From: Lentibacillus amyloliquefaciens
GTDB lineage: Bacteria > Bacillota > Bacilli > Bacillales > Amphibacillaceae
Assembly: GCF_001307805.1 (NCBI RefSeq)
Contig: NZ_CP013862.1
Span: 1,984,001-2,048,000 of the forward strand
Length of the DNA stretch: 64,000 bases
Direction of reading: 5' to 3'
Shown here: one piece after another, positions 1 through 64,000 of the stretch
Layout of the letters: each line of letters begins with the position of its first letter
How positions within the stretch are numbered: position 1 is the first letter of the stretch
Made by a program: the position numbers and the translations under genes
Notes under the pieces: generated by a model
Database searches by the model: none
What the model was told of the DNA's origin: nothing
Seen by the model: the letters and a program-made list of their open reading frames with translations, nothing else

Positions 1-932
1 CACCGCTTACTTCTATTAAAGTATTTGAATTAATGGAAGAAGCCGGTGTTCCGGCAGGCGTTGTCAATCTGGTGCTCGGTCCCGGCAATTCCGTTGGTGC
101 GGAACTTTCAGTTAATGATGATGTCGATCTGATTTCATTCACAGGCGGTATTGAAACAGGCAAGCGGATTATGCAGGCAGCCAGTTCCAATGTGAAAAAT
201 CTGGCACTCGAACTGGGCGGTAAAAATCCGAATATCGTTTTTGCCGATGCTGATTTCGAAACAGCTGTCGACCAGGCGATGAACGCGGTGTTCTTCCATG
301 CCGGACAAATTTGTTCAGCGGGCACCCGTTTGATTATTGAAGAAAGCATTCACGATGATTTTGTCAGTGCGCTTGTCGACCGTGTAAAGAATATCAAGCT
401 TGGCAGCGGTTTTGACGAATCAACTCAAATGGGACCGCTCATTTCAAAAGACCATTTAAATAAAGTTATTCAATACGTGGAGAACGGTAAAAAAGAAGGC
501 GCAACGGTTGCTGTCGGCGGCAGGCGTCCGGAAGATCCGGAACTGCAAAATGGCTTTTTCTACCTGCCGACAGTGTTGACTGACTGTACGACTGACATGG
601 GCGTTGTGCAGGATGAAGGCTTCGGTCCGGTTATTACCGTGGAAAAATTCACGACTGAAGAAGAAGCGGTTCGTCTTGCCAACGACTCCATTTATGGGCT
701 TTCCGGCGGTGTCTTTACAAATGATATTGCCAAGGCTGAGCGCTGTGTAGCGAAAATGCGGATGGGAACTGTCTGGATCAACGACGTAAATCTGTACTTC
801 CCGCATGCGCCATGGGGTGGCTATAAACAATCCGGCATCGGCCGCGAACTCGGCAAAACAGGCCTGGAAGAATATCAGGAAACCAAGCATATTTTCCAAA
901 ACCTGAAGCCTGAACCCGTTAATTGGTTTTAA
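1..932 (+). CDS. gbsA: Betaine-aldehyde dehydrogenase, 3' part (gene enters from the left)
   Basis: NAD(P)+-dependent oxidation of betaine aldehyde to glycine betaine, the last step of osmoprotectant synthesis from choline, in the cytoplasm. The frame is open from base 3, so about the last 310 of roughly 490 residues are present. The aldehyde dehydrogenase landmarks are visible: the general-base glutamate in LALELGGKNP and the catalytic cysteine in GQICSAGTR. The run HAPWGGYKQSGIGRELG and the C-terminal EYQETKHIFQNL are typical of the betaine-aldehyde branch. It ends at a TAA just before a hairpin terminator. The partner choline dehydrogenase betA lies about 9 kb away instead of next door. 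The BADH subfamily call is strong; only the N-terminus is unseen. Confidence 0.93.
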   Translation, partial: PLTSIKVFELMEEAGVPAGVVNLVLGPGNSVGAELSVNDDVDLISFTGGIETGKRIMQAASSNVKNLALELGGKNPNIVFADADFETAVDQAMNAVFFHAGQICSAGTRLIIEESIHDDFVSALVDRVKNIKLGSGFDESTQMGPLISKDHLNKVIQYVENGKKEGATVAVGGRRPEDPELQNGFFYLPTVLTDCTTDMGVVQDEGFGPVITVEKFTTEEEAVRLANDSIYGLSGGVFTNDIAKAERCVAKMRMGTVWINDVNLYFPHAPWGGYKQSGIGRELGKTGLEEYQETKHIFQNLKPEPVNWF

Positions 933-963
933 AGCCCTACCTTGAAGAGCTATATGACTAAAG

Positions 964-995
964 AGCAGCTTGGCACGACGTCAAGTTGCTTTTTT
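964..995 (+). terminator. Rho-independent terminator of gbsA
   Basis: Nine-base stem AGCAGCTTG / CAAGTTGCT (one G-T pair) with a 9-nt loop followed directly by a T tract, 31 bases after the gbsA stop. Confidence 0.8.
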
Positions 996-1017
996 GATTG
1001 ATTGGCCGGACTGAAGA

Positions 1018-1122
1018 TGTGAACTTCGGGATTTTCCATGTGAACTTCGGGGAAATCACTGTGAACTTCGGGATTTCTGGTGTGAACTTCGGGCTTTTTG
1101 CTTCCAACTTCGGGATTTAAAT
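1018..1122 (+). repeat. Array of five 21-bp repeats (core TGTGAACTTCGGG), left of the NERD gene
   Basis: The 13-base core TGTGAACTTCGGG begins at 1018, 1039, 1060 and 1081, and a degenerate copy (TTCCAACTTCGGG) begins at 1102, an exact 21-base period. The eight bases between cores differ from unit to unit (for example ATTTTCCA, GAAATCAC, ATTTCTGG, CTTTTTGC). The array overlaps the last 22 codons of the NERD gene on the other strand. A second array of the same period and orientation lies beyond that gene's start (2172-2234). Confidence 0.85.
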
Positions 1123-2087
1123 AAATTCTCCAGATCAATCCTATATTTTCTACCACTGGTACTACCTATTTTTTCAAAGTTTTCCTTTTGAAGTATATCT
1201 TTAGCTATATAGCTGGACCCTACCCGCAAAAAATCCCGCGCCTGCCGATTATTAATATGCTCCCCCACCAGCAGAGCATAATCCATCAGCGCCTGGCGAT
1301 GAGCTGTTTTTGAAGTGCAACCGCAAAAATCACACCACCACTTCCCGCTTTTCCACTGCATTGGCACAGTCCCGCAGTCAGGACAGAGGACGCCTTTTAT
1401 TAAATCATCATAATTCACATTAAATTGATCCATTCCGCCATCTTTTTCAGGCACATGTTCATTGAGTAAATGCCAGGAAAGATCGAGCAGCTGTTGTTCA
1501 GATATACGTGGCGTTTGATGTTTATCTATAAAAGAATCGACTTTGGAAAGGACTTTATCGCGGTGCATGACGATATCTGAAATGCGTTTATCGTTGTTGA
1601 GGTTTCGCAGGTAGGTGTCATCACGGCTATAGACAACAATTTTTTCGATGGGGACAGAAGGAAGGTCATACTTGCTGAGCCAGCTCAAAAGTCTCCTATA
1701 CTGAAGATTGATTTGTTCAACGGGGTTTGTGAAGACTTCTACATTGTCGTCAATTTTCCGGTAAGTCTGTCCTAAATCGTCAAAATTTATGTTGTCATAA
1801 ATATTCTTAACCTCGATGATCAGATAGAACCAGCGGGACAGCAGCAAAAAGTCAATTTGAAAGTGCTTATACTCATCGGGAAGCCTGATGTAGTGGAAAA
1901 TCAGAAAATCATCTTCAGGCAAGAACTGCAGATGGTATCGCATAGCATTTTCGCCTTTATAACCGGAAAGTAAATTAGCGGCACGTTTACTTATTTTTTC
2001 TTTAAAGAGGTGAGAAGCTGGGATTCGCACGTCCAGCGCCTGTGCAGCGAGAATATGCCGGGGAATTTCAAGAGGCTTGATATACAA
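1056..2087 (-). CDS. NERD-domain (nuclease-related) protein with C-terminal zinc ribbon
   Basis: 343 residues. The N-terminal half is a NERD domain, a predicted PD-(D/E)XK-type nuclease fold: YKGE (Glu46), the aspartate in FQIDFLL (Asp79) and the EVKN signature (Glu92, Lys94) are all present. Residues 235-255 form a four-cysteine ribbon (CPDC...CDFC). The start is a TTG preceded by AGAAAGG about 10 bases upstream; this gives an N-terminus beginning MYIKPLEIP, as is usual for Bacillaceae NERD proteins. The last ~20 residues (KARSSHQKSRSSQ) are simply translated 21-bp repeat. The gene is single, not overlapping its neighbours, and bracketed by repeat arrays. Its substrate and role are unknown; defence or DNA processing is inference from the domain. 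Confidence 0.85.
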   Translation of the reverse strand: MYIKPLEIPRHILAAQALDVRIPASHLFKEKISKRAANLLSGYKGENAMRYHLQFLPEDDFLIFHYIRLPDEYKHFQIDFLLLSRWFYLIIEVKNIYDNINFDDLGQTYRKIDDNVEVFTNPVEQINLQYRRLLSWLSKYDLPSVPIEKIVVYSRDDTYLRNLNNDKRISDIVMHRDKVLSKVDSFIDKHQTPRISEQQLLDLSWHLLNEHVPEKDGGMDQFNVNYDDLIKGVLCPDCGTVPMQWKSGKWWCDFCGCTSKTAHRQALMDYALLVGEHINNRQARDFLRVGSSYIAKDILQKENFEKIGSTSGRKYRIDLENLFKSRSWKQKARSSHQKSRSSQ

Positions 2088-2171
2088 TAAGGCACAACCT
2101 TTCTTATTTAGTTTTAGTGTCCAATTATTATTTCGACAAATCTTTTAAAAGTCCTGCTTTTTTAGTTAATT

Positions 2172-2234
2172 TGTGAACTTTATCATTTTAATTGTGAACT
2201 TTAGCGAATTCAGTGTGAACTTGAGCCCCCACCC
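2172..2234 (+). repeat. Three-unit 21-bp repeat array (core TGTGAACTT) right of the NERD gene
   Basis: TGTGAACTT begins at 2172, 2193 and 2214, again exactly 21 bases apart and in the same orientation as the left array. The core is followed by TTA or GAG instead of CGGG. The array sits about 85 bases upstream of the NERD gene's TTG start, so it covers or borders that gene's promoter region. Confidence 0.75.
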
Positions 2235-2238
2235 ACCT

Positions 2239-2787
2239 TCACCCCCAATAATCCGGATTGGTCATCCGCATTTCCTCAACCATGTCCTCAAGGTCAGCCG
2301 GGGTAATCACATAAATCGGGGATTCAGCTTGTGTTGCTTCGTCATAAAAATAACGATTGCTGCCGGTAAATTCCTCGTCAAGCAGCATCAAACAGCCACC
2401 GCTTTTCTCGATCAGCCACTTGTTGCTTGCCCGATATTGATAAGGCCCGCTGTAGCCACCTTTATAAAGCGGCCTGTAAAAGTCAGCGGCCGCCGTCAGT
2501 TTCTCATAGATCTGCTGAATCGGCTCCGGCCAGCGTTCTTCCTGATTCTCAAATGGCGGAATGAGGGCAAGCTTCACGCCATACTGGTTCCGCAATCCAA
2601 GTGCCACTTCGCCAGCCCAAAGCTCCACACCCATTTTCCCGGAAATAAGCACCCATTCCAGACCTTCTTCAATAAAGCTGATCAGCCGCTTTTCAATTGC
2701 TGCTTTAATGATATCGATGCGTTCGTCATCATGTTTGAAGATATTAACCTCCATTGGTTTATAGCCAGTGACCGCCAACACTTTCAT
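2239..2787 (-). CDS. ypsA: YpsA-family protein (SLOG superfamily, DUF1273)
   Basis: 182 residues. MKVLAVTGYKPMEVNIF at the N-terminus, GLEWVLISGKMGVELWAGEVAL in the middle (described here by its key pieces GLEWVLISG and GVELWA) and IYVITPADLEDMVEE near the end match YpsA of B. subtilis along its length. SLOG proteins are Rossmann-like folds thought to bind nucleotide-derived ligands; YpsA has been linked to cell division in Firmicutes. The start is the ATG at 2787, nine bases after GGAGGGGAG, in preference to a GTG three codons upstream that overlaps the previous stop. It is the last gene of the TPP-riboswitch operon, only five bases after the Dph6-like gene. Family call is firm; the molecular role is not. 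Confidence 0.88.
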   Translation of the reverse strand: MKVLAVTGYKPMEVNIFKHDDERIDIIKAAIEKRLISFIEEGLEWVLISGKMGVELWAGEVALGLRNQYGVKLALIPPFENQEERWPEPIQQIYEKLTAAADFYRPLYKGGYSGPYQYRASNKWLIEKSGGCLMLLDEEFTGSNRYFYDEATQAESPIYVITPADLEDMVEEMRMTNPDYWG

Positions 2788-2792
2788 GATAT

Positions 2793-3392
2793 TCACTCCC
2801 CTCCGAAGATCGGTCCATCGTGCACGTACGTATGATATTCACCGGATTCACCCATGGGGCAAACATTCTCATATTTTAAAATATCGTCAATAAAGCTACT
2901 GTCAATTCGGCGGCCGGCCCAGCTATCGGGCAGCTTTTCCGCATCAACTTTGATGACTTCTGCCTTAAAGCCTGTATCTACAAATTCATGCAGCAATTCC
3001 AAAACTTCCGCCTGATCTCGCCATAAAGGATAAACAGGCTCAACACCAGCTTTTTGCGCCACCTGCTCACCCCAACTGCGATGTCCCTCAAGGTAAATAT
3101 CGCCAAACGCGGCCCCATCAATACCATACCGTTCCTTCATACTGCCTAACATAAAAACAAAATCATTCGTGTATGTATGAAAATCCGTCTCGATAAAATG
3201 CACCGGAATGCTAAGCCGGTCCGCCTGATTCAAAACACGCTCGCGCTTTTCATTATGGGCAACCGTATCCCCGCTCTCTTTCCAGACCGTCGTCAGCAGG
3301 CAAGCCACTTGCAGCCCCTGCTTCTGCAAATAATAAAATGCCAGGCAACTGTCCTTTCCGCCGCTGAAAGATAACGCTACTTTTTTGACCAT
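2793..3392 (-). CDS. Dph6-like ATP pyrophosphatase (adenine nucleotide alpha-hydrolase family)
   Basis: 199 residues beginning MVKKVALSFSGGKDS; SGGKDS is the PP-loop of the ATP-pyrophosphatase superfamily, and GAAFGDIYLEGHR and CPMGESGEYHTYV are the conserved regions of the diphthine-ammonia ligase-like branch. Such enzymes activate a carbonyl by adenylation before amidation. Bacteria lack diphthamide, so the bacterial substrate is not known. The start chosen has GAAGGAG ten bases upstream; a longer in-frame extension has no ribosome site. It lies between TatD (64-base gap) and ypsA (five-base gap), and so is probably co-transcribed with the thiamine-precursor transporter. Confidence 0.85.
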   Translation of the reverse strand: MVKKVALSFSGGKDSCLAFYYLQKQGLQVACLLTTVWKESGDTVAHNEKRERVLNQADRLSIPVHFIETDFHTYTNDFVFMLGSMKERYGIDGAAFGDIYLEGHRSWGEQVAQKAGVEPVYPLWRDQAEVLELLHEFVDTGFKAEVIKVDAEKLPDSWAGRRIDSSFIDDILKYENVCPMGESGEYHTYVHDGPIFGGE

Positions 3393-3456
3393 CAAACACT
3401 GCTCCTTCGAATTTAATCGTACCTTTATCGTAACACCAGGCCCTGTAAAACAACAG

Positions 3457-4242
3457 TCATATCCCATAGAAATGAATCGTGTTATCATAAAGCCGGTGAT
3501 AAACGTCCTCATCCGGTATTCCTTTTAAAACTGCTATTTCACGAGCGGACCGGTGGATCATATGAGGATGTGTCATTTTCCCTTTAAACGGGCCTTCAAA
3601 CGGCCACGGACCATCTGTTTCAACCATTATTTTATCGAGCGGAAATTGTCTGACCAACTCTCTGGTTTCTGCTTCATATAAAATATCCGGCGTCACAGAA
3701 ATGAAGTAGCCGTTGCGCATCATCCGCTGCATTGTCTTGGAATCACCTTTAAACCAATGAAAATGAGCTTTGGATAGTGAATGCTTTTCCAAAAGATCGA
3801 TCACCTCAGGCGCATCATCATAAATGGCATGGAGCGCAACCGGTTTATTCAATTCGGCAGCATTTCGTATGAATGCCTCTAAAACGTGCACATAAGCCTC
3901 CCGCTCCCGGGATGTCATCTCCCCTTCCCGCCGCAAATAATACGGCAGTCCGACTTCACCGACTGCCACAACCCTGTCGCTGTCTCGTTCAATCATCGCA
4001 AGCAAATCACCGACTTCTTCATCAGTTGGAAGCGGCTGTTCCGGATGAAAGCCAAACGCCGGTTTAACGCGATTGTCGGCATGAGCCAGCCGGATGGTCT
4101 CCTGAGCTGAAGCCAGATGATTGGAAACAGCAATCAAAGCATCTACATCGTTCGCTTCCATGTCACGAAGAATGCCGAAGCGCTCATCCGGCTTATACAT
4201 ATCAAGATGAATATGGGCATCAACAATCTTTTTAGACATCAT
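3457..4242 (-). CDS. TatD-family metal-dependent hydrolase
   Basis: 261 residues. Metal-site motifs of the TatD branch of the amidohydrolase superfamily are in order: DAHIHLD near the N-terminus, the glutamate in VAVGEVGLPYY, the histidine in KPVALHAIYD, HFHWFKGD, and the aspartate in IMVETDGPWP. TatD enzymes are typically 3'-5' exonucleases or small-molecule hydrolases. The start overlaps the end of the thiZ-like gene (GGGAG seven bases before the ATG at 4242; an adjacent ATG at 4239 is equally possible), implying translational coupling. In this context, behind a TPP riboswitch, hydrolysis of an imported formylaminopyrimidine (the job of YlmB elsewhere) is possible but is inference only. Confidence 0.88.
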   Translation of the reverse strand: MMSKKIVDAHIHLDMYKPDERFGILRDMEANDVDALIAVSNHLASAQETIRLAHADNRVKPAFGFHPEQPLPTDEEVGDLLAMIERDSDRVVAVGEVGLPYYLRREGEMTSREREAYVHVLEAFIRNAAELNKPVALHAIYDDAPEVIDLLEKHSLSKAHFHWFKGDSKTMQRMMRNGYFISVTPDILYEAETRELVRQFPLDKIMVETDGPWPFEGPFKGKMTHPHMIHRSAREIAVLKGIPDEDVYHRLYDNTIHFYGI

Positions 4243-4969
4243 TACCAAGCTCCCGGTAAATTGTTTTTTTCCATTCAAGGAATTCTGCTGTCAAAAACAG
4301 CCCCTCATCCCGTGGGCGGCTGAATGGAATCGTGAAAATTTCTTTAACGGATGCAGGCGACTGAGACAATACGATAATTCTGTCAGATAAATAAATCGCT
4401 TCTTCAATATTATGCGTAACAAACAAGATCGAGCGATGATGTCCCTGCCAGATGGACAGCAGCCATTTTTGCATCTCCAGTCGGGTAAATTCGTCCAGTG
4501 CTGAAAAAGGTTCGTCAAGGCAAATCAGCGGCTGTGGGCTCAATAGGCTTCGAATAAACGCAACACGCTGTTTCATACCGCCGGATAATTCAAACGGATA
4601 GGCATCTTCATAACCGGCGAGTCCGGCGTATTCAATCAGTTCCATCGCGCTTTCTTTATCCATTTTCCCTTGTATTTCACCGCCGAGCATGACATTTTTC
4701 AAAATACTTCGCCATGGCATTAGCGACGGCGTTTGTGGTGTGTAACTGATTGATCCGCGCTTGCCGTTAATCTTGTCACCTTCCAGCCAGATTTCACCGG
4801 CATCAGGCTCAAGGATACCTCCGATTAAATGGAATAAGGTGCTTTTCCCGCTGCCTGAAGGCCCCAGTACGGAAACAAACTCACCTTCATTTACCGTGAA
4901 ATCCACATCGGCCAACACCTGGTGGTTTCCATATGATTTGGAAATGTGCTGAATATTGAGCTCGCCCAT
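4232..4969 (-). CDS. thiZ: ABC transporter ATPase of the pyrimidine-precursor uptake system (ThiZ-like)
   Basis: 245 residues with a complete nucleotide-binding domain: Walker A GPSGSGKST, Q-loop (YTPQTPSLMPW), signature LSGGMKQR, Walker B LICLDEPFSALD and the H-loop VTHNIEEA. It belongs to the NitT/TauT-like importers and would energise the ThiX permease at the inner face of the membrane. It starts three bases after the permease stop and its own stop lies inside the start region of the TatD gene. The thiamine-precursor assignment comes from the riboswitch and the ThiY-type binding protein rather than from the ATPase itself. Confidence 0.88.
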   Translation of the reverse strand: MGELNIQHISKSYGNHQVLADVDFTVNEGEFVSVLGPSGSGKSTLFHLIGGILEPDAGEIWLEGDKINGKRGSISYTPQTPSLMPWRSILKNVMLGGEIQGKMDKESAMELIEYAGLAGYEDAYPFELSGGMKQRVAFIRSLLSPQPLICLDEPFSALDEFTRLEMQKWLLSIWQGHHRSILFVTHNIEEAIYLSDRIIVLSQSPASVKEIFTIPFSRPRDEGLFLTAEFLEWKKTIYRELGNDV

Positions 4970-4972
4970 ACG

Positions 4973-5734
4973 TCATTCATCCCCTTTCCGCTTCCACTTG
5001 ATAATCTTCTTCTCAGCCAGCATGATAAGTGCGAAAAACAGCATGCTTAAAATGATAACGAATATAATCGCTACAAAGACCCGATCTGTTCTGAAAGAGG
5101 ATGAAGCCATTGTCATATAAACGCCGATGCCATTATTTGCCCCGAGCCATTCGGATATAACAGCCCCCATCACACTATAGGTCGCTGAAATCTTCAAGCC
5201 TGAAAAAACATACGGCAACGCGCTTGGCCATTCCAATTTCCAAAACACTTGTTGTTTGCCGGCACCGGCCATTTTCATGTAGTGAAGCAGATCACGATCC
5301 GTCTGCCTGAATCCTTCAAGCGCTGAGACGGCAATCGGGAAAAAGCATACCAATGCAATAATGATAATCTTCGGCAACATGCCAAAGCCAAACCATACAA
5401 CAAGCAGCGGCGCTAGAACGATAACGGGGATATTTTGCGAAATAATTAATAGCGGATACAACGCTTCACGAAAAGAGGGAATTAAATGTAAAACTGCTGC
5501 TATAACAATCCCCGCTGAACTCCCAATCACAAATCCGATTAAAGTCAGACGCACGGTTGAGACAATATGGTGCTGATAGTTCAGCCAATCTTCAACACCT
5601 GTCTGGACAATCAATGAAGGAGCCGGGAGCAGCCATGAAGGCACTTGGAAAATACGGGTCGAAACTTCCCAGACAATGACCAAAAGGATGAGAACCAGAA
5701 CCGGTTTCCATCCTTTTTGCAGTAACTGTTTCAT
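4973..5734 (-). CDS. thiX: ABC transporter permease (ThiX-like)
   Basis: 253 residues, about six hydrophobic segments, with the inner-membrane permease EAA-type loop (DLLHYMKMAGAGKQQVFWKLEWPSALPYVF region) characteristic of the SsuC/TauC/ThiX family. It forms the membrane channel for the ThiY-bound pyrimidine. Its ATG overlaps the stop codon of the preceding 96-residue gene (TAATG), so translation is coupled. Confidence 0.88.
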   Translation of the reverse strand: MKQLLQKGWKPVLVLILLVIVWEVSTRIFQVPSWLLPAPSLIVQTGVEDWLNYQHHIVSTVRLTLIGFVIGSSAGIVIAAVLHLIPSFREALYPLLIISQNIPVIVLAPLLVVWFGFGMLPKIIIIALVCFFPIAVSALEGFRQTDRDLLHYMKMAGAGKQQVFWKLEWPSALPYVFSGLKISATYSVMGAVISEWLGANNGIGVYMTMASSSFRTDRVFVAIIFVIILSMLFFALIMLAEKKIIKWKRKGDE

Positions 5735-6024
5735 TAACGATATTTCTCCGTCAGCTTATCCATAGACGCACCGCCTTCAGTATGAAGAATTTTTACCTGG
5801 GAAATGATGCTTTCACTGCCCAGCTCCAACATACGCGCGTTCATCCTTTCAATGACAGCGAGAAGTTCGGACAGCTCGCCTTCCATAGTTGTTTCCAGCG
5901 GGTGCACCTCGTACGTCACGCCTGACTTTTCAATGACGTCAATAGCAGCATCGACATATGGAATGACATCTTCACCTTGTTTTGTTTTCGGGATGATTTG
6001 AATACTGACTAATGATTGATTCAT
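5734..6024 (-). CDS. Thiamine-binding protein of the YkoF/MTH1187 family (PF01910-like)
   Basis: 96 residues. SLVSIQIIPKT, IPYVDAAIDVIEKSG and TTMEGELSELLAVIERM are the hallmarks of the small ferredoxin-like fold family that includes MTH1187/YqgV and the halves of YkoF, which binds thiamine or its hydroxymethylpyrimidine part. It is cytoplasmic, with no signal sequence. AAGGAG precedes the ATG by nine bases. It sits between thiY and thiX in one transcript, which fits a ligand-sensing or handover role for the imported pyrimidine; that role is inferred. Confidence 0.85.
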   Translation of the reverse strand: MNQSLVSIQIIPKTKQGEDVIPYVDAAIDVIEKSGVTYEVHPLETTMEGELSELLAVIERMNARMLELGSESIISQVKILHTEGGASMDKLTEKYR

Positions 6025-6069
6025 ATAGCTTCACTCCTTCTCTGTTTAACTGATTTGCTCAACATTGCG

Positions 6070-7065
6070 CTATTCCGGCAAAAATTCATTCGTAAACGCC
6101 TTCTCTGCTTCCAACCGCTCATCAAGCAAATCATTCTCGTACATCCATTCAGCATAATTCTCCCAGACTTCTTTCTTCTGCACACCCCATTTATCAGCAT
6201 CATCCTGATATTTTGGCGATAGCCATTCCTGACTTTTCTTAACAAGCTCAGGATCAAGGTCCGGGACTGCTTCAATCAAAATATCAGCGGCTTTTCCAGG
6301 ATTATCGGCGGCAAACTCATAACCCTTTGAAACAGCAGCCATAAATTTGCGTACAGTTTCCGGATTGTCGGCAATCATCGTTTCATTTGTCGTGATAACC
6401 GGTGTGTAATAATCCAGTTTTTCCGAGTAATCCGTCAAATACATCATGTTCAGTTCCTGACCGCGCATTTCTGCCTGAACACCTGTCCATGCATAGTAAA
6501 TCCAGGCAAAATCAATATCCCGTTGGACAGCGGTAAAAAAATCCGTATCGCCCATATTAACGATATCGACTTTTTCGACGTCAGCATCCTTCTGCTGCAT
6601 CAAAGAAGACAGTACTGCCTTTTCAACGGGCGCTCCCCAACCGCCGTATGTTTTTCCTTCAAAATCTTCCGGCGAGGTGATATTTTCTTCTTTCAGCGAT
6701 GCAAACCCTGAGGTGTTATGCTGGATGACAGCACCAATTGAGACGAGCGGAATCTCCTGGACACGTGCTTCTGTCAGACTTTCTTGAGCCCCGATGCCAA
6801 ATGATGCCTCACCGGACGCTACAATCTGATCTGCACCTGCCTCACCGGGCATCATAATCTCAACATCAAGTCCTTCATCAGCAAAATAACCGTTCGCTTG
6901 AGCAACATAAATCCCTGTATGGTTCGTATTTGGCGTCCAATCAAGCACAAAGGACAGCTGCTCTTTATCCCCGCTTTCTCCGGTGCTTTCTCCATTCTCA
7001 CTGCACGCCATTAGCAGTGCCGCCATTACTGCCACGAAGAAAAGCATTGTTAACAATCGTCGCAT
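6070..7065 (-). CDS. thiY: ThiY-like pyrimidine-precursor-binding lipoprotein (NMT1/THI5 family)
   Basis: 331 residues. A lipoprotein signal peptide ends in the lipobox LLMAC (Cys21). The mature protein opens LSFVLDWTPNTNHTGIYVAQ, the signature of the NMT1/THI5-like binding proteins that capture N-formyl-4-amino-5-aminomethyl-2-methylpyrimidine, a thiamine breakdown product. The start at 7065 follows GGGGGAGG by five to six bases; an upstream in-frame ATG at 7092 has no such site. It is the first gene after the TPP riboswitch and its terminator, so it should be expressed when thiamine pyrophosphate is low. Confidence 0.9.
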   Translation of the reverse strand: MRRLLTMLFFVAVMAALLMACSENGESTGESGDKEQLSFVLDWTPNTNHTGIYVAQANGYFADEGLDVEIMMPGEAGADQIVASGEASFGIGAQESLTEARVQEIPLVSIGAVIQHNTSGFASLKEENITSPEDFEGKTYGGWGAPVEKAVLSSLMQQKDADVEKVDIVNMGDTDFFTAVQRDIDFAWIYYAWTGVQAEMRGQELNMMYLTDYSEKLDYYTPVITTNETMIADNPETVRKFMAAVSKGYEFAADNPGKAADILIEAVPDLDPELVKKSQEWLSPKYQDDADKWGVQKKEVWENYAEWMYENDLLDERLEAEKAFTNEFLPE

Positions 7066-7165
7066 GTGTTCCTCCCCCTTTTCGTTTTTCATGCTGCAGA
7101 GGGCAATACGCCTTGCAACCTGAAGGACGCACCAGTGAGCACTGGTGTAAATTCCCTGGGAAATT

Positions 7166-7197
7166 AAAAACGCTCCGGGCTCAAGGTCCGGAGCGTA
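7166..7197 (-). terminator. Terminator of the TPP riboswitch expression platform
   Basis: On the minus strand ACGCTCCGG...CCGGAGCGT forms a strong stem followed by five T. It lies between the aptamer and thiY, the position expected for a transcription-attenuating platform. Confidence 0.85.
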
Positions 7198-7230
7198 TCA
7201 GAATACACACATTGTAATCATAAACAATTC

Positions 7231-7319
7231 AGTGTTCCCTACGCTGGTTTCAGCCAGATCAGGTTCCAAGGGTCAGCATCTTAACGGATGCAGTCTCAAC
7301 CGGCAACACCGGTCCCCCT
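7231..7319 (-). promoter_or_regulatory. TPP (THI-box) riboswitch
   Basis: Reading the minus strand, the conserved THI elements appear in order: the 5' GGGGG, a TGAGA core after an accessory hairpin, ACCCTTGGAACCTGATCTGG, then AACCAGCGTAGGGAA. These are the two TPP-binding helical arms. The aptamer is followed by a terminator hairpin and then thiY. Confidence 0.96.
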
Positions 7320-7440
7320 ACAACATTTAGAATTCAATTGTCATACAACGTTACTATGCCATAATTGCCGAAAATTTTCAATCTTGAGATGCCCGATTCA
7401 ATTCAATGAATAATTGTGAGAATAACGGAACCATGATACA

Positions 7441-7775
7441 TTTAAAGTGAAACTTCATTCAGTGGAGTGCTTTTCTCCACTTGGTGAAGGGAACAGAGGC
7501 TAAATCCGCAACGTCCGTTGCAACGCCTCCCGAGACCTGCGTCATGCAGGCCCAAACGAAGCGATGTTTTAGCGGAGGAAATATACGGAGACTTCTGCGG
7601 GATGAGAGGCATAGGTGAGACCCCGTAGGGCGCCAGCCCGAGGAGGCTCACCAACCGCCCGCGAAAAGCGAAGTATATTTCCGGAGCGGGTAATTTGCAC
7701 TCCCCCCTTACTTCGTTAGTTCGGATTTTCTTCAACGAAAACTCTTTTGTCCCCCCTCCTTACATGTGGGATAAA
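7441..7775 (+). repeat. Interrupted copy (copy A) of the two-hairpin intergenic element
   Basis: The 5' part (AAAGTGAAACTTCATTCAGTGG, from 7444, here given by its pieces AAGTGAAACTTCATTC and AGTGG) and the tail TTACATGTGGGATAAAC (7760-7776) match copies at 15.3, 16.6, 19.8 and 49.9 kb. Between them lies an unrelated palindromic repeat (7571-7689). The tail ends 18 bases before the menC start. Confidence 0.55.
7571..7689. repeat. Bacillaceae-type interspersed palindromic repeat (~119 bp)
   Basis: The ends are inverted repeats (GCGGAGGAAATATAC against GTATATTTCCGGAGC), and the interior carries ACTTCTGCGGGATGAGAGGC, GAGACCCCGTAGGGCG and AGGAGGCTCACC. This matches, from memory, a short repeat found in many copies in alkaliphilic and halophilic Bacillaceae. 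It has no coding capacity; its size and terminal inversion suggest a MITE-like or structured element. Confidence 0.65.
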
Positions 7776-7793
7776 CAACAGGAGGTTATACGC

Positions 7794-8909
7794 ATGGCAA
7801 TGCCTATTACATCAATCACGCTAAGACGACTTAATATGAACTTGAAAAACCCTTTCACCACCAGCTTTGGAACGATGCAGGATAAAGACTTTTTCATTAC
7901 CGAAGCAGCTGATGACCGCGGCAACAGAGGGTTTGGCGAATCAGTAGCCTTCACCAGCCCGTGGTACACGGAAGAAACGGTTGAAACAAACAAACATATG
8001 ATCAACGATTTCTTAATCAAATTGCTCCAGGATAATGAAATCCGCCACCCCAGCGAAGTCCGGGAACTGTTCAAACCGATCAAACGCAATAATATGGCAA
8101 AAGCAGCCGTGGAAGGCGCTATTTGGGATCTCTATGCCAAACAGCATGGTATTACCCTTGCCAGAGCGCTCGGCGGCACGAAACAGAAGATTGAAGTTGG
8201 TATCAGTCTCGGTATCCAGCCAACAGTGAATGATTTGCTGGAAAAAGTCGGCCATCATATTAAGCAGGGCTATAAACGGATTAAAATCAAAATAAAGCCA
8301 GGCTGGGATTATGATGTGCTCAAGGAAGTAAGGAATCAATTCCCGAATACGCCGATCATGGCAGATGCCAACTCCGCTTACACACTGGATGATATCGATC
8401 AGCTAAGAAAACTTGACGAACTCAATTTAATGATGATTGAACAGCCGCTCGCCCATGATGATATCGTTGATCATGCTAAATTACAGGCTGCCATCCAAAC
8501 GCCTGTCTGCCTCGATGAAAGCATTCATTCAGCTGAAGATGCACGCAAAGCCATTGAATTAAAAAGCTGCCGGATTATTAATGTAAAGATAGGACGCGTC
8601 GGCGGCTTGGCTGAAGCAAAAGAAATTCATGATTTGTGTCGTAAAAATAGGATTGATGTATGGTGCGGCGGCATGCTGGAAGCCGGTGTCGGCCGGGCAC
8701 ATAACATCGCCCTTGCCACCCTGCCGCAGTTCACACTCCCCGGAGATACTGCCGGGTCATCACTGTATTGGAAAAAAGACATTATCAAACCGGAAGTCAC
8801 TGTGAACGACGGTGTCATTACCGTATCTAACAAACCAGGCATCGGCTACGACATTGATGAACAAGCTTTGAAAGCTTTTACTGCAGAAAAAGAAGTTTTT
8901 GACATTTGA
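7794..8909 (+). CDS. menC: o-Succinylbenzoate synthase / N-acylamino acid racemase-type enolase
   Basis: 371 residues of the muconate-lactonising-enzyme subgroup of the enolase superfamily. The catalytic KxK pair ([11 protein letters not shown], Lys164 and Lys166), the metal ligands Asp191 (DANSAY), Glu216 (EQP) and Asp241 (DES) and the second catalytic Lys265 (NVKIGRVGG) are all present. The start at 7794 is set by CAGGAGG seven bases upstream; a longer frame runs back into repeat DNA. OSBS makes o-succinylbenzoate for menaquinone, while close relatives racemise N-acylamino acids. No other men genes are nearby, so the racemase activity cannot be excluded. Confidence 0.85.
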
Positions 8910-9021
8910 ACATGGAAAATTCTCTGGAATCTTCTTGCCAGGCCGATGAAGAATTGAGCATATCCTGCCTGCCCCCTTTATCCCTCAGGTTCAGGATTGT
9001 TTTATATGTGGGCAGAGGGGA

Positions 9022-9501
9022 TTATTCTGCAGGCTGACTACGAATGCGCCGATCCATAATTACCCAAGTGACTGTAAACAATATCGTTAATAATATTACA
9101 ATGGTATACAGTCCGATTTCGGGGATCATGACGCCAACCATCACTCCCATTAATCCACCCATTGTTCCTGCTACGATCCCATCTAACAGGGGAATTGCAT
9201 CCCGGAATGGTAAACTAATAACACCACTGACAAAAACGCCAGTCAGAAGACCTGCAATATAGGCTGCACTTACATGGTGACTCATGATAGCCCCAATGAC
9301 CATACAAATCGTCATTGTTGAAATCATTCCTAAAGACATTGGCAGTGAATGAACAATCGTACTATGTTGTTCACTGAGTTGATGCAAGTGACCTCGTTGC
9401 TTCCATAGTGTAAAAACAATATGGCAGACGAGCAACGCACAAATAAATAAGATAACAACAGCAAAAACCCATGATACATCTGAGACGTGCATGTGATTCA
9501 T
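9022..9501 (-). CDS. Glycine-rich multispanning membrane protein, unknown function
   Basis: About 159 residues with four or five hydrophobic segments (WVFAVVILFICALLVCHIV; SLGMISTMTICMVIGAIM; YIAGLLTGVFVSGVISLP; GIVAGTMGGLMGVMVGVMI; LYTIVILLTILFTVTWVI). The fourth is a glycine-zipper-like helix with repeated GxxxG spacing. The start is ambiguous: ATG at 9501 follows GGGAAG closely, whereas a TTG at 9513 is ten bases after AAAGGAG. I do not recognise a family. It converges with menC and has no operon partner. Confidence 0.6.
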   Translation of the reverse strand: MNHMHVSDVSWVFAVVILFICALLVCHIVFTLWKQRGHLHQLSEQHSTIVHSLPMSLGMISTMTICMVIGAIMSHHVSAAYIAGLLTGVFVSGVISLPFRDAIPLLDGIVAGTMGGLMGVMVGVMIPEIGLYTIVILLTILFTVTWVIMDRRIRSQPAE

Positions 9502-9682
9502 TTCACTTCCCAATTGCGCTCTTCTCCTTTCGAGCAATGTCGAGGGTCACTAAGGTTCTTTCTGCCCCTTTAAATATATATTTCTGCGAATGAACGATAT
9601 TCCTTTTGTATTGAAACCCTATCCTATTGTTTTTGTAGGTAATGCTTATTTTGATGAGAAGTGGCAACTGGATCTTGAATGA

Positions 9683-9763
9683 CCTTTAAAAATTGTAAAG
9701 TACTTTGAACTCCCAATTGAAGAAGTATTTACATTGGAAGAGGAGGGTAGGAAAAATCTCTAA
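9683..9763 (+). pseudogene. C-terminal remnant of a small XRE-type helix-turn-helix regulator
   Basis: One short frame reads PLKIVKYFELPIEEVFTLEE then GRKNL and a stop. This matches the last ~25 residues of YgzD/YozG-like mini-repressors (LAFKIAKVFNVPIEEIF type). A stop codon directly precedes it and no HTH core is recognisable upstream, so it is a decayed fragment. Confidence 0.5.
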
Positions 9764-9808
9764 GTAGCGTGTTCAGTAATCGAGAACGTTTGTTTAGTAA
9801 ATATAAAG

Positions 9809-9856
9809 AAGATCATCTATGTTAGTCAAAACAGTATGGATGATCTTTTATTTTTG
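9809..9856 (+). terminator. Probable Rho-independent terminator
   Basis: AAGATCATC and GATGATCTT pair across a ~21-base loop and are followed by TTTTATTTTT. It lies downstream of the HTH remnant. Confidence 0.6.
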
Positions 9857-10173
9857 CTCATGCAAACTAAATATCAAAACTACGAAAAAAGTTCATTGCA
9901 CTTCCCTTCCATCTTTCCTGACGCATTTTTGCTTTAATTTTAATAAAGGCATCGTAAATCATAATGAACTCAAGCTTTACAATTTTAATAAACAATGTTA
10001 TATTTATTTTGTTTAATACATTAAGAAGATATTTAATAAAATTAATATTAAATGTCACAGTTGGAGTGACAAAAGATGTTCATCCACAAGTAATGGGTTA
10101 AGAACATTCGATTAAGATTCGTGAAGGGTCTATTCCTATCACTCAAAAAATGATCGCAACGAAGAAGCTTTGA
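9857..10173. other. AT-rich stretch without a convincing gene
   Basis: Very AT-rich, with short frames on both strands that lack ribosome sites. Around 10055-10170 the plus strand reads VTVGVTKDVHPQVMG, stop, EHSIKIREGSIPITQKM, which faintly resembles the end of a tyrosine recombinase. No intact gene is supported. Confidence 0.4.
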
Positions 10174-10236
10174 ATGAATGTTTTCGAGTCATTTTGCACA
10201 CTGTGTTCCATTTACAACTTTAAGGAGGTTTTACAG

Positions 10237-11928
10237 ATGAATCAAACATACGACTATGTAATTGTTGGTGGCGGCAGTGCGGGTTCTATACTCGGCAACC
10301 GTCTAAGTCAAGATAAATCGAGCAGTGTTCTAGTTCTGGAAGCGGGGCGCAGTGATTATCCATGGGATCTGTTTATTCAAATGCCGGCAGCTTTGATGTT
10401 CCCGTCAGGCAATCGTTTCTATGATTGGATCTACTCTACTGATTCTGAGCCTTATATGAATGGCCGTCATGTCGCGCATGCCAGGGGGAAAGTACTCGGA
10501 GGCTCGAGTTCCATCAACGGTATGATTTACCAGCGCGGCAACCCGAAGGACTATGAACGGTGGGGGTCTGACCCCGGTATGGAAACTTGGGACTTTGCCC
10601 ATTGCCTGCCGTATTTTAAACGACTGGAAACAGCCTTTGGAGCCGATTCATCTGATGAGTACCGCGGCCATCATGGTCCAGTTAAATTGAAGCGCGGTCC
10701 CGCAAAGAATCCATTATTTCAAGCCTTTTTTGATGCAGCGGTAGAGGCTGGTTACTCAAGGACACCTGATGTAAATGGTTTTCGCCAGGAAGGGTTCGGT
10801 CCATTCGACAGTCATGTGCATAACGGAAGACGCGTGTCTGCTTCCGGGGCCTATTTGCGCCCTGTTATGCGACGCAAAAACCTTACAGTAGAGACGCGTG
10901 CTTTTGTTACCAATATCAATTTTGATGGTACGCGGGCCAACGGCGTGACATACCAAAAAAATGGCAAAACATATCATGTTAATGCGGGCGAAGTGATCCT
11001 TTCCGGTGGTGCATTTAACACGCCGCAGCTGCTTCAATTATCCGGTGTAGGAGAAGCTGAGCATTTACGCTCACTTGGCATTAACCCGGTCGTTGACTTG
11101 CCGGGTGTGGGTGAAAACCTTGAAGATCATCTTGAAGTGTATATTCAGCATGCTTGTCCGCAGCCCGTTTCGGAACTACCCAGCTTAAATAAAGCAAAAA
11201 TGCCTTGGATCGGCCTCCAATGGTTACTTGGACGTACCGGCCCGGCAGCGTCGAATCATTTTGAAGGCGGCGGTTTCGTCCGTTCGAATGAAGATGTTGA
11301 TTACCCGAATCTGATGTTCCATTTCCTTCCGCTTGCAGTTCGATATGACGGGCAAAAAGCAGATACGGATCATGGATTCCAGGTACATGTTGGACCGATG
11401 TACTCCAACTCCCGGGGAAGCCTGAAGATACGTTCGCGTGATCCTTTTCAGCATCCAAGTATCTTATTTAACTATCTATCTACCGAAGAGGATCGGCGTG
11501 AGTGGCTCGAAGCAATACGCGTTTCGCGGAAAATCCTCTCCCAGCCGGCGTTAGCGCCTTACAATTCAGGTGAAATTTCCCCCGGTCCTTCTGTCCAAAC
11601 AGATGAGGAAATTCTGGGGTGGGTAGCGAATGACGCTGAAACAGCACTCCATCCATCCTGCACGGCCAAAATGGGACCTGCTTCGGATCCGATGGCTGTC
11701 GTAGATCCGCTCACCATGAAAGTTCATGGCTTGGACAACGTACGGGTAGTGGATGCATCTGCTATGCCGCATACGACGAATGGAAATATCCATGCACCGG
11801 TGTTGATGTTGGCAGAAAAAGCAGCCGACATCATCCGTGGACAAAAACCAATGAAGCCTGAGTATATGGATTATTACCGTCATGGCGTACATCCTAAAGA
11901 CGCAGGTACCGCAAGTGAGACAAGTTAA
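10237..11928 (+). CDS. betA: Choline dehydrogenase (GMC flavoprotein)
   Basis: 563 residues. The N-terminus carries the FAD-binding [13 protein letters not shown], the GMC signature [18 protein letters not shown] follows, and the C-terminal catalytic block has HPSCTAKMG (His472) and [19 protein letters not shown] (His519). The text closely resembles staphylococcal BetA. It oxidises choline to betaine aldehyde, feeding GbsA (start of window). The ATG at 10237 is nine bases after AAGGAGG; a longer frame to 10174 lacks a site. Many Bacilli use an iron alcohol dehydrogenase (GbsB) for this step, so a BetA-type enzyme is notable. It ends before a strong bidirectional terminator. Confidence 0.92.
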
Positions 11929-11981
11929 TAGAAGCTTGTTTCGCGGGCGGAAAAGAAAATAAGCGTGTAGAATTACCCAAC

Positions 11982-12026
11982 AAAAAATGGCCCCGATCAT
12001 CAGAATCGACGAACGGGGCCATTTTT
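11982..12026. terminator. Bidirectional terminator between betA and the phosphoesterase gene
   Basis: AAAAATGGCCCCG and CGGGGCCATTTTT form a 13-base perfect stem with A and T tracts on both sides, between two convergent genes. Confidence 0.92.
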
Positions 12027-12070
12027 CATGTTATTTTTATTAGTGATGTTTTAGCTTTTCTATATTCCTG

Positions 12071-12793
12071 TTAAAATGAACCTCGTTCAATCACACCGGT
12101 CAGAAACTCCAAATTAGGATAGTCCGCTTCTTTCAATTGCTTTTTAACCTTCTCGACATCATATTGAACCCTTTGGATACCTACATTAAATTGGTCTCCA
12201 TCTCCTTCTGCCATCAAATAAGAGGCTTGATTTAAGCCATCAAAAGGCAGTCCGACACTTCCCAAGTTCGCAACACACTTCCCATTAATATAACGTACAT
12301 ATGGCAGATGAATATGTCCATATAAAAAAATACTTGCTGTCTGTTCACGCATTAATTTTTCTTCCAATGATTTATTTGAATCTGTCGGCTGAACAACTTC
12401 AAACAGACTTTCGGGTGTTGCATGAAAACCATGGATATTAATCTTTTCTGTTAATTCAATGGTTACTTGTGAAGGCAAACTTCCCAAATAATCCAGGTCA
12501 TCTTCAGTTAAATGGCTGGTCGTCCATTGCTGTTCTTTTCTCATAATGTCCAAAGCCTGATCCGGAACTTCGCCTTCTTTAATTCCCCGATAAACCCAGT
12601 CATCCGCATTTCCTCTGATGACCTCCGTGTTCAATTTCCTCACCATATCAAGGGACCTTTTCGGTTCAGGACCGCGATAACAAATATCACCCAGAACAAC
12701 AATCTTATCTGCTTTTTTTCTTTTAATATCCTCTAACACCGATTCCAGAGCAGTCGCATTTCCATGAATGTCCGAGATAAAAGCAATTTTCAC
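12071..12793 (-). CDS. Calcineurin-like metallophosphoesterase (YfcE/MPP family)
   Basis: 240 residues. All five phosphoesterase blocks are visible: DIHGN at the N-terminus, GDICYRGP, GNADDW, the histidine in IHGFHATP and GHIHLPYVR. These bind two metal ions for phosphodiester or phosphomonoester hydrolysis. GTG start about ten bases after AAAGGCGG. It is monocistronic, with no signal peptide. The substrate cannot be read from the sequence; small bacterial members cleave cyclic nucleotides, dinucleotides or phosphoproteins. Confidence 0.85.
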   Translation of the reverse strand: MKIAFISDIHGNATALESVLEDIKRKKADKIVVLGDICYRGPEPKRSLDMVRKLNTEVIRGNADDWVYRGIKEGEVPDQALDIMRKEQQWTTSHLTEDDLDYLGSLPSQVTIELTEKINIHGFHATPESLFEVVQPTDSNKSLEEKLMREQTASIFLYGHIHLPYVRYINGKCVANLGSVGLPFDGLNQASYLMAEGDGDQFNVGIQRVQYDVEKVKKQLKEADYPNLEFLTGVIERGSF

Positions 12794-12951
12794 GATAAAA
12801 CACCGCCTTTCATTAAAAATACCCCGTTCCTCTATATATCGTAACAGAAAAAAGGATTGATATTAAAAAAAGCTGATAGAGTGGGACAGCAACATACAGT
12901 CCTCCCCGGATTTCGCGTGGTCCGGCTCCTCACCTATATGTGATACAAGAA

Positions 12952-12994
12952 ATCATCCCACCTTTCTTCCGATATCAGAAAAAAGGTGGGATGA
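12952..12994 (-). terminator. Terminator downstream of ppaC
   Basis: ATCATCCCACCTT and AAGGTGGGATGAT form a 13-base stem with a 17-base loop about 30 bases beyond the ppaC stop; the T-rich flank is on the minus strand. Confidence 0.75.
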
Positions 12995-13024
12995 TAATTT
13001 AAACTTCGCTGCAAATATTTTTAA

Positions 13025-13951
13025 TTAAAATTGCTCGCTTAGATTCGTAACAATCTGCTTCTTGCGGGAGACAACACCTTTCAAGAGCGCACGATTGTGC
13101 TCATCCAGCTTAACATCGAATGCTTTTTCAACATTGCCTTTTGCTTGGCCCAATGCCAGAGCATCCGAGTCATTTTCTAAAATATCAGTCGCAACAAACA
13201 AGAATAACTCCAGGTTGTTGTCATTGATAAGCTTTTCAATTTCTTTTTCGATTGCATCCTGTGACGCATAAATCTGGTTCGTATCCACTGCATTGACTTG
13301 TGCAACCTGAACTTTGGAATCACCCATCGTAAATTCTTTTGCATCCATTGTTACCAAATCAAGTGCTGTTTTATCACTTAAGTCAGCACCGGCTTTAAGC
13401 ATCTCAAGGCCATAGGTATCAAGGTCGACACCGGCAATTTCAGCAAGCTCATAAGCCGCTTCTCTATCTTCTGCTGTGCATGTCGGGGATTTTAACAGCA
13501 ATGAATCGGAAATGATTGCCGACAGCATCAATCCGGCATTTTCTTTGGAAACAATCACTTCATTTTCTTTAAAGATTTTATTTAAAATGGTAGCTGTGCA
13601 TCCGACAGGCTCCGCCCGGAAATAAAGCGGTTCTTTTGTTTCAAAGTTGGACACTTTATGATGGTCGATAACTTCTGAAATCCGCACATCGTTTATATTA
13701 TCAACACTTTGCTGGAATTCATTATGGTCGACTAAAATAACATTATCGACATCCTCATCAACTTTTTCAATATATTCCGGTGCTGTTACGCCAAAGTAAT
13801 CAAGCGCAAATTGCGTCTCCGAACTAATGTCACCGAGTCTTGCCGGCTTTGCTTCCTCACCAAGTGCATTTTTAAGATCTGCATATACCAATGCAGAGCA
13901 TATTGTATCGGTATCAGGGCTTTTATGGCCAAAAATTAACGTGTTATTCAT
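13025..13951 (-). CDS. ppaC: Manganese-dependent inorganic pyrophosphatase (family II)
   Basis: 308 residues of the DHH phosphoesterase superfamily. Metal-site motifs: [13 protein letters not shown] (His, Asp, Asp), VDHNE and VIDHHKV, with the C-terminal DHHA2 region ending in [10 protein letters not shown], the substrate-binding SRKKQ. It hydrolyses pyrophosphate to phosphate in the cytoplasm, driving biosynthetic reactions. The start at 13951 is eight bases after AAAGGAG; the ATG two codons upstream is too close to that site. Length matches B. subtilis PpaC (YybQ). Confidence 0.95.
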
Positions 13952-14023
13952 CTCCATTGCTCCTTTTGTTCAATTATCTTTACTCCAACTTATAGATTAT
14001 CATAAAAATATGTCGAATGAACA

Positions 14024-14584
14024 CTAATTTGTTGTCTCTAATGTTTCAGTGACATGCCAAATTTTATCATATGTATTGTAATCGTTCAGCCCGATGTCCA
14101 GATCATGAAACATACGATGCAGCGAGCGCACATCATTTGGCTCTTCTCTATCTGTAACAGCATTTGCCAATGTCTGAATCTCTTCCAAATCTTGTTTCAA
14201 TGTTTCGTCTTCCACAGCTGACAATTGGTCATCAAGCGTGTCAAGAATGGTGTTTGCCTTTTCCCGCTGATTCTCCCAATCAAGTGATGACATACCGCCA
14301 TAACCGGTTGTTTCATTATAAAAATCATGTGTGTCCGAAATAAATTGACCAATCGCCTGATTTTCTTTCCCGACCGTCTCACGGACTTCCTCCACTTTCT
14401 GAACCGTTTCTTCTGACATATCCTCTGAATCAGTGCCGCTATTGTCACTGTCACTGAATAAAGCCACAGGGCCCAAATTAAATAGATTCATAAAAAATAA
14501 TGCCGAGACCACAAGAACAACCGTTACAGTTGTCAGCAACGTCCATCCGAACCAACCCATCTTTAAAAACTTTCGCTTAGCCAA
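14024..14584 (-). CDS. Membrane-anchored hypothetical protein (DUF6241-like)
   Basis: 186 residues. A lysine-rich start (AKRKFLKMGWFGW) is followed by one transmembrane helix, a Ser/Asp/Glu-rich linker and an extracellular helical domain (ETVQKVEEVRE...; DDQLSAVEDETLKQDLEEI; SLHRMFHDLDIGLNDY). The general layout and the HxMxH-like segment recall DUF6241 proteins of Bacillus, but I cannot confirm this without a profile search. The preferred start is a TTG seven bases after GAGGGG; a GTG five codons earlier lies inside that site. Confidence 0.65.
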   Translation of the reverse strand: MAKRKFLKMGWFGWTLLTTVTVVLVVSALFFMNLFNLGPVALFSDSDNSGTDSEDMSEETVQKVEEVRETVGKENQAIGQFISDTHDFYNETTGYGGMSSLDWENQREKANTILDTLDDQLSAVEDETLKQDLEEIQTLANAVTDREEPNDVRSLHRMFHDLDIGLNDYNTYDKIWHVTETLETTN

Positions 14585-14652
14585 AAAGACACCCCTCACA
14601 TCAAATCGAATCCAATTTTATATTAACATGAAGCCGGTTTAAGCATCCGCGT

Positions 14653-15156
14653 TCAGCCCTGCTCGTTATACCATTTAATGATCGATTGTCTCACTTTTGC
14701 GTCACTTGTTTCTTCTATACCGAACCCGCCCGTATAAACAACCCTTACATAATACCCATTATCACTTTTGAACCTGACCAAACAGTAGTCTTCTTGAGGC
14801 GCAGGAACAACCTCAACAATGGTTTCATTTGGATAATGTTCATAAATCTTCGTTCTGTCTGCTTCATCTAATGTCCATTCCGGCCGCGGATTTTTAATCG
14901 ATGGCTCTTGCCTTGTATCAGGTGTTTTATTTAATGGCTGCATTTTTTTATGAATATTATGCAGCAGACGAATATTTTCAGCAAATCCGATAAACAGCAT
15001 GCCGCTCACAAAGCCGCCCAGCATCCAGGCAAAAAACACCGGCCAGCTGACCCCATAAGTTATTATGTTTGCCGTAATCAAGCCAATGATCACACCGGCT
15101 GCTATCTGTGCAACACCGATGACAAACAATACTTTGGCTATCATGTTTTCATTCAT
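14653..15156 (-). CDS. Hypothetical membrane protein with two TM helices and cytosolic tail
   Basis: 167 residues: two hydrophobic helices (AKVLFVIGVAQIAAGVIIGLI and VFFAWMLGGFVSGMLFIGF, each about 20 residues), then a soluble region (DEADRTKIYEHYPNETIVEVV, YCLVRFKSDNGYYVRVVY). The ATG at 15156 is eight bases after GGGAGG. No family recognised. It lies 68 bases upstream of the previous minus-strand gene and may be co-transcribed with it. Confidence 0.65.
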   Translation of the reverse strand: MNENMIAKVLFVIGVAQIAAGVIIGLITANIITYGVSWPVFFAWMLGGFVSGMLFIGFAENIRLLHNIHKKMQPLNKTPDTRQEPSIKNPRPEWTLDEADRTKIYEHYPNETIVEVVPAPQEDYCLVRFKSDNGYYVRVVYTGGFGIEETSDAKVRQSIIKWYNEQG

Positions 15157-15326
15157 TTCAAATGACCTCCCTGTTGAATATTTTAAATGATTCCGGAACA
15201 TCTTGCGAGTGAACCGGTGCATAACTTGCTGGACACATCTAATTCGTTCGGACATTGACGCCTGCTTGTTTTTTTATCAGCGGGGCAAACACGTCACGCT
15301 TTATTTTTCACTGATTTTTTCTTATA

Positions 15327-15400
15327 GTTGAACAGAATCGGACATTTAGGGACATAACCGCCGTTCCTTGTCGGGTTACTGTCCATTACATGCGGGATAG
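15327..15400 (+). repeat. Two-hairpin intergenic element, copy B
   Basis: Conserved linker GAATCGGACATTTA, an inverted repeat GGACAT...CCGCC / ...GGGTTACTGTCC, and tail TTACATGCGGGATA. An imperfect first hairpin may begin near 15275 (ATCAGCGGGG...CACTGAT). The tail ends about 25 bases before the downstream oxidoreductase start. Confidence 0.7.
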
Positions 15401-15424
15401 AGATAATGAGAAAGGGTTTTTGTA

Positions 15425-16537
15425 ATGAATCGATTTATTGTTATCGGTACAGGGATACTGGGGGCTTCAAGTGCCTATCACCTTGCCAAGTCAGGTGCGG
15501 ATGTTGTGATGGTCGACCGTCACGATGCCGGACAAGCGACAGATGCGGCTGCCGGGATCATTTGTCCCTGGCTTTCCCAACGCAGGAATAAAGCATGGTA
15601 TAAGCTGGCAAAAGGCGGAGCGCATATTTATAAGGATCTGATTCAGGAGCTTGCCGATGACGGTGAAACCGAAACAGGCTATCTGCAAACCGGAGCTATC
15701 AGCATTCATACCGATGAAAAGAAGCTTAAAGCAAAGAAAGACCGCGCACTGAAACGTCGTGAAGATGCCCCGGAAATAGGTGAGGTGACACTTCTTGATG
15801 TGAAACAGACAAAAGCATTATTCCCCTACCTTGCTGATGGTTATGAATCTGTTCATGTCAGCGGCGGGGCCCGCATCAACGGTCGTGCATTGCGGGATGC
15901 GCTTGTAAACAGCGCCCAAAAGCATGGTGCCGTTATGATCAACGGAAATGCTGCTCTTAATTATGAACAGACTCGCGTGACAGGGGTGACCGTCAATGGC
16001 GAAACGATTAAAGCAGATCAGGTGATTGCAGCATGCGGCGCATGGACACACGAACTGCTCAAACCTCTAAACGTTCATTTCAATGGCTCGCTGCAAAAAG
16101 CACAAATTCTGCACCTGCAGTCACCTGAAGCTGATACGTCTGACTGGCCGGTTGTCATGCCCCCAAATGATCAATTCATGCTGACGTGGGATAACAGGAT
16201 TATAATTGGCGCTACCCACGAAGATGTAGGCTTCGATACCCGTGTGACAGCCGGGGGAATGAATGAAATTTTATCCAAAGCATTGGAAATTGCACCGGGT
16301 TTAATGAATAGCACCGTACTGGAGGCACGTATTGGCTTTCGGCCGCACACGCCGGGATATTTGCCTGTTATCGGCCCGCTCCCCGGTTATGAAGGCCTTT
16401 TAATCGGAAATGGCCTCGGCTCATCAGGTCTTACAACCGGTCCTTACGTGGGCAATCAATTGGCCAATCTGGCGCTCGGAAAAGAATTGGAGATCGACCT
16501 AAGCGACTATGACGTTGCCGGTGCTGTAGGAAATTGA
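15425..16537 (+). CDS. FAD-dependent amine/D-amino acid oxidoreductase (DAO family)
   Basis: 370 residues. The N-terminus NRFIVIGTGILGASSAYHLAK is the Rossmann FAD-binding motif, followed by DRHDAGQATDAAAG, and the C-terminus has RIGFRPHTPGYLPVIGPLPGYE and GNGLGSSGLTTGP, typical of the DAO/glycine-oxidase group. It should oxidise a primary or secondary amine, probably a D- or N-methyl amino acid. ATG about nine bases after AGAAAGG. It follows element copy B and precedes copy C. Substrate unknown. Confidence 0.85.
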   Translation: MNRFIVIGTGILGASSAYHLAKSGADVVMVDRHDAGQATDAAAGIICPWLSQRRNKAWYKLAKGGAHIYKDLIQELADDGETETGYLQTGAISIHTDEKKLKAKKDRALKRREDAPEIGEVTLLDVKQTKALFPYLADGYESVHVSGGARINGRALRDALVNSAQKHGAVMINGNAALNYEQTRVTGVTVNGETIKADQVIAACGAWTHELLKPLNVHFNGSLQKAQILHLQSPEADTSDWPVVMPPNDQFMLTWDNRIIIGATHEDVGFDTRVTAGGMNEILSKALEIAPGLMNSTVLEARIGFRPHTPGYLPVIGPLPGYEGLLIGNGLGSSGLTTGPYVGNQLANLALGKELEIDLSDYDVAGAVGN

Positions 16538-16590
16538 CATGATTCTGTCATTTACAGGCACTGCCGGTTTTGCTAATCTTATGGCAGGGG

Positions 16591-16716
16591 TTAAGCGAAA
16601 CTTCATTCAGTGGAATTTATTTTATTCCCCTGAATGTTGTTGAAACAGAATCGAACATTTACGGACAGTTAACCGCCGTTCTTTAGCGGGCTATTGTCCA
16701 TTACATGCGGGGATAA
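16591..16716 (+). repeat. Two-hairpin intergenic element, copy C
   Basis: Starts AAGCGAAACTTCATTCAGTGG region (first hairpin, ATTCAGTGG...CCCCTGAAT), linker GAATCGAACATTTA, second hairpin GGACAGTTAACCGCC / GCGGGCTATTGTCC, tail TTACATGCGGGGATAA. The tail ends 17 bases before the next start codon. Confidence 0.75.
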
Positions 16717-16732
16717 TAAGGGGGAAAATGCT

Positions 16733-16897
16733 ATGGGTAAAAAAACCGTAATCCTTGTTGTTGCTGTTACGCTGATTGTTTTAATCGCCGGCTGGTACGT
16801 TTTGCAAAATGTTATGATTAACTATGATGTGGACCGTGATTCATCCTTGCTAGGTCAATCTGAACATGTGATAAACGGGATTTCACTTACTATCTGA
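16733..16897 (+). CDS. Small single-pass membrane protein
   Basis: 54 residues: MGKKTVILVVAVTLIVLIAG forms an N-terminal hydrophobic helix, followed by a short polar tail (NYDVDRDSSLLGQSEHVING). GGGGGAAA lies about eight bases before the ATG. It is followed by a terminator. No family recognised; the tidy gene layout (element copy C, ribosome site, terminator) is the main support. Confidence 0.5.
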   Translation: MGKKTVILVVAVTLIVLIAGWYVLQNVMINYDVDRDSSLLGQSEHVINGISLTI

Positions 16898-16926
16898 GAA
16901 ATTCATAACAGCTAAATTGCAGGGTG

Positions 16927-16960
16927 AAAACGGCCATGAATTTAAATGGTCGTTTTGCTT
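16927..16960 (+). terminator. Terminator after the small membrane protein gene
   Basis: AAAACGGCCAT and ATGGTCGTTTT pair (one G-T) around a short loop, with A and T tracts; it lies between convergent genes and may serve both. Confidence 0.75.
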
Positions 16961-16980
16961 GCAGGCTGCCATATTTCATC

Positions 16981-17943
16981 TCAATCTTTTGTTTCCTTCT
17001 GCTGGATTTTCTTCCCATCATCTTCAACAACACCCAGAACCACATCAGCTACTTCAGAAGAACGCAGCAATTTATCAGTCAGCTCAAACTTGATATCATC
17101 TGCCTCATTAAGCGAAAGGCCTTTTTTCAATTCAATAGTTCCCTCAACATGATAAGTTCTCCCTTCCTGAAGAACGCGCATTTTATAAATATCGACAACC
17201 TTATCATCTTCCAGAAGCATTTCGTAAATCTTTTTCTCGACTTCCGCCGGAGCAGATACACCGATCAGGCCGACCATATTATCATAACCGACCCGGAAAG
17301 CGACAAACAGCATCAGCACACCAATCAGCATTGTAAAGATACCATCCGCGAGAAGCAGCCCGAAAACCTGTGCCAACAGGACGCCAATCAGCGCAAATAC
17401 TGCACCTGAAGTGGCGACAAGATCTTCATAAAATACAAGTCTTGTGGCAGGGGAAGCTTTCTGGGCACTTTTAAATGCACGAGTCAATAGCCAGCCATCA
17501 TGACCATCGTTCGTTTCTTTCGTAATTTCTTTCATTGCTTTAATTAAAATAAAACCATCGACCACAAGAGAAGTTATCAGCACACCGACGTTCAACCAGA
17601 TGTTCCCCGATTCTGAAGGATGATTAAAGAGATTCCAGCCCTCTTTAATCGTTTCATATGCCATTATCGTGACGATGACAACAGCAACCATGCAAAAAAT
17701 ATTAATAACCCTGCCAAACCCGGTCGGAAATCGTTCTGACGGCGGGGATTCAGCCAGCACACTTCCAAAAAATACAAATCCCTGATTGACAGCATCAGCC
17801 AACGAATGCATCGTGGTTGCAAACATCGACCCGCTCCCGCTAAAGAAAGCGGCAGCCCCTTTGATGCCGGCTAGAAATGTATTGCCAAGAGCTGCTATAC
17901 CGGACGATGTATTTCCTTTTTTAATCCGCTCCATAAACCCCAT
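16981..17943 (-). CDS. Cation diffusion facilitator (CDF) family transporter
   Basis: 320 residues. Six hydrophobic helices with the TM2 metal-site motif HSLADAVNQ (His46, Asp50) and the TM5 counterpart FYEDLVATSG, then a cytosolic C-terminal domain (VVDIYKMRVLQEGRTYHVEG). CDF proteins export Zn2+, Fe2+, Mn2+ or Co2+ in exchange for protons. The second site lacks the usual histidine (EDLVA instead of HxxxD), a feature that may shift metal specificity. ATG eight bases after AGGAGG. Monocistronic. Confidence 0.88.
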   Translation of the reverse strand: MGFMERIKKGNTSSGIAALGNTFLAGIKGAAAFFSGSGSMFATTMHSLADAVNQGFVFFGSVLAESPPSERFPTGFGRVINIFCMVAVVIVTIMAYETIKEGWNLFNHPSESGNIWLNVGVLITSLVVDGFILIKAMKEITKETNDGHDGWLLTRAFKSAQKASPATRLVFYEDLVATSGAVFALIGVLLAQVFGLLLADGIFTMLIGVLMLFVAFRVGYDNMVGLIGVSAPAEVEKKIYEMLLEDDKVVDIYKMRVLQEGRTYHVEGTIELKKGLSLNEADDIKFELTDKLLRSSEVADVVLGVVEDDGKKIQQKETKD

Positions 17944-18084
17944 TGTAAAAGCCTCCTGATTCGTTTTGACAGCTACTATATAGGATTCTTTATCAATGGG
18001 TTTTTATGCATTCGGACGTTCAAGTCAGTTCGTGGTGAATCCTGGGTATTCTGGAAGCAGCAATATTTACGAAAGGCGTATTAA

Positions 18085-18113
18085 AAAAAGCTTGGCGGTA
18101 ACCAAGCTTTTTA
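18085..18113 (-). terminator. Terminator of the sqdX-gtrA transcript
   Basis: On the minus strand AAAGCTTGG...CCAAGCTTT forms a perfect stem followed by seven T, immediately after the GtrA stop. Confidence 0.85.
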
Positions 18114-18121
18114 CATTCATT

Positions 18122-18580
18122 TCAATTTTCTTTGATAAATCGTTTGCCATAGTCTTTAAAGACGAAATATTTAACCATGAAAAAGCTGGCGAGGAATGAC
18201 AAGAACATTGCCAGCCCTTTTGCTATATTATAGCGTAGCCAATTTGCAACACCTAGTAGCTCCAGCAATTCATTGAAGCCAAGGAAAACCAGATTGCTTA
18301 CCCCAAGACTGACAATTCCCTGGGCGATAAACTTAAATCGCTGAGGGTTGCTTCCCTTCGCCGAACGCTTGAAGGTAATATTTACATTCCAAAAGTAGCT
18401 GTTGGCGACAGCTAATGAATAAGCAATCGTATTAAATAATAAAAGCATTGCTCGCTCATCAGTATGGAAAAAAATTAATAAAAGGTTTAAAGTCCCAATA
18501 TCAATCCCTGCATTGGCAAAACCGATCGCGCCAAACTGCAGAAATTGCAAAGGGCCTCTTTTTGGTTTGGTCTGTGCCAT
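18122..18580 (-). CDS. GtrA-family membrane protein
   Basis: 152 residues with four hydrophobic helices; QFLQFGAIGFANAGIDIGTL at the start, NTIAYSLAVANSYFWNVNITF and the C-terminal FLASFFMVKYFVFK are the GtrA/DPMS-like signature. Family members move or help assemble polyprenyl-linked sugars during wall or lipid glycosylation. It follows sqdX by 46 bases on the same strand and precedes a terminator, so it is probably co-expressed with the sulfolipid glycosyltransferase. A direct role in sulfolipid handling is inference. Confidence 0.85.
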   Translation of the reverse strand: MAQTKPKRGPLQFLQFGAIGFANAGIDIGTLNLLLIFFHTDERAMLLLFNTIAYSLAVANSYFWNVNITFKRSAKGSNPQRFKFIAQGIVSLGVSNLVFLGFNELLELLGVANWLRYNIAKGLAMFLSFLASFFMVKYFVFKDYGKRFIKEN

Positions 18581-18626
18581 AGAACGCCTCTAATATTCCT
18601 TGTTGATTAGTATCAGTTTAGTCGTA

Positions 18627-19796
18627 TTATTTATTTTCCGTTTTCAAATCAGATGAATCAATATTATTATGGCTAAACGTTTTATCTTCTACTCTCACAA
18701 TTTCCTTGTAATAGTCAAGAACCTGCTTCGACTGGGTATCCCAGCTCATTTCGGCAATATCATTACGGGCAGCTTTTGCCAAACGTTTGCGCAATGTTTC
18801 ATCCGTAAAACGGAGGACTGTATCCTTAAAATCATCCTGCTTGTTCTTATCATAAAGCAATCCGGTCCGATTGTCTTCAATCTGTTCACACGTCGGCCCG
18901 CTTTCGGCTGCAACAAGCGGCAGACCTGATGCCATGGCTTCGGTTATGACAAGACCGAGCGTTTCAGTGGTCGACGGGAACACGAAGACATCTGATGATG
19001 CGTATGCCTTGGCAAGCTCTTCACCATGCATAAATCCGGTGAAGACGGTGTTGGTCCCTGCAAAATGTTTCTCAAGCGTCTGGCGGTGCGGACCGTCCCC
19101 GACAATAGCCAGCACAAATTCATCTGATGCATCGAGCACTGATTTAATTTTTTCAATTTCTTTTTCAGGTGCCAGCCTTCCGACAAATAACAGCAGCTTT
19201 TTGTCCGTTTGACCATCTGAGAGCTTGTCACGCATGTCTTCATCATAGTTATCAGGATCAAATAACTCTGTATCAACACCGCGTTCCCAGACACGGACAT
19301 TATGAAAGTTCTGCTCAAGCAGCTCTTCTTTCACAGCTTCAGATGTACAAAGGTTTAAATCGGCCTGATTATGAAGCTTACGGAAATACCACCATAAAAA
19401 TCCTTTAAACATAGGAAGATTGTAATAATCCGCATACTTTGGCACTTGCGTATGGAACGATGCCACCATTGGGAACCCGAGTTTTCTTGCGTAATGCACA
19501 CCCGTCGCTCCGACAAGCGCCGGATTTACAACATGCACGACATCGGGATCATAGTCTTCAAGTATTTTTTTTACTTTCCGGCTTGGCAGTGAGAATTTTT
19601 TGGAACGGTAAAGAAGGAGAGTCCGAGCTGGAATCCCCTCTATTTTTACCCCTTCAAATTCATCCACACCAAGGTCCGGTGCTATAACACGGACATCGTG
19701 CCCTTCCCGCTTAAAATAACGGATGCATGCTTTAAGCCTTGTGACAACACCATCTGTTGATGGCACGAATGTTTCTGTGATTATGGCAATTTTCAA
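18627..19796 (-). CDS. sqdX: GT4 glycosyltransferase, probable UDP-sulfoquinovose:diacylglycerol sulfoquinovosyltransferase
   Basis: 389 residues of the GT-B fold. N-terminal ITETFVPSTDGVVTRL, SFHTQVPKYADYY, the phosphate-binding VWERGVDTELFDP, nucleotide-binding FVGRLAPEKE and the glycosyltransferase EX7E-type block FPSTTETLGLVITEAMASG match plant SQD2 and bacterial SqdX. It would transfer sulfoquinovose from UDP-SQ to diacylglycerol, making SQDG on the cytosolic membrane face. The neighbouring sqdB supplies UDP-SQ, which is the main reason for preferring SqdX over a mannosyl- or glucosyltransferase of the same clan. An element copy separates the two genes. Confidence 0.8.
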   Translation of the reverse strand: MKIAIITETFVPSTDGVVTRLKACIRYFKREGHDVRVIAPDLGVDEFEGVKIEGIPARTLLLYRSKKFSLPSRKVKKILEDYDPDVVHVVNPALVGATGVHYARKLGFPMVASFHTQVPKYADYYNLPMFKGFLWWYFRKLHNQADLNLCTSEAVKEELLEQNFHNVRVWERGVDTELFDPDNYDEDMRDKLSDGQTDKKLLLFVGRLAPEKEIEKIKSVLDASDEFVLAIVGDGPHRQTLEKHFAGTNTVFTGFMHGEELAKAYASSDVFVFPSTTETLGLVITEAMASGLPLVAAESGPTCEQIEDNRTGLLYDKNKQDDFKDTVLRFTDETLRKRLAKAARNDIAEMSWDTQSKQVLDYYKEIVRVEDKTFSHNNIDSSDLKTENK

Positions 19797-19813
19797 CGGC
19801 TACACTTCCTTGG

Positions 19814-19937
19814 TTAAAGTGAATCTTCATTCAACGGGGTACTTTTTCCCGTTGAATATTAGATAAACGAATCGGGCATTTAAGGTCAGATGGCCGCCGT
19901 GTTTTAGCGGATTACTGACCGTTATATGCGGGATAAA
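19814..19937 (+). repeat. Two-hairpin intergenic element, copy D
   Basis: First hairpin ATTCAACGGG...CCCGTTGAAT, linker AACGAATCGGGCATTTA, second hairpin GGTCAGATGGCCGCC / AGCGGATTACTGACC, tail TTATATGCGGGATAAA. It lies between sqdB and sqdX in the opposite orientation, its tail 18 bases from the sqdB stop. Confidence 0.8.
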
Positions 19938-19954
19938 GATCTGATCTTAGCTGC

Positions 19955-21515
<1,561 letters not shown>

Positions 21516-22913
21516 TTACGCTTTTTTCTGCTGATTGACAAGCAATTGACGATAGGCTTCCGATTCCTGTTCCATACCCATTTTTTGATACATTTTCGCC
21601 AGCCATTTCAGCGGTTCCGGTTCATCAGGTTTCAGTTCTGTCTCCCAGCTGAAGCAATCGATTGCCTCATCATACTGCCTGAATTCATAATACAATTCAC
21701 CAAGCTGCTGCATCCGATCCAGATCATCATTGAATTTTATGAGAGCATCCATTTTCTGATAAACAGGATGAACCGCCCGATACTCTATAAGAGGGTTCAG
21801 CATTTCTTTAATTTCAGACGGATTGTATGTTTCGAGAAGCACTGCAGCGTAATTATGAATAAGTTGCTCTGCGACTTTCGCATCTAAAGAAATGGTTAAT
21901 TCAAACAGGCTTTTTAGTTTTTCAGGAGAAAATGAACGGGAATTCAGGTCCAATTGTTCAAGCATTTTCCGCATTGACTCAGTATCCTGAACAGGTACAT
22001 TTACCCCGTTATTAACATATATATTTAGTACATCGTCAATGTTATTCATGTCAACGTATACTTGCAGAAGATCATGGTTGAGCGGGGCGTAACGTGGCTG
22101 TTGTTCATAAAGGGCTCCGAGGAAATTCATCATGTGTTCATCATCCAACTTCTGGTCCAGCTGGCCTTTCAGGAAGGCGTAGTTGCCATCTGAGGGATTA
22201 TCAATAAATCTTTCCCCATATAAAGCGATCATTTCCATCCATCGTGATTGGTCGTTCAAGAGCGCAGTTAGCCGCTGGAAATAATCGTCCCCTCGCTTGC
22301 CATCATAAAACACTTTTTCAGCAAAAATTAAATCCTGATCTAATACGTTTTCAGACTGATCATGATACAATTTCGCGTATTGCCTGTAATTCCAATCATT
22401 GGATAGTTCTTTGACCAAACTGTGATCCGGGGCAAAGTCCATCAATACGCGGACAATCTTGTAGGCTAAAAAATTCTGCCCATTCCGGCGATAACTGTAA
22501 AAGATGGATTTGATTTCGTTAAATAATCGTTTTTTTGAAATGAATGATTCAAAAAATGTCAGGATAAATGCTTTTTCATGAGGAGTGTGTTGTTTATCAA
22601 GCTTTTTAAGAAGCGGATCGAAGCGTGTGATGCGGTGCGGTTGACGGGAAGCCAGCAGTTCATCGATAAACGGGTGCGGAGCGTTAAATACCATCCCCTG
22701 CTTGAAAGCAGATGCGATGAATGAATGGCGTTTCAGCTTTTTTGCTTTGGCGGCCGTGAGGAATTCGTGTTTGTAAAAAAACAGATAATACGTCTCGTTA
22801 TGTTTGCTAAAGGCTTCTATGATCCCCGAGCCAAGATACAGTGCTACACGTTCAGCGTGCAATTCAACCGGTTTTTGACTGCTTGTATAAATATGAAGCG
22901 GATTTGTGCGCAT
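21516..22913 (-). CDS. TPR-repeat protein, function unknown
   Basis: 465 residues, soluble. The N-terminal ~90 residues are a distinct domain (ALYLGSGIIEAFSKHNETYYLFF). Helical repeats fill the rest, and the C-terminus holds clear tetratricopeptide units (LGELYYEFRQYDEAIDCFSW, EPLKWLAKMYQKMGMEQESE). No catalytic motif is visible. It stands alone on the minus strand between sqdB and yczE. TPRs imply protein-protein contacts; the partner is unknown. Confidence 0.7.
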   Translation of the reverse strand: MRTNPLHIYTSSQKPVELHAERVALYLGSGIIEAFSKHNETYYLFFYKHEFLTAAKAKKLKRHSFIASAFKQGMVFNAPHPFIDELLASRQPHRITRFDPLLKKLDKQHTPHEKAFILTFFESFISKKRLFNEIKSIFYSYRRNGQNFLAYKIVRVLMDFAPDHSLVKELSNDWNYRQYAKLYHDQSENVLDQDLIFAEKVFYDGKRGDDYFQRLTALLNDQSRWMEMIALYGERFIDNPSDGNYAFLKGQLDQKLDDEHMMNFLGALYEQQPRYAPLNHDLLQVYVDMNNIDDVLNIYVNNGVNVPVQDTESMRKMLEQLDLNSRSFSPEKLKSLFELTISLDAKVAEQLIHNYAAVLLETYNPSEIKEMLNPLIEYRAVHPVYQKMDALIKFNDDLDRMQQLGELYYEFRQYDEAIDCFSWETELKPDEPEPLKWLAKMYQKMGMEQESEAYRQLLVNQQKKA

Positions 22914-22991
22914 ACATTATTTCACCTGACCTTTTTTAATTATTGTAACATACACGACCGTTCTTGACGTCCGTGAAAAACAGCAAGACTC

Positions 22992-23642
22992 CTAGCCGAT
23001 ATGACCGGAGTCTGAGCTGTAGCGTTCCATTCGCGGCCGGGACACCCATTCAACAAATTTTCGCATTTTCAGATAGGTATATTCAAAAATCGGGCTTTGG
23101 ATAAATGTAAAAATAAACGTGAAGATGAATACCGGTCCGCCCAATATCAGCCCGATTACCAAAATGCCGCTTTCAACAATGATGCGAACTTTACCGATTG
23201 AAGCGCCGGTTTTATCAGAAATCGATAACATAAATCCGTCACGCGGTCCCGAACCGACACCAGCCGAATTATAAATGCCTCCGCCCAGTCCCATCACAAT
23301 AATACCGGCAATAATAATGGCAACGTCCAACCAGCTGTTCATTGCTTCAGGGAGAAAATCGAGCCACATGTACATATCGACAAACACGCCAATCAGCACA
23401 GCGTTCAGAAATGTGCCGATTTTAATGTATGATTTATCAAGAATCCACGATATGATAATCAGCACAAAGGAAATAATAATCGCCCAGGAACCGATTGACA
23501 ACCCGACGATATCAAATAAAGCCACGTTCAGTACATCCCAAGGGTGAATCCCCAGATGCTGCATATTAACCGTAATGGTGATTCCCAGACTGAAAATCAA
23601 TATCCCGATAATATAAACAAACCATCTGAAGCCTTGAGCCAT
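22992..23642 (-). CDS. yczE: YczE/YyaS/YitT-family membrane protein
   Basis: 216 residues, five to six transmembrane helices. LGIHPWDVLNVAL, GLGGGIYNSAGVGSGPRDG and GASIGKVRIIVES are the conserved YczE blocks. In B. subtilis YczE is a membrane protein linked to production of a lipopeptide and polyketide; its biochemical role is unclear. Monocistronic here, with no biosynthetic cluster nearby. Confidence 0.82.
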   Translation of the reverse strand: MAQGFRWFVYIIGILIFSLGITITVNMQHLGIHPWDVLNVALFDIVGLSIGSWAIIISFVLIIISWILDKSYIKIGTFLNAVLIGVFVDMYMWLDFLPEAMNSWLDVAIIIAGIIVMGLGGGIYNSAGVGSGPRDGFMLSISDKTGASIGKVRIIVESGILVIGLILGGPVFIFTFIFTFIQSPIFEYTYLKMRKFVEWVSRPRMERYSSDSGHIG

Positions 23643-23806
23643 TTCAACCCGCCTTCTTTCTGCGCACTATTACGAAATATCTATTATATCATATTCATCT
23701 GCTCTTTACTTGTATCTGACTCATTTTTCAGACTTTAATCTGTTTGAATATGTAAAATTATGCTTATCCATAGACGTTCGGTTTTTATTTCAACTTACAT
23801 CATTCA

Positions 23807-24187
23807 TTACACCGTCAATTCCAACAGATTGCCCTCTGGATCTTCTATCACGCTTTCATGATAGCCGTCTCCGGTGACTCGGGGACCATTAACAAGCCGG
23901 TATCCATCCTGTTGTAATTGAGCTGTTTTCTGATCGACTGACTCGATGCTACCCAGAGACATCGCAATATGCGCCCAGCCGACCCGGTCGTCCTGATCGG
24001 GCTTATCTTTGTCTGACTGACTCATAATTTCCAGCCGCGCACCTCCGTCAAACGTTAGAAAATATGATTGGAACGCCTTTTCTTTATTATGATACTTTTT
24101 ATTTGCTGTTCCATTAAAATACCTTACATAAAACGTCTTCATCGCTTCTATATCTTTAACCCAGATTGCTGCATGCTCTATCTTCAT
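23807..24187 (-). CDS. VOC (glyoxalase/bleomycin-resistance fold) family protein
   Basis: 126 residues: [20 protein letters not shown] at the start, [10 protein letters not shown] in the middle and [16 protein letters not shown] at the end form the two paired beta-alpha-beta-beta-beta modules with candidate metal ligands His5, Glu and a C-terminal glutamate. Substrate unknown; family members include lactoylglutathione lyases and antibiotic-binding proteins. The ATG at 24187 follows GGAGAG. A terminator separates it from the gene upstream. Confidence 0.82.
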
Positions 24188-24235
24188 CTCACTTCTCTCC
24201 TCACAAGCAGTGGTATTCAGTACCCCATGAAAGAT

Positions 24236-24276
24236 AAAAACACGCAACTAATACTGACGATAGTCGCGTGCTTTTA
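24236..24276 (-). terminator. Terminator after the RDD-like gene
   Basis: AAAGCACGCGACTA and TAGTTGCGTGTTTTT pair on the minus strand with a T tract, seven bases past the stop of the gene at 24283-24672. Confidence 0.8.
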
Positions 24277-24282
24277 TCTGCC

Positions 24283-24672
24283 TTAATCTTCTCTTACTTT
24301 CGTGCCGGCATAACGGTCTTGTGCCATGATCGCTCCTTCATCTTCAGAGAAGCCTTTCGGGTCTTTCAGGTAGCTGAAGCCGCCTATTGTATCACGGTAC
24401 GCCATCCGTTTGAAAATTTGCTCAGACGATGGCTCTTGACCCGTTTCATCTTCCAGCACAAGCCTTTGCTGTTTAAACCCAAGCGTTTGACCACTCCTGC
24501 GCAATTGCGCCCATTCCAGCGTCCACATGACTGCAGTCGGCGTCACCAGCGCATGAACCGCTTCATTCTTCACTTTTTTTCTCACAAAACATTCAACCGC
24601 ATATGTAACCGTAGCTGAGATTGCCGCATCAATCAGGTATGCCTTGAATCGTTTTTTGGTAATGCGTTTCAT
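24283..24672 (-). CDS. RDD-family-like small membrane protein
   Basis: 129 residues. FKAYLIDAAISATVTYAVE, SGQTLGFKQQRLVLEDETG and IFKRMAYRD follow the RDD pattern (first helix with Asp, the GQTLG loop, a second polar block). The first arginine of the family name is a lysine here. RDD proteins are two-to-three-helix membrane proteins, some associated with Na+ or compatible-solute tolerance. The start at 24672 is preceded by GGGAGAGG. Family assignment moderate. Confidence 0.65.
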   Translation of the reverse strand: MKRITKKRFKAYLIDAAISATVTYAVECFVRKKVKNEAVHALVTPTAVMWTLEWAQLRRSGQTLGFKQQRLVLEDETGQEPSSEQIFKRMAYRDTIGGFSYLKDPKGFSEDEGAIMAQDRYAGTKVRED

Positions 24673-24840
24673 GCAGGACCCTCTCCCTTTTTGATTATAC
24701 GTTAAATACGATTTTCTCTCCAAACAAGTTTCACAAAATGGCAACCTTCTGTGAAAACTGATTGATTTTTGATTCTAGGGCTGATGTTCCTGCTGCTCGG
24801 GTCGATATTTCGCTTCTCGAGCTGATGTTGCCATATTGTA

Positions 24841-25350
24841 TTATTTTGATAATGCAATTTTTATATGGGCTAAGTGGTGCTCTTCGTGCCAAGCTAATTT
24901 CGCAACTTTTGTTGCAACTGTTATTTCACCGTTTTCCCGGTGAATAAAAGCTCGATTTAGTTGCTTTTCAGTTAAACTATATCCTAAAGATACGATGCGT
25001 TCATTTATACCTTCAAGCAGTTTAATGGAACTTTCTACAGGAAGTTTTGTATCCGGTTGAACTGCCCACTTTTCTTGATCGAAAGCTGGTACTGTTGGGT
25101 TTTCATCTGTTAAAGCCAACTTCAAACGCTGAAACATGTTCAGCTGAGAATCTGCAATGTGATGAACAAGCTCGCGAACTGTCCAGCTGCCATCACGGTA
25201 GGTTCTGCTTAATTCTTCATCGTTTAATGAATCAACAGTTTCTCTTAATCGGCTCGTGTAAGTTTCGATTTCCTTCAGCCATTCTTGAATATTTTCTAAT
25301 GTTACTTTGTTAGGAACTTCTAACTTCCCAATTGGAAATTTTACCTCCAT
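24841..25350 (-). CDS. bstA: DinB-fold metal-dependent transferase (YfiT/BstA-like)
   Basis: 169 residues. KFPIGKLEVPNKVT, YRDGSWTVRELVHHIADSQLN, FQRLKLALTDENPTVPAFD and the C-terminal WHEEHHLAHI align with B. subtilis YfiT. Three histidines of the four-helix bundle form the metal site. YfiT-type proteins are placed with bacillithiol transferases that conjugate the thiol to electrophiles such as drugs. The start at 25350 follows AAAGGTG by seven bases. Monocistronic. Confidence 0.85.
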   Translation of the reverse strand: MEVKFPIGKLEVPNKVTLENIQEWLKEIETYTSRLRETVDSLNDEELSRTYRDGSWTVRELVHHIADSQLNMFQRLKLALTDENPTVPAFDQEKWAVQPDTKLPVESSIKLLEGINERIVSLGYSLTEKQLNRAFIHRENGEITVATKVAKLAWHEEHHLAHIKIALSK

Positions 25351-25448
25351 TTTAATCACCTTTTCACTATTTTTTACTTATTTCATAATCCTCATTTCAT
25401 TTTTGTTTACATTTTTAATTTTTGCGACAGGCTACGGAGCCCGTTACC

Positions 25449-26633
25449 TCAGCCAGCGGTATTTTTCAATATCATCGCGATGCCCTGTCCGCCGCCTATA
25501 CATAAAGTCGCTAAGCCATATTTTGTGTTGCGTTTTTTCATTTCTGTCGCCAAAGAATACGTGATACGGCTGCCGCTTGTGCCAACGGGATGCCCCAGCG
25601 CCACTGCACCGCCATTGACATTCACGATTTCAGGGTTAATATCAAGCTCTTTTAATACAGCGAGCGATTGAGCAGCAAATGCTTCGTTCAATTCGATTAA
25701 CCCCATATCATTTAATGACAGACCGGCATTTTTTAAAGCTGTTTTCATCGAAGGAACAGGCCCGATTCCCATAATATTCGGGTCGACCCCTGCAATTCCC
25801 CATGAAACAATTCGTGCCAACGGTTTGACGTTTGCTTGTTTAACATACGATTCGGAAGCGAGGACCACTGCTGCAGAGCCGTCATTGATACCACTGGCAT
25901 TGCCGGCCGTTACAGTGCCATCTTCCTTAAAAGCTGCCGGCAATTTTGACAGGTCTTCCATCTTTAAATCCTCTCGGACATGTTCATCTTCATCAACGGC
26001 AACTTCCTGTTTCTTTGCTTTTACTGTGACTGGTACAATTTCTTCGGCAAATCGGCCCGACTCAATGGCTTGTTGTGCTTTGACATGTGACTGAACGGCA
26101 AACGCATCTTGTTCTTCTCTGGAAATATGATATTTATCCGCTAAGTTCTCAGCCGTCATCCCCATCCCGGCTCCAACATACCTGTCCGTCAGTGTTTCCC
26201 AGAGCATATCATCAACTTTTGGTGCTTTGTTGGGCGAGCCAAAGCGCGTTCCTCTTAACACATGCGGGGATTGACTCATGTTTTCTGTTCCGCCTGCCAG
26301 CGCAGTATGGGCATGGTTCAGCATAATATTTTGAGCGCTTGACACAATGGCCTGAAGCCCGGATCCGCATAAGCGATTGACCGTCAGTGCAGTGGAACTT
26401 TCCTTCATACCGGTTTTCAGCGCAATGTGACGTGCCAGATACGATGAAGATGTATTGGTATGAATGACATTGCCAAAGGTCAATTCATCCATTTCCTCAG
26501 CTGACATTCCACTTTTCTCCAGTGCTCCTTGTGCTGCATGAACACCTAATTCAATATCTGTGGTATTCTTGAATGACCCTCCGAATCTGCCAAAAGCTGT
26601 TCGTGCCCCTTCTACCAGATAAACATTCTCCAT
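25449..26633 (-). CDS. Acetyl-CoA C-acetyltransferase (thiolase)
   Basis: 394 residues with the full catalytic set: Cys89 (NRLCGSG), His348 (ALGHPVGTSG) and Cys378 (LCIGGGQG), plus the GINDGSAAVVLAS and NEAFAAQ blocks. It condenses or cleaves acetoacetyl-CoA/3-ketoacyl-CoA. MmgA/ThlA-type assignment by length and motifs. The MarR regulator gene lies 27 bases upstream on the same strand, suggesting co-transcription and regulation of fatty-acid or ketone metabolism. Confidence 0.92.
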   Translation of the reverse strand: MENVYLVEGARTAFGRFGGSFKNTTDIELGVHAAQGALEKSGMSAEEMDELTFGNVIHTNTSSSYLARHIALKTGMKESSTALTVNRLCGSGLQAIVSSAQNIMLNHAHTALAGGTENMSQSPHVLRGTRFGSPNKAPKVDDMLWETLTDRYVGAGMGMTAENLADKYHISREEQDAFAVQSHVKAQQAIESGRFAEEIVPVTVKAKKQEVAVDEDEHVREDLKMEDLSKLPAAFKEDGTVTAGNASGINDGSAAVVLASESYVKQANVKPLARIVSWGIAGVDPNIMGIGPVPSMKTALKNAGLSLNDMGLIELNEAFAAQSLAVLKELDINPEIVNVNGGAVALGHPVGTSGSRITYSLATEMKKRNTKYGLATLCIGGGQGIAMILKNTAG

Positions 26634-26660
26634 TTGAATGCCTCGCCTCCCCTTGTTTGG

Positions 26661-27116
26661 TTATGTTTTCAAAGAATTTTCATCCTTTAATCCCCATTCA
26701 GATTTCAATAGTCTCTTCAGCTCATTCACTTTTTCAGCACCAATTTTATCAGCAATTTGCTGTTCAAGCCAGATCTCCAGCGATTCATTTTGTTCATAAC
26801 ATTTCTTGCCAAGATCGGTTATCTTGATTGATTTTTCTTTTTTATTATCTTTCAGCTCTGTAACCTGGACTAATCCTTTTTCCTTGAGGCGTTTAATGAA
26901 TTTATGCGTGGCCTGCCGGGTAATATTGACCTGTTTTGTCACCCATGAAATAGGTGTTTCGCCTTTCTGATAAACCCCCGCCAAAATAAGCCACTCCGAG
27001 TTAGCCATATGGATATCCCATTGTTCATTCCAAAGACTCTCCGATAAATCCCGAAGCTGAAAATGCCGTTCACTGATTAATTTGATTAAATTTAGATTAT
27101 CCAAATCAGCGTTCAC
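26661..27116 (-). CDS. MarR-family transcriptional regulator
   Basis: 151 residues; winged helix with GVYQKGETPISWVTKQVNIT, RQATHKFIKRLKEKGLVQV and the wing DNKKEKSIKITDLGKK. GTG start at 27116 with a weak ribosome site; a TTG at 27104, seven to nine bases after AGGTG, is an alternative. It is divergent from the CarD-like gene across a region with two palindromic sites (27166-27232), one overlapping the promoter of the divergent gene. It probably represses itself, the thiolase and the CarD-like gene. Confidence 0.88.
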   Translation of the reverse strand: MNADLDNLNLIKLISERHFQLRDLSESLWNEQWDIHMANSEWLILAGVYQKGETPISWVTKQVNITRQATHKFIKRLKEKGLVQVTELKDNKKEKSIKITDLGKKCYEQNESLEIWLEQQIADKIGAEKVNELKRLLKSEWGLKDENSLKT

Positions 27117-27165
27117 CTACTTAATCTTTCTATTATTGGTTGTAAATATATACGATTCGTTCGCC

Positions 27166-27187
27166 ATTGTCAATTAAGTTGACAATT
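27166..27187. promoter_or_regulatory. Probable MarR operator 1
   Basis: Perfect inverted repeat TTGTCAA-N5-TTGACAA at 27167-27185. Its right arm is the -35 box of the plus-strand promoter, so binding would block RNA polymerase. Confidence 0.6.
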
Positions 27188-27207
27188 TATAAGATAAGGT
27201 ATATACT
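27179..27207 (+). promoter_or_regulatory. Sigma-A promoter of the CarD-like gene
   Basis: TTGACA (27179-27184), a 17-base spacer and TATACT (27202-27207), about 50 bases before the start codon. Near-consensus. Confidence 0.75.
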
Positions 27208-27212
27208 AGAAA

Positions 27213-27232
27213 TAGTCAACTAAGTTTACAAA
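27213..27232. promoter_or_regulatory. Probable MarR operator 2 (degenerate)
   Basis: TAGTCAACTAAGTTTACAAA repeats the arms of operator 1 imperfectly (AGTCAA-N5-TTTACA-like), just downstream of the -10 box. Confidence 0.4.
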
Positions 27233-27255
27233 AGTGGCTAAAGGGAGGCATCAGC

Positions 27256-27759
27256 ATGCATGATATTGGCGATCTAATTATCTATTCGGGACATGGCATA
27301 TGCCGTGTGGACGACATCTCTGATAAAAACCTGAACGGTTCAGTAAAAAAATACTACGTGCTTCGTCCGATTGAAGATAATCACCAATTAACAATTAACA
27401 CCCCTGCAGACAACAGTAAAATCAAAATACAAAATCTGATTAGGAAAAGTGAAGCAGAAATAATCCTGACATCATTTCAATCGAACGGAATTGACTGGAT
27501 TGACAATAGCCATTCCCGAATTCGACAATATAAGAATACCGTTGATACTGGAAACCGGGTGGAAATTGCCAAAATAGCCAATACCCTCATGCGGAAAAAA
27601 GATGCGCTCGAGGCGGAAGGAAAAAAGTTTTTTGAACAAGACAACAAACTTTTAGCCAGCATCCAGAACATTTTGTTTAAAGAATTATCGATTGTACTAG
27701 ATACGACAATTGAAGACATTCATGAAAAAGTAAATCAGAATTTGTATCATACCGTTTAA
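27256..27759 (+). CDS. CarD-family transcriptional regulator
   Basis: 167 residues. The N-terminus IGDLIIYSGHGICRVDDIS and YYVLRPIEDNHQLTINTPADN is the Tudor-like RNA-polymerase-interaction domain of CarD/Mfd-RID proteins; a helical C-terminal half follows (VEIAKIANTLMRKKDALE, ILFKELSIVLD). Such proteins bind the RNA polymerase beta subunit and stabilise open complexes. GGGAGG precedes the ATG. It is divergent from the MarR gene and probably repressed by it. Confidence 0.85.
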   Translation: MHDIGDLIIYSGHGICRVDDISDKNLNGSVKKYYVLRPIEDNHQLTINTPADNSKIKIQNLIRKSEAEIILTSFQSNGIDWIDNSHSRIRQYKNTVDTGNRVEIAKIANTLMRKKDALEAEGKKFFEQDNKLLASIQNILFKELSIVLDTTIEDIHEKVNQNLYHTV

Positions 27760-27765
27760 TATCAG

Positions 27766-27803
27766 ACAGCTCAGTTCACATTTAACTGAGCTGTTTCTTT
27801 TAT
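27766..27803 (+). terminator. Terminator of the CarD-like gene
   Basis: ACAGCTCAGTT and AACTGAGCTGT form an 11-base perfect stem followed by TTTCTTTT, six bases after the stop. Confidence 0.88.
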
Positions 27804-28049
27804 GTCTTTTCATTCTTAAACAATCGCACTCCGATACAGAAAGCCTATCAAGATTCTTGTTTACGATCCCGCTAGCTCCAGCAAAATGATCCAGAACTTC
27901 CGATAATACCTGCTCCTTTGAAACACGATCATCCAAATGATTATTATACCAGCTTGCTGCACCGGAGCGAATCATTTCACCGGGCAGGACTTGAATATTA
28001 AAATTGATTGGTTTATACTTTAACAAACTTTAACTGCTAACTTATTTAA

Positions 28050-28356
28050 AAACGGTGAAGAGGGTAAGTAGGATATTGCTGTTTTTTCACAGAGAGCTTC
28101 GGTAGCTGAAAAGAAGCAAAAAATACGTATCTGAAAAATGGCCTCCGAGTTTCGTGCTGAAAGTATCTTTTAAGATATGAGTAGGTTCCGACGAGTTTTG
28201 GCACTCGTTATCAATGCCAAAGTATTGAAAGCGACAAGAATGCTTGCGTACTTATTGAGGCTGTATGTGCAAACATCCAGTGAAGTAAGGTGGTACCACG
28301 TATATTAAACCACGTCCTTACCGAATTTTATATTCGGCATGGATGTGGTTTTTTTG
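28050..28356 (+). promoter_or_regulatory. T-box leader, probable Phe (UUC) specifier
   Basis: Stem I elements AGTAGG, CAGAGAGC, GGTAGCTGAAAAGAAGC and CTGAAA are followed by TGAGTAGG...CGACGAG...CTCGTTATCA (stem II region), the T-box AAGGTGGTACCACG (28287-28300) and a terminator stem with seven T ending at 28356. Aligned on the pattern GAG-N-codon-purine-N-CTGAAA, the specifier position reads TTC (CCGAGT-TTC-GTGCTGAAAG). The UGGU bulge predicts discriminator base A, as in tRNA-Phe. The next gene is the SAM hydroxide adenosyltransferase, 80 bases downstream. Confidence 0.88.
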
Positions 28357-28436
28357 ATTTTCAAAAACTATTTGGTTATCCCATGAGCCCGAGAGTACCA
28401 ATTTTTTCAACAAAGAAGCTAAATGGAGGTTTTATC

Positions 28437-29279
28437 ATGAACAATAAATTAGTACTTCAATCAGATTTTGGCTTAAGCGACGGTGCTGTTAGTGCGATGT
28501 ACGGTGTAGCCCTATCGGTTGCTCCGGACTTAAGAATATTCGACTTGACACACGGTATACCGCAGTTCAATATTTGGGAAGGGTCTTACCGGCTATATCA
28601 AACTGTTTCCTATTGGCCTAAAGAGACGGTATTTGTTTCTGTTGTTGACCCGGGTGTCGGAACCGATCGTTTAAGTGTCGTTGCTAAAACAAAAGAGAAT
28701 AAGTATATTGTTACGCCCGACAACGGTACATTGACGCACGTTAAACAAAACATGGGCATCACTGCCATTCGGGAAATTGATGAGAATGTCAATCGGCTGC
28801 CTCAATCAGGTGAGTCTTATACATTCCATGGCCGCGATGTTTATGCGTACACAGGAGCAAGATTAGCTGCAGGCAAGATTCGTTTTCAGGAAGTTGGCCG
28901 TGCGTTAAAAGTTGATGATATTGCTGAAATTGATCAAAACCAGCCGTACCGTGATGAAAATGGCACAATCCATGGCAATATCGATATTCATGATGTTCGT
29001 TTTGGCAATCTCTGGACTAATATAGAACACGATTTATTCAAGGAAGCTAATTTTAAATACGGTGATTCATTTGAAGTGACGATTGCCAACAATACCCGAC
29101 AGGTTTATAAAAATATCATGACATTTGGGCATTCTTTTGCAGACAGTCATTTGGGTGAGCCGCTTATCTACGTCAATTCCCTTAATAAGCTGGGGGTTGC
29201 GATTAACCAGGGATCATTTGCGAAAGCCTATCACATCGAATCGGGATTGAATTGGAAGATTACCATTCGGCGCACCTGA
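28437..29279 (+). CDS. SAM hydroxide adenosyltransferase (DUF62; chlorinase/fluorinase superfamily)
   Basis: 280 residues. LVLQSDFGLSDGAVSAMYGV, FVSVVDPGVGTDR, VTPDNGTLTHV and TFHGRDVYAYTGARLA are the SAM-binding blocks of the N-terminal domain; the C-terminal barrel begins near GNIDIHDVRFGNLWTNI. Members with a hydroxide-positioning site hydrolyse S-adenosylmethionine to adenosine and methionine; halogenases of the same fold carry special inserts I do not see. TGGAGG lies seven bases before the ATG at 28437. Control by a T-box is unexpected for this enzyme and suggests a link with amino-acid supply. Confidence 0.85.
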   Translation: MNNKLVLQSDFGLSDGAVSAMYGVALSVAPDLRIFDLTHGIPQFNIWEGSYRLYQTVSYWPKETVFVSVVDPGVGTDRLSVVAKTKENKYIVTPDNGTLTHVKQNMGITAIREIDENVNRLPQSGESYTFHGRDVYAYTGARLAAGKIRFQEVGRALKVDDIAEIDQNQPYRDENGTIHGNIDIHDVRFGNLWTNIEHDLFKEANFKYGDSFEVTIANNTRQVYKNIMTFGHSFADSHLGEPLIYVNSLNKLGVAINQGSFAKAYHIESGLNWKITIRRT

Positions 29280-29427
29280 AATTAACGGCAATCCTGATGC
29301 ATCAAAATTTGAGCCTCGTTAAAGGTTTGAAGTGAGGTAGCCATCGTATTCAAATAATGAGCAACGTGAAAAATTATTAACTTGAAGTATGATAGCATAT
29401 AATTAAACCAAATGAAGGAGTGAAAAT

Positions 29428-30270
29428 ATGACCCGAGAAATACCAGAAATCACACTAAATGACGGTATACATATACCGGCGATTGGCTTTGGAACGTACA
29501 AACTATGGGGGAATGAGGGCGCGGCAGCCATTGCGAGTGCCATCGATAATGGATACCGTCTCATCGACTCGGCGTACAATTATGAGAATGAGGGGACCGT
29601 CGGCACAGCACTGAAGCGGACATCCGTACCCCGCGAAGAATTGCGCATTGCATCAAAACTGCCCGGCCGCTATCATACCTATGACAAAGCGGTAAAAGCA
29701 ATTCAAGAATCACTCTACCGGGCTGAGTTGGACTATTATGATCTGTATCTAATCCACTGGCCGAACCCTATACAGGATTACTATGTTGAAGCTTGGCAGG
29801 CTTTAATTGATGCCAAGAAATGGGGCCTGATCCGCTCCATCGGTGTTTCGAACTTTTTGCCGGAGCACATGGAACGCCTCGAAAAAGAAACAGGTGTATT
29901 GCCGAGCATCAATCAGGTCGAACTGCATCCGTTCTTTAATCAGAAAGAGCAACGCCAGTGGCATGAAGCAAACGGGGTTGCCACTGAATCTTGGAGCCCT
30001 TTAGCCCGTACGAATGACGTTTTGACTAACGATGCGATTATACAAATTGCTGAGAAACATAATAAGACTGCTTCACAAATTATCCTGCGCTGGCATTATC
30101 AGCTTGGTTCCGTGCCCATTCCAAAATCGGCATCACCAAAACGCCAGCTGGAAAACCTGTCGATCTTTGATTTTAATTTAGATAATGACGATATGGCGGA
30201 ACTGGACAAATTGACACGTCCCGATGGCCGCATGAATGACCAGGATCCTGCTGTTTATGAGGAATTTTGA
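29428..30270 (+). CDS. Aldo/keto reductase (YtbE/YvgN type)
   Basis: 280 residues of the (beta/alpha)8 AKR fold: GFGTYKLWG, the catalytic Asp and Tyr in LIDSAYNYENE, the lysine in ASKLPG, the histidine in LYLIHWPNP, and the NADPH-binding IPKSASPKRQLENL. It would reduce small aldehydes such as methylglyoxal. GAAGGAG lies six to seven bases before the ATG. It follows the SAM enzyme by 148 bases and ends in a strong terminator. Confidence 0.9.
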   Translation: MTREIPEITLNDGIHIPAIGFGTYKLWGNEGAAAIASAIDNGYRLIDSAYNYENEGTVGTALKRTSVPREELRIASKLPGRYHTYDKAVKAIQESLYRAELDYYDLYLIHWPNPIQDYYVEAWQALIDAKKWGLIRSIGVSNFLPEHMERLEKETGVLPSINQVELHPFFNQKEQRQWHEANGVATESWSPLARTNDVLTNDAIIQIAEKHNKTASQIILRWHYQLGSVPIPKSASPKRQLENLSIFDFNLDNDDMAELDKLTRPDGRMNDQDPAVYEEF

Positions 30271-30285
30271 TTAAATATTAATTAT

Positions 30286-30332
30286 AAAGGCTGCTCATCC
30301 GCTTTGCTTCCAGCAGATGGAGCAGCCTTTTT
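30286..30332. terminator. Bidirectional terminator
   Basis: AAAGGCTGCTCATC and a matching GATGGAGCAGCCTTT arm pair around a ~16-base loop, flanked by A and T tracts, between convergent genes. Confidence 0.88.
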
Positions 30333-30347
30333 CAGTTCTTTTTAAGA

Positions 30348-31001
30348 TCAGATTGACTCTACCGCTTCCTTAATAGATTTCGTTCCACCGACCACTTGAA
30401 ACTCTTTTCCAATGGTTTTATCATTTTCCAGGCTGGCCAGGATGACACGTGCGATATCCTCTCTTGGTATCTCATCCCTTTCAACCTTGGGCGCTAAGTT
30501 AACTTGCCCGGTTCCTTCATCATTCGTCAGTAATCCGGGATGGATAATCGTATAATCCAGGTCGGCTCTCTTAAGCCATTCATCGGCATAATGTTTTGCC
30601 GCAACATACGGCGCAAATGATGCATTAGCTTCCAAAATGGCTTCACGTGTGGTATCAAATGAACTGATCATGACAAACCGTTTCACACCGGCTGATTTAG
30701 TTGCTTCGATTGTTTTGACGGCACCGTCTAAGTCGACCATAACGGTTTTGTCCTTGCCTGTATGGCCGCCGGAACCTGCCGTGAATACAACCGCATCAAT
30801 ATCTTCAGCAGCTTTGGCAATCGAATCGACACTTTCCTCCAAATCTGCCACAACAGTTTCTGCGCCAAGCTCTTCAAAAAAGGAGGCTTGTTCCTTGCTG
30901 CGAATCATTGCCTTTGCTTCCATGTTGTCACTCTTCTGAATAAATGTAACCAAGTGCTTTCCAATTTGACCGTTAGCTCCTGCAACAAGAATCTTTTTCA
31001 A
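30348..31001 (-). CDS. NAD(P)-binding SDR protein (YhfK-like)
   Basis: 217 residues from a TTG start: KKILVAGANGQIGKHLV (Rossmann motif), VVFTAGSGGHTGKDKTVMVD, AAKHYADEWLKRADLDYTII and PGLLTNDEGTG match YhfK of B. subtilis, an atypical SDR. The TTG at 31001 lies after GGTGGAGG, though the spacing is short; a frame 17 codons longer has no site. It may be co-transcribed with the AhpD-like gene 60 bases upstream. A redox or stress role is likely; the substrate is unknown. Confidence 0.8.
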   Translation of the reverse strand: MKKILVAGANGQIGKHLVTFIQKSDNMEAKAMIRSKEQASFFEELGAETVVADLEESVDSIAKAAEDIDAVVFTAGSGGHTGKDKTVMVDLDGAVKTIEATKSAGVKRFVMISSFDTTREAILEANASFAPYVAAKHYADEWLKRADLDYTIIHPGLLTNDEGTGQVNLAPKVERDEIPREDIARVILASLENDKTIGKEFQVVGGTKSIKEAVESI

Positions 31002-31061
31002 TATCCTCCACCCTTTCCATGATATAGCGCTCTCCGAATTTATCGATTCCACATTCCTATG

Positions 31062-31718
31062 TTAGGCCTCGCCATAACTGTTGATCATATTCGCCATATG
31101 TGCATATGATCCGCCGGCAAGCAGTGCAGAAGCGACCAATACCGCTTCGGATAATTCCTCTTCAGTCGCTCCCTGCTGATTCGCATTTTTGGTATGGACA
31201 TCGATGCAATAAGGGCAAAGCGTTGCATGTCCAATAGCAACCGCTACAATTTCCTTAAATTTTTTACTCAGTTTTCCTTCTTTCATAGCCGCATCATTAA
31301 ATTTGGAATAGCCCTGGAATGCGTCTTTAGCATTTTTGCCCAGTTGATTGAGGTTCTTCAGGTTCGAACGTTCATACAGTGTGTCATCTGCATCCTCTGA
31401 CAGTGCATTATGCATATTCGTGCCATGTGTTACTGCACCGCCTGCTTCTACTGCCGATGTCACCATCACAGCTTCCACCAGTTCCTCGAGTGAAGCGCCT
31501 TCCTTTTTGGCGTTTTTCGTATGGCTATCAATACAGTACGGGCATTGGGTTACATGAGCAACCGAAACCGCAATGATTTCTTTATCTTTCGTGGTTAGTG
31601 CACCATCCTTGAACACACCTTCATTAAAGTCTGAAAAAGCTTTTGTCTGGTCAGGCGCGAGCTCTTTCAGTTGATTCAAGTGCTGCGCATGACTCTTTTG
31701 ATAGAAAATATCAGCCAT
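31062..31718 (-). CDS. Duplicated AhpD/carboxymuconolactone decarboxylase-fold protein
   Basis: 218 residues made of two homologous halves. Each carries the AhpD-type redox motif CPYCxxxH: Cys59/Cys62/His66 in CPYCIDSHTKNAKKEGAS and Cys168/Cys171/His175 in CPYCIDVHTKNANQQGAT. The motif supports peroxidase or disulfide-reductase activity. Most family members have one domain and oligomerise, so the tandem copy acts as a built-in pseudo-dimer. AAGGAGG lies eight bases before the ATG. Confidence 0.87.
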   Translation of the reverse strand: MADIFYQKSHAQHLNQLKELAPDQTKAFSDFNEGVFKDGALTTKDKEIIAVSVAHVTQCPYCIDSHTKNAKKEGASLEELVEAVMVTSAVEAGGAVTHGTNMHNALSEDADDTLYERSNLKNLNQLGKNAKDAFQGYSKFNDAAMKEGKLSKKFKEIVAVAIGHATLCPYCIDVHTKNANQQGATEEELSEAVLVASALLAGGSYAHMANMINSYGEA

Positions 31719-32049
31719 TGTGTTTCCTCCTTAGCGAATATTTAAGCCTACTATTCATTTTCCCTCCTCAGACGGTGATAAACAAGCTTTCTGTTTGGAT
31801 AACTATCCTCACACAATTCAAGCCTCAGTTAACATCAACTATTGTATAGTCCCGGCAACATCATTCAGATAATCAAACTTCAGCAACTGCATGCATATAA
31901 TATTTTTACCTACCGATCGTTACCTAATCTATAAATCCAGAAAAAAAGATTGATTTTTTGAACTAAGTATATTAAAATCACTTACAATAATTCCGACTAA
32001 ACTTATTTGAATTATAATCTTTAATACTGATTTTCAAGGAGGAAGTGCT
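31719..32049. other. Intergenic region before the SsuB-like operon
   Basis: About 330 AT-rich bases between divergent genes. Its only recognisable element is the 24-base motif at 31949-31974 shared with 35300-35324. AAGGAGG precedes the TTG start at 32050. Confidence 0.5.
31949..31974 (+). promoter_or_regulatory. Shared regulatory motif, copy 1
   Basis: TTGATTTTTTGAACTAAGTA followed by TATTA is nearly identical to the sequence at 35300-35324, upstream of the DUF4242 gene. Both lie 75-100 bases before a plus-strand start, suggesting a common regulator, most simply the HxlR protein encoded at 34781-35233. Confidence 0.5.
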
Positions 32050-32841
32050 TTGACGACCAATAGCCAGCCACTGGTGGCATTACAACAAGTGGACAAACGC
32101 TTTGAAACAGCCGGAAAAACCAATCATGTACTGGCAGATATTTCCTTTAACGTGAAAAAAGGGGAATTTGTTTCTCTTTTAGGAGAGAGCGGCTGCGGCA
32201 AGAGTACCATTCTCAACTTAATCGGCGGCTTTGAAAAACCTACTGGCGGCCAGGTTTCACTGGATGGCAAAATGGTTCGGAAACCCGGAAGACACTGCGT
32301 CATGTTGTTTCAGGAATACGGCCTCCTGCCTTGGCGTTCCGTTTTGAAGAATGTTGAACTCGGCCTTGAACCACTCGGTTTATCGCCAAATGAAAGGCAT
32401 GAACGCGCGATGTCCTATTTGCGATTGGTAGGACTGGAAACAAGCACCGGCCAATTCCCTGAAGAATTATCGGGTGGCATGAAGCAGCGGGTCGCTATCG
32501 CAAGAGCTCTCGCCATGAAGCCGGAGCTCATTCTCATGGATGAACCTTTTGCAGCACTTGACACGTTTAACCGGTATTATCTCCAAGATGAACTCCTTCG
32601 TCTTCAGGAAAAAGAAGAGACTACAATTGTCCTTGTTACCCATGACATTGATGAGGCTGTCTACTTATCGGACCGCGTTCTGATCATGAAACCTCATCCG
32701 GGTCGTATCAGTAAAAGCTTAAAGATTGATCCCGCAAAGCCCCGGGACCGGAGTCATGACGATTTTCATTACTATCGGCGGCTTATCTTTGAAGAATTTC
32801 AATTTACCCAGTCACACCAACAGCCTGACTTTCAAATATAA
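32050..32841 (+). CDS. ABC transporter ATPase (SsuB/TauB-like)
   Basis: 263 residues with Walker A GESGCGKST, Q-loop FQEYGLLPW, signature LSGGMKQR, Walker B LILMDEPFAALD and VTHDIDEAVYLSDR, the NitT/TauT-import ATPase pattern. TTG start seven bases after AGGAGG. First gene of a transporter operon with a binding lipoprotein and a permease. The class imports sulfonates, taurine, nitrate or small aromatic compounds. Confidence 0.9.
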   Translation: MTTNSQPLVALQQVDKRFETAGKTNHVLADISFNVKKGEFVSLLGESGCGKSTILNLIGGFEKPTGGQVSLDGKMVRKPGRHCVMLFQEYGLLPWRSVLKNVELGLEPLGLSPNERHERAMSYLRLVGLETSTGQFPEELSGGMKQRVAIARALAMKPELILMDEPFAALDTFNRYYLQDELLRLQEKEETTIVLVTHDIDEAVYLSDRVLIMKPHPGRISKSLKIDPAKPRDRSHDDFHYYRRLIFEEFQFTQSHQQPDFQI

Positions 32842-32968
32842 GCTGAGTAAAGCCAAAGATACAACACCTTTGTAACCTGCATCATGCAGACTGAAAAGAA
32901 TGAACAGTCAGCCGCGGGTTAATAACCATTACATACAGGATGAACGCCCGAAGAAAAGGAGGACAACA

Positions 32969-33937
32969 ATGAAACGATGCCAAAAGCCTGCCGCTATTCT
33001 ATTAATCGCTTCACTGCTGTTACTATCCGCCTGCGGTGCTGATAGCCATGCGCAGCAAAAGAAAACCTTAAAGATTGGCTATCTCCCAATAACTCATGCC
33101 GCTCCCGTCTATTTTGAAAAAGAAATTGCCGAGAAATACCTGGGTGATGTGGAGTTGGAGCTGGTGAAATTCGGAACATGGATTGACTTAATGGACGCGT
33201 TAAATACCGGGCGGATTGATGGTGCCTCCGCCTTGATTGAACTTGCCATGAAATCAAGAGAAAAAGGAATCGATTTGAAAGCAGTCGCTTTAGGTCATAA
33301 AGACGGCAATGCCGCCATTGTTTCTCCTGAAGTGAACCAAGTGGAGGATATGGCCGGCACGAGTGTTGCCATCCCGCACACTCTGTCTTCCCACAATATT
33401 CTGATGGCGCGAATGTTGGAGAAGGGCGGCATGAGCTATGATGATGTACATATGGTGGAAATGCCACCGCCTGAGATGCCTTCCGCACTTGCAACCGGTC
33501 AGATTTCAAGCTATGTGGTAGCTGAGCCTTTTGGGGCGCTTGGTGTGACGATGGATCAGGGAAAAGTGCTGTATCAGTCCGAGGAATTATGGCCGGGGTC
33601 CCTTTGCTGTGCTCTCGTATTACGTAATGGACTTATCCAGAACCACCCTGAGATTTCCCAAAAATTTATGAACGGCTATGTTGCAGCCGGAAAAGAAGCA
33701 GGAAAAGATGATGAGCATACCCATTCCATTCATAAGAAATATTTAGACGTAAACGATGAAGCATTGAAACTTTCCCTGGGGTGGATTTCATATGATGATC
33801 TCAAGGTTACTAAGGAAGACTATGAGGTCCTGAGGGACAGTTTAATAGAAATGGGGCTGTCAGATGGCCCGCCGTCATATGAAAATTTTGTCAACAATTC
33901 ACTGATAGACGAGGCGATAAATACTTATGAAAAATAA
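32969..33937 (+). CDS. ABC transporter substrate-binding lipoprotein (SsuA/NrtA-like)
   Basis: 322 residues. Signal peptide with lipobox LLSAC (Cys22), then LKIGYLPITHAAPVYFEKE, FGTWIDLMDALNTGRIDGAS and VAEPFGALGVT, the fold of NitT/TauT binding proteins. AAGGAGG lies six bases before the ATG at 32969. The permease start overlaps its stop. The ligand cannot be read directly, but the downstream flavin monooxygenases favour an organosulfur or similar compound. Confidence 0.88.
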   Translation: MKRCQKPAAILLIASLLLLSACGADSHAQQKKTLKIGYLPITHAAPVYFEKEIAEKYLGDVELELVKFGTWIDLMDALNTGRIDGASALIELAMKSREKGIDLKAVALGHKDGNAAIVSPEVNQVEDMAGTSVAIPHTLSSHNILMARMLEKGGMSYDDVHMVEMPPPEMPSALATGQISSYVVAEPFGALGVTMDQGKVLYQSEELWPGSLCCALVLRNGLIQNHPEISQKFMNGYVAAGKEAGKDDEHTHSIHKKYLDVNDEALKLSLGWISYDDLKVTKEDYEVLRDSLIEMGLSDGPPSYENFVNNSLIDEAINTYEK

Positions 33938-34696
33938 CACGACACTCTATAAACTGACGAACATTATCATTGCCTTTTTGATTGTCCTTTCAGTATGGCA
34001 GCTGGTTATCATCATCGGGATTATCCCGAAGCGCTTCTCCCCTCTCCTTTGAGCGTTGGCGAGGGGATTCTTACCTTGATTGAAACCGGTGTTATATTTG
34101 AACATATGCAAGTGAGTCTGATGCGATTTACTGTCGGGTACTTAGCCGCTGTTTTGTCAGGTGTTGTCTTGGGCATGATTTTCGGCCGTACCGGACGCTT
34201 ATGGGAAATCATCGATCCGATCGTCCAGGTGCTTCGTCCAGTCGCGCCGATTGCCTGGACACCATTTATCGTCCTATGGTTCGGAATCGGCAGTATGCCT
34301 GCAATTGTCATTATTTTCATAGCCGCTTTCTTCCCCGTTCTTCTGACTACAGTGTCGGCTGTGAAAAAGATTGATGACACGTATTTAAAAGTGGCGCAGA
34401 ACCTGGAGATCAAACAGCCTCAGTTAATGTACAAAATCATCCTCCCCGCCGCGTTCCCCAATATTGTTAATGGGCTGCACATTGCAATCGGAACGGCGTG
34501 GATTTTTCTGGTGGCCGGTGAGATGGTCGGTGCCCAATCCGGACTCGGTTATTTAATCATCGACTCCAGAAATGCGCTCGACCTTCACTTGGTTCTTGCA
34601 GGAATTGTCTTTATCGGCATACTGGGACTCCTTCTGGATAAACTGATCCATTTATTTGAAAAATGGGTCTCAAAACAATGGGGAGGAGCAAATTAA
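33927..34696 (+). pseudogene. ABC transporter permease (SsuC-like) with a one-base frameshift
   Basis: A frame begins at the ATG at 33927 (MKNNTTLYKLTNIIIAFLIV..., first TM helix), coupled to the preceding stop, and closes at 34053. The rest of the permease (DYPEALLPSPLSVGEGIL onward, to 34696) is in another frame. The two join perfectly if the GGG at 34018-34020 were GGGG (ATC ATC GGN GAT TAT CCC), giving 256 residues with the family's EAA loop intact. Either a real single-base deletion, a slippage site, or a sequencing error. A shorter product could start at 33995 but would lack the first helix. Confidence 0.82.
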
Positions 34697-34703
34697 AGAT
34701 GGC

Positions 34704-34746
34704 AAAAACACTCAAGATGGCTGCGTACACCATTTTGAGTGTTTTT
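34704..34746 (+). terminator. Terminator of the transporter operon
   Basis: AAAACACTCAAGATGG and CCATTTTGAGTGTTTT pair closely with a nine-base loop and T tract, eight bases after the permease stop. Confidence 0.88.
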
Positions 34747-34780
34747 AGCATTCGATGCCAATCCATTTCCAAGACAGCCT

Positions 34781-35233
34781 TTACAATGACACTTCTTCCT
34801 TCTCACCGTAAGGCAAGACAAGGAGTTCATCTTCCGATACGTTTTCTTCGCAGTGGGAGCAATAATATGCTATTTCCACTTCATGCCGGCAAGTATCATG
34901 GACTAATTTTTTGTAGCATTTCTCCAGATGGTTCCGTCCCCAGATCAACAATGAATGAAAGACAGGTTCCAAATCACGGCCGCTCTCCGTCAATGAATAC
35001 TGATATCTCGGCGGATGGTCTGAGTACAGAGAATTGATAACTAATCCACTGTCTGCCAGGTATTTCAACCGGTCCGATAATAAATTGGAAGAAATACCAT
35101 CCAGTCCTTTTTTGATTTCATTAAAAGTCGAGGCACCCATCAGGATTTCATGGAGAATCAGCAATGTCCATCTGTCCCCGACGATATTCAATGTCTGCGC
35201 AATATTGCATGGCAGATTATAATTAGCTTTCAT
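34781..35233 (-). CDS. HxlR-family transcriptional regulator with C-terminal Cys cluster
   Basis: 150 residues. Winged helix: NIAQTLNIVGDRWTLLILHE, FNEIKKGLDGISSNLLSDRL, YQYSLTESGRDLEPV. The C-terminal ~35 residues hold DTCRHEVEIAYYCSHC, four potential metal or redox ligands not found in minimal HxlR proteins. ATG at 35233, eleven bases after AAGGAG (a TTG at 35239 is better spaced). It is divergent from the DUF4242 gene, and the motif at 35300 lies between them. Confidence 0.85.
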   Translation of the reverse strand: MKANYNLPCNIAQTLNIVGDRWTLLILHEILMGASTFNEIKKGLDGISSNLLSDRLKYLADSGLVINSLYSDHPPRYQYSLTESGRDLEPVFHSLLIWGRNHLEKCYKKLVHDTCRHEVEIAYYCSHCEENVSEDELLVLPYGEKEEVSL

Positions 35234-35299
35234 AATCAATCTGTCTCCTTTGGGCATAAAATATTTTAAAAAAATTATAACATATTTTCAATTTTAAGG

Positions 35300-35324
35300 T
35301 TGATTTTTTGAACTTAGTATAATA
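35300..35324 (+). promoter_or_regulatory. Shared regulatory motif, copy 2
   Basis: TTGATTTTTTGAACTTAGTA followed by TAATA, matching copy 1 at 31949 with one or two changes. It lies between the divergent HxlR and DUF4242 genes and includes a TATAAT. Confidence 0.5.
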
Positions 35325-35400
35325 TGATAACTTATAAATAAATTCTGATTAACCCAATCGGAATTATATGCAAACCTAATATCATGAAGGAGGTCTCATA

Positions 35401-35937
35401 ATGGGATTGTATTTAGTTGAAACGACTTTTGATGGTGAGATTACGGATAAAAATGCGCTGGAGACAAAAGTCAGTGAGGTAAAAGAAACAGTCGGAAAAG
35501 ATGGCATAAACCTTATTGAAGTTCAGGCTGCCAAAGATTCATCCCGCTCTTTCCTGATTTTTGAAAGCGAAAAGGAAGAGTCAGCGCTGGCAGATACATT
35601 AAAAGAAAATGGCGTCAATGTCGATTTGATTAAAGCTGTCCGTATTGTCGGAAAAGATCTGGAAGAAGTGAAAAAGCAATCCGATAAAGTAAATTATCTC
35701 GTTCAGTGGAATTTGCCGGAAGATTTGACGATGGATGATTACTTGGCGCGCAAAAAGAAAAACTCGGTTCATTATGCAGAAGTTCCCGAAGTATCATTTG
35801 AGCGGACATATGTATGTGAAGATATGTCCAAATGTCTTTGTTTCTATGACGCACCGGATGAAGATGCCGTCAAAAGAGCACGGGAAGCAGTTAAAACACC
35901 TATCGATTCCATTACAGAAATTTCAAACGATAAGTAA
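35401..35937 (+). CDS. DUF4242-type protein, probably two tandem domains
   Basis: 178 residues. The C-terminal half (NYLVQWNLPEDLTMDDYLA; SFERTYVCEDMSKCLCFYDA; PDEDAVKRAREAVKTPID) has the DUF4242 signature, a small ferredoxin-like fold reported to bind nickel or copper in some members. The N-terminal half (YLVETTFDGEITDKNALE; FESEKEESALADTLKENG) looks like a diverged repeat. AAGGAGG lies six to seven bases before the ATG. Its stop overlaps a possible start of the next gene. Function unknown. Confidence 0.75.
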   Translation: MGLYLVETTFDGEITDKNALETKVSEVKETVGKDGINLIEVQAAKDSSRSFLIFESEKEESALADTLKENGVNVDLIKAVRIVGKDLEEVKKQSDKVNYLVQWNLPEDLTMDDYLARKKKNSVHYAEVPEVSFERTYVCEDMSKCLCFYDAPDEDAVKRAREAVKTPIDSITEISNDK

Positions 35938-35975
35938 TGGGAAATTATCCCAATTGGAAGGAGAGAGATTTCTTG

Positions 35976-37043
35976 ATGATAAAGGAAAATACAGCTACAG
36001 AAATTGAGGCGTTGCCGCTCTATCTTCAAGAGGAACTGAAACCGCTTGTCAGAAAGATTGATGCTGAGCATTATTATCCGAAAGACTTCCTTTCTTCTCT
36101 TGGAATTAAAGGCTATTACGCATCCGATTCACTGGAGGAGAAAGACGTCTCTCTCCGCGAATTCCAATTGCTCGAGGAAGTTTCAAAAGTATGTATGACC
36201 ACCGGGTTTGTACTGTGGTGCCACCTGGCCGCATTAACGTACGTGCGTTACAGTCATAATCAATATTTAACTGAGGAAATCCTTCCGAAATTGGAGGATG
36301 GTACAGTTCTTGCCGGCACCGGACTCTCCAATCCGATGAAGTTTTATGCCGAAGTAGAAAGACTGCATTTAAAAGCAGAACGAACAGAAGGAGGATACAT
36401 TCTTTCCGGCGCCCTTCCTTCTGTATCCAACCTTGCTGAGGGACACTGGTTCGGCGCAGTGGCTGAAGCAGAAAACGGACGGCGCGTGATGCTATTCATC
36501 TCATGCGATGCCGATGGGCTTTCGTTAAAGGCAAAAAACAATTATATGGGAATAAACGGAAGTGCGACATACGCCTGCCGCTTCAATGACTGCTTCATCC
36601 CCGATGAGTGGGTCATTTCTGAAGATGCGGATACTTTTATTGAACAAATCCGTCCCATATTTTTGATGTATCAAATACCCCTGGGACTGGGCGTCACTGA
36701 CGCATCCATTCAATCAATACAAAAGGCCCGCAACAAGCAGGCAGGGTGCAACCACTATTTACCGGTTCAAGCAGATGAGCTGGAGAATGAGCTAATGACC
36801 CAGCGGCAAAACATCTTTCAGTACATTGAATCAAATACCGGTGAGCTCGAATGGCAGCCATTGGTCCAGTTTCGTCTCGACATGACCTATCTGACTTTGA
36901 AAGCCGCAAATGCAAGTATGATTCACAGCGGCGGTGCAGGTTATATGAATGTCAGCAACCCGGCACGCAGACTGCGGGAAACTTATTTTCTCGTCAACCT
37001 GACCCCCACTGTTAAACATCTTGAAAAAATACTGGCATCGTAA
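35976..37043 (+). CDS. Acyl-CoA dehydrogenase-family flavoprotein (monooxygenase-like)
   Basis: About 355 residues. GTGLSNPMKFYAEVERLHLKA, GGYILSGALPSVSNLAEGHW, the helical C-terminal bundle and KAANASMIHSGGAGYM follow the acyl-CoA dehydrogenase fold; the substrate-binding regions are poorly conserved, as in the DszC/SfnB-like flavin monooxygenases of sulfur scavenging. The ATG at 35976 and a TTG one codon earlier share the AAGGAG site; an ATG at 35937 overlapping the previous stop lacks one. Co-transcribed with the DUF4242 gene. Confidence 0.8.
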   Translation: MIKENTATEIEALPLYLQEELKPLVRKIDAEHYYPKDFLSSLGIKGYYASDSLEEKDVSLREFQLLEEVSKVCMTTGFVLWCHLAALTYVRYSHNQYLTEEILPKLEDGTVLAGTGLSNPMKFYAEVERLHLKAERTEGGYILSGALPSVSNLAEGHWFGAVAEAENGRRVMLFISCDADGLSLKAKNNYMGINGSATYACRFNDCFIPDEWVISEDADTFIEQIRPIFLMYQIPLGLGVTDASIQSIQKARNKQAGCNHYLPVQADELENELMTQRQNIFQYIESNTGELEWQPLVQFRLDMTYLTLKAANASMIHSGGAGYMNVSNPARRLRETYFLVNLTPTVKHLEKILAS

Positions 37044-37045
37044 CA

Positions 37046-37078
37046 AAAGGGCCCCTATCATTCCAGATAGTGGCCCGC
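37046..37078 (+). terminator. Possible terminator after the flavoprotein gene
   Basis: GGGCCCCTATC and GATAGTGGCCC pair (one mismatch) around a six-base loop just after the stop, but the following T tract is weak. Confidence 0.45.
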
Positions 37079-37162
37079 TTGATGACTATCTTTTTTAAAA
37101 GACACAACGTTATTGTTTTTGGATTTAATCATTATTCATGTATAAGGTCTTGTCTTCTTAGT

Positions 37163-37513
37163 TTAGTCAAGTACCGATATTAAACTTAAAACCAGTACAA
37201 TCACACCAAGTACTAATAAAATAAGTGGTATCATCATATCTTTTAATTGGTCTTTTACTTTCATGTGTGTAAAAATTGCTCCAATCATTGTTGCTACAAC
37301 AAGGAAACTACCAATAACTGCAGATGTCTCGTTCCAAATACCTGCAATTAATAATACTGCTGCGACAATTTCTATACAGCCTGTAAAAATTCGAAACCCT
37401 GGTGTATAACCATAATGTTTAAATCCTTCGACCATTTGTTCAGAACCAAATTTCAACAATCCAAACATTATAAACCCTAATCCTAAAATTCCTTTAATAC
37501 TTATTAATACCAT
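37163..37513 (-). CDS. DoxX-family membrane protein
   Basis: 116 residues, four transmembrane helices: ISIKGILGLGFIMFGLLKFG, FRIFTGCIEIVAAVLLIAGIW, AVIGSFLVVATMIGAIFTHM and PLILLVLGVIVLVLSLI. DoxX/YkgB-like proteins are quinone-linked or redox-stress-associated. The ATG at 37513 follows GAGGAGG. Last gene of the minus-strand monooxygenase operon, 43 bases after the FMN reductase. Confidence 0.82.
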   Translation of the reverse strand: MVLISIKGILGLGFIMFGLLKFGSEQMVEGFKHYGYTPGFRIFTGCIEIVAAVLLIAGIWNETSAVIGSFLVVATMIGAIFTHMKVKDQLKDMMIPLILLVLGVIVLVLSLISVLD

Positions 37514-37556
37514 TTTCTCCTCCTCTTTACCCTGAATCGGGTACAATTACTGAATT

Positions 37557-38123
37557 CTAAAAATTATATTGTGCTTCTTTCGCTTCACGTATGCTCGAAT
37601 AGGTTTCCGTTAACATGACTGTATCTTCAACCAAACGGTCAATTCGAAATAACACATCATCATTTGTAATCTCTTTCCGATAAAAATCCTTTTCTTCGAT
37701 AAATACATACGTCTGAACAATTTGTGCCTTCATATAACCCAAAATAGGTTTTACTTGTTGTTCTACGATGAGGTAGTGCTTTGGTGAACCTGCTGTTACA
37801 AGCATGCTGACAACCTTATCACGAAATGCGTTAACAGGCAGTAAATCAAATATATTTTTCAATGTCGCGGGTATGGACGCCTGGAAGATGGGCGTCCCGA
37901 TAATAATGGCATCTGCCGCCATGACAGTTTCTGCGATATATTTTGTATCACCTTTATATTCCCGGTAATCCCGCCCGTCACTAAACTGCACATCGTATTC
38001 CGCTAAATCAATAAACGTGAGTTCAGCATCGGGATACTTTTCGGCTGCTGCTTTCATTGTATAGTCCATAGCCGTACTGGTTTTAGAACCGACTTTTGAA
38101 CCGGATAAACCGACAATTTTCAT
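37557..38123 (-). CDS. NADPH-dependent FMN reductase (SsuE-like)
   Basis: 188 residues, flavodoxin-like fold: KIVGLSGSKVGSKTSTA (FMN phosphate loop), IIIGTPIFQASIPATLKNIFDLL and MLVTAGSPKHYLIVEQQVKPIL are the NADPH:FMN reductase blocks. It would supply reduced FMN to the two luciferase-like enzymes encoded 12 bases and 1.1 kb upstream. ATG six to seven bases after AGGAGG. Confidence 0.9.
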   Translation of the reverse strand: MKIVGLSGSKVGSKTSTAMDYTMKAAAEKYPDAELTFIDLAEYDVQFSDGRDYREYKGDTKYIAETVMAADAIIIGTPIFQASIPATLKNIFDLLPVNAFRDKVVSMLVTAGSPKHYLIVEQQVKPILGYMKAQIVQTYVFIEEKDFYRKEITNDDVLFRIDRLVEDTVMLTETYSSIREAKEAQYNF

Positions 38124-38135
38124 GTTCTGTGCCTC

Positions 38136-39194
38136 CTAGTTTTTTGCCGTATATTTTTTTATGGCTGGTAAGATTTCAGTTCCAATTAATTCAATATTTT
38201 TCTTTAATTGATCAAATGGCACACCACCAAAATCCATTTGCGCGATATAACGCTGATGGCCAAAAAGTTCATGCTGATATAGCATTTTTTCAATGATTTG
38301 TTGTGGACTGCCGATATTCATAACATCCCGTGTGTCTGCTCCTTGTGCAAAGTGCTGTTTCGGATAGCCTTGTCCGTTAATTAGCTGCATTCCCTGATTG
38401 ACATGAGGGTATACCTCTCTCTGCGCCTGCTGTGTTGTTTCCGCTGCATAGAAGAAACCAGCAGTGGCAATCGGGAGTTCTGAAGGATCATGGCCATTAA
38501 TTTGTGCTGCCTGACGGTAAGCATCGATGGATCGTTTGAAACTGGTAGCTGGTCCACCCAAAGTAGCCAGAAACATCGGAACACCTGCATAACCCGCCTT
38601 AATCGCACTCGCAGGCGGCCCACCAACCGCACGCCAAATCGGCATGGATCCGTTAAGCGGACGCGGAAGAACCCTTGCATTTTTTAAAGGAGCCCGGAAT
38701 TGCCCTTCCCAATTAACAACTTCCTCTTCATTAATCTTCAACAACAGGTCAAACTTTTCTTCATACAATTCTTCATAATCACGAAGACTATAGCCTAATA
38801 AATCAAAGTTACCAACTCTTGATGCACGACCGGCAATAATTTCCGTTCGTCCCTTCGAAATCAGATCAATCGTCGCAAAATCCTCATATACGCGGACCGG
38901 GTCCAACGTACTTATAATCGTCGATGAACTGGATAGCTTTATTTTTTCTGTCGCCTGTGCAAGTGCCGATAAAACAACGGAGTGCGCCTGTGTTGTGAAA
39001 TACTCCTGATGACTTTCACCCACACTAAAGAGGTCGATACCGGCATCTTCAGCCAGCTTGGCCAATTCAATAATTTCCTCAATACGCTGTTGGGTAGAAA
39101 TTCGCTCCCCAGTTAACGGATTTGGTATGTGATCCCCTAATGTGTACAGGCCGAACTCCATTCCTTTGCTTGGATTGATACGATATTTTTCCAT
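38136..39194 (-). CDS. Luciferase-like (LLM) flavin-dependent monooxygenase 1
   Basis: 352 residues. FGLYTLGDHIPNP, AGIDLFSVGESHQEYFTTQAH, TEIIAGRASRVGNF, PIWRAVGGPPASAIKAGYAG and the C-terminal FGGVPFDQLKKNIELIG show a TIM-barrel LLM enzyme of the group annotated as atypical alkane/organosulfur monooxygenases. It uses reduced FMN from the reductase encoded next. It is a paralogue of the following gene, with equal length and collinear motifs. Substrate unknown. Confidence 0.87.
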   Translation of the reverse strand: MEKYRINPSKGMEFGLYTLGDHIPNPLTGERISTQQRIEEIIELAKLAEDAGIDLFSVGESHQEYFTTQAHSVVLSALAQATEKIKLSSSSTIISTLDPVRVYEDFATIDLISKGRTEIIAGRASRVGNFDLLGYSLRDYEELYEEKFDLLLKINEEEVVNWEGQFRAPLKNARVLPRPLNGSMPIWRAVGGPPASAIKAGYAGVPMFLATLGGPATSFKRSIDAYRQAAQINGHDPSELPIATAGFFYAAETTQQAQREVYPHVNQGMQLINGQGYPKQHFAQGADTRDVMNIGSPQQIIEKMLYQHELFGHQRYIAQMDFGGVPFDQLKKNIELIGTEILPAIKKYTAKN

Positions 39195-39223
39195 TTATTT
39201 ATCAACCTTTTCTTTATCATTTT

Positions 39224-40282
39224 TTACTTCCTCTTTGTCGCTTTTCGTACTGTTGGAACTACCTCCGTTGCATACATCTCGATAATTTCCTGAACCTTTC
39301 TGAAAGGAAGATTTCCACTATCAATTTGAGCGATGAATCTCTGATGGCCATATAATTCATACTGATACAAGATTTTCTCTGTAATCATTTGCGGACTTCC
39401 TACCATAACAGCATTCTTTATACTGGTTGCTTCGGCAAAACGATCTTTCGGAAAGGAACCCCCTCGAACCTGACTGAAAGTATCATTCAAATAAGGATAA
39501 AAATCCCTCATTGCTTTTCGGGAATCCTGATTAATATACATCATCGTTGCCACTGCAACTGGTAGCTTTTCGGTATCATGACCAGCTTCGGTAGCGGCAC
39601 GTCTATAAGCATTTACTCTTTTCTCAAATACACTGGATGCTCCGAAAAGAGCTGCCAAATGCATGGGTGCCCCCATTCTTCCAGCCTGCATAGCGCTGGA
39701 ATGATGCTCTCCAACAGCCCGCCAAATGGGCAAGTTTCCTTCCAACGGCTTCGGGAAAATTTCAGCATTTTTCAATGGTGGGCGAAAATTCCCTTCCCAT
39801 GTAATTTGTTGTTCCTTATTCAGTTTAAGCAACAGTTCAAACTTTTCTTCAAACAACTCATCATAATCGTTCAAATTATATCCGAATAACTCATATGCCC
39901 CGTAGCGTGAACCCCGGCCTGCAACAATTTCCGCCCTTCCATCGGAAAGCAAATCCAACGAAGAAAAGTCTTCATACACACGTACAGGATCAGAGGTGCT
40001 TAAGACCGTAGAAGCACTGATGAGTTTGATGTTATTGGTGACCCCTGCTATTTTTGCAAGAATGGTTGGAGCAGACGAGGCTACAAAAAGCTTCTGATGG
40101 CTTTCACCGACACCAAATACATCCAATCCAGCATCCTCTGCCAGTTTTGCCAACTCCACCATCTCCTGAATCCGCTGATGCTCGCTATACTGATTTTCTG
40201 TTGCATGTGGTGATAGAAGATCTCCTAACGTATACAACCCCAATTCCATACTCTTGTTTTGATTGACACGACATTCTTCCAT
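39224..40282 (-). CDS. Luciferase-like (LLM) flavin-dependent monooxygenase 2
   Basis: 352 residues from the ATG at 40282, chosen because it gives the same N-terminus (MEECRVNQNKSMELGLYTLGD) as its paralogue; AAAGGTGG lies upstream. Shared landmarks: AGLDVFGVGESHQKLF, EIVAGRGSRYGAYELFGYN, PIWRAVGEHHSSAMQAGRMG. The substrate-facing loop after WRAVG differs from copy 1 (EHHSSA against GPPASA), suggesting a different substrate or a heterodimer like bacterial luciferase. First gene of a four-gene operon. Confidence 0.87.
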   Translation of the reverse strand: MEECRVNQNKSMELGLYTLGDLLSPHATENQYSEHQRIQEMVELAKLAEDAGLDVFGVGESHQKLFVASSAPTILAKIAGVTNNIKLISASTVLSTSDPVRVYEDFSSLDLLSDGRAEIVAGRGSRYGAYELFGYNLNDYDELFEEKFELLLKLNKEQQITWEGNFRPPLKNAEIFPKPLEGNLPIWRAVGEHHSSAMQAGRMGAPMHLAALFGASSVFEKRVNAYRRAATEAGHDTEKLPVAVATMMYINQDSRKAMRDFYPYLNDTFSQVRGGSFPKDRFAEATSIKNAVMVGSPQMITEKILYQYELYGHQRFIAQIDSGNLPFRKVQEIIEMYATEVVPTVRKATKRK

Positions 40283-40352
40283 ATTCATTTCCACCTTTCT
40301 TTCTCTTGGTGATAATGCTATTATAGAGTATATAAAACAATACAGTAAGTAC

Positions 40353-40366
40353 GCACTTATAAGTGC
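40353..40366. promoter_or_regulatory. Palindromic operator between LLM operon and HxlR gene
   Basis: GCACTTATAAGTGC is a perfect 14-base palindrome, overlapped on its left by TAAGTACGCACTTA, a second dyad. It lies between divergent genes, 36 bases before the HxlR start; HxlR proteins favour such sites. Confidence 0.6.
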
Positions 40367-40402
40367 CATAGTATACAAAAAGATACTGTAGGAGGGATAA
40401 AA

Positions 40403-40747
40403 ATGGAAAAGGTACCCGAACTTTGTCGTGTAGAAGATGCTTTAGGTATTTTAGTTGGTAAATGGAAGCCTATTATTTTATTACATTTATTGCAGGAAGG
40501 TACAAAACGTTTTAATGAGTTGAGAAGAAGTATGCCTGAAATCACCCAGAAAATGCTGACAAAACAATTAAGGGAATTAGAAGAAGAGGATATTATTGAG
40601 CGTGTTGTATACCCTCAGGTTCCTCCAAAAGTGGAATATTCCATTACGGAATATGGAAAGAGCTTGGAACCAATTTTAGAAGCGATGCATGAATGGGGTA
40701 CGAAACACACATTGCATAAAAGACAAAAATTGAATCAAAAAAGGTAA
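40403..40747 (+). CDS. HxlR-family transcriptional regulator
   Basis: 114 residues, the usual HxlR length: [42 protein letters not shown] (recognition helix) and the wing [29 protein letters not shown] lies six to seven bases before the ATG. It is divergent from the LLM operon with a palindromic site between, so it is the likely repressor or activator of that operon. Confidence 0.9.
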
Positions 40748-40751
40748 TCTT

Positions 40752-40783
40752 AAAAGGCTGCAATTATTTGCAGCCTTTTCTTG
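40752..40783 (+). terminator. Terminator of the HxlR gene
   Basis: AAAAGGCTGCAA and TTGCAGCCTTTT form a 12-base perfect stem with a four-base loop and T-rich flank. Confidence 0.9.
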
Positions 40784-40826
40784 TATTTTAATTAAAACAA
40801 ACATTCTAATTGAAGAATTAATCCTG

Positions 40827-41585
40827 TTAAACCGGTCTGACCGTAATTTCATTCACATTTACATAGTCCGGCTGGGTCACGGCGTAAATGACTGCCCATG
40901 CAATATCCGTCGTGTGAACCTCTCCACCTAAATCCGAGATTTTGATGGAGCATCCCTTATCTTGAATAAACCACAAAACCCAGCTGTGTCATTCTTTACA
41001 GAACTACTGTGCCAAATGAAGGGCAATTAACGAAGACAAGGTCTGTTGTGTCCTTTTTGACAATTCAGGAACTTTTGCCTGGAGTGCCAACCACTTCTTT
41101 TCAGAAATGCATTTTTGAATGCCACGAATAAAATAACGGGCACCGATATTATAAGAAGCCGACAAATCCGCATGATAAACTTTTTCTGTCGTAAACGTGG
41201 CAAGGTCTTTTTTATTATTTCTTGTCAGTTTTCCGGAACCATCAAATGCAAGCGCACTGGTGTTTCTTGCGTTAATGCGCGAAATACGCATACCCACATA
41301 ATGCATTTTCCCGGCATTGTTAACATATATATCGACACTTCCAAACGCTTCTTTCGTACGCTCTGCCACGGTGTCTACTTCCTTTTGCTTCGTTATGTCT
41401 GTCTTAACACATAGCGTTTTTTCTTCCTGACCAATATCCGCTGCTATCGCTGCAAGCTTTTCCTCGTTTCTTGCAGCAAGCACTGCATTGGCACATGCTC
41501 CGGCAAGTTCTTTTGCAATAGCAGTTCCAATGCCGCTGCTTGCCCCTGTCACGATGGCTGTCTTGCCCACTAGTTGTTCTGTCAT
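40827..41585 (-). pseudogene. SDR oxidoreductase gene broken by a TnpB 3' fragment
   Basis: The first ~94 residues (GKTAIVTGASSGIGTAIAKEL, TDITKQKEV, VDIYVNNAG) are a normal SDR N-terminus. The frame then continues into a TnpB-like tail and stops at 41004. The SDR C-terminus reappears at about 40827-40950 (EVHTTDIAWAVIYAVTQPDY, VNVNEITVRPV, stop). The middle of the enzyme, including the YxxxK active site, is missing. Its ATG overlaps the end of the symporter gene (ATGA), so it was once co-translated with it. No working product is expected. Confidence 0.85.
40950..41303 (-). mobile_element. IS200/IS605-family remnant: C-terminal end of TnpB
   Basis: In frame with the SDR start, residues from about 41303 read GMRISRINARNTSALAFDGS, KKDLATFTTEKVYHADLSAS, YNIGARYFIRGIQK and KVPELSKRTQQTLSSLIALH. 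This is the typical TnpB 3' end (NTSALAFDGSGK ... DLSASYNIGARYFIR). Only the last ~100 codons and perhaps 50 bases of right end remain; RuvC residues other than those in this tail are absent. The exact right boundary is uncertain. Confidence 0.8.
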
Positions 41586-43027
41586 AAAATACCTTCTTTC
41601 CTGTTTACTTTTTCGTTTTGCTTATTTTGTTGTGTGAAAAACGTTACAACCAACAGTATTACGATAGATAATGGCAAACCGATAAAAATAGGGTGTAAAC
41701 CAAAAGGATGACCTGAAATCTGCCAAATGACAGCTGCGACCAAACCACTCCACATTGAAGCAACACCAGCGGCATTTGTCACCTTTTTCCAAAATAAACC
41801 AAACATTACCGGCGCTAATAGGCCTGAGACCGACATCGCAGTTCCGGTTACCATCAGGTTAACCAATTCCGGAATGGTCAAGGCTGCCATAAGCGCAATA
41901 ACGGATACGGCCAAAACGGACATCTTACTATAAAACAGCATCTTCTGATTATCAAAATGTTTAAAATTCGGTCTGATCATATCGTTAACGATCGAAGACG
42001 AGCCAGCTAAAAAGAAAGAGTCTGCACTGGATATAACAGCCGCCAATACGACAACAATCATCACAACCACTAACGAGAATGGAAAAACATCCCCAATAAC
42101 ACCATAATAAATGAGTACCGGATCAATATTTTCCAATCGTAATCCGTATCGGCTGAATACACCGATTGCCACGACAAACGCAGCTGTTAAAATCGCGATA
42201 ATCATAGAGATCCAATATCCACTCATCGCTGTTTTCAGGCTTTTAGCGGCCCAAACACGCTGCCACAGATCCTGTCTAATAAATTGATAAACGCCTAAGG
42301 TCAACAGATATATGTATATCTCACTTGGTTCAATATTCAAAATGCTTAACATGCTTTCCTGATTAACCGAGCTGGCATATTCCGAAATGGTGCCCCAGCC
42401 TCCAGCGGCAATTAGCACTGTAATAAACAGGATAACAATGGCCAATGTTTGAATGGTTCCATGGATAACGTCCTGCCAAATAACAGCCTTCAGTCCGCCA
42501 AAATAGGTTTTAAATGTTAGCAGTGCCCAGCCGATAAAAATGCCTAACGTCATATTTAACCCGATTGTCAAGTTCAGTATCGTGGCAATCGCAACAAACT
42601 GCATCCCGGTCATGGCACAATATGAAAAAAGAATGCTAATAACAGTTGGAATACGTGCTTGTTTACCATAACGCAGGGCAGTATAATCACCCACCGTGAC
42701 CATATTATGGCTTTCCCCCAAATGTCTGATCCGCTTGAGCAGGAAGGAAGCAAATATAATGACGCAAGAGAGCATCGTGATATTGATCCACTGCTCTCCC
42801 ATTCCTAATCTGTAACCATTCTCCATATAACCTAATAATGTTGATCCGCCAACGCCCGTTCCGACAAATGTTAATATTATAGGAAGAAGCGAAACGGATC
42901 TGCCGGCAACATTATAATCTTCATACGTTTTCGTTTTCCGGTTCATGTATAAAGCCAGCACAAACAGAAAAATAAAGTAAACCAAGACAATGACTGATAA
43001 TATAATTCGTTCATCTCCACTAAACAT
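41582..43027 (-). CDS. Sodium:solute symporter (SSS family)
   Basis: 481 residues, about 13 transmembrane helices. YEDYNVAGRSVSLLPIILTF, GTGVGGSTLLGYMENGYRLG and the later AAVISSADSFFLAGSSSIVND carry the SSS sodium-site signature seen in PutP/PanF-like proteins. It imports an organic solute with Na+; the ligand is not evident. GAGGTG lies nine bases before the ATG at 43027. Its stop overlaps the start of the broken SDR gene, which may once have metabolised the imported solute. Confidence 0.88.
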   Translation of the reverse strand: MFSGDERIILSVIVLVYFIFLFVLALYMNRKTKTYEDYNVAGRSVSLLPIILTFVGTGVGGSTLLGYMENGYRLGMGEQWINITMLSCVIIFASFLLKRIRHLGESHNMVTVGDYTALRYGKQARIPTVISILFSYCAMTGMQFVAIATILNLTIGLNMTLGIFIGWALLTFKTYFGGLKAVIWQDVIHGTIQTLAIVILFITVLIAAGGWGTISEYASSVNQESMLSILNIEPSEIYIYLLTLGVYQFIRQDLWQRVWAAKSLKTAMSGYWISMIIAILTAAFVVAIGVFSRYGLRLENIDPVLIYYGVIGDVFPFSLVVVMIVVVLAAVISSADSFFLAGSSSIVNDMIRPNFKHFDNQKMLFYSKMSVLAVSVIALMAALTIPELVNLMVTGTAMSVSGLLAPVMFGLFWKKVTNAAGVASMWSGLVAAVIWQISGHPFGLHPIFIGLPLSIVILLVVTFFTQQNKQNEKVNRKEGIL

Positions 43028-43158
43028 ACCATTACTCACCTCTATAAAGTCCAATCCGTGCAAATAGAATCATCAATGAAGTCACTTTATAATGGACCTA
43101 ATATTCAATTCAGGCGCTAATACTTGTTTCTGATTAGCGTTCTATTATGTCAGAGTTT

Positions 43159-43539
43159 TCAATAACCCTTATTCACCTCATGTATGAACCCTTCCAATAT
43201 TTCTGTGTATATACCTGGTTGTTCTGAATGAACCAAATGTGATGCAAAAGGAATAATAGATACATGAATATCATCTTTCATTGAGTGATATAATAATGCA
43301 CCTTTTACTTCAGCTTTCATTCCTTCACCGACTATATACAAAATTGGAGAATTAATACCGTTCAAATCTCTTGTTTCTTCAAATGGATACCAATTTTCAT
43401 CCTTTGCAACCTCGAGTGCCTGTGTATGTAAAATCAATTGAATCCCCACTTTTCTTTTCCAAAAAAATATAGTGTTCTTCTTACACTTTGCCCGCACCAT
43501 ATATTCAGCAGAATAGAGTTCTTCGTCAGGCTTCCCCAT
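43159..43539 (-). pseudogene. Alpha/beta hydrolase, C-terminal remnant
   Basis: 126 residues. INSPILYIVGEGMKAEVKGA and HVSIIPFASHLVHSEQPGIY match the last third of alpha/beta hydrolases, including the catalytic histidine in SHLVHSEQP. The nucleophile elbow (GxSxG) and oxyanion region are absent, and only stop-rich sequence precedes the first ATG. Probably a 5'-deleted gene. No ribosome site. Confidence 0.7.
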
Positions 43540-43665
43540 CTATCATTCATCTAAGAAAACACGGTAGTCCCAGAGTCTATCCTTACCATTGTGAATTCGC
43601 GTTTTCTAAGTTTAAGCAAGGGAATCCGCACTTGGATCTTCCTTAATTTATTATTAAACGGATAC

Positions 43666-44637
43666 TTATCCAATCATCACGACCAGAAAAACCGAGATGG
43701 TAATAACCGAAACGATCGTTGTCGCCAATATATACAAAGGAATCTCACGAACGAGTGTCTGGTACTTTTCAGCAAATACGTAAACAATCGCTCCAGTCGG
43801 CAAAGCTGATAAAATAACGACAGATGTTGCCCACAAATCATCATCGATCGGGAAGACGACATATACAAATAAGATTGACAACAGCGGCAGCGCCACTAAT
43901 TTCAAGCCCAGCAGCGTGATAAGCTCCGACAATTGATATTGCTTATTTTTCACAACACTCCGCTGACCGGATAATCCCAGCCCCAATGCAAATAAAGCTG
44001 TCGGCCCGGCAGCAGGACCGAGCGTATCTGTGAATACGTAGACAGATTCCGGGAGCGGAACTTGTGAAACAGCTACGATAATTCCCAATAAAAGGGATGC
44101 ATTAATCGGATTCAGCAATACAGATTTAGCAATCATGCCTGGAAGCAACCAGAAGCTTGTCTGTTCGCTGTGCTTTTTATTGAGGGCATTTGCTGTCTCA
44201 AACGAACCGACAACCAATGTAATGATGACCAAATCATAAATAAACGTGACAATCGCAGCTGGCACGGCAGCTTCTTGCCCAAATGCTGCAACCAGAAGCG
44301 GGATTCCCATAAAGCCGGTATTGCCATACGTCGTAATCATACCGTACATGCTGACTTCAGGAAATGGTTTTTTGAAAATGAACTTGAAAATCAAAATCGT
44401 CAAGAGAAAGCAGCTAAAGATAATACCCAAATTAGCCAGGATAAAATCCACGTTTAAAATACGGTCCACCGGCGCCGTCGACAATGAAAAGAACAGCAGA
44501 GCAGGCAGCGCAAAATAATAAACAAAATTATTGAGCGATGAGGTACTGTTAAATGAAAGCAAGGACAATCGTCCAGCTAAAAAGCCGCACAATATGATAG
44601 CAAAAATCGGTATAACGACCTGAAACAATACAATCAT
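43666..44637 (-). CDS. AEC-family (auxin efflux carrier-type) transporter
   Basis: 323 residues, ten hydrophobic helices in two halves. VVIPIFAIILCGFLAGRLSL, FVYYFALPALLFFSLS, TTYGNTGFMGIPLLVAAFGQ and the second-half ILSALPTGAIVYVFAEKYQ are typical of the AEC family (mdcF/YfdV type), which exports or imports organic anions such as malonate. AGCAGGG is a modest ribosome site. Monocistronic. Confidence 0.88.
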   Translation of the reverse strand: MIVLFQVVIPIFAIILCGFLAGRLSLLSFNSTSSLNNFVYYFALPALLFFSLSTAPVDRILNVDFILANLGIIFSCFLLTILIFKFIFKKPFPEVSMYGMITTYGNTGFMGIPLLVAAFGQEAAVPAAIVTFIYDLVIITLVVGSFETANALNKKHSEQTSFWLLPGMIAKSVLLNPINASLLLGIIVAVSQVPLPESVYVFTDTLGPAAGPTALFALGLGLSGQRSVVKNKQYQLSELITLLGLKLVALPLLSILFVYVVFPIDDDLWATSVVILSALPTGAIVYVFAEKYQTLVREIPLYILATTIVSVITISVFLVVMIG

Positions 44638-44867
44638 CGAATCCCTGCTTTCTACTTAATTAAATGTCGTGTAAGTTTCTATTTTTCTATGTTCCCATCT
44701 TCCAAGACAGAAGTTCAAGCAACTTGTTGGTAAGTGCAACAAACCCTTTCCCCCGGTCAGGAAAAGAGTTTGATAGTTATCCTTAATAGAACCGATTGTC
44801 GAGGCTCAATGGAAGATTGTCCTTCACCTCTCTGAATAGGATCTATTTAATTATTACTTTCAACCGA

Positions 44868-45989
44868 TTACTCGCCCCAGACTTTTTCTGAGATGTTTTT
44901 AATAAGCTCCAGCTTTTTCCACTGGTCTTCTTCGGTTAATTCATTTCCTTCCTCGGTTGAGAAAAATCCGCATTGTGGACTTAAGCAAAGTCGTTCCAGC
45001 GGTATATATTGAGATGCTTCATTGATGCGTGCAATGACATCTTCCTCTTTTTCCAATTCAGGTTTTTTCGAGGTTACTAGGCCCAGAACTACCTTTTTAT
45101 CTCCGGATACATATTGAAGGGGTTCGAACCCGCCTGCGCGGTCGGAATCAAATTCAAGGTAATAGGCATCCACATTTTCGTTTCCGAATAATTCTTCTGA
45201 AACAGGGTCATATCCGCCGGAATAATGCCATGTTGAACGATAGTTCCCGCGGCATACATGCGTTGTGACTGTTAAATCTTCCGGCTTGTCTGCAAGAATA
45301 CGGTTATTCAATTCGACATATTCCTTTGCACGTTCATCTAAATCAATGCCTTTCTTTGCAGCTTTTTCTCTGTAGTCTTTATCACAAAGCACCGCCCAGA
45401 CAACTTCGTCCATTTGTATGTTTCGGCAACCTGCATCATAAAATGCTTGAAATGCCTTTTTATACGCATTAACAATATCATTGTACAAGTCTTCTTTATT
45501 TGGATAATGTTTCTTAGTATTTTCAATGTTATGCGGCTTCTTAATTTCGTATAAGAACTGTACCGCTGAAGGAAATGTTTGTCGCGCCATTACACCTTCA
45601 GGAACGATTGACTTTAAGTATTGATAGTCCTCTATAAATGGATGTGCTGAGAAATCTATTTTACCTGTTATATTTGCTGTTTCATTGCGTGTCTCTATTC
45701 CTTGAAACTTAAGACCGCTTTCGGTTGTTGCTTTTTCAACACCATCCAGTCCCCACATGAAATCCAGATGCCACCAGCTGCGGCGGAATTCACCATCCGT
45801 TACGGATTTAAGCCCGGCTGACACTTGTTTGTCTACTAACTTTTCGATTTCCTCATCCTCTGTTGAACGAAGCTCTTCTGATGATATGTTTCCTTCTTGT
45901 ACCGCTTCACGTGCATCCTTAATGCTTTTCGGTCTTAAAAAAGATCCTACAATATCATTCCGGAATGGAACTGTTTGTCTGGTTGTCAT
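44868..45989 (-). CDS. yxjG: Cobalamin-independent methionine synthase C-terminal-domain protein (YxjG/YxjH-like)
   Basis: 373 residues, equal to the C-terminal barrel of MetE. FRNDIVGSFLRPKSIKDARE, VTDGEFRRSWWHLDF, IQMDEVVWAVLCD and the zinc ligands in THVCRGNYRSTWH and LCLSPQCGFFSTEEG are visible. It methylates homocysteine or a similar thiol. In B. subtilis these genes have S-box leaders; I see none here, only a hairpin terminator 54 bases upstream. AGAAGG precedes the ATG. Confidence 0.9.
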   Translation of the reverse strand: MTTRQTVPFRNDIVGSFLRPKSIKDAREAVQEGNISSEELRSTEDEEIEKLVDKQVSAGLKSVTDGEFRRSWWHLDFMWGLDGVEKATTESGLKFQGIETRNETANITGKIDFSAHPFIEDYQYLKSIVPEGVMARQTFPSAVQFLYEIKKPHNIENTKKHYPNKEDLYNDIVNAYKKAFQAFYDAGCRNIQMDEVVWAVLCDKDYREKAAKKGIDLDERAKEYVELNNRILADKPEDLTVTTHVCRGNYRSTWHYSGGYDPVSEELFGNENVDAYYLEFDSDRAGGFEPLQYVSGDKKVVLGLVTSKKPELEKEEDVIARINEASQYIPLERLCLSPQCGFFSTEEGNELTEEDQWKKLELIKNISEKVWGE

Positions 45990-46042
45990 TTGTTAGCCTT
46001 CTTTCTATAAATTACTTTATAAACACATATTTATATTAACAT

Positions 46043-46083
46043 AAAAAGTGCCAGCCCCTCACTGTTCGGAGGTGACTGACACC
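46043..46083 (-). terminator. Terminator-like hairpin in the yxjG leader
   Basis: On the minus strand GTGTCAGTCACCTCC and GAGGGGCTGGCAC pair with some G-T and one bulge and are followed by TTTTT. It lies 54 bases before the yxjG start, so it may attenuate that gene or end a lost upstream gene. Confidence 0.6.
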
Positions 46084-46283
46084 ATTCCTTCTAAAGGTTA
46101 TTTCTTATAACCGAACTCCGGAATCTACGTCTGTAACCCCATCTCAATGGAGAAATAAGATGGAGGCACTTCAGTAAATGGAGGATTGAGCTATTGTAAA
46201 AACTACTCTTAAGTTCAAAGGAATTAATCAGGGCACATGCCTCTTTTTCTCGAATAGGCTATTTGTAAGAAAGAGGTTTTACG

Positions 46284-46712
46284 GTGCCGAACTATTCACA
46301 GAAGTGCTTACCTGGGCTGACGCTTTATACGATCCAAGAAAATGAAAACATTTACCAAATTGTGCAGCAATTTCGTATCCCACTGGAAGCGATTTAGGCT
46401 GCGAATCCAACCATTATTCTGCGACATCTATCTGTCGGCGATACGATTTGCCTGCCAATGCAGCAACACTTTTCGGACTGTTCCAATGGTCAAATGTATT
46501 TCATTCAAGAAGGGGATTCGTATTATCGCTTATCGCAATATTTTTTCCTGCCATTGGAACTGCTGATTCAGGCTAATCCCAATACTGACCCAAACAATCT
46601 GCAAATCGGGCAGGCGATTTGTATTCCGGTTGATTCCACTTTTACATTTTGCTCAACTAACTCAACCACATACCAAATAAAGCAGGGTGACTACTTTTTT
46701 ATGAAATACTGA
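46284..46712 (+). pseudogene. LysM-domain protein with an in-frame amber codon and truncated end
   Basis: From a GTG seven bases after GAAAGAGG the frame reads CLPGLTLYTIQENENIYQIV...IPLEAI, then TAG (46395-46397), then AANPTIILRHLSVGDTICLP. A second LysM follows (MYFIQEGDSYYRLSQYFFLP, LLIQANPNTDPNNLQIGQAI) and a third begins (TYQIKQGDYFF) but ends early at 46710. Two-plus LysM units spaced like SafA/spore-coat or wall-binding proteins. The amber replaces a residue where EAIIAANP is usual. Decaying gene, unless the stop is a base-call error. Confidence 0.75.
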
Positions 46713-46781
46713 CATAAACGCCCTTCCCTTTACATGATTTATGGAATTTCGTTCAGTCTAAGAATAAAGGAGGGCTTTAAA

Positions 46782-46880
46782 ATGAGTACTGATAAAGGCA
46801 AAAAGAAGAAAAATAAGAATAAAGAGGAATTAAATGCCATGAAAGGCGGTAAAGAACGACATCGCCGAAATCGCTCTTAA
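46782..46880 (+). CDS. Small, highly basic protein
   Basis: 32 residues, MSTDKGKKKKNKNKEELNAM then KGGKERHRRNRS. AAGGAGGG lies six to seven bases before the ATG and a hairpin terminator follows the stop by 12 bases, so this is a complete small transcription unit. Half the residues are Lys or Arg, which suggests nucleic-acid or polyanion binding. No family recognised. Confidence 0.55.
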   Translation: MSTDKGKKKKNKNKEELNAMKGGKERHRRNRS

Positions 46881-46891
46881 ATGCTGACTTT

Positions 46892-46933
46892 AAAAATCAA
46901 GGAGTCCGCCACTTGGATATCCTTGATTTTCTT
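46892..46933 (+). terminator. Terminator of the small basic protein gene
   Basis: AAAATCAAGGA and TCCTTGATTTT form an 11-base perfect stem with flanking A and T. Confidence 0.85.
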
Positions 46934-46957
46934 ATACTTATAACACAGTACAACCGG

Positions 46958-47542
46958 TCAGCTATTACGCCTACGAAACGGACTGTTGATGGATAAGATG
47001 GCTATCAGTTGCTGATTAAGCTCCCGGATTGATGTTCTGTATCCTTGATTGTGCCATTCAATTAATATGCCCAAGATGGCATTTGTCTGATAGCTGATAA
47101 GATAATCTAAATTTATATCCTGTTGTCCCTCCATATATGCTTCATTTACGAATTTCCTCATAAACGACCGAATAGCATCAAACAAGGAATAGTAATACAT
47201 CATCGGGATGCGTTCATCAAAGACAATTTGGTAAAACTCCTGATATTCCTTTACGTGGTGAAATATTTTAATCATATCTGTTTCGATATTTTCAATATTA
47301 AAATTCGTTTTATGATATGGTTCCTCATACGACTGTCTTAAATCTTCAACAATAACTTCAAGGTAATGTTTAAAAAGATCATGAACATCTTTGTAATGCT
47401 TATAAAATGTGCCACGGTTAACTTTGGCCATACGGCATAGTTCTGCAATTGTGATAGATTCCAGAGGTTTTGATTTTAATAAAGTTAATAAGGCAAGACG
47501 TAAACTTTCCTGTGTTTTTACAATCCGAAGATCATGTTTCAA
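46958..47542 (-). CDS. TetR/AcrR-family transcriptional regulator
   Basis: 194 residues. HTH: RLALLTLLKSKPLESITIAE, LCRMAKVNRGTFYKHYKDVH. The C-terminal ligand domain is of the TetR_C_7/YcfQ-like type (FYQIVFDERIPMMYYYSLFD). A TTG at 47542, eight bases after AAAGGGTG, is preferred over a TTG 16 codons upstream. Divergent from an SDR gene with a palindromic site between, so it probably represses that gene. Confidence 0.88.
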   Translation of the reverse strand: MKHDLRIVKTQESLRLALLTLLKSKPLESITIAELCRMAKVNRGTFYKHYKDVHDLFKHYLEVIVEDLRQSYEEPYHKTNFNIENIETDMIKIFHHVKEYQEFYQIVFDERIPMMYYYSLFDAIRSFMRKFVNEAYMEGQQDINLDYLISYQTNAILGILIEWHNQGYRTSIRELNQQLIAILSINSPFRRRNS

Positions 47543-47645
47543 ATTTTTTTCACCCTTTATTGAACACTTGTGAAACTTATCGTTGAACAATCAACACTTA
47601 TAGCATTTTCCGTTGTTTGTAGTTCTTTTCACTATCCAGTATAAT

Positions 47646-47671
47646 TTTTATTGCACACATGTTCAATAAAA
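47646..47671. promoter_or_regulatory. Palindromic TetR operator candidate
   Basis: TTTTATTG-N10-CAATAAAA with inner ACACATGT; a related half-site set (TTATTGAACACTTGTG) lies near 47560 at the regulator's own start. It ends 16 bases before the SDR start codon. Confidence 0.55.
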
Positions 47672-47687
47672 ATATTGAGGAGGGAAA

Positions 47688-48455
47688 ATGAAATTGAAAC
47701 TAAACAACAAAGTAGCCGTTGTTACCGGTGCCGCTTCAGGAATGGGGAAAGAAATAGCAAAATTGTATGCTGATGAATGTGCAAATGTTATTGCAGCCGA
47801 CTTAAACCTGGATGGTGCCGAAGCAACCGTTAAAGAAATCACTGACAATAATGGCGTGGCCAAAGCAGTACAAGTGAATGTTGCAAAGCAGGAAGATATC
47901 GATAACATGATCGATACAGCCATTAATGAATATGGAACGCTGGATATTTTGGTTAATAATGCCGGTATTATGGATGGTTTTGAACCTGTTGGGGATGTTC
48001 TTGATGAACGCTGGGACTTGATTTTTGATGTAAATACGAAAGGCGTTATGCGTGCAATGCGCAAAGCTCTGCCAATTTTTCTGGAAAAAGAAAGTGGTGT
48101 CATCATTAACACTGCTTCAACCGGCGGATTTAATGGTGCACATGCAGGCGCAGCTTACGGGGCATCAAAACATGCTGTCATCGGAATGACGAAAAATACC
48201 GGCTATATGTATGCTCAGAAAGGCATCCGCTGTAACGCCATTGCCCCCGGTGGTGTCGCAACGAATATTGCATCTTCCATGGAGAATGTCAGTCAGTTTG
48301 GCATGGAGCGTACCAAACCGGTACAAGCGGTCATGCCAAGAGTCGGACAACCCGAGGAAGTCGCTAAGGCAGCGTTATTCTTAGCATCTGATGATTCCAG
48401 TTTTGTGAACGGAACTGTTGTAACGGCTGACGGAGGATGGACTGCTGCATTCTAG
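47688..48455 (+). CDS. SDR-family NAD(P)-dependent oxidoreductase
   Basis: 255 residues, classical SDR: AVVTGAASGMGKEIAK, NNAGIMDGF, the serine in NTASTGGF, YGASKHAVIGMTK (Tyr and Lys of the active site) and the terminal FVNGTVVTADGGWTAAF. GAGGAGGG lies five to six bases before the ATG. Regulated by the divergent TetR protein, as for xenobiotic or fatty-acid stress reductases. Substrate unknown. Confidence 0.9.
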   Translation: MKLKLNNKVAVVTGAASGMGKEIAKLYADECANVIAADLNLDGAEATVKEITDNNGVAKAVQVNVAKQEDIDNMIDTAINEYGTLDILVNNAGIMDGFEPVGDVLDERWDLIFDVNTKGVMRAMRKALPIFLEKESGVIINTASTGGFNGAHAGAAYGASKHAVIGMTKNTGYMYAQKGIRCNAIAPGGVATNIASSMENVSQFGMERTKPVQAVMPRVGQPEEVAKAALFLASDDSSFVNGTVVTADGGWTAAF

Positions 48456-48468
48456 CTTACCGATTGGT

Positions 48469-48558
48469 ATATCCCGCATTAACGGCCAGCAAGACCCCCT
48501 ATTTCAAGGGAACTAAAAAAGACAAGTGGGGGGTCAGCTGTCCCTAAAGGTCCGATTT
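48469..48558 (-). repeat. Two-hairpin intergenic element, copy G (minus orientation)
   Basis: On the minus strand: AATCGGACCTTTAGGGACAG, a GACCCCCC...GGGGGTC hairpin, then GCCGTTAATGCGGGATA. Only the second hairpin and tail remain. The tail end is 13 bases from the SDR stop codon. Confidence 0.65.
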
Positions 48559-48623
48559 TTTTCAACCGAAACCTTTCTCTATATTTCAGCACAAGCAGAT
48601 GGTACTTTGATATATACTCATTG

Positions 48624-49352
48624 TTATTCTATTGAGCTCAAATACAAATCTAAAGAATCCTCTGTTTCCTTTGCGACTATCTGAATAAAGTCGTCATAAT
48701 TCTCTTGGGTATGAGCTTTATCCAAGGCTTTGTAATAATCCAATCGATTTTCTACTTTAATGACTATTGGTGGAAAACCATCTTTCATGAGTTCTAAATT
48801 TAATAACAAACGTGACACGCGGCCATTTCCGTCGATAAAAGGATGAATCCCGACAAAAATGGCATGCAGCATCGTCCCGCGGGTGATTGGATGCAATTCC
48901 CCCGCTTCGTTTTCATACCAATTCATTAGCTGCTCCATTTGTTCTTTAATAAGAAATGGAGCCGGCGGCGTATGTTCAGCACCTGAAATGACTACTTGCT
49001 GATCCCGATAAACACCGGCGTATTGATCGTTAATTTCTTTCAATACCAGCCGGTGCAAGTTTCTAATTTGCCATTCTGATAAAAATTCTTGACGTTGGAC
49101 AATTTCTTCTACATACGTAATCGCATCACGGTGATTAATAACCTCCAGGTGTTCGCGCATCGCTTTCCCGCCTACTGTAATACCTTCCAACACTACTTTT
49201 GTTTCCTGTAAGGTTAACGTATTGCCTTCAATTGCGTTTGAATTGTATGTCCATTCAAGCAACAGCTTTTCACGTAAACTTCTTAATGTGTACTTTGGCA
49301 AAGGCCGTTTGTCATCAAGACGCTCTTTTTTTTGATCAACTCGCTCAAACAT
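48624..49352 (-). CDS. Fic-domain protein (class II, N-terminal inhibitory helix)
   Basis: 242 residues. The AMP-transferase motif HPFIDGNGRVSR is complete (His170 to Arg181), as is the flap region before it. The N-terminal SNAIEGN (Ser38-Glu42-Gly43) is the inhibitory motif [S/T]xxxE[G/N], in which the glutamate blocks ATP orientation. It would AMPylate a protein target when relieved. GAGGTG precedes the ATG. It has no adjacent antitoxin, consistent with self-inhibition. Target unknown. Confidence 0.92.
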   Translation of the reverse strand: MFERVDQKKERLDDKRPLPKYTLRSLREKLLLEWTYNSNAIEGNTLTLQETKVVLEGITVGGKAMREHLEVINHRDAITYVEEIVQRQEFLSEWQIRNLHRLVLKEINDQYAGVYRDQQVVISGAEHTPPAPFLIKEQMEQLMNWYENEAGELHPITRGTMLHAIFVGIHPFIDGNGRVSRLLLNLELMKDGFPPIVIKVENRLDYYKALDKAHTQENYDDFIQIVAKETEDSLDLYLSSIE

Positions 49353-49537
49353 TTCATTTCACCTCTTAAGGTTAACACCAGCATTATAGTTTGATATCGT
49401 TTTCCACTGCGTCACCAGCAAACAACAACTTTAACGAAAAACAGCCCTGAGCAAGAGCAAAACAACTATTATTTCAAGTATTATAACATTTTTCCTCGGC
49501 TTTTTCGCTCATTTTCATCCTGCCATCATTATATATG

Positions 49538-49575
49538 ACAGACCAATGCTTATCTTCCCTGCAGCATTGGTCTGT
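49538..49575. terminator. Strong hairpin downstream of the Cys-rich peptide frame
   Basis: ACAGACCAATGCT and AGCATTGGTCTGT form a 13-base perfect stem with a 12-base loop; no long T tract, but suited to ending the minus-strand peptide transcript or protecting its 3' end. Confidence 0.6.
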
Positions 49576-49721
49576 ATGATAGTCTTTAACTTTAATTCAT
49601 TCTAAAAACAAACGGTATCAAGTTCATAATCTTCGGAGTGATCGGCCTTGCCCGTCATACAAGTGAAGCACATACCAGTGCCTGTCACACCTGAACCAAT
49701 CGCCCATATTGGCTGAGAACA

Positions 49722-49847
49722 TTAGATGCAGCCTGCACCATTCTTTTTCTCTTCAGCTGCCGCTAATATACTTTCTTTTAATTCCTTTTTATCCAAGTCA
49801 CTATCATCCATCTTCTTGATAAACTTATCGATCGAAATGGGTACCAT
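49722..49847 (-). CDS. 41-residue peptide, possible precursor or split gene
   Basis: Frame begins MVPISIDKFIKKMDDSDLD, continues KKELKESILAAAEEKKNGAGCI and stops at TAA. AAGGAGG lies 12 bases before the ATG. The same frame stays open after the stop for 39 more codons to 49602 (CSQPIWAIGSGVTGTG, MCFTCMTGKADHSEDYELD, TVCF), with four further cysteines. The charged helical leader followed by a Gly/Ser/Thr/Cys-rich tail resembles a RiPP precursor. Either a short peptide ending GAGCI or a longer one interrupted by an ochre codon. No modification enzyme is nearby. Confidence 0.4.
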   Translation of the reverse strand: MVPISIDKFIKKMDDSDLDKKELKESILAAAEEKKNGAGCI

Positions 49848-49867
49848 AATTATCCAAAACCTCCTTA

Positions 49868-50021
49868 CAAAGTGAAACTTCAATCAGTGGGGGTTTTCTT
49901 TCTTCCCCCACTGATTGTTAGATGAACGAATCGGACATTTACTGGCAGCCATCCCCCACCTAATCTTCATCGTATACGCGAACATTTGAGGTGGGAGTCT
50001 GCCAGTTACATGCGGGATAAA
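49868..50021 (+). repeat. Two-hairpin intergenic element, copy E (longest)
   Basis: First hairpin ATCAGTGGGGG...CCCCCACTGAT, linker GAACGAATCGGACATTTA, second hairpin ACTGGCAGCC/CATCCCCCACCT ... AGGTGGGAGTCTGCCAGT with an enlarged arm, tail TTACATGCGGGATAAA. The tail end is 26 bases from the thioesterase stop on the opposite strand. Confidence 0.85.
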
Positions 50022-50046
50022 AATACATTCAGTCATCGTTTGCACT

Positions 50047-50523
50047 TTACCTTTCTGCTGTTTTTTGAAGAACAGCATAAATGTCAGGAGCAGCTTTATC
50101 CATTCTTGCGGGTTTCCATTCCTTATTGACCCACATATGCATGGTGTTTCCTTTTGCAATCAGCTCACCATAAAGCGCTTCTGTTTCCGCTTCTTTTCCC
50201 TTCCCGTGCATGAACTCTTCTTCACTGATTTTTCGCGCTTCATATGCAAACTCCAGCCTGACCGGCGAATAGCTTGCTGCTCGTGTGAAGACAACGATAC
50301 AGTCATCGTATCCGGCTGATTTTTTATAGCTCACATTGACATCCAGCACCGGCAGTAAAAAACCTAGATTCTCCACCTTGCTGTATGTTAAGCCGTAATG
50401 ACGCATGCATTCTGTACGGGCGTTTTCAAACCATGTTATATAATTGCTATGGTGTACGACTTCCATTCGATCAGTGTCTTTATACGGTACACGAAATTTT
50501 GTCTGATGCCAGACAGTTGTCAT
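50047..50523 (-). CDS. YbgC/4-hydroxybenzoyl-CoA-type acyl-CoA thioesterase
   Basis: 158 residues, hot-dog fold: FRVPYKDTDRMEVVHHSNYITWFENAR carries the catalytic Asp and His of the YbgC group (positions of key residues DTDRMEVVHH). It hydrolyses short- or medium-chain acyl-CoA or acyl-ACP. The ATG at 50523 follows GGGAGG by six to seven bases. Third gene of an operon with an acyl-CoA ligase (17-base gap) and a fabF homologue. Confidence 0.88.
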   Translation of the reverse strand: MTTVWHQTKFRVPYKDTDRMEVVHHSNYITWFENARTECMRHYGLTYSKVENLGFLLPVLDVNVSYKKSAGYDDCIVVFTRAASYSPVRLEFAYEARKISEEEFMHGKGKEAETEALYGELIAKGNTMHMWVNKEWKPARMDKAAPDIYAVLQKTAER

Positions 50524-50540
50524 ATTGGCTCCTCCCTCTA

Positions 50541-52274
50541 CTATTTCCTGGAAATTCTGTCCTTTGCTTGGTCCTGGAGACGGAATTTCTGCACTTTGCC
50601 GGTACTCGTCATCGGCCAGTCGGAAGCATCGATAAACCAGACGTGACGAGGGATTTTGAAACGGGCAAGCCTGGCCGAGCACCAGTCAATAATCTCTCTG
50701 CGTGTTAACATTTCATTCCCCTTCAATTCAATAAAAGCAGCGCCTGTTTCTGTTGTTAACCTGTCAGGAACACCAACTATATTGACTTGATTGACTGCCG
50801 GATGCTGTGAAATAACGACCTCAACCTCACGCGGCGAAACCAGCTCCCCAGATACTTTATACATTTCTTTACTCCGGCCGAGCAGCTGAACATAGCCGTT
50901 CTCATCAATTTTTCCAACATCGCCTGTACGCAGCCAGCCGTCTTTATCAATAACTTCCGCTGTTTCGTCCGGCTTATTATAATAACCGTGAGAAACGGTA
51001 GCACCCCTTACGGCCAATTCACCGGTGGCCCCTTCCGGCAATGTCTCACCTGTATCTACGTCAATCGTCTTATATTCAACAGTGCTGCCATTGAATTCCG
51101 GCAAGCCGCTGACACCGCCAAGTTTAGGACGGCCGACTCTCGTTGAAATTCGCTCCAGCGGATCGCCAATTTCCGTCGTGACGCCAGACGAAGCCACCTC
51201 CGTCTGGCCGTAGCCGGTAATCGTTTCGGTCAGACCCAATACCTCAATGGCTTTTTCCCACACTGGGACAGGAGCCGGTGCCGCTCCACACCACATAGCA
51301 AAAAGGTGGGATAAATCAAATTCAGAAACTCGCGGATGATTCAATAATGCAACTAGCGTAGAAGGCACACAAAGGTAATCGTTCGCTTTATGCCTCTCCA
51401 TTAATTGCAATGATTGAAGCGGTGATGCGCCAAGTGCCGAAATGAACGAACCGCCGATAAACGACATGGCAAAAATCGCTTCAATGATCGCAAAGCAGTG
51501 ATAGAACGGAAGCGGTGCAAATGTGACACGTCCATCTTCAATCGCTCTGCTCATACAAGTCGCGTAACCGCAGCGCAGAAGCATATCATCAGTAAGCATA
51601 ACCCCTTTTGGGCTGCCAGTTGAACCGGATGTGTACATAATGATAGCCACTTCATCCGGATAACGGGATTTATTCCATCTGTTATGGAGTTCTTTATCAG
51701 TGACGGATGCTCCCTGTTCTAAAAATACATCCCACGTCAGAAAACGATCATCAATCTGCGCTGTCTCTTCACATGGCAGGCAAATCACCTGCTCCAATTG
51801 ACTATTTTTTTGAAAATCTTCATTATCCAGTAATTCAGCAATGACTTTTCCGTGCTGCTTATCTTTTACCTTCTGATGCAGAAGCAGAAATTTTGAATCC
51901 GATTGTGTGATGATATATTCAAGTTCATCTTTTGCGAGCATCGAATTAATCGGGATAAAGACCGCACCCACTATGGAAGAGGCAATCATCAATGATGGAT
52001 ACGCCGCATCATTATCCATTAAAACCGCAACGTGCTCTCTTCGTTTTACACCAAGGTTTATGAAAGCTTTCGCATATTGAACCGCTCTATCCCAGATGTC
52101 GCCGTATGTATATTCTTCATCATTTATATAAAGATAAGGTCTATTTTGGTAATCGCTACTTGCTTTTGAGAAGTGGCCGGCAATCGTATCACGCGGCCAT
52201 ACCGGAAAACGGGCTTCCAGCGCTTCTCTTCTCCCCGCTGCACTTTGATTTAGAGTAGTTTGATTTGCAGTCAT
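50541..52274 (-). CDS. Acyl-CoA/acyl-acid ligase (AMP-forming, ANL superfamily)
   Basis: 577 residues. Core motifs: IIMYTSGSTGSPKGVM (P-loop), GYGQTEVASSG (A5), WLRTGDVGKIDENGYV (A7) and the C-terminal lysine in MTSTGKVQKFRL (A10). It adenylates a carboxylic acid and transfers it to CoA. Middle gene of the fabF-ligase-thioesterase operon, so it may load an acyl chain that the ketosynthase extends or the thioesterase releases. Substrate unknown. Confidence 0.9.
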   Translation of the reverse strand: MTANQTTLNQSAAGRREALEARFPVWPRDTIAGHFSKASSDYQNRPYLYINDEEYTYGDIWDRAVQYAKAFINLGVKRREHVAVLMDNDAAYPSLMIASSIVGAVFIPINSMLAKDELEYIITQSDSKFLLLHQKVKDKQHGKVIAELLDNEDFQKNSQLEQVICLPCEETAQIDDRFLTWDVFLEQGASVTDKELHNRWNKSRYPDEVAIIMYTSGSTGSPKGVMLTDDMLLRCGYATCMSRAIEDGRVTFAPLPFYHCFAIIEAIFAMSFIGGSFISALGASPLQSLQLMERHKANDYLCVPSTLVALLNHPRVSEFDLSHLFAMWCGAAPAPVPVWEKAIEVLGLTETITGYGQTEVASSGVTTEIGDPLERISTRVGRPKLGGVSGLPEFNGSTVEYKTIDVDTGETLPEGATGELAVRGATVSHGYYNKPDETAEVIDKDGWLRTGDVGKIDENGYVQLLGRSKEMYKVSGELVSPREVEVVISQHPAVNQVNIVGVPDRLTTETGAAFIELKGNEMLTRREIIDWCSARLARFKIPRHVWFIDASDWPMTSTGKVQKFRLQDQAKDRISRK

Positions 52275-52328
52275 TTCATGGCCTCCTTATTATATTTAAG
52301 TCAGTCTTGCCAATCACATTATCGTACA

Positions 52329-53563
52329 CTAAGAATCATATCTTCTAAAGGCGATGACCGCGTTATGTCCGCCAAATCCGAAGCCATTGGATAAGGCCAG
52401 ATTGATGCTGCCTTCTCCCGCTTCGTTGGAAACATAATCCAAGTCACACTCCGGATCCGTATTTTCCAAGTTAATTGTGGGCGGAAAGATATTTTCTGCC
52501 ATACTTTTAAGTGTAATGACAGCCTCAGCTCCCCTGCTGCACCAAACATATGCCCTGTCATGGACTTGGTGGAGCTGACTTTGAGACCGTTTACTTGTTT
52601 GCCAAATACGTCTTTAATCGCTCTTGTCTCTGAAATATCCCCTGCCGGCGTACTTGTTCCATGGGCATTGATATAATCAACATCTTTCGGATCAGCTTGT
52701 GCCCGATCAATCGCCAGCTTCATTGCCTTGGCAGCTCCCTGGTAATCAGGCTCAGTAATGTGATAGGCATCAGTTGTACTCCCGTAACCGACAATTTCAC
52801 CAAGTATCGGGGCACCGCGCTTTTTCGCGTGCTCATATCCTTCTAAAAACAGTACACCTGCACCTTCCGCCATTACAAAACCATCCCGATTGCTGTCAAA
52901 CGGCCGTGACGCCTCCTCAGGTGCATCATTTTGCGTTGACATGGCACGCATCTTTGAAAAACCGGCGAAATAAAGCGATGTGATGGTAGCCTCCGCCCCG
53001 CCGGCTAAAATCGCATCCGAATAACCATGTGCTATATTCAAATAAGCTTCACCAATCGCGTGATTGCTCGTTGCACATGCGGAGACAGCAGCAAAACTCG
53101 GTCCGCGGAATCCGGTTTTGATGGCCGTTAAGCCAGCTGCCATGTTATTAATCATCGTTGGAATTAAAAAAGGCGACACCCGTCTTGTCCCTTTTTCAAG
53201 CATTGTTTCATGGTTGCTCAATAAGGTTTGCAAACCCCCGGTCCCGGAGCCTATATATACACCGACTCGATCTTTATCGACAGCTTCCAAATTCAGTTTC
53301 GACTGTTCAAGTGCTTGCATTGCTGCCGCATAACCATACTGCGTGAACAAATCATAGCGCTTTAATTCTTTTCCTTCAAGATACTCTTCACCGCTAAAAT
53401 CATCGATATAGCCCGCAATCCGGGTATTAATATCCGCATAGTCTTCGGATTCAAGTTGTCTGATTCCGGATTTTCCATTTTTAATGTTATCCCACAGCGT
53501 TTCGACATCATTTCCCAGCGGTGAAACAACACCCATTCCTGTTACAACAACTCGGCGCTTCAA
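52329..53563 (-). pseudogene. fabF: Beta-ketoacyl-ACP synthase II-like gene with a one-base frameshift
   Basis: KAS fold with the catalytic Cys in AAVSACATSNHAI, His in NAHGTSTPAGD and the second His in STKSMTGHMFGAAG. At that point (about 52530) the frame shifts: the expected GAAGAAEAVITL appears only if one base (a C after GGGG) is restored. The rest then reads to a normal end (SNGFGFGGHNAVIAFRRYDS, stop at 52329), giving 411 residues. TTG start at 53563, seven bases after AAAGGGAG. The frame as it stands ends at 52319 with a nonsense tail. Real mutation or base-call error. Confidence 0.85.
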
Positions 53564-53779
53564 ATGAATTCTCCCTTTCAAAGAGGTTATTTTGATTGAT
53601 ACAATCAAACGCTTTTACCCAGTCTGTATTTTAACATAATATAGAATTCAATATGATTACTGCATCCTTCGTACCCTTCAGACAAATAAAATATTTTCAA
53701 TAAATGGCTGATTCCTTTATAATTAAAGACATCTTAAGCCATTTTTAAGGTGAACAGTAAAAATGAAGGAGCGATACAT

Positions 53780-54766
53780 ATGACTAGTAAGATCAAACTG
53801 GGAATTGTCGGTTATGGCAACCTCGGGAAAGGGGCGGTAAAAGCCATTAAAGCGACTGAGGATATGGAACTAATGGCTGTTTTTACCAGAAGAGATCCGG
53901 AAACACTCGAACTTGATGACCCAAGTGTCAAAGCTGTCCATATTGATAACGCAAGTGAATACCAGAATGATATTGATGTCATGGTGCTTTGCGGCGGGTC
54001 TGCAACGGACTTGCCGGAACAAACCCCACACTTTGCAAGCATGTTCAACACTGTAGACAGCTACGATACACATGCAAAAATCCCGGAATTTTATCAATCA
54101 GTCAATGAAGCTGCTGCGAAACATGATACGACAGCTATCATCTCAGTAGGCTGGGACCCGGGTTTATTCTCGCTGAACCGTGTCATAGCTGAGGCGATTT
54201 TGCCTAATGGCGAAAACTATTCATTCTGGGGCAAAGGGTTAAGTCAGGGCCACTCTGATGCGGTCCGAAGAGTCGAAGGTGTAAAAAGTGGCGTGCAATA
54301 CACAATTCCATCTGAAGACGCAATTAAAAAAGTACGCAGCGGTGCCAATCCGGAATTAACAAAATCGGATAAACATCGCCGCGTTTGCTACATTGTTGCT
54401 GAAGATGGCGCAGATAAAGCAACGATTGAAGAGACGATCAAAACTATGCCGAACTATTTCGCTGATTATGAAACAGAAGTAAATTTCATTTCAGAAGATG
54501 AACTGGCCCGTGACCATTCCAAAGCACCACATGGCGGATTCGTCATCCGAGGCGGAAAAACCGGTGAAAGGAATGACCAGCTATATGAATTCTCACTGAC
54601 ATTAGACAGCAACCCTGAGTTCACCGCAAGCGTTCTGGTCGCATACGCAAGAGCTGCCCACCTGATGAATCAGGAAAAACAATTCGGAGCCAAAACTGTT
54701 TATGATGTCGCCCCGGGCTACATTTCACCACGTTCAGCAGAAGAATTAAGAAGAGATTATTTGTAA
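53780..54766 (+). CDS. ddh: meso-Diaminopimelate D-dehydrogenase
   Basis: 328 residues. KLGIVGYGNLGKGAVKAI (NADPH Rossmann motif), LCGGSATDLPEQ, NTVDSYDTHAKIPEFY, SVGWDPGLFSLNRV and GKGLSQGHSDAVRRVEGVK are the Ddh signature. It converts tetrahydrodipicolinate directly to meso-DAP for lysine and peptidoglycan, a shortcut to the acetylase branch. The ATG at 53780 lies nine bases after GAAGGAG. Monocistronic, with a terminator. Confidence 0.95.
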   Translation: MTSKIKLGIVGYGNLGKGAVKAIKATEDMELMAVFTRRDPETLELDDPSVKAVHIDNASEYQNDIDVMVLCGGSATDLPEQTPHFASMFNTVDSYDTHAKIPEFYQSVNEAAAKHDTTAIISVGWDPGLFSLNRVIAEAILPNGENYSFWGKGLSQGHSDAVRRVEGVKSGVQYTIPSEDAIKKVRSGANPELTKSDKHRRVCYIVAEDGADKATIEETIKTMPNYFADYETEVNFISEDELARDHSKAPHGGFVIRGGKTGERNDQLYEFSLTLDSNPEFTASVLVAYARAAHLMNQEKQFGAKTVYDVAPGYISPRSAEELRRDYL

Positions 54767-54783
54767 AGTGGTATTCTAAAAAC

Positions 54784-54839
54784 AATAGGCTGACCCAAAA
54801 AGCCATGGTTAAGTGACTTTTTGTGGTCAGCCTATTTTT
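54784..54839 (+). terminator. Terminator of ddh
   Basis: ATAGGCTGACC and GGTCAGCCTAT form the base of a long stem with an inner CAAAAAG/CTTTTTG arm, followed by TTTTTG. Confidence 0.88.
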
Positions 54840-54954
54840 GTGAAGCTTTTTTGCAAAAAGCATTGTCTGGCCAAAACGCTTCCCCTTTTCTGCATTGTTA
54901 TCCTTCTTTCGCACGCAACAACTTGTTTCTCATGCATGCCTTCCTGCTGCAATA

Positions 54955-54984
54955 TAAAAATAGACAGGATAATTACTCCTGTCT
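54955..54984 (-). terminator. Terminator of the rRNA-tRNA operon
   Basis: AGACAGGA and TCCTGTCT pair and are followed on the minus strand by TATTTTTA, about 45 bases after tRNA-Leu. Confidence 0.8.
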
Positions 54985-55026
54985 TACAAGTTTTGAATCA
55001 CACTATTTTTTTACGTATTGTATCGA

Positions 55027-55108
55027 TACCTGAGGTGGGACTCGAACCCACACGCCCGTAGGCACAGCATTTTGAGTGCTGCGTGTCTGCCAGTTCCACC
55101 ACTCAGGC
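55027..55108 (-). tRNA. tRNA-Leu (CAA)
   Basis: Acceptor GCCTGAG/CTCAGGT, anticodon loop CTCAAAA, long variable arm. Last tRNA of the operon and the only one whose CCA end is not encoded. Confidence 0.95.
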
Positions 55109-55122
55109 ATATGCGTTAACTT

Positions 55123-55196
<74 letters not shown>

Positions 55197-55210
55197 AATA
55201 GGAAAGAGAA

Positions 55211-55285
55211 TGGAGCGGAAGACGGGATTCGAACCCGCGACCCCCACCTTGGCAAGGTGGTGTTCTACCACTGAACTACTTCCGC
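55211..55285 (-). tRNA. tRNA-Gly (GCC)
   Basis: Acceptor GCGGAAG/CTTCCGC, loop TTGCCAA, CCA encoded. Confidence 0.96.
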
Positions 55286-55291
55286 ATGAAA

Positions 55292-55366
55292 TGGCTGGGC
55301 TAGCTGGATTCGAACCAGCGAATCACGGGATCAAAACCCGATGCCTTACCGCTTGGCTATAGCCCA
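55292..55366 (-). tRNA. tRNA-Gln (TTG)
   Basis: Acceptor TGGGCTA/TAGCCCA, loop TTTTGAT, discriminator G, CCA encoded. Confidence 0.96.
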
Positions 55367-55384
55367 ATAACATTTAAAATGATA

Positions 55385-55461
55385 TGGGGCGACCGGTGGG
55401 GATCGAACCCACGAATGCCGGAGCCACAATCCGGTGCGTTAACCACTTCGCCACGACCGCC
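55385..55461 (-). tRNA. tRNA-His (GTG)
   Basis: Loop TTGTGGC; an extra 5' G (-1) pairs with C73, the His identity feature; CCA encoded. Confidence 0.95.
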
Positions 55462-55473
55462 ATAATAAAATTA

Positions 55474-55546
55474 TGGCAGGGGTAGTAGGAATCGAACCCA
55501 CATCAAAGGTTTTGGAGACCTTCGTTTTGCCATTAAACTATACCCT
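55474..55546 (-). tRNA. tRNA-Trp (CCA), acceptor stem one base short
   Basis: Loop CTCCAAA and the arms are normal, but the 5' end reads AGGGTATAG where the 3' strand TACCCCT needs AGGGGTA. One G of a run of four is missing, leaving three of seven acceptor positions unpaired. CCA encoded. Confidence 0.9.
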
Positions 55547-55557
55547 ACTATCAAAAA

Positions 55558-55642
55558 TGGTGGAGGGGGAGAGATTCGAACTCCCGAACCCTGAGGGAGC
55601 GGATTTACAGTCCGCCGCGTTTAGCCACTTCGCTACCCCTCC
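55558..55642 (-). tRNA. tRNA-Tyr (GTA)
   Basis: Acceptor GGAGGGG/CCCCTCC, loop CTGTAAA, long variable arm, CCA encoded. Confidence 0.96.
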
Positions 55643-55660
55643 ATATAATATTATTCAAAG

Positions 55661-55736
<76 letters not shown>

Positions 55737-55768
55737 AACATATGTATGTTTTAATTTTAGTTTTATAA

Positions 55769-55845
55769 TGGCGGTCCGGACGGGACTCGAACCCGCGACC
55801 TCCTGCGTGACAGGCAGGCATTCTAACCAGCTGAACTACCGGACC
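55769..55845 (-). tRNA. tRNA-Asp (GTC)
   Basis: Acceptor GGTCCGG/CCGGACC, loop CTGTCAC, discriminator G, CCA encoded. Confidence 0.96.
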
Positions 55846-55925
55846 ATTATTTTGGTTACACTTTACAGTACTAATGATATTCAACTTGCATTGATGTATA
55901 TTCGATGCTGTAAGTTGAAATATTT

Positions 55926-56002
<77 letters not shown>

Positions 56003-56029
56003 GTATGAAAAAATATTGAATTGAATCAA

Positions 56030-56105
56030 TGGTGGAGGATGCAGGGCTCGAACCTGCGACCCCCTGCTTGTAAGGCAGGTGCTCTCCCAGCTGAGCTAAT
56101 CCTCC
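56030..56105 (-). tRNA. tRNA-Val (TAC)
   Basis: Acceptor GGAGGAT/ATCCTCC, loop CTTACAA, CCA encoded. Confidence 0.96.
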
Positions 56106-56187
56106 AAGGATAAGTTCAGCCAGTATACATTTTGCGTCAGAATCATCGCAAATCAACAAGCATTCCTTCATATCCCTAGAATAAGAA

Positions 56188-56262
56188 TGGTGACCCGTAC
56201 GGGATTCGAACCCGTGTTACCGCCGTGAAAGGGCGGTGTCTTAACCACTTGACCAACGGGCC
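56188..56262 (-). tRNA. tRNA-Glu (TTC)
   Basis: Acceptor GGCCCGT/ACGGGTC, loop CTTTCAC, CCA encoded. Confidence 0.96.
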
Positions 56263-56278
56263 AATACTATAATTAAAG

Positions 56279-56370
56279 TGGCGGAGAGCGAGGGATTCGA
56301 ACCCTCGAGACCACGATAGCGGCCTACACGATTTCCAATCGTGCTCCTTCAACCACTCGGACAGCTCTCC
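56279..56370 (-). tRNA. tRNA-Ser (GGA)
   Basis: Acceptor GGAGAGC/GCTCTCC, loop TTGGAAA, long variable arm, CCA encoded. Confidence 0.96.
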
Positions 56371-56371
56371 A

Positions 56372-56446
56372 TGGCTCCACAGGCAGGATTCGAACCTGCG
56401 ACCGATCGGTTAACAGCCGATTGCTCTACCACTGAGCTACTGTGGA
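56372..56446 (-). tRNA. tRNA-Asn (GTT)
   Basis: Acceptor TCCACAG/CTGTGGA, loop CTGTTAA, CCA encoded. First tRNA after 5S rRNA. Confidence 0.96.
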
Positions 56447-56459
56447 ATGGAATAGAAAT

Positions 56460-56576
56460 GCCTGGCGGCGTCTTACTCTTGCAGGGGTTAAACCCCAACT
56501 ACCATCAGCGCTGGAGAGCTTAACTGCTGTGTTCGGCATGGGAACAGGTGTGACCTCTCCGCTATCGCTACCAGAC
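56460..56576 (-). rRNA. rrf: 5S rRNA
   Basis: About 117 bases with CCGAACACAGCAGTTAAG and the closing GTCTGG / CCAGGC helix, between tRNA-Asn and 23S. Confidence 0.96.
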
Positions 56577-56721
56577 TTTGTCATTTCTATCGTGCTGTCG
56601 TCTCTTCCGTTTTGACGGACAAGAATTATTATAGGCATTTTCATCAGAAAATGCAAGGGGTTTTGACAAATTTGCACCCTGAAAACTAAATAAGAGCTTC
56701 ATTCAACGTTTTTTGCGGGTT

Positions 56722-59645
<2,924 letters not shown>

Positions 59646-59789
59646 TAAGTTTGCGTTCGTTTAACGAACGCGTCATTTCAATGTCGTTGAATGTCTTGCT
59701 CTTATTTAGTTTTCAAGGTACAACTTCTTAAATTAAGGGGATTGCTCCCTCAAAACTGAACCAAACAACCCAGTATGTTCCTTATTAAT

Positions 59790-61364
<1,575 letters not shown>

Positions 61365-61556
61365 AGTTTGTCCGAAATTGACACCGATCAATCTCAGTCT
61401 TAGCTTACAAAAATTGATTCAAGGGGTAAAAGTTTGCATCAAATCAGCTCAGCTGATTCTTCAACTTCTTACCTCTGACATCGTTTGTCATACTGGTTGT
61501 TTTGTTCAGTTTTCAAGGAGCAATTTCAATGCCGCGTTCAAAAAAGCGACTTTATT

Positions 61557-61585
61557 AATATACCATCTTCGCAACTGAAAGTCAA
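61557..61585 (-). promoter_or_regulatory. rRNA operon promoter P2
   Basis: Minus strand TTGACT (61585-61580), 17-base spacer, TATATT (61562-61557), about 190 bases before 16S. Confidence 0.85.
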
Positions 61586-61730
61586 TAACTTTTTTATCGA
61601 TTTCTTGGAAGAATGAGTTGTGCTGAAAAGACAACGATATATAAAGTAACATGAAAACCTCTCATTTATCAAGAGAGAATTTTTCTTAGCTGCCGCTTCA
61701 AATTCGGTTTGAATTTTTGCGACGGATATA

Positions 61731-61759
61731 AATGTACCATGCGTGAAAATGAAAGTCAA
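61731..61759 (-). promoter_or_regulatory. rRNA operon promoter P1
   Basis: Minus strand TTGACT (61759-61754), 17-base spacer ending CATGG, TACATT (61736-61731), 174 bases upstream of P2. Both promoters share TTGACTTTCA and a GG before the -10. Confidence 0.82.
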
Positions 61760-61789
61760 TAAACATTTTCAAAAAGAATCAGTTGACTG

Positions 61790-62039
61790 AATAAACGTTG
61801 CCATACCAAAGAATACACTCTCCAAAGCAGAGAGCCGACTTTTGGCTGCGCAGCAATTCATACTCACTCATAAGTCGCACAAAGGAATCCCGAAAGGTGC
61901 AAGTGTATTAAATTCTCCCCCCCCTCAGCAAGGAAGGACACTGCTACCGTTACGGTTTTTCCTGCTGTTCGGCCGACGCAAACTTCCTACTTTCAATTTC
62001 CTCCCCGTTTACGCTGCATTAATCTTAATAAAGCAAAAG
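61790..62039. other. Non-coding region between rRNA promoters and ygxA
   Basis: Pyrimidine-rich on the plus strand, with two small stems near 61815-61850 (CTCTCC...GAGAG and AGCCGAC...TTGGCT) that may terminate ygxA transcription from the minus strand weakly. No gene seen. Confidence 0.4.
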
Positions 62040-62918
62040 CTATATTTCATACGGGTTGTATTTATATTGGCGCTGATAAACATTCGCGGCTTCGGTTTCA
62101 AATTTTTCAGTTGTCACCATTCCTTTTTCGCCTAAATAATTAAGCATGGAAGCTAAATCGAATTCATAAGGTTTAACGCCGGGCTGGTGTTTCAACTCAT
62201 CAAATGACCAAGAACCATCTTTTTCACTCATAATATCCAATAGATGCTTGGCCGAACCTTTTGTCCTGCGGCTGATGGCAAAATCCGCCGCCAGCATCAT
62301 CAGCTGGACCCGCTCCGGCAAATCCTCTTTGCTTTCAATTAATTCTTCGTAAAGTCTGTTCACTTCAGGATCGATCTTTTTGACTTGTTTCCATAATGTC
62401 ACTTCAGGGTAATACCCTTTTTCAATCACGGCAAGCCTTGCCAAGTAATGAAGTGAATGAACCATTCGTGCAAAAGCATCTTTATACTGCCCAGTGTTGT
62501 AGAGATCCCTTACTTCAAAATAACTCTTCAGCAATTTGCCGAATTCGATGACTTTCCGCAAATCTCTCTTCTCATGCGGGAACGTCTTCAATTCTTCTTT
62601 AAAACGGCTTACATACTGATCCCGGTCAAAAATGATCTCCCCGGACATTATCCACTCAATGGCTTTCCGATAGCCATTTGTGTCAATCCACTTCAATAAT
62701 AACTCTTCCGTTATCGTGTGCATAACGGCAGTTTTACCGTCATATTCATAATGTTCTTCCTGCCAGTTCGTTCTTGCGTGTGTAACTATAATCAATAAAA
62801 TCACATCAAAATTATCTGTTATCGGACTATCCGGTTTCTTCTTTTCAATTAAAATCATCCCTAATGTATCAGGATGGCTTGTGCGCTTCTGATAAATCGG
62901 CCTTAGTAAATTTTCCAT
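62040..62918 (-). CDS. ygxA: YgxA-family nucleotidyltransferase-like protein
   Basis: 292 residues. MENLLRPIYQKRTSHPDTLG, DVILLIIVTHARTNWQEEHY, MHTITEELLLKWIDTNGYRK and ADFAISRRTKGSAKHLLDIM match the Bacillus YgxA family, which has an N-terminal nucleotidyltransferase-like fold with degenerate active-site acids and a C-terminal helical region. Function unknown. In B. subtilis ygxA also lies between ygzB and the rrnD operon. Confidence 0.88.
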   Translation of the reverse strand: MENLLRPIYQKRTSHPDTLGMILIEKKKPDSPITDNFDVILLIIVTHARTNWQEEHYEYDGKTAVMHTITEELLLKWIDTNGYRKAIEWIMSGEIIFDRDQYVSRFKEELKTFPHEKRDLRKVIEFGKLLKSYFEVRDLYNTGQYKDAFARMVHSLHYLARLAVIEKGYYPEVTLWKQVKKIDPEVNRLYEELIESKEDLPERVQLMMLAADFAISRRTKGSAKHLLDIMSEKDGSWSFDELKHQPGVKPYEFDLASMLNYLGEKGMVTTEKFETEAANVYQRQYKYNPYEI

Positions 62919-63140
62919 TTCGCGAATCCTCCATCGCTTATTTTCATTACTATATTATTCGTTATCATTTTAGGAAATCCTTTTTTAAACATCAAAAATA
63001 CTTCAATTGTCACTGAATAATCATTTATTAAAGCGATTACTTAGACAGGATTTCCGTTCTATAGTGAAACAGCTTTTTTTGCTTTCAGACGTGGCAAAAT
63101 ATGCTATACTATTTCTGTAATACATCAAGGAGGACTATTC

Positions 63141-63530
63141 ATGGCAGATAAATTGGTCTATTCCAGTAAAATAAATAAAATCCGTTCATTTGCACTGATT
63201 CTGATTTTTGTCGGGTTCGCGGTCATGTACGGGGGACTGCTGTCAAGAAATATTGAATGGCTTATGCTGACACTGTTTCTGTTCGGGCTTTTGTTCATTA
63301 TTTTAAGTTGTGTTGTGTACTTTTGGATAGGAATGCTCTCAACGAAAGCTGTGCCGATTGAGTGCCCGAACTGCGAAAAACCGACCAAAATGCTTGGCCG
63401 TGTCGATGCCTGTATGCACTGCAAACAGCCGCTGACACTCGATAAAGATCTCGAAGGCATTGAATTTGATGAGAAGTACAATAAACGGAAATACCGAAAA
63501 CAAGCAAAAGCCGAATCAAAAGATAAATAA
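63141..63530 (+). CDS. ygzB: YgzB-family membrane protein (DUF2614) with zinc ribbon
   Basis: 129 residues: two TM helices ([39 protein letters not shown]) then a four-cysteine ribbon (ECPNC...DACMHC) and a lysine-rich tail. AAGGAGG precedes the ATG by about six to seven bases. Conserved neighbour of perR in Bacillaceae. Function unknown. Confidence 0.9.
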
Positions 63531-63536
63531 TACCAT

Positions 63537-63577
63537 AGAAAAAACGCCAGCTGGTTTCATCAGCTGACGTTTTTTAT
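63537..63577. terminator. Bidirectional terminator between ygzB and perR
   Basis: AAAAAACGCCAGCTG and CAGCTGACGTTTTTT pair (one mismatch) around a short loop, with A and T tracts on both flanks. Confidence 0.9.
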
Positions 63578-63647
63578 TATGAAAGAAAATCGAATAACTT
63601 CATAAGTTCCCATTCGTCCGGCACCGCTTATCACAAGTCTGGACGGA

Positions 63648-64000
63648 TTAGTGTTTTTGTGTTTCCAGCTCCTTGCAATCTTCACATGTGCCGTAAATTT
63701 CCATACGGTGATGCGTGACATCGAATCCCGTGACTTGTTCAGCCAATGATTCAACTTCATCCAATACCGGATAGTGGAAATCCTCAATTTTTCCGCATTC
63801 TTCACAAATTATATGATAATGTTCACTAGAGTTATAATCAAAACGACTTGATGAATCACCATAAGTCAATTCCCGGACGAGCCCTATCTGACGCAGCACA
63901 CGCAAGTTGTTGTATACGGTGGCTACGCTCATGTTCGGAAATTTGCTTTCAAGCGCTTTGTATATATCGTCGGCAGTCGGGTGAATCATCGAGTTAAGTA
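63648..64000 (-). CDS. perR: Peroxide-responsive Fur-family repressor PerR, 5' end outside window
   Basis: About 117 C-terminal residues. [19 protein letters not shown] is the recognition helix region; [18 protein letters not shown] holds regulatory and structural ligands; CxxC pairs CEEC and CEDC bind structural zinc. PerR derepresses catalase, ahpCF and mrgA when its Fe-bound histidines are oxidised. The frame is open to the window edge ([16 protein letters not shown]), so the N-terminal ~30 residues are missing. PerR rather than Fur or Zur by the sequence and the ygzB-ygxA neighbours. Confidence 0.93.

Follow-up and report, generated by a model that had tools for sequence, protein, structure and literature searches.

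In REP/RAYT systems (REPtrons), short extragenic repeats are dispersed in the genome, and the gene of the cognate Y1 transposase is flanked by these repeats and diverges together with them. The repeats are palindromic. Free-standing homing endonucleases are encoded within their own target; both empty and occupied alleles occur, and the genes are transferred between species. LytTR operators (AgrA, ComE) consist of 9-bp direct repeats with a 12-bp spacing, which gives a period of 21 bp. PRDM9 and recombination hotspots are a further case: the DNA-binding specificity of the protein shifts in step with its sites in the genome, and these sites undergo gene conversion.

The locus described here combines a NERD gene with two phased repeat arrays. 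It was found in the window, i.e., the whole 64-kb stretch of DNA that was analysed, which comes from a 3.86-Mb genome (G000). The locus is one case of a family-wide rule: in spore-forming Bacillaceae, the NERD gene is flanked by phased arrays. The arrays and the predicted recognition helix of the protein change together, and this points to a pairing of a protein with its DNA target that has not been described. The first-pass annotation knew of no function for such a pairing, and none was found in the literature at the level of abstracts and in parts of one full text (PMC4057527).

The locus and its protein

The left array (1018..1122, + strand) is built of five 21-bp units, and the right array (2172..2234, + strand) is built of three. 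Exact copies of the core TGTGAACTT start at 1018, 1039, 1060, and 1081 on the left and at 2172, 2193, and 2214 on the right, all on the + strand and in 21-bp steps, and the fifth left unit is degenerate (TTCCAACTT at 1102). A period of 21 was obtained for both arrays with TRF. These seven are the only exact cores in the 64 kb, where 0.70 were expected and no more than 3 were present in any of 100 shuffles. The first-pass annotation had seen five left and three right cores at this step, in the same orientation, around an intact NERD gene, and had placed the left array at the 3' end of the gene and the right array at its promoter; all of this was confirmed. The NERD gene (1056..2087, − strand, 343 aa) runs from 2087 to 1056, and its 3' end extends into the left array. 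Between the right array and a sigma-H-like promoter (2129..2157, − strand) lie 14 bp, with the array on the upstream side. The same annotation had given CGGG as the sequence after the core on both sides, which is true of the left array only; in the right array the core is followed by TATC, TAGC, and GAGC. The two arrays of the window are thus of unlike subtype (CGGG vs. TAGC), a point against the explanation preferred below.

The neighbours of the cassette in the window are an aldehyde dehydrogenase gene and a YpsA-family gene. The 3' end of the latter (window 2239-2796) lies beside an array-flanked NERD gene in several genera (L117, L118, L120, L122-L124, and L126; judged by eye). Since the array-flanked gene often remains next to ypsA across genera, it is not very mobile, and this also speaks against the preferred explanation.

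The protein is composed of a nuclease-like domain, a Zn ribbon, and a C-terminal winged helix (AlphaFold model, pLDDT 90.7). The NERD domain (residues 41-154; 1626..1967, − strand) matches PF08378 with 64 bits against a gathering score of 22.1, and its residues D79, E92, K94, and Q107, together with the preceding GxxG, are invariant among 31 homologues. The Zn ribbon (residues 232-258; 1314..1394, − strand) carries the invariant cysteines 235, 238, 252, and 255. The winged-helix region of the model comprises residues 263-317 (1137..1301, − strand), and the predicted recognition helix, residues 292-301 (1185..1214, − strand), includes Tyr293, which covaries with the array core.

All 12 genomes of the window's genus encode this gene, and the source genome has four further Pfam NERD matches. 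Short NERD frames were found only at L075 and L077 among the 14 genus copies; frequent decay of the gene was considered and rejected, because the alignment mostly stops beyond the true stop codon. In database searches, the best Pfam match of the window ORF was NERD, and no transposase family was listed at E up to 1. No NCBIfam model scored above its cut-off, while one PHROGs family of unknown function matched across the NERD part (E 4.5e-5). A sequence search of solved structures gave no match, and Foldseek gave none against the PDB at E 1e-3 or better; among viral structure models there were three matches, the best of which bears the name of a phage NERD protein. Searches of phages, plasmids, and viral contigs gave no relatives; in one of them, 121 stretches fitted a peptide pattern and 0 were confirmed.

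Association of NERD genes with arrays

Arrays were called independently of any core, from the best self-match of a flank at lags of 20-22 with a threshold of 0.57. In this test, arrays of period 20-22 were present on at least one side of the gene at 37 of 40 held-out NERD loci (10 from the top of the 43 rows without a locus and 30 of the 32 rows still unfetched). In the first set, 45 of 48 loci had arrays, 28 of them on both sides. The controls gave 0/30 for acetyltransferase loci, 0/6 for the loci of one NERD clade, and 1/21 for NERD loci of other families. The Fisher and binomial values for such counts ignore relatedness.

Two observations had been named in the first-pass annotation as contrary to a pairing, namely, arrays that are equally common beside unrelated genes and NERD orthologues without arrays. 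The first of them is partly correct: dispersed arrays do adjoin many other genes, and 33 of 239 other ORFs, from stretches chosen for holding arrays, had an array on one side. However, bracketing on both sides was found at 19/40 held-out NERD loci and at only 1/239 of these ORFs. The second is mostly not so, given the figure for the first set; when every Pfam NERD match in ten selected genomes was counted, arrays were present at 14/29 loci, and the remainder belonged largely to other NERD clades.

Within the genus, 14 NERD copies have at least 54% identity, and TGTGAACTT-type arrays lie on at least one side of 12 and on both sides of 7 of these. None of 16 more distant NERD loci had arrays of this type; more distant NERD genes likewise have arrays, but of other cores. 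Outside the genus, 11 genomes have a NERD match of at least 290 bits, and in 8 of them at least five TGTGAACTT pairs were counted, vs. 1 of 136 others. As for the three exceptions among the 11, G066 and G074 have other cores beside the gene, and G063 has 22-bp units. The periods are mostly 21 or 20 bp, and NERD proteins of like period group together on a tree of 92 sequences (15 changes of the period label vs. a shuffled mean of 38.6).

Matching of arrays and covariation with the recognition helix

The cores vary from gene to gene, while both arrays of one gene match. Wherever arrays of equal period lie on both sides, their orientation agrees (30/30 loci); at L118, which is outside this set, one side appears inverted. 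For the 25 loci of period 21, left-right similarity was 0.647 vs. 0.445 for permuted partners (maximum of 2000 permutations: 0.498), and in 17 of them the own partner array ranked first.

The protein side shows a corresponding variation. Tyr at residue 293 occurs with C-C-GA in 8/8 cases and His with C-T-GA in 6/6, at the 27 of 106 loci that were readable with an anchor that already requires C-[CT]-G-A. The link was first spotted by eye and ranked on the same data, so only its held-out part is independent (Tyr-C 2/2, His-T 4/4). In the ranking of covariation with the core, column 293 was first of 281. One further column scored equally high in each set (123 in one, 203 in the other), which weakens the preferred explanation. 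The ranking data also contain exceptions to the rule, i.e., single cases of His with AG, with TC, and with GA and of Tyr with CA. Among the readable loci, other residues at this position give mixed results (Asp with 3 T and 1 C; Asn with 4 T and 1 C).

Because residue 293 covaries with the core, the arrays are most likely the binding sites of the NERD protein. Together with the association beyond chance and with the left-right and genome-wide matching, the covariation makes it very probable that the arrays are recognition sites of this nuclease-like protein, as the first-pass annotation had proposed among other possibilities. A reading of the arrays as LytTR operators was also tried and rejected: only the 9+12 geometry fits, and the covarying domain is a winged helix.

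Arrays elsewhere in the genomes

Arrays are not restricted to the NERD gene. The source genome has nine exact core pairs, four of them outside the NERD locus, and 32 pairs at up to 3 mismatches vs. 13 for the reversed pattern. Judged by eye, approximately 13 places in all have in-phase pairs at up to 3 mismatches, and none of those outside the window locus lies nearer than 10 kb to any of the four further Pfam NERD matches. Across 159 family genomes, a core pair at up to 1 mismatch was found in 33, including all 12 of the window's genus, with 1 to 83 pairs per genus genome; the reversed control gave at most 2 in any of the 159. An exact-pattern scan of a genome contig collection gave one match, in Microbacterium, which was taken as chance. 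Among the solo arrays fetched from five species, modules of some five units are frequent, in which each position has its fixed unit type.

The strands of the (upstream, downstream) genes, given in the AAGTTCACA orientation, were (+,+) 23, (+,-) 19, (-,-) 8, and (-,+) 3 for the 53 of 59 arrays that lie outside genes with both neighbours called, with orthologous sites counted separately. From these classes, arrays tend to follow stop codons and to avoid divergent promoters. The idea of a transcribed repeat RNA, also raised in the first-pass annotation, gained nothing beyond this orientation bias, as there was no Rfam match at gathering score in window positions 1-6000.

The core beside the NERD gene of G155 has 54 pairs in its own genome and a single one in G152; 157 other genomes have none. 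The core beside the gene of G066 has 34 pairs in G066, 29 in G055, 13 in G090, 7 in G069, and 1-3 in nine others. Three observations are unfavourable to the preferred explanation: G090 has its 13 pairs and yet no Pfam NERD match; G055 has five NERD genes, not all of which were compared with the core of its 29 pairs; and the truncated NERD gene of G049 has TAGC-type arrays, although CGGG is the type of most solo arrays fetched from that genome. Some arrays (L069, L133, L203, L088, L095, and L214) show a better self-match at a lag of 40 or 42 bp than at one of 20 or 21, which would fit an alternation of two unit types. In G049, a 237-aa frame of unknown function lies between two arrays that share a 48-bp leader (L155:1493-2690). 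Its counterpart in the source genome (L001) lies beside one array, and its DNA is nearly identical to the G049 copy.

Homogenisation of arrays and exchange of cassettes

At orthologous places in different species, there are many solo arrays of another subtype or unit number. Where no array was called at the orthologous site, single units were left at both sites inspected; a clean empty site was not present in the stretches compared, and this counts against the preferred explanation. When the window's left array is compared with G049, the flanks align and four cores are in register, while the 12-mers between them differ throughout (CGGG vs. TAGC type).

In the close species G138 and G139, the stretch between the arrays differs at 6 of 1076 bases, vs. 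102 of 2659 for the flanks. Of the informative sites, the two that lie inside the arrays are shared within species, and the five just outside are shared by position. In G048 and G053, the pattern is the opposite: identity is 95-98% to the left of the cassette, 53% in the left array, 56% in the right array, and 79-93% beyond, with 62-87% within the NERD gene, lowest at the winged-helix end. Both pairs are cases of cassette exchange with breakpoints at the arrays, and the exchange in G048/G053 altered the specificity.

In the region upstream of sbcD, 4 of the 12 genus genomes have the cassette, 1 has only an array of that type, 1 has remains of a different NERD gene, 2 have 20-bp arrays (one decayed, as judged by eye), and 4 have nothing (two with a distant sbcD). 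In G050, this site holds a 20-bp array with the core of its NERD gene L095, and the NERD gene is absent there. The region (L296-L307) contains arrays of different NERD families, and its upstream neighbour varies by species. G047 (L096-L102) contains many copies of an 85-bp hairpin repeat, GAAAAACTCGGCATTCGCC...GCGAATGCCGAAGC...ACTTTCTGACGTTA, which often lie next to arrays; possibly this repeat is a mobile element in its own right. In the same genome, four loci have a common internal-deletion junction of the array-NERD element, and a fifth has the promoter side only. These copies are not proof of transposition, because most are joined to the unrelated hairpin repeat, which may have moved them. 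Whether the NERD protein itself drives the array-linked recombination is a nearly balanced question, on which we lean slightly towards doubt.

Possible timing and function

The sigma-H motif has been printed as RNAGGAWWW-N10-13-RNNGAATWW (PMC8510167). Its two parts specify 15 positions, and at most 1 mismatch was allowed in the common count. Sigma-H-like promoters were found in this way at 37/61 first-set and 26/40 held-out genes (63/101 of the array-bearing set), vs. 0/9 array-less NERD genes, 2/21 genes of other families, and 0/60 control windows. The promoter of the window's own gene has 2 mismatches. Such a promoter points to stationary phase, competence, or sporulation, and sigma-H-dependent expression would place the protein at the entry into one of these stages.

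The explanation that we prefer, with about an even chance of being correct, is that the NERD protein is a sequence-specific DNA-binding nuclease with the arrays as its cognate DNA, with sigma-H control and recombination at arrays. The C-terminal winged helix would read the core of the unit, with residue 293 following the variable second base, as the covariation supports. Because the period is 20-21 bp, successive sites would lie on one face of the helix, and several molecules could bind side by side. The invariant active-site residues and the recombination at arrays suggest that the protein nicks or cuts at or near bound arrays. Recombination with breakpoints there, a pattern that is seen and whose mechanism we infer, would homogenise the arrays of each genome, alter unit number, and swap array-NERD-array cassettes between species, and array-only sites may gain or lose the NERD gene. 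In its mode of action the unit would then resemble homing or REP-RAYT systems, with a NERD nuclease and phased direct repeats as its components, and the host may retain it for some chromosomal role during the sigma-H stage.

The same promoter and dispersed arrays can be read as those of a host regulator or architectural protein that binds the arrays, with autoregulation through those of its own gene, dispersed arrays after stop codons as insulators, terminators, or chromosome anchors at the sigma-H stage, and a nuclease fold that is structural or used on demand. We consider this unlikely, since the catalytic residues are invariant, the sites range from 1 to 83 pairs between congeners, and cassette exchange with breakpoints at arrays is unexpected for ordinary operators. 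The swapping of cassettes would also fit diversifying selection, as in restriction systems, if the nuclease attacked DNA with arrays of another type or without arrays, and the arrays marked or titrated the enzyme. Such a role in defence or self-recognition is rather improbable; no PADLOC family (known anti-phage defence systems) matched, and the first-pass suggestion of a defence unit was not borne out. A further alternative, in which the arrays are passive direct repeats, recombination among them comes from slippage and homologous exchange, and the NERD genes are passengers caught in between, is very improbable in view of the family-wide association, the left-right matching, and the recognition-helix covariation including held-out loci, even though arrays also occur in dispersed form and enclose at least one other gene (the 237-aa frame of L155) and another hairpin repeat may have moved the extra G047 copies.

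The preferred explanation can be extended to a bolder form, which is less likely than not to be true. Sigma-H-timed, array-guided NERD nucleases might read lineage-specific phased arrays through the winged helix, cut them at competence or sporulation, and thereby spread both the arrays and their own gene within genomes and from species to species. Shifts at residue 293 would be followed by genome-wide replacement of arrays, much as PRDM9 and its hotspots are engaged in an arms race, here in bacteria.

The proposed pairing would give NERD, a widespread domain of poorly known function, a DNA substrate that can be defined, and would thereby open its biochemistry to direct tests, and residue 293 vs. 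the core base offers a readable recognition rule. A class of dispersed Bacillaceae repeats would be accounted for, and a bacterial model of concerted evolution between a DNA-binding protein and its many genomic targets would be available. If cleavage is confirmed, the many families with different cores would be a natural set of array-guided nucleases.

Comparison with known systems

As in REP/RAYT systems, an enzyme gene is flanked by its own dispersed short extragenic repeats, and the two diverge together. The enzyme, however, is a NERD (PD-(D/E)XK-like) nuclease with a winged helix and not a Y1 transposase, and instead of palindromes there are phased tandem direct repeats of period 20-21 in one orientation. 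The locus may resemble free-standing homing endonucleases, with the gene inside its presumed target, a site upstream of sbcD that has the cassette in some genomes and the array alone in one, and transfer between species. It differs from them in its NERD fold, in a target that is a tandem array at many genomic sites, and in cleavage, which here is only presumed. The pNOB8 centromere-binding protein also binds phased arrays (4rs8/5k5o), whereas the NERD gene is chromosomal, its product has a nuclease domain and a Zn ribbon fused to it, and there are no partition genes in the examined part of the window. Unlike LytTR operators, the arrays have up to five units, are dispersed, and have many cores, and the covarying domain is a winged helix. 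The analogy with PRDM9 concerns a bacterial system, in which the nuclease-like domain is on the protein itself and there is no meiosis.
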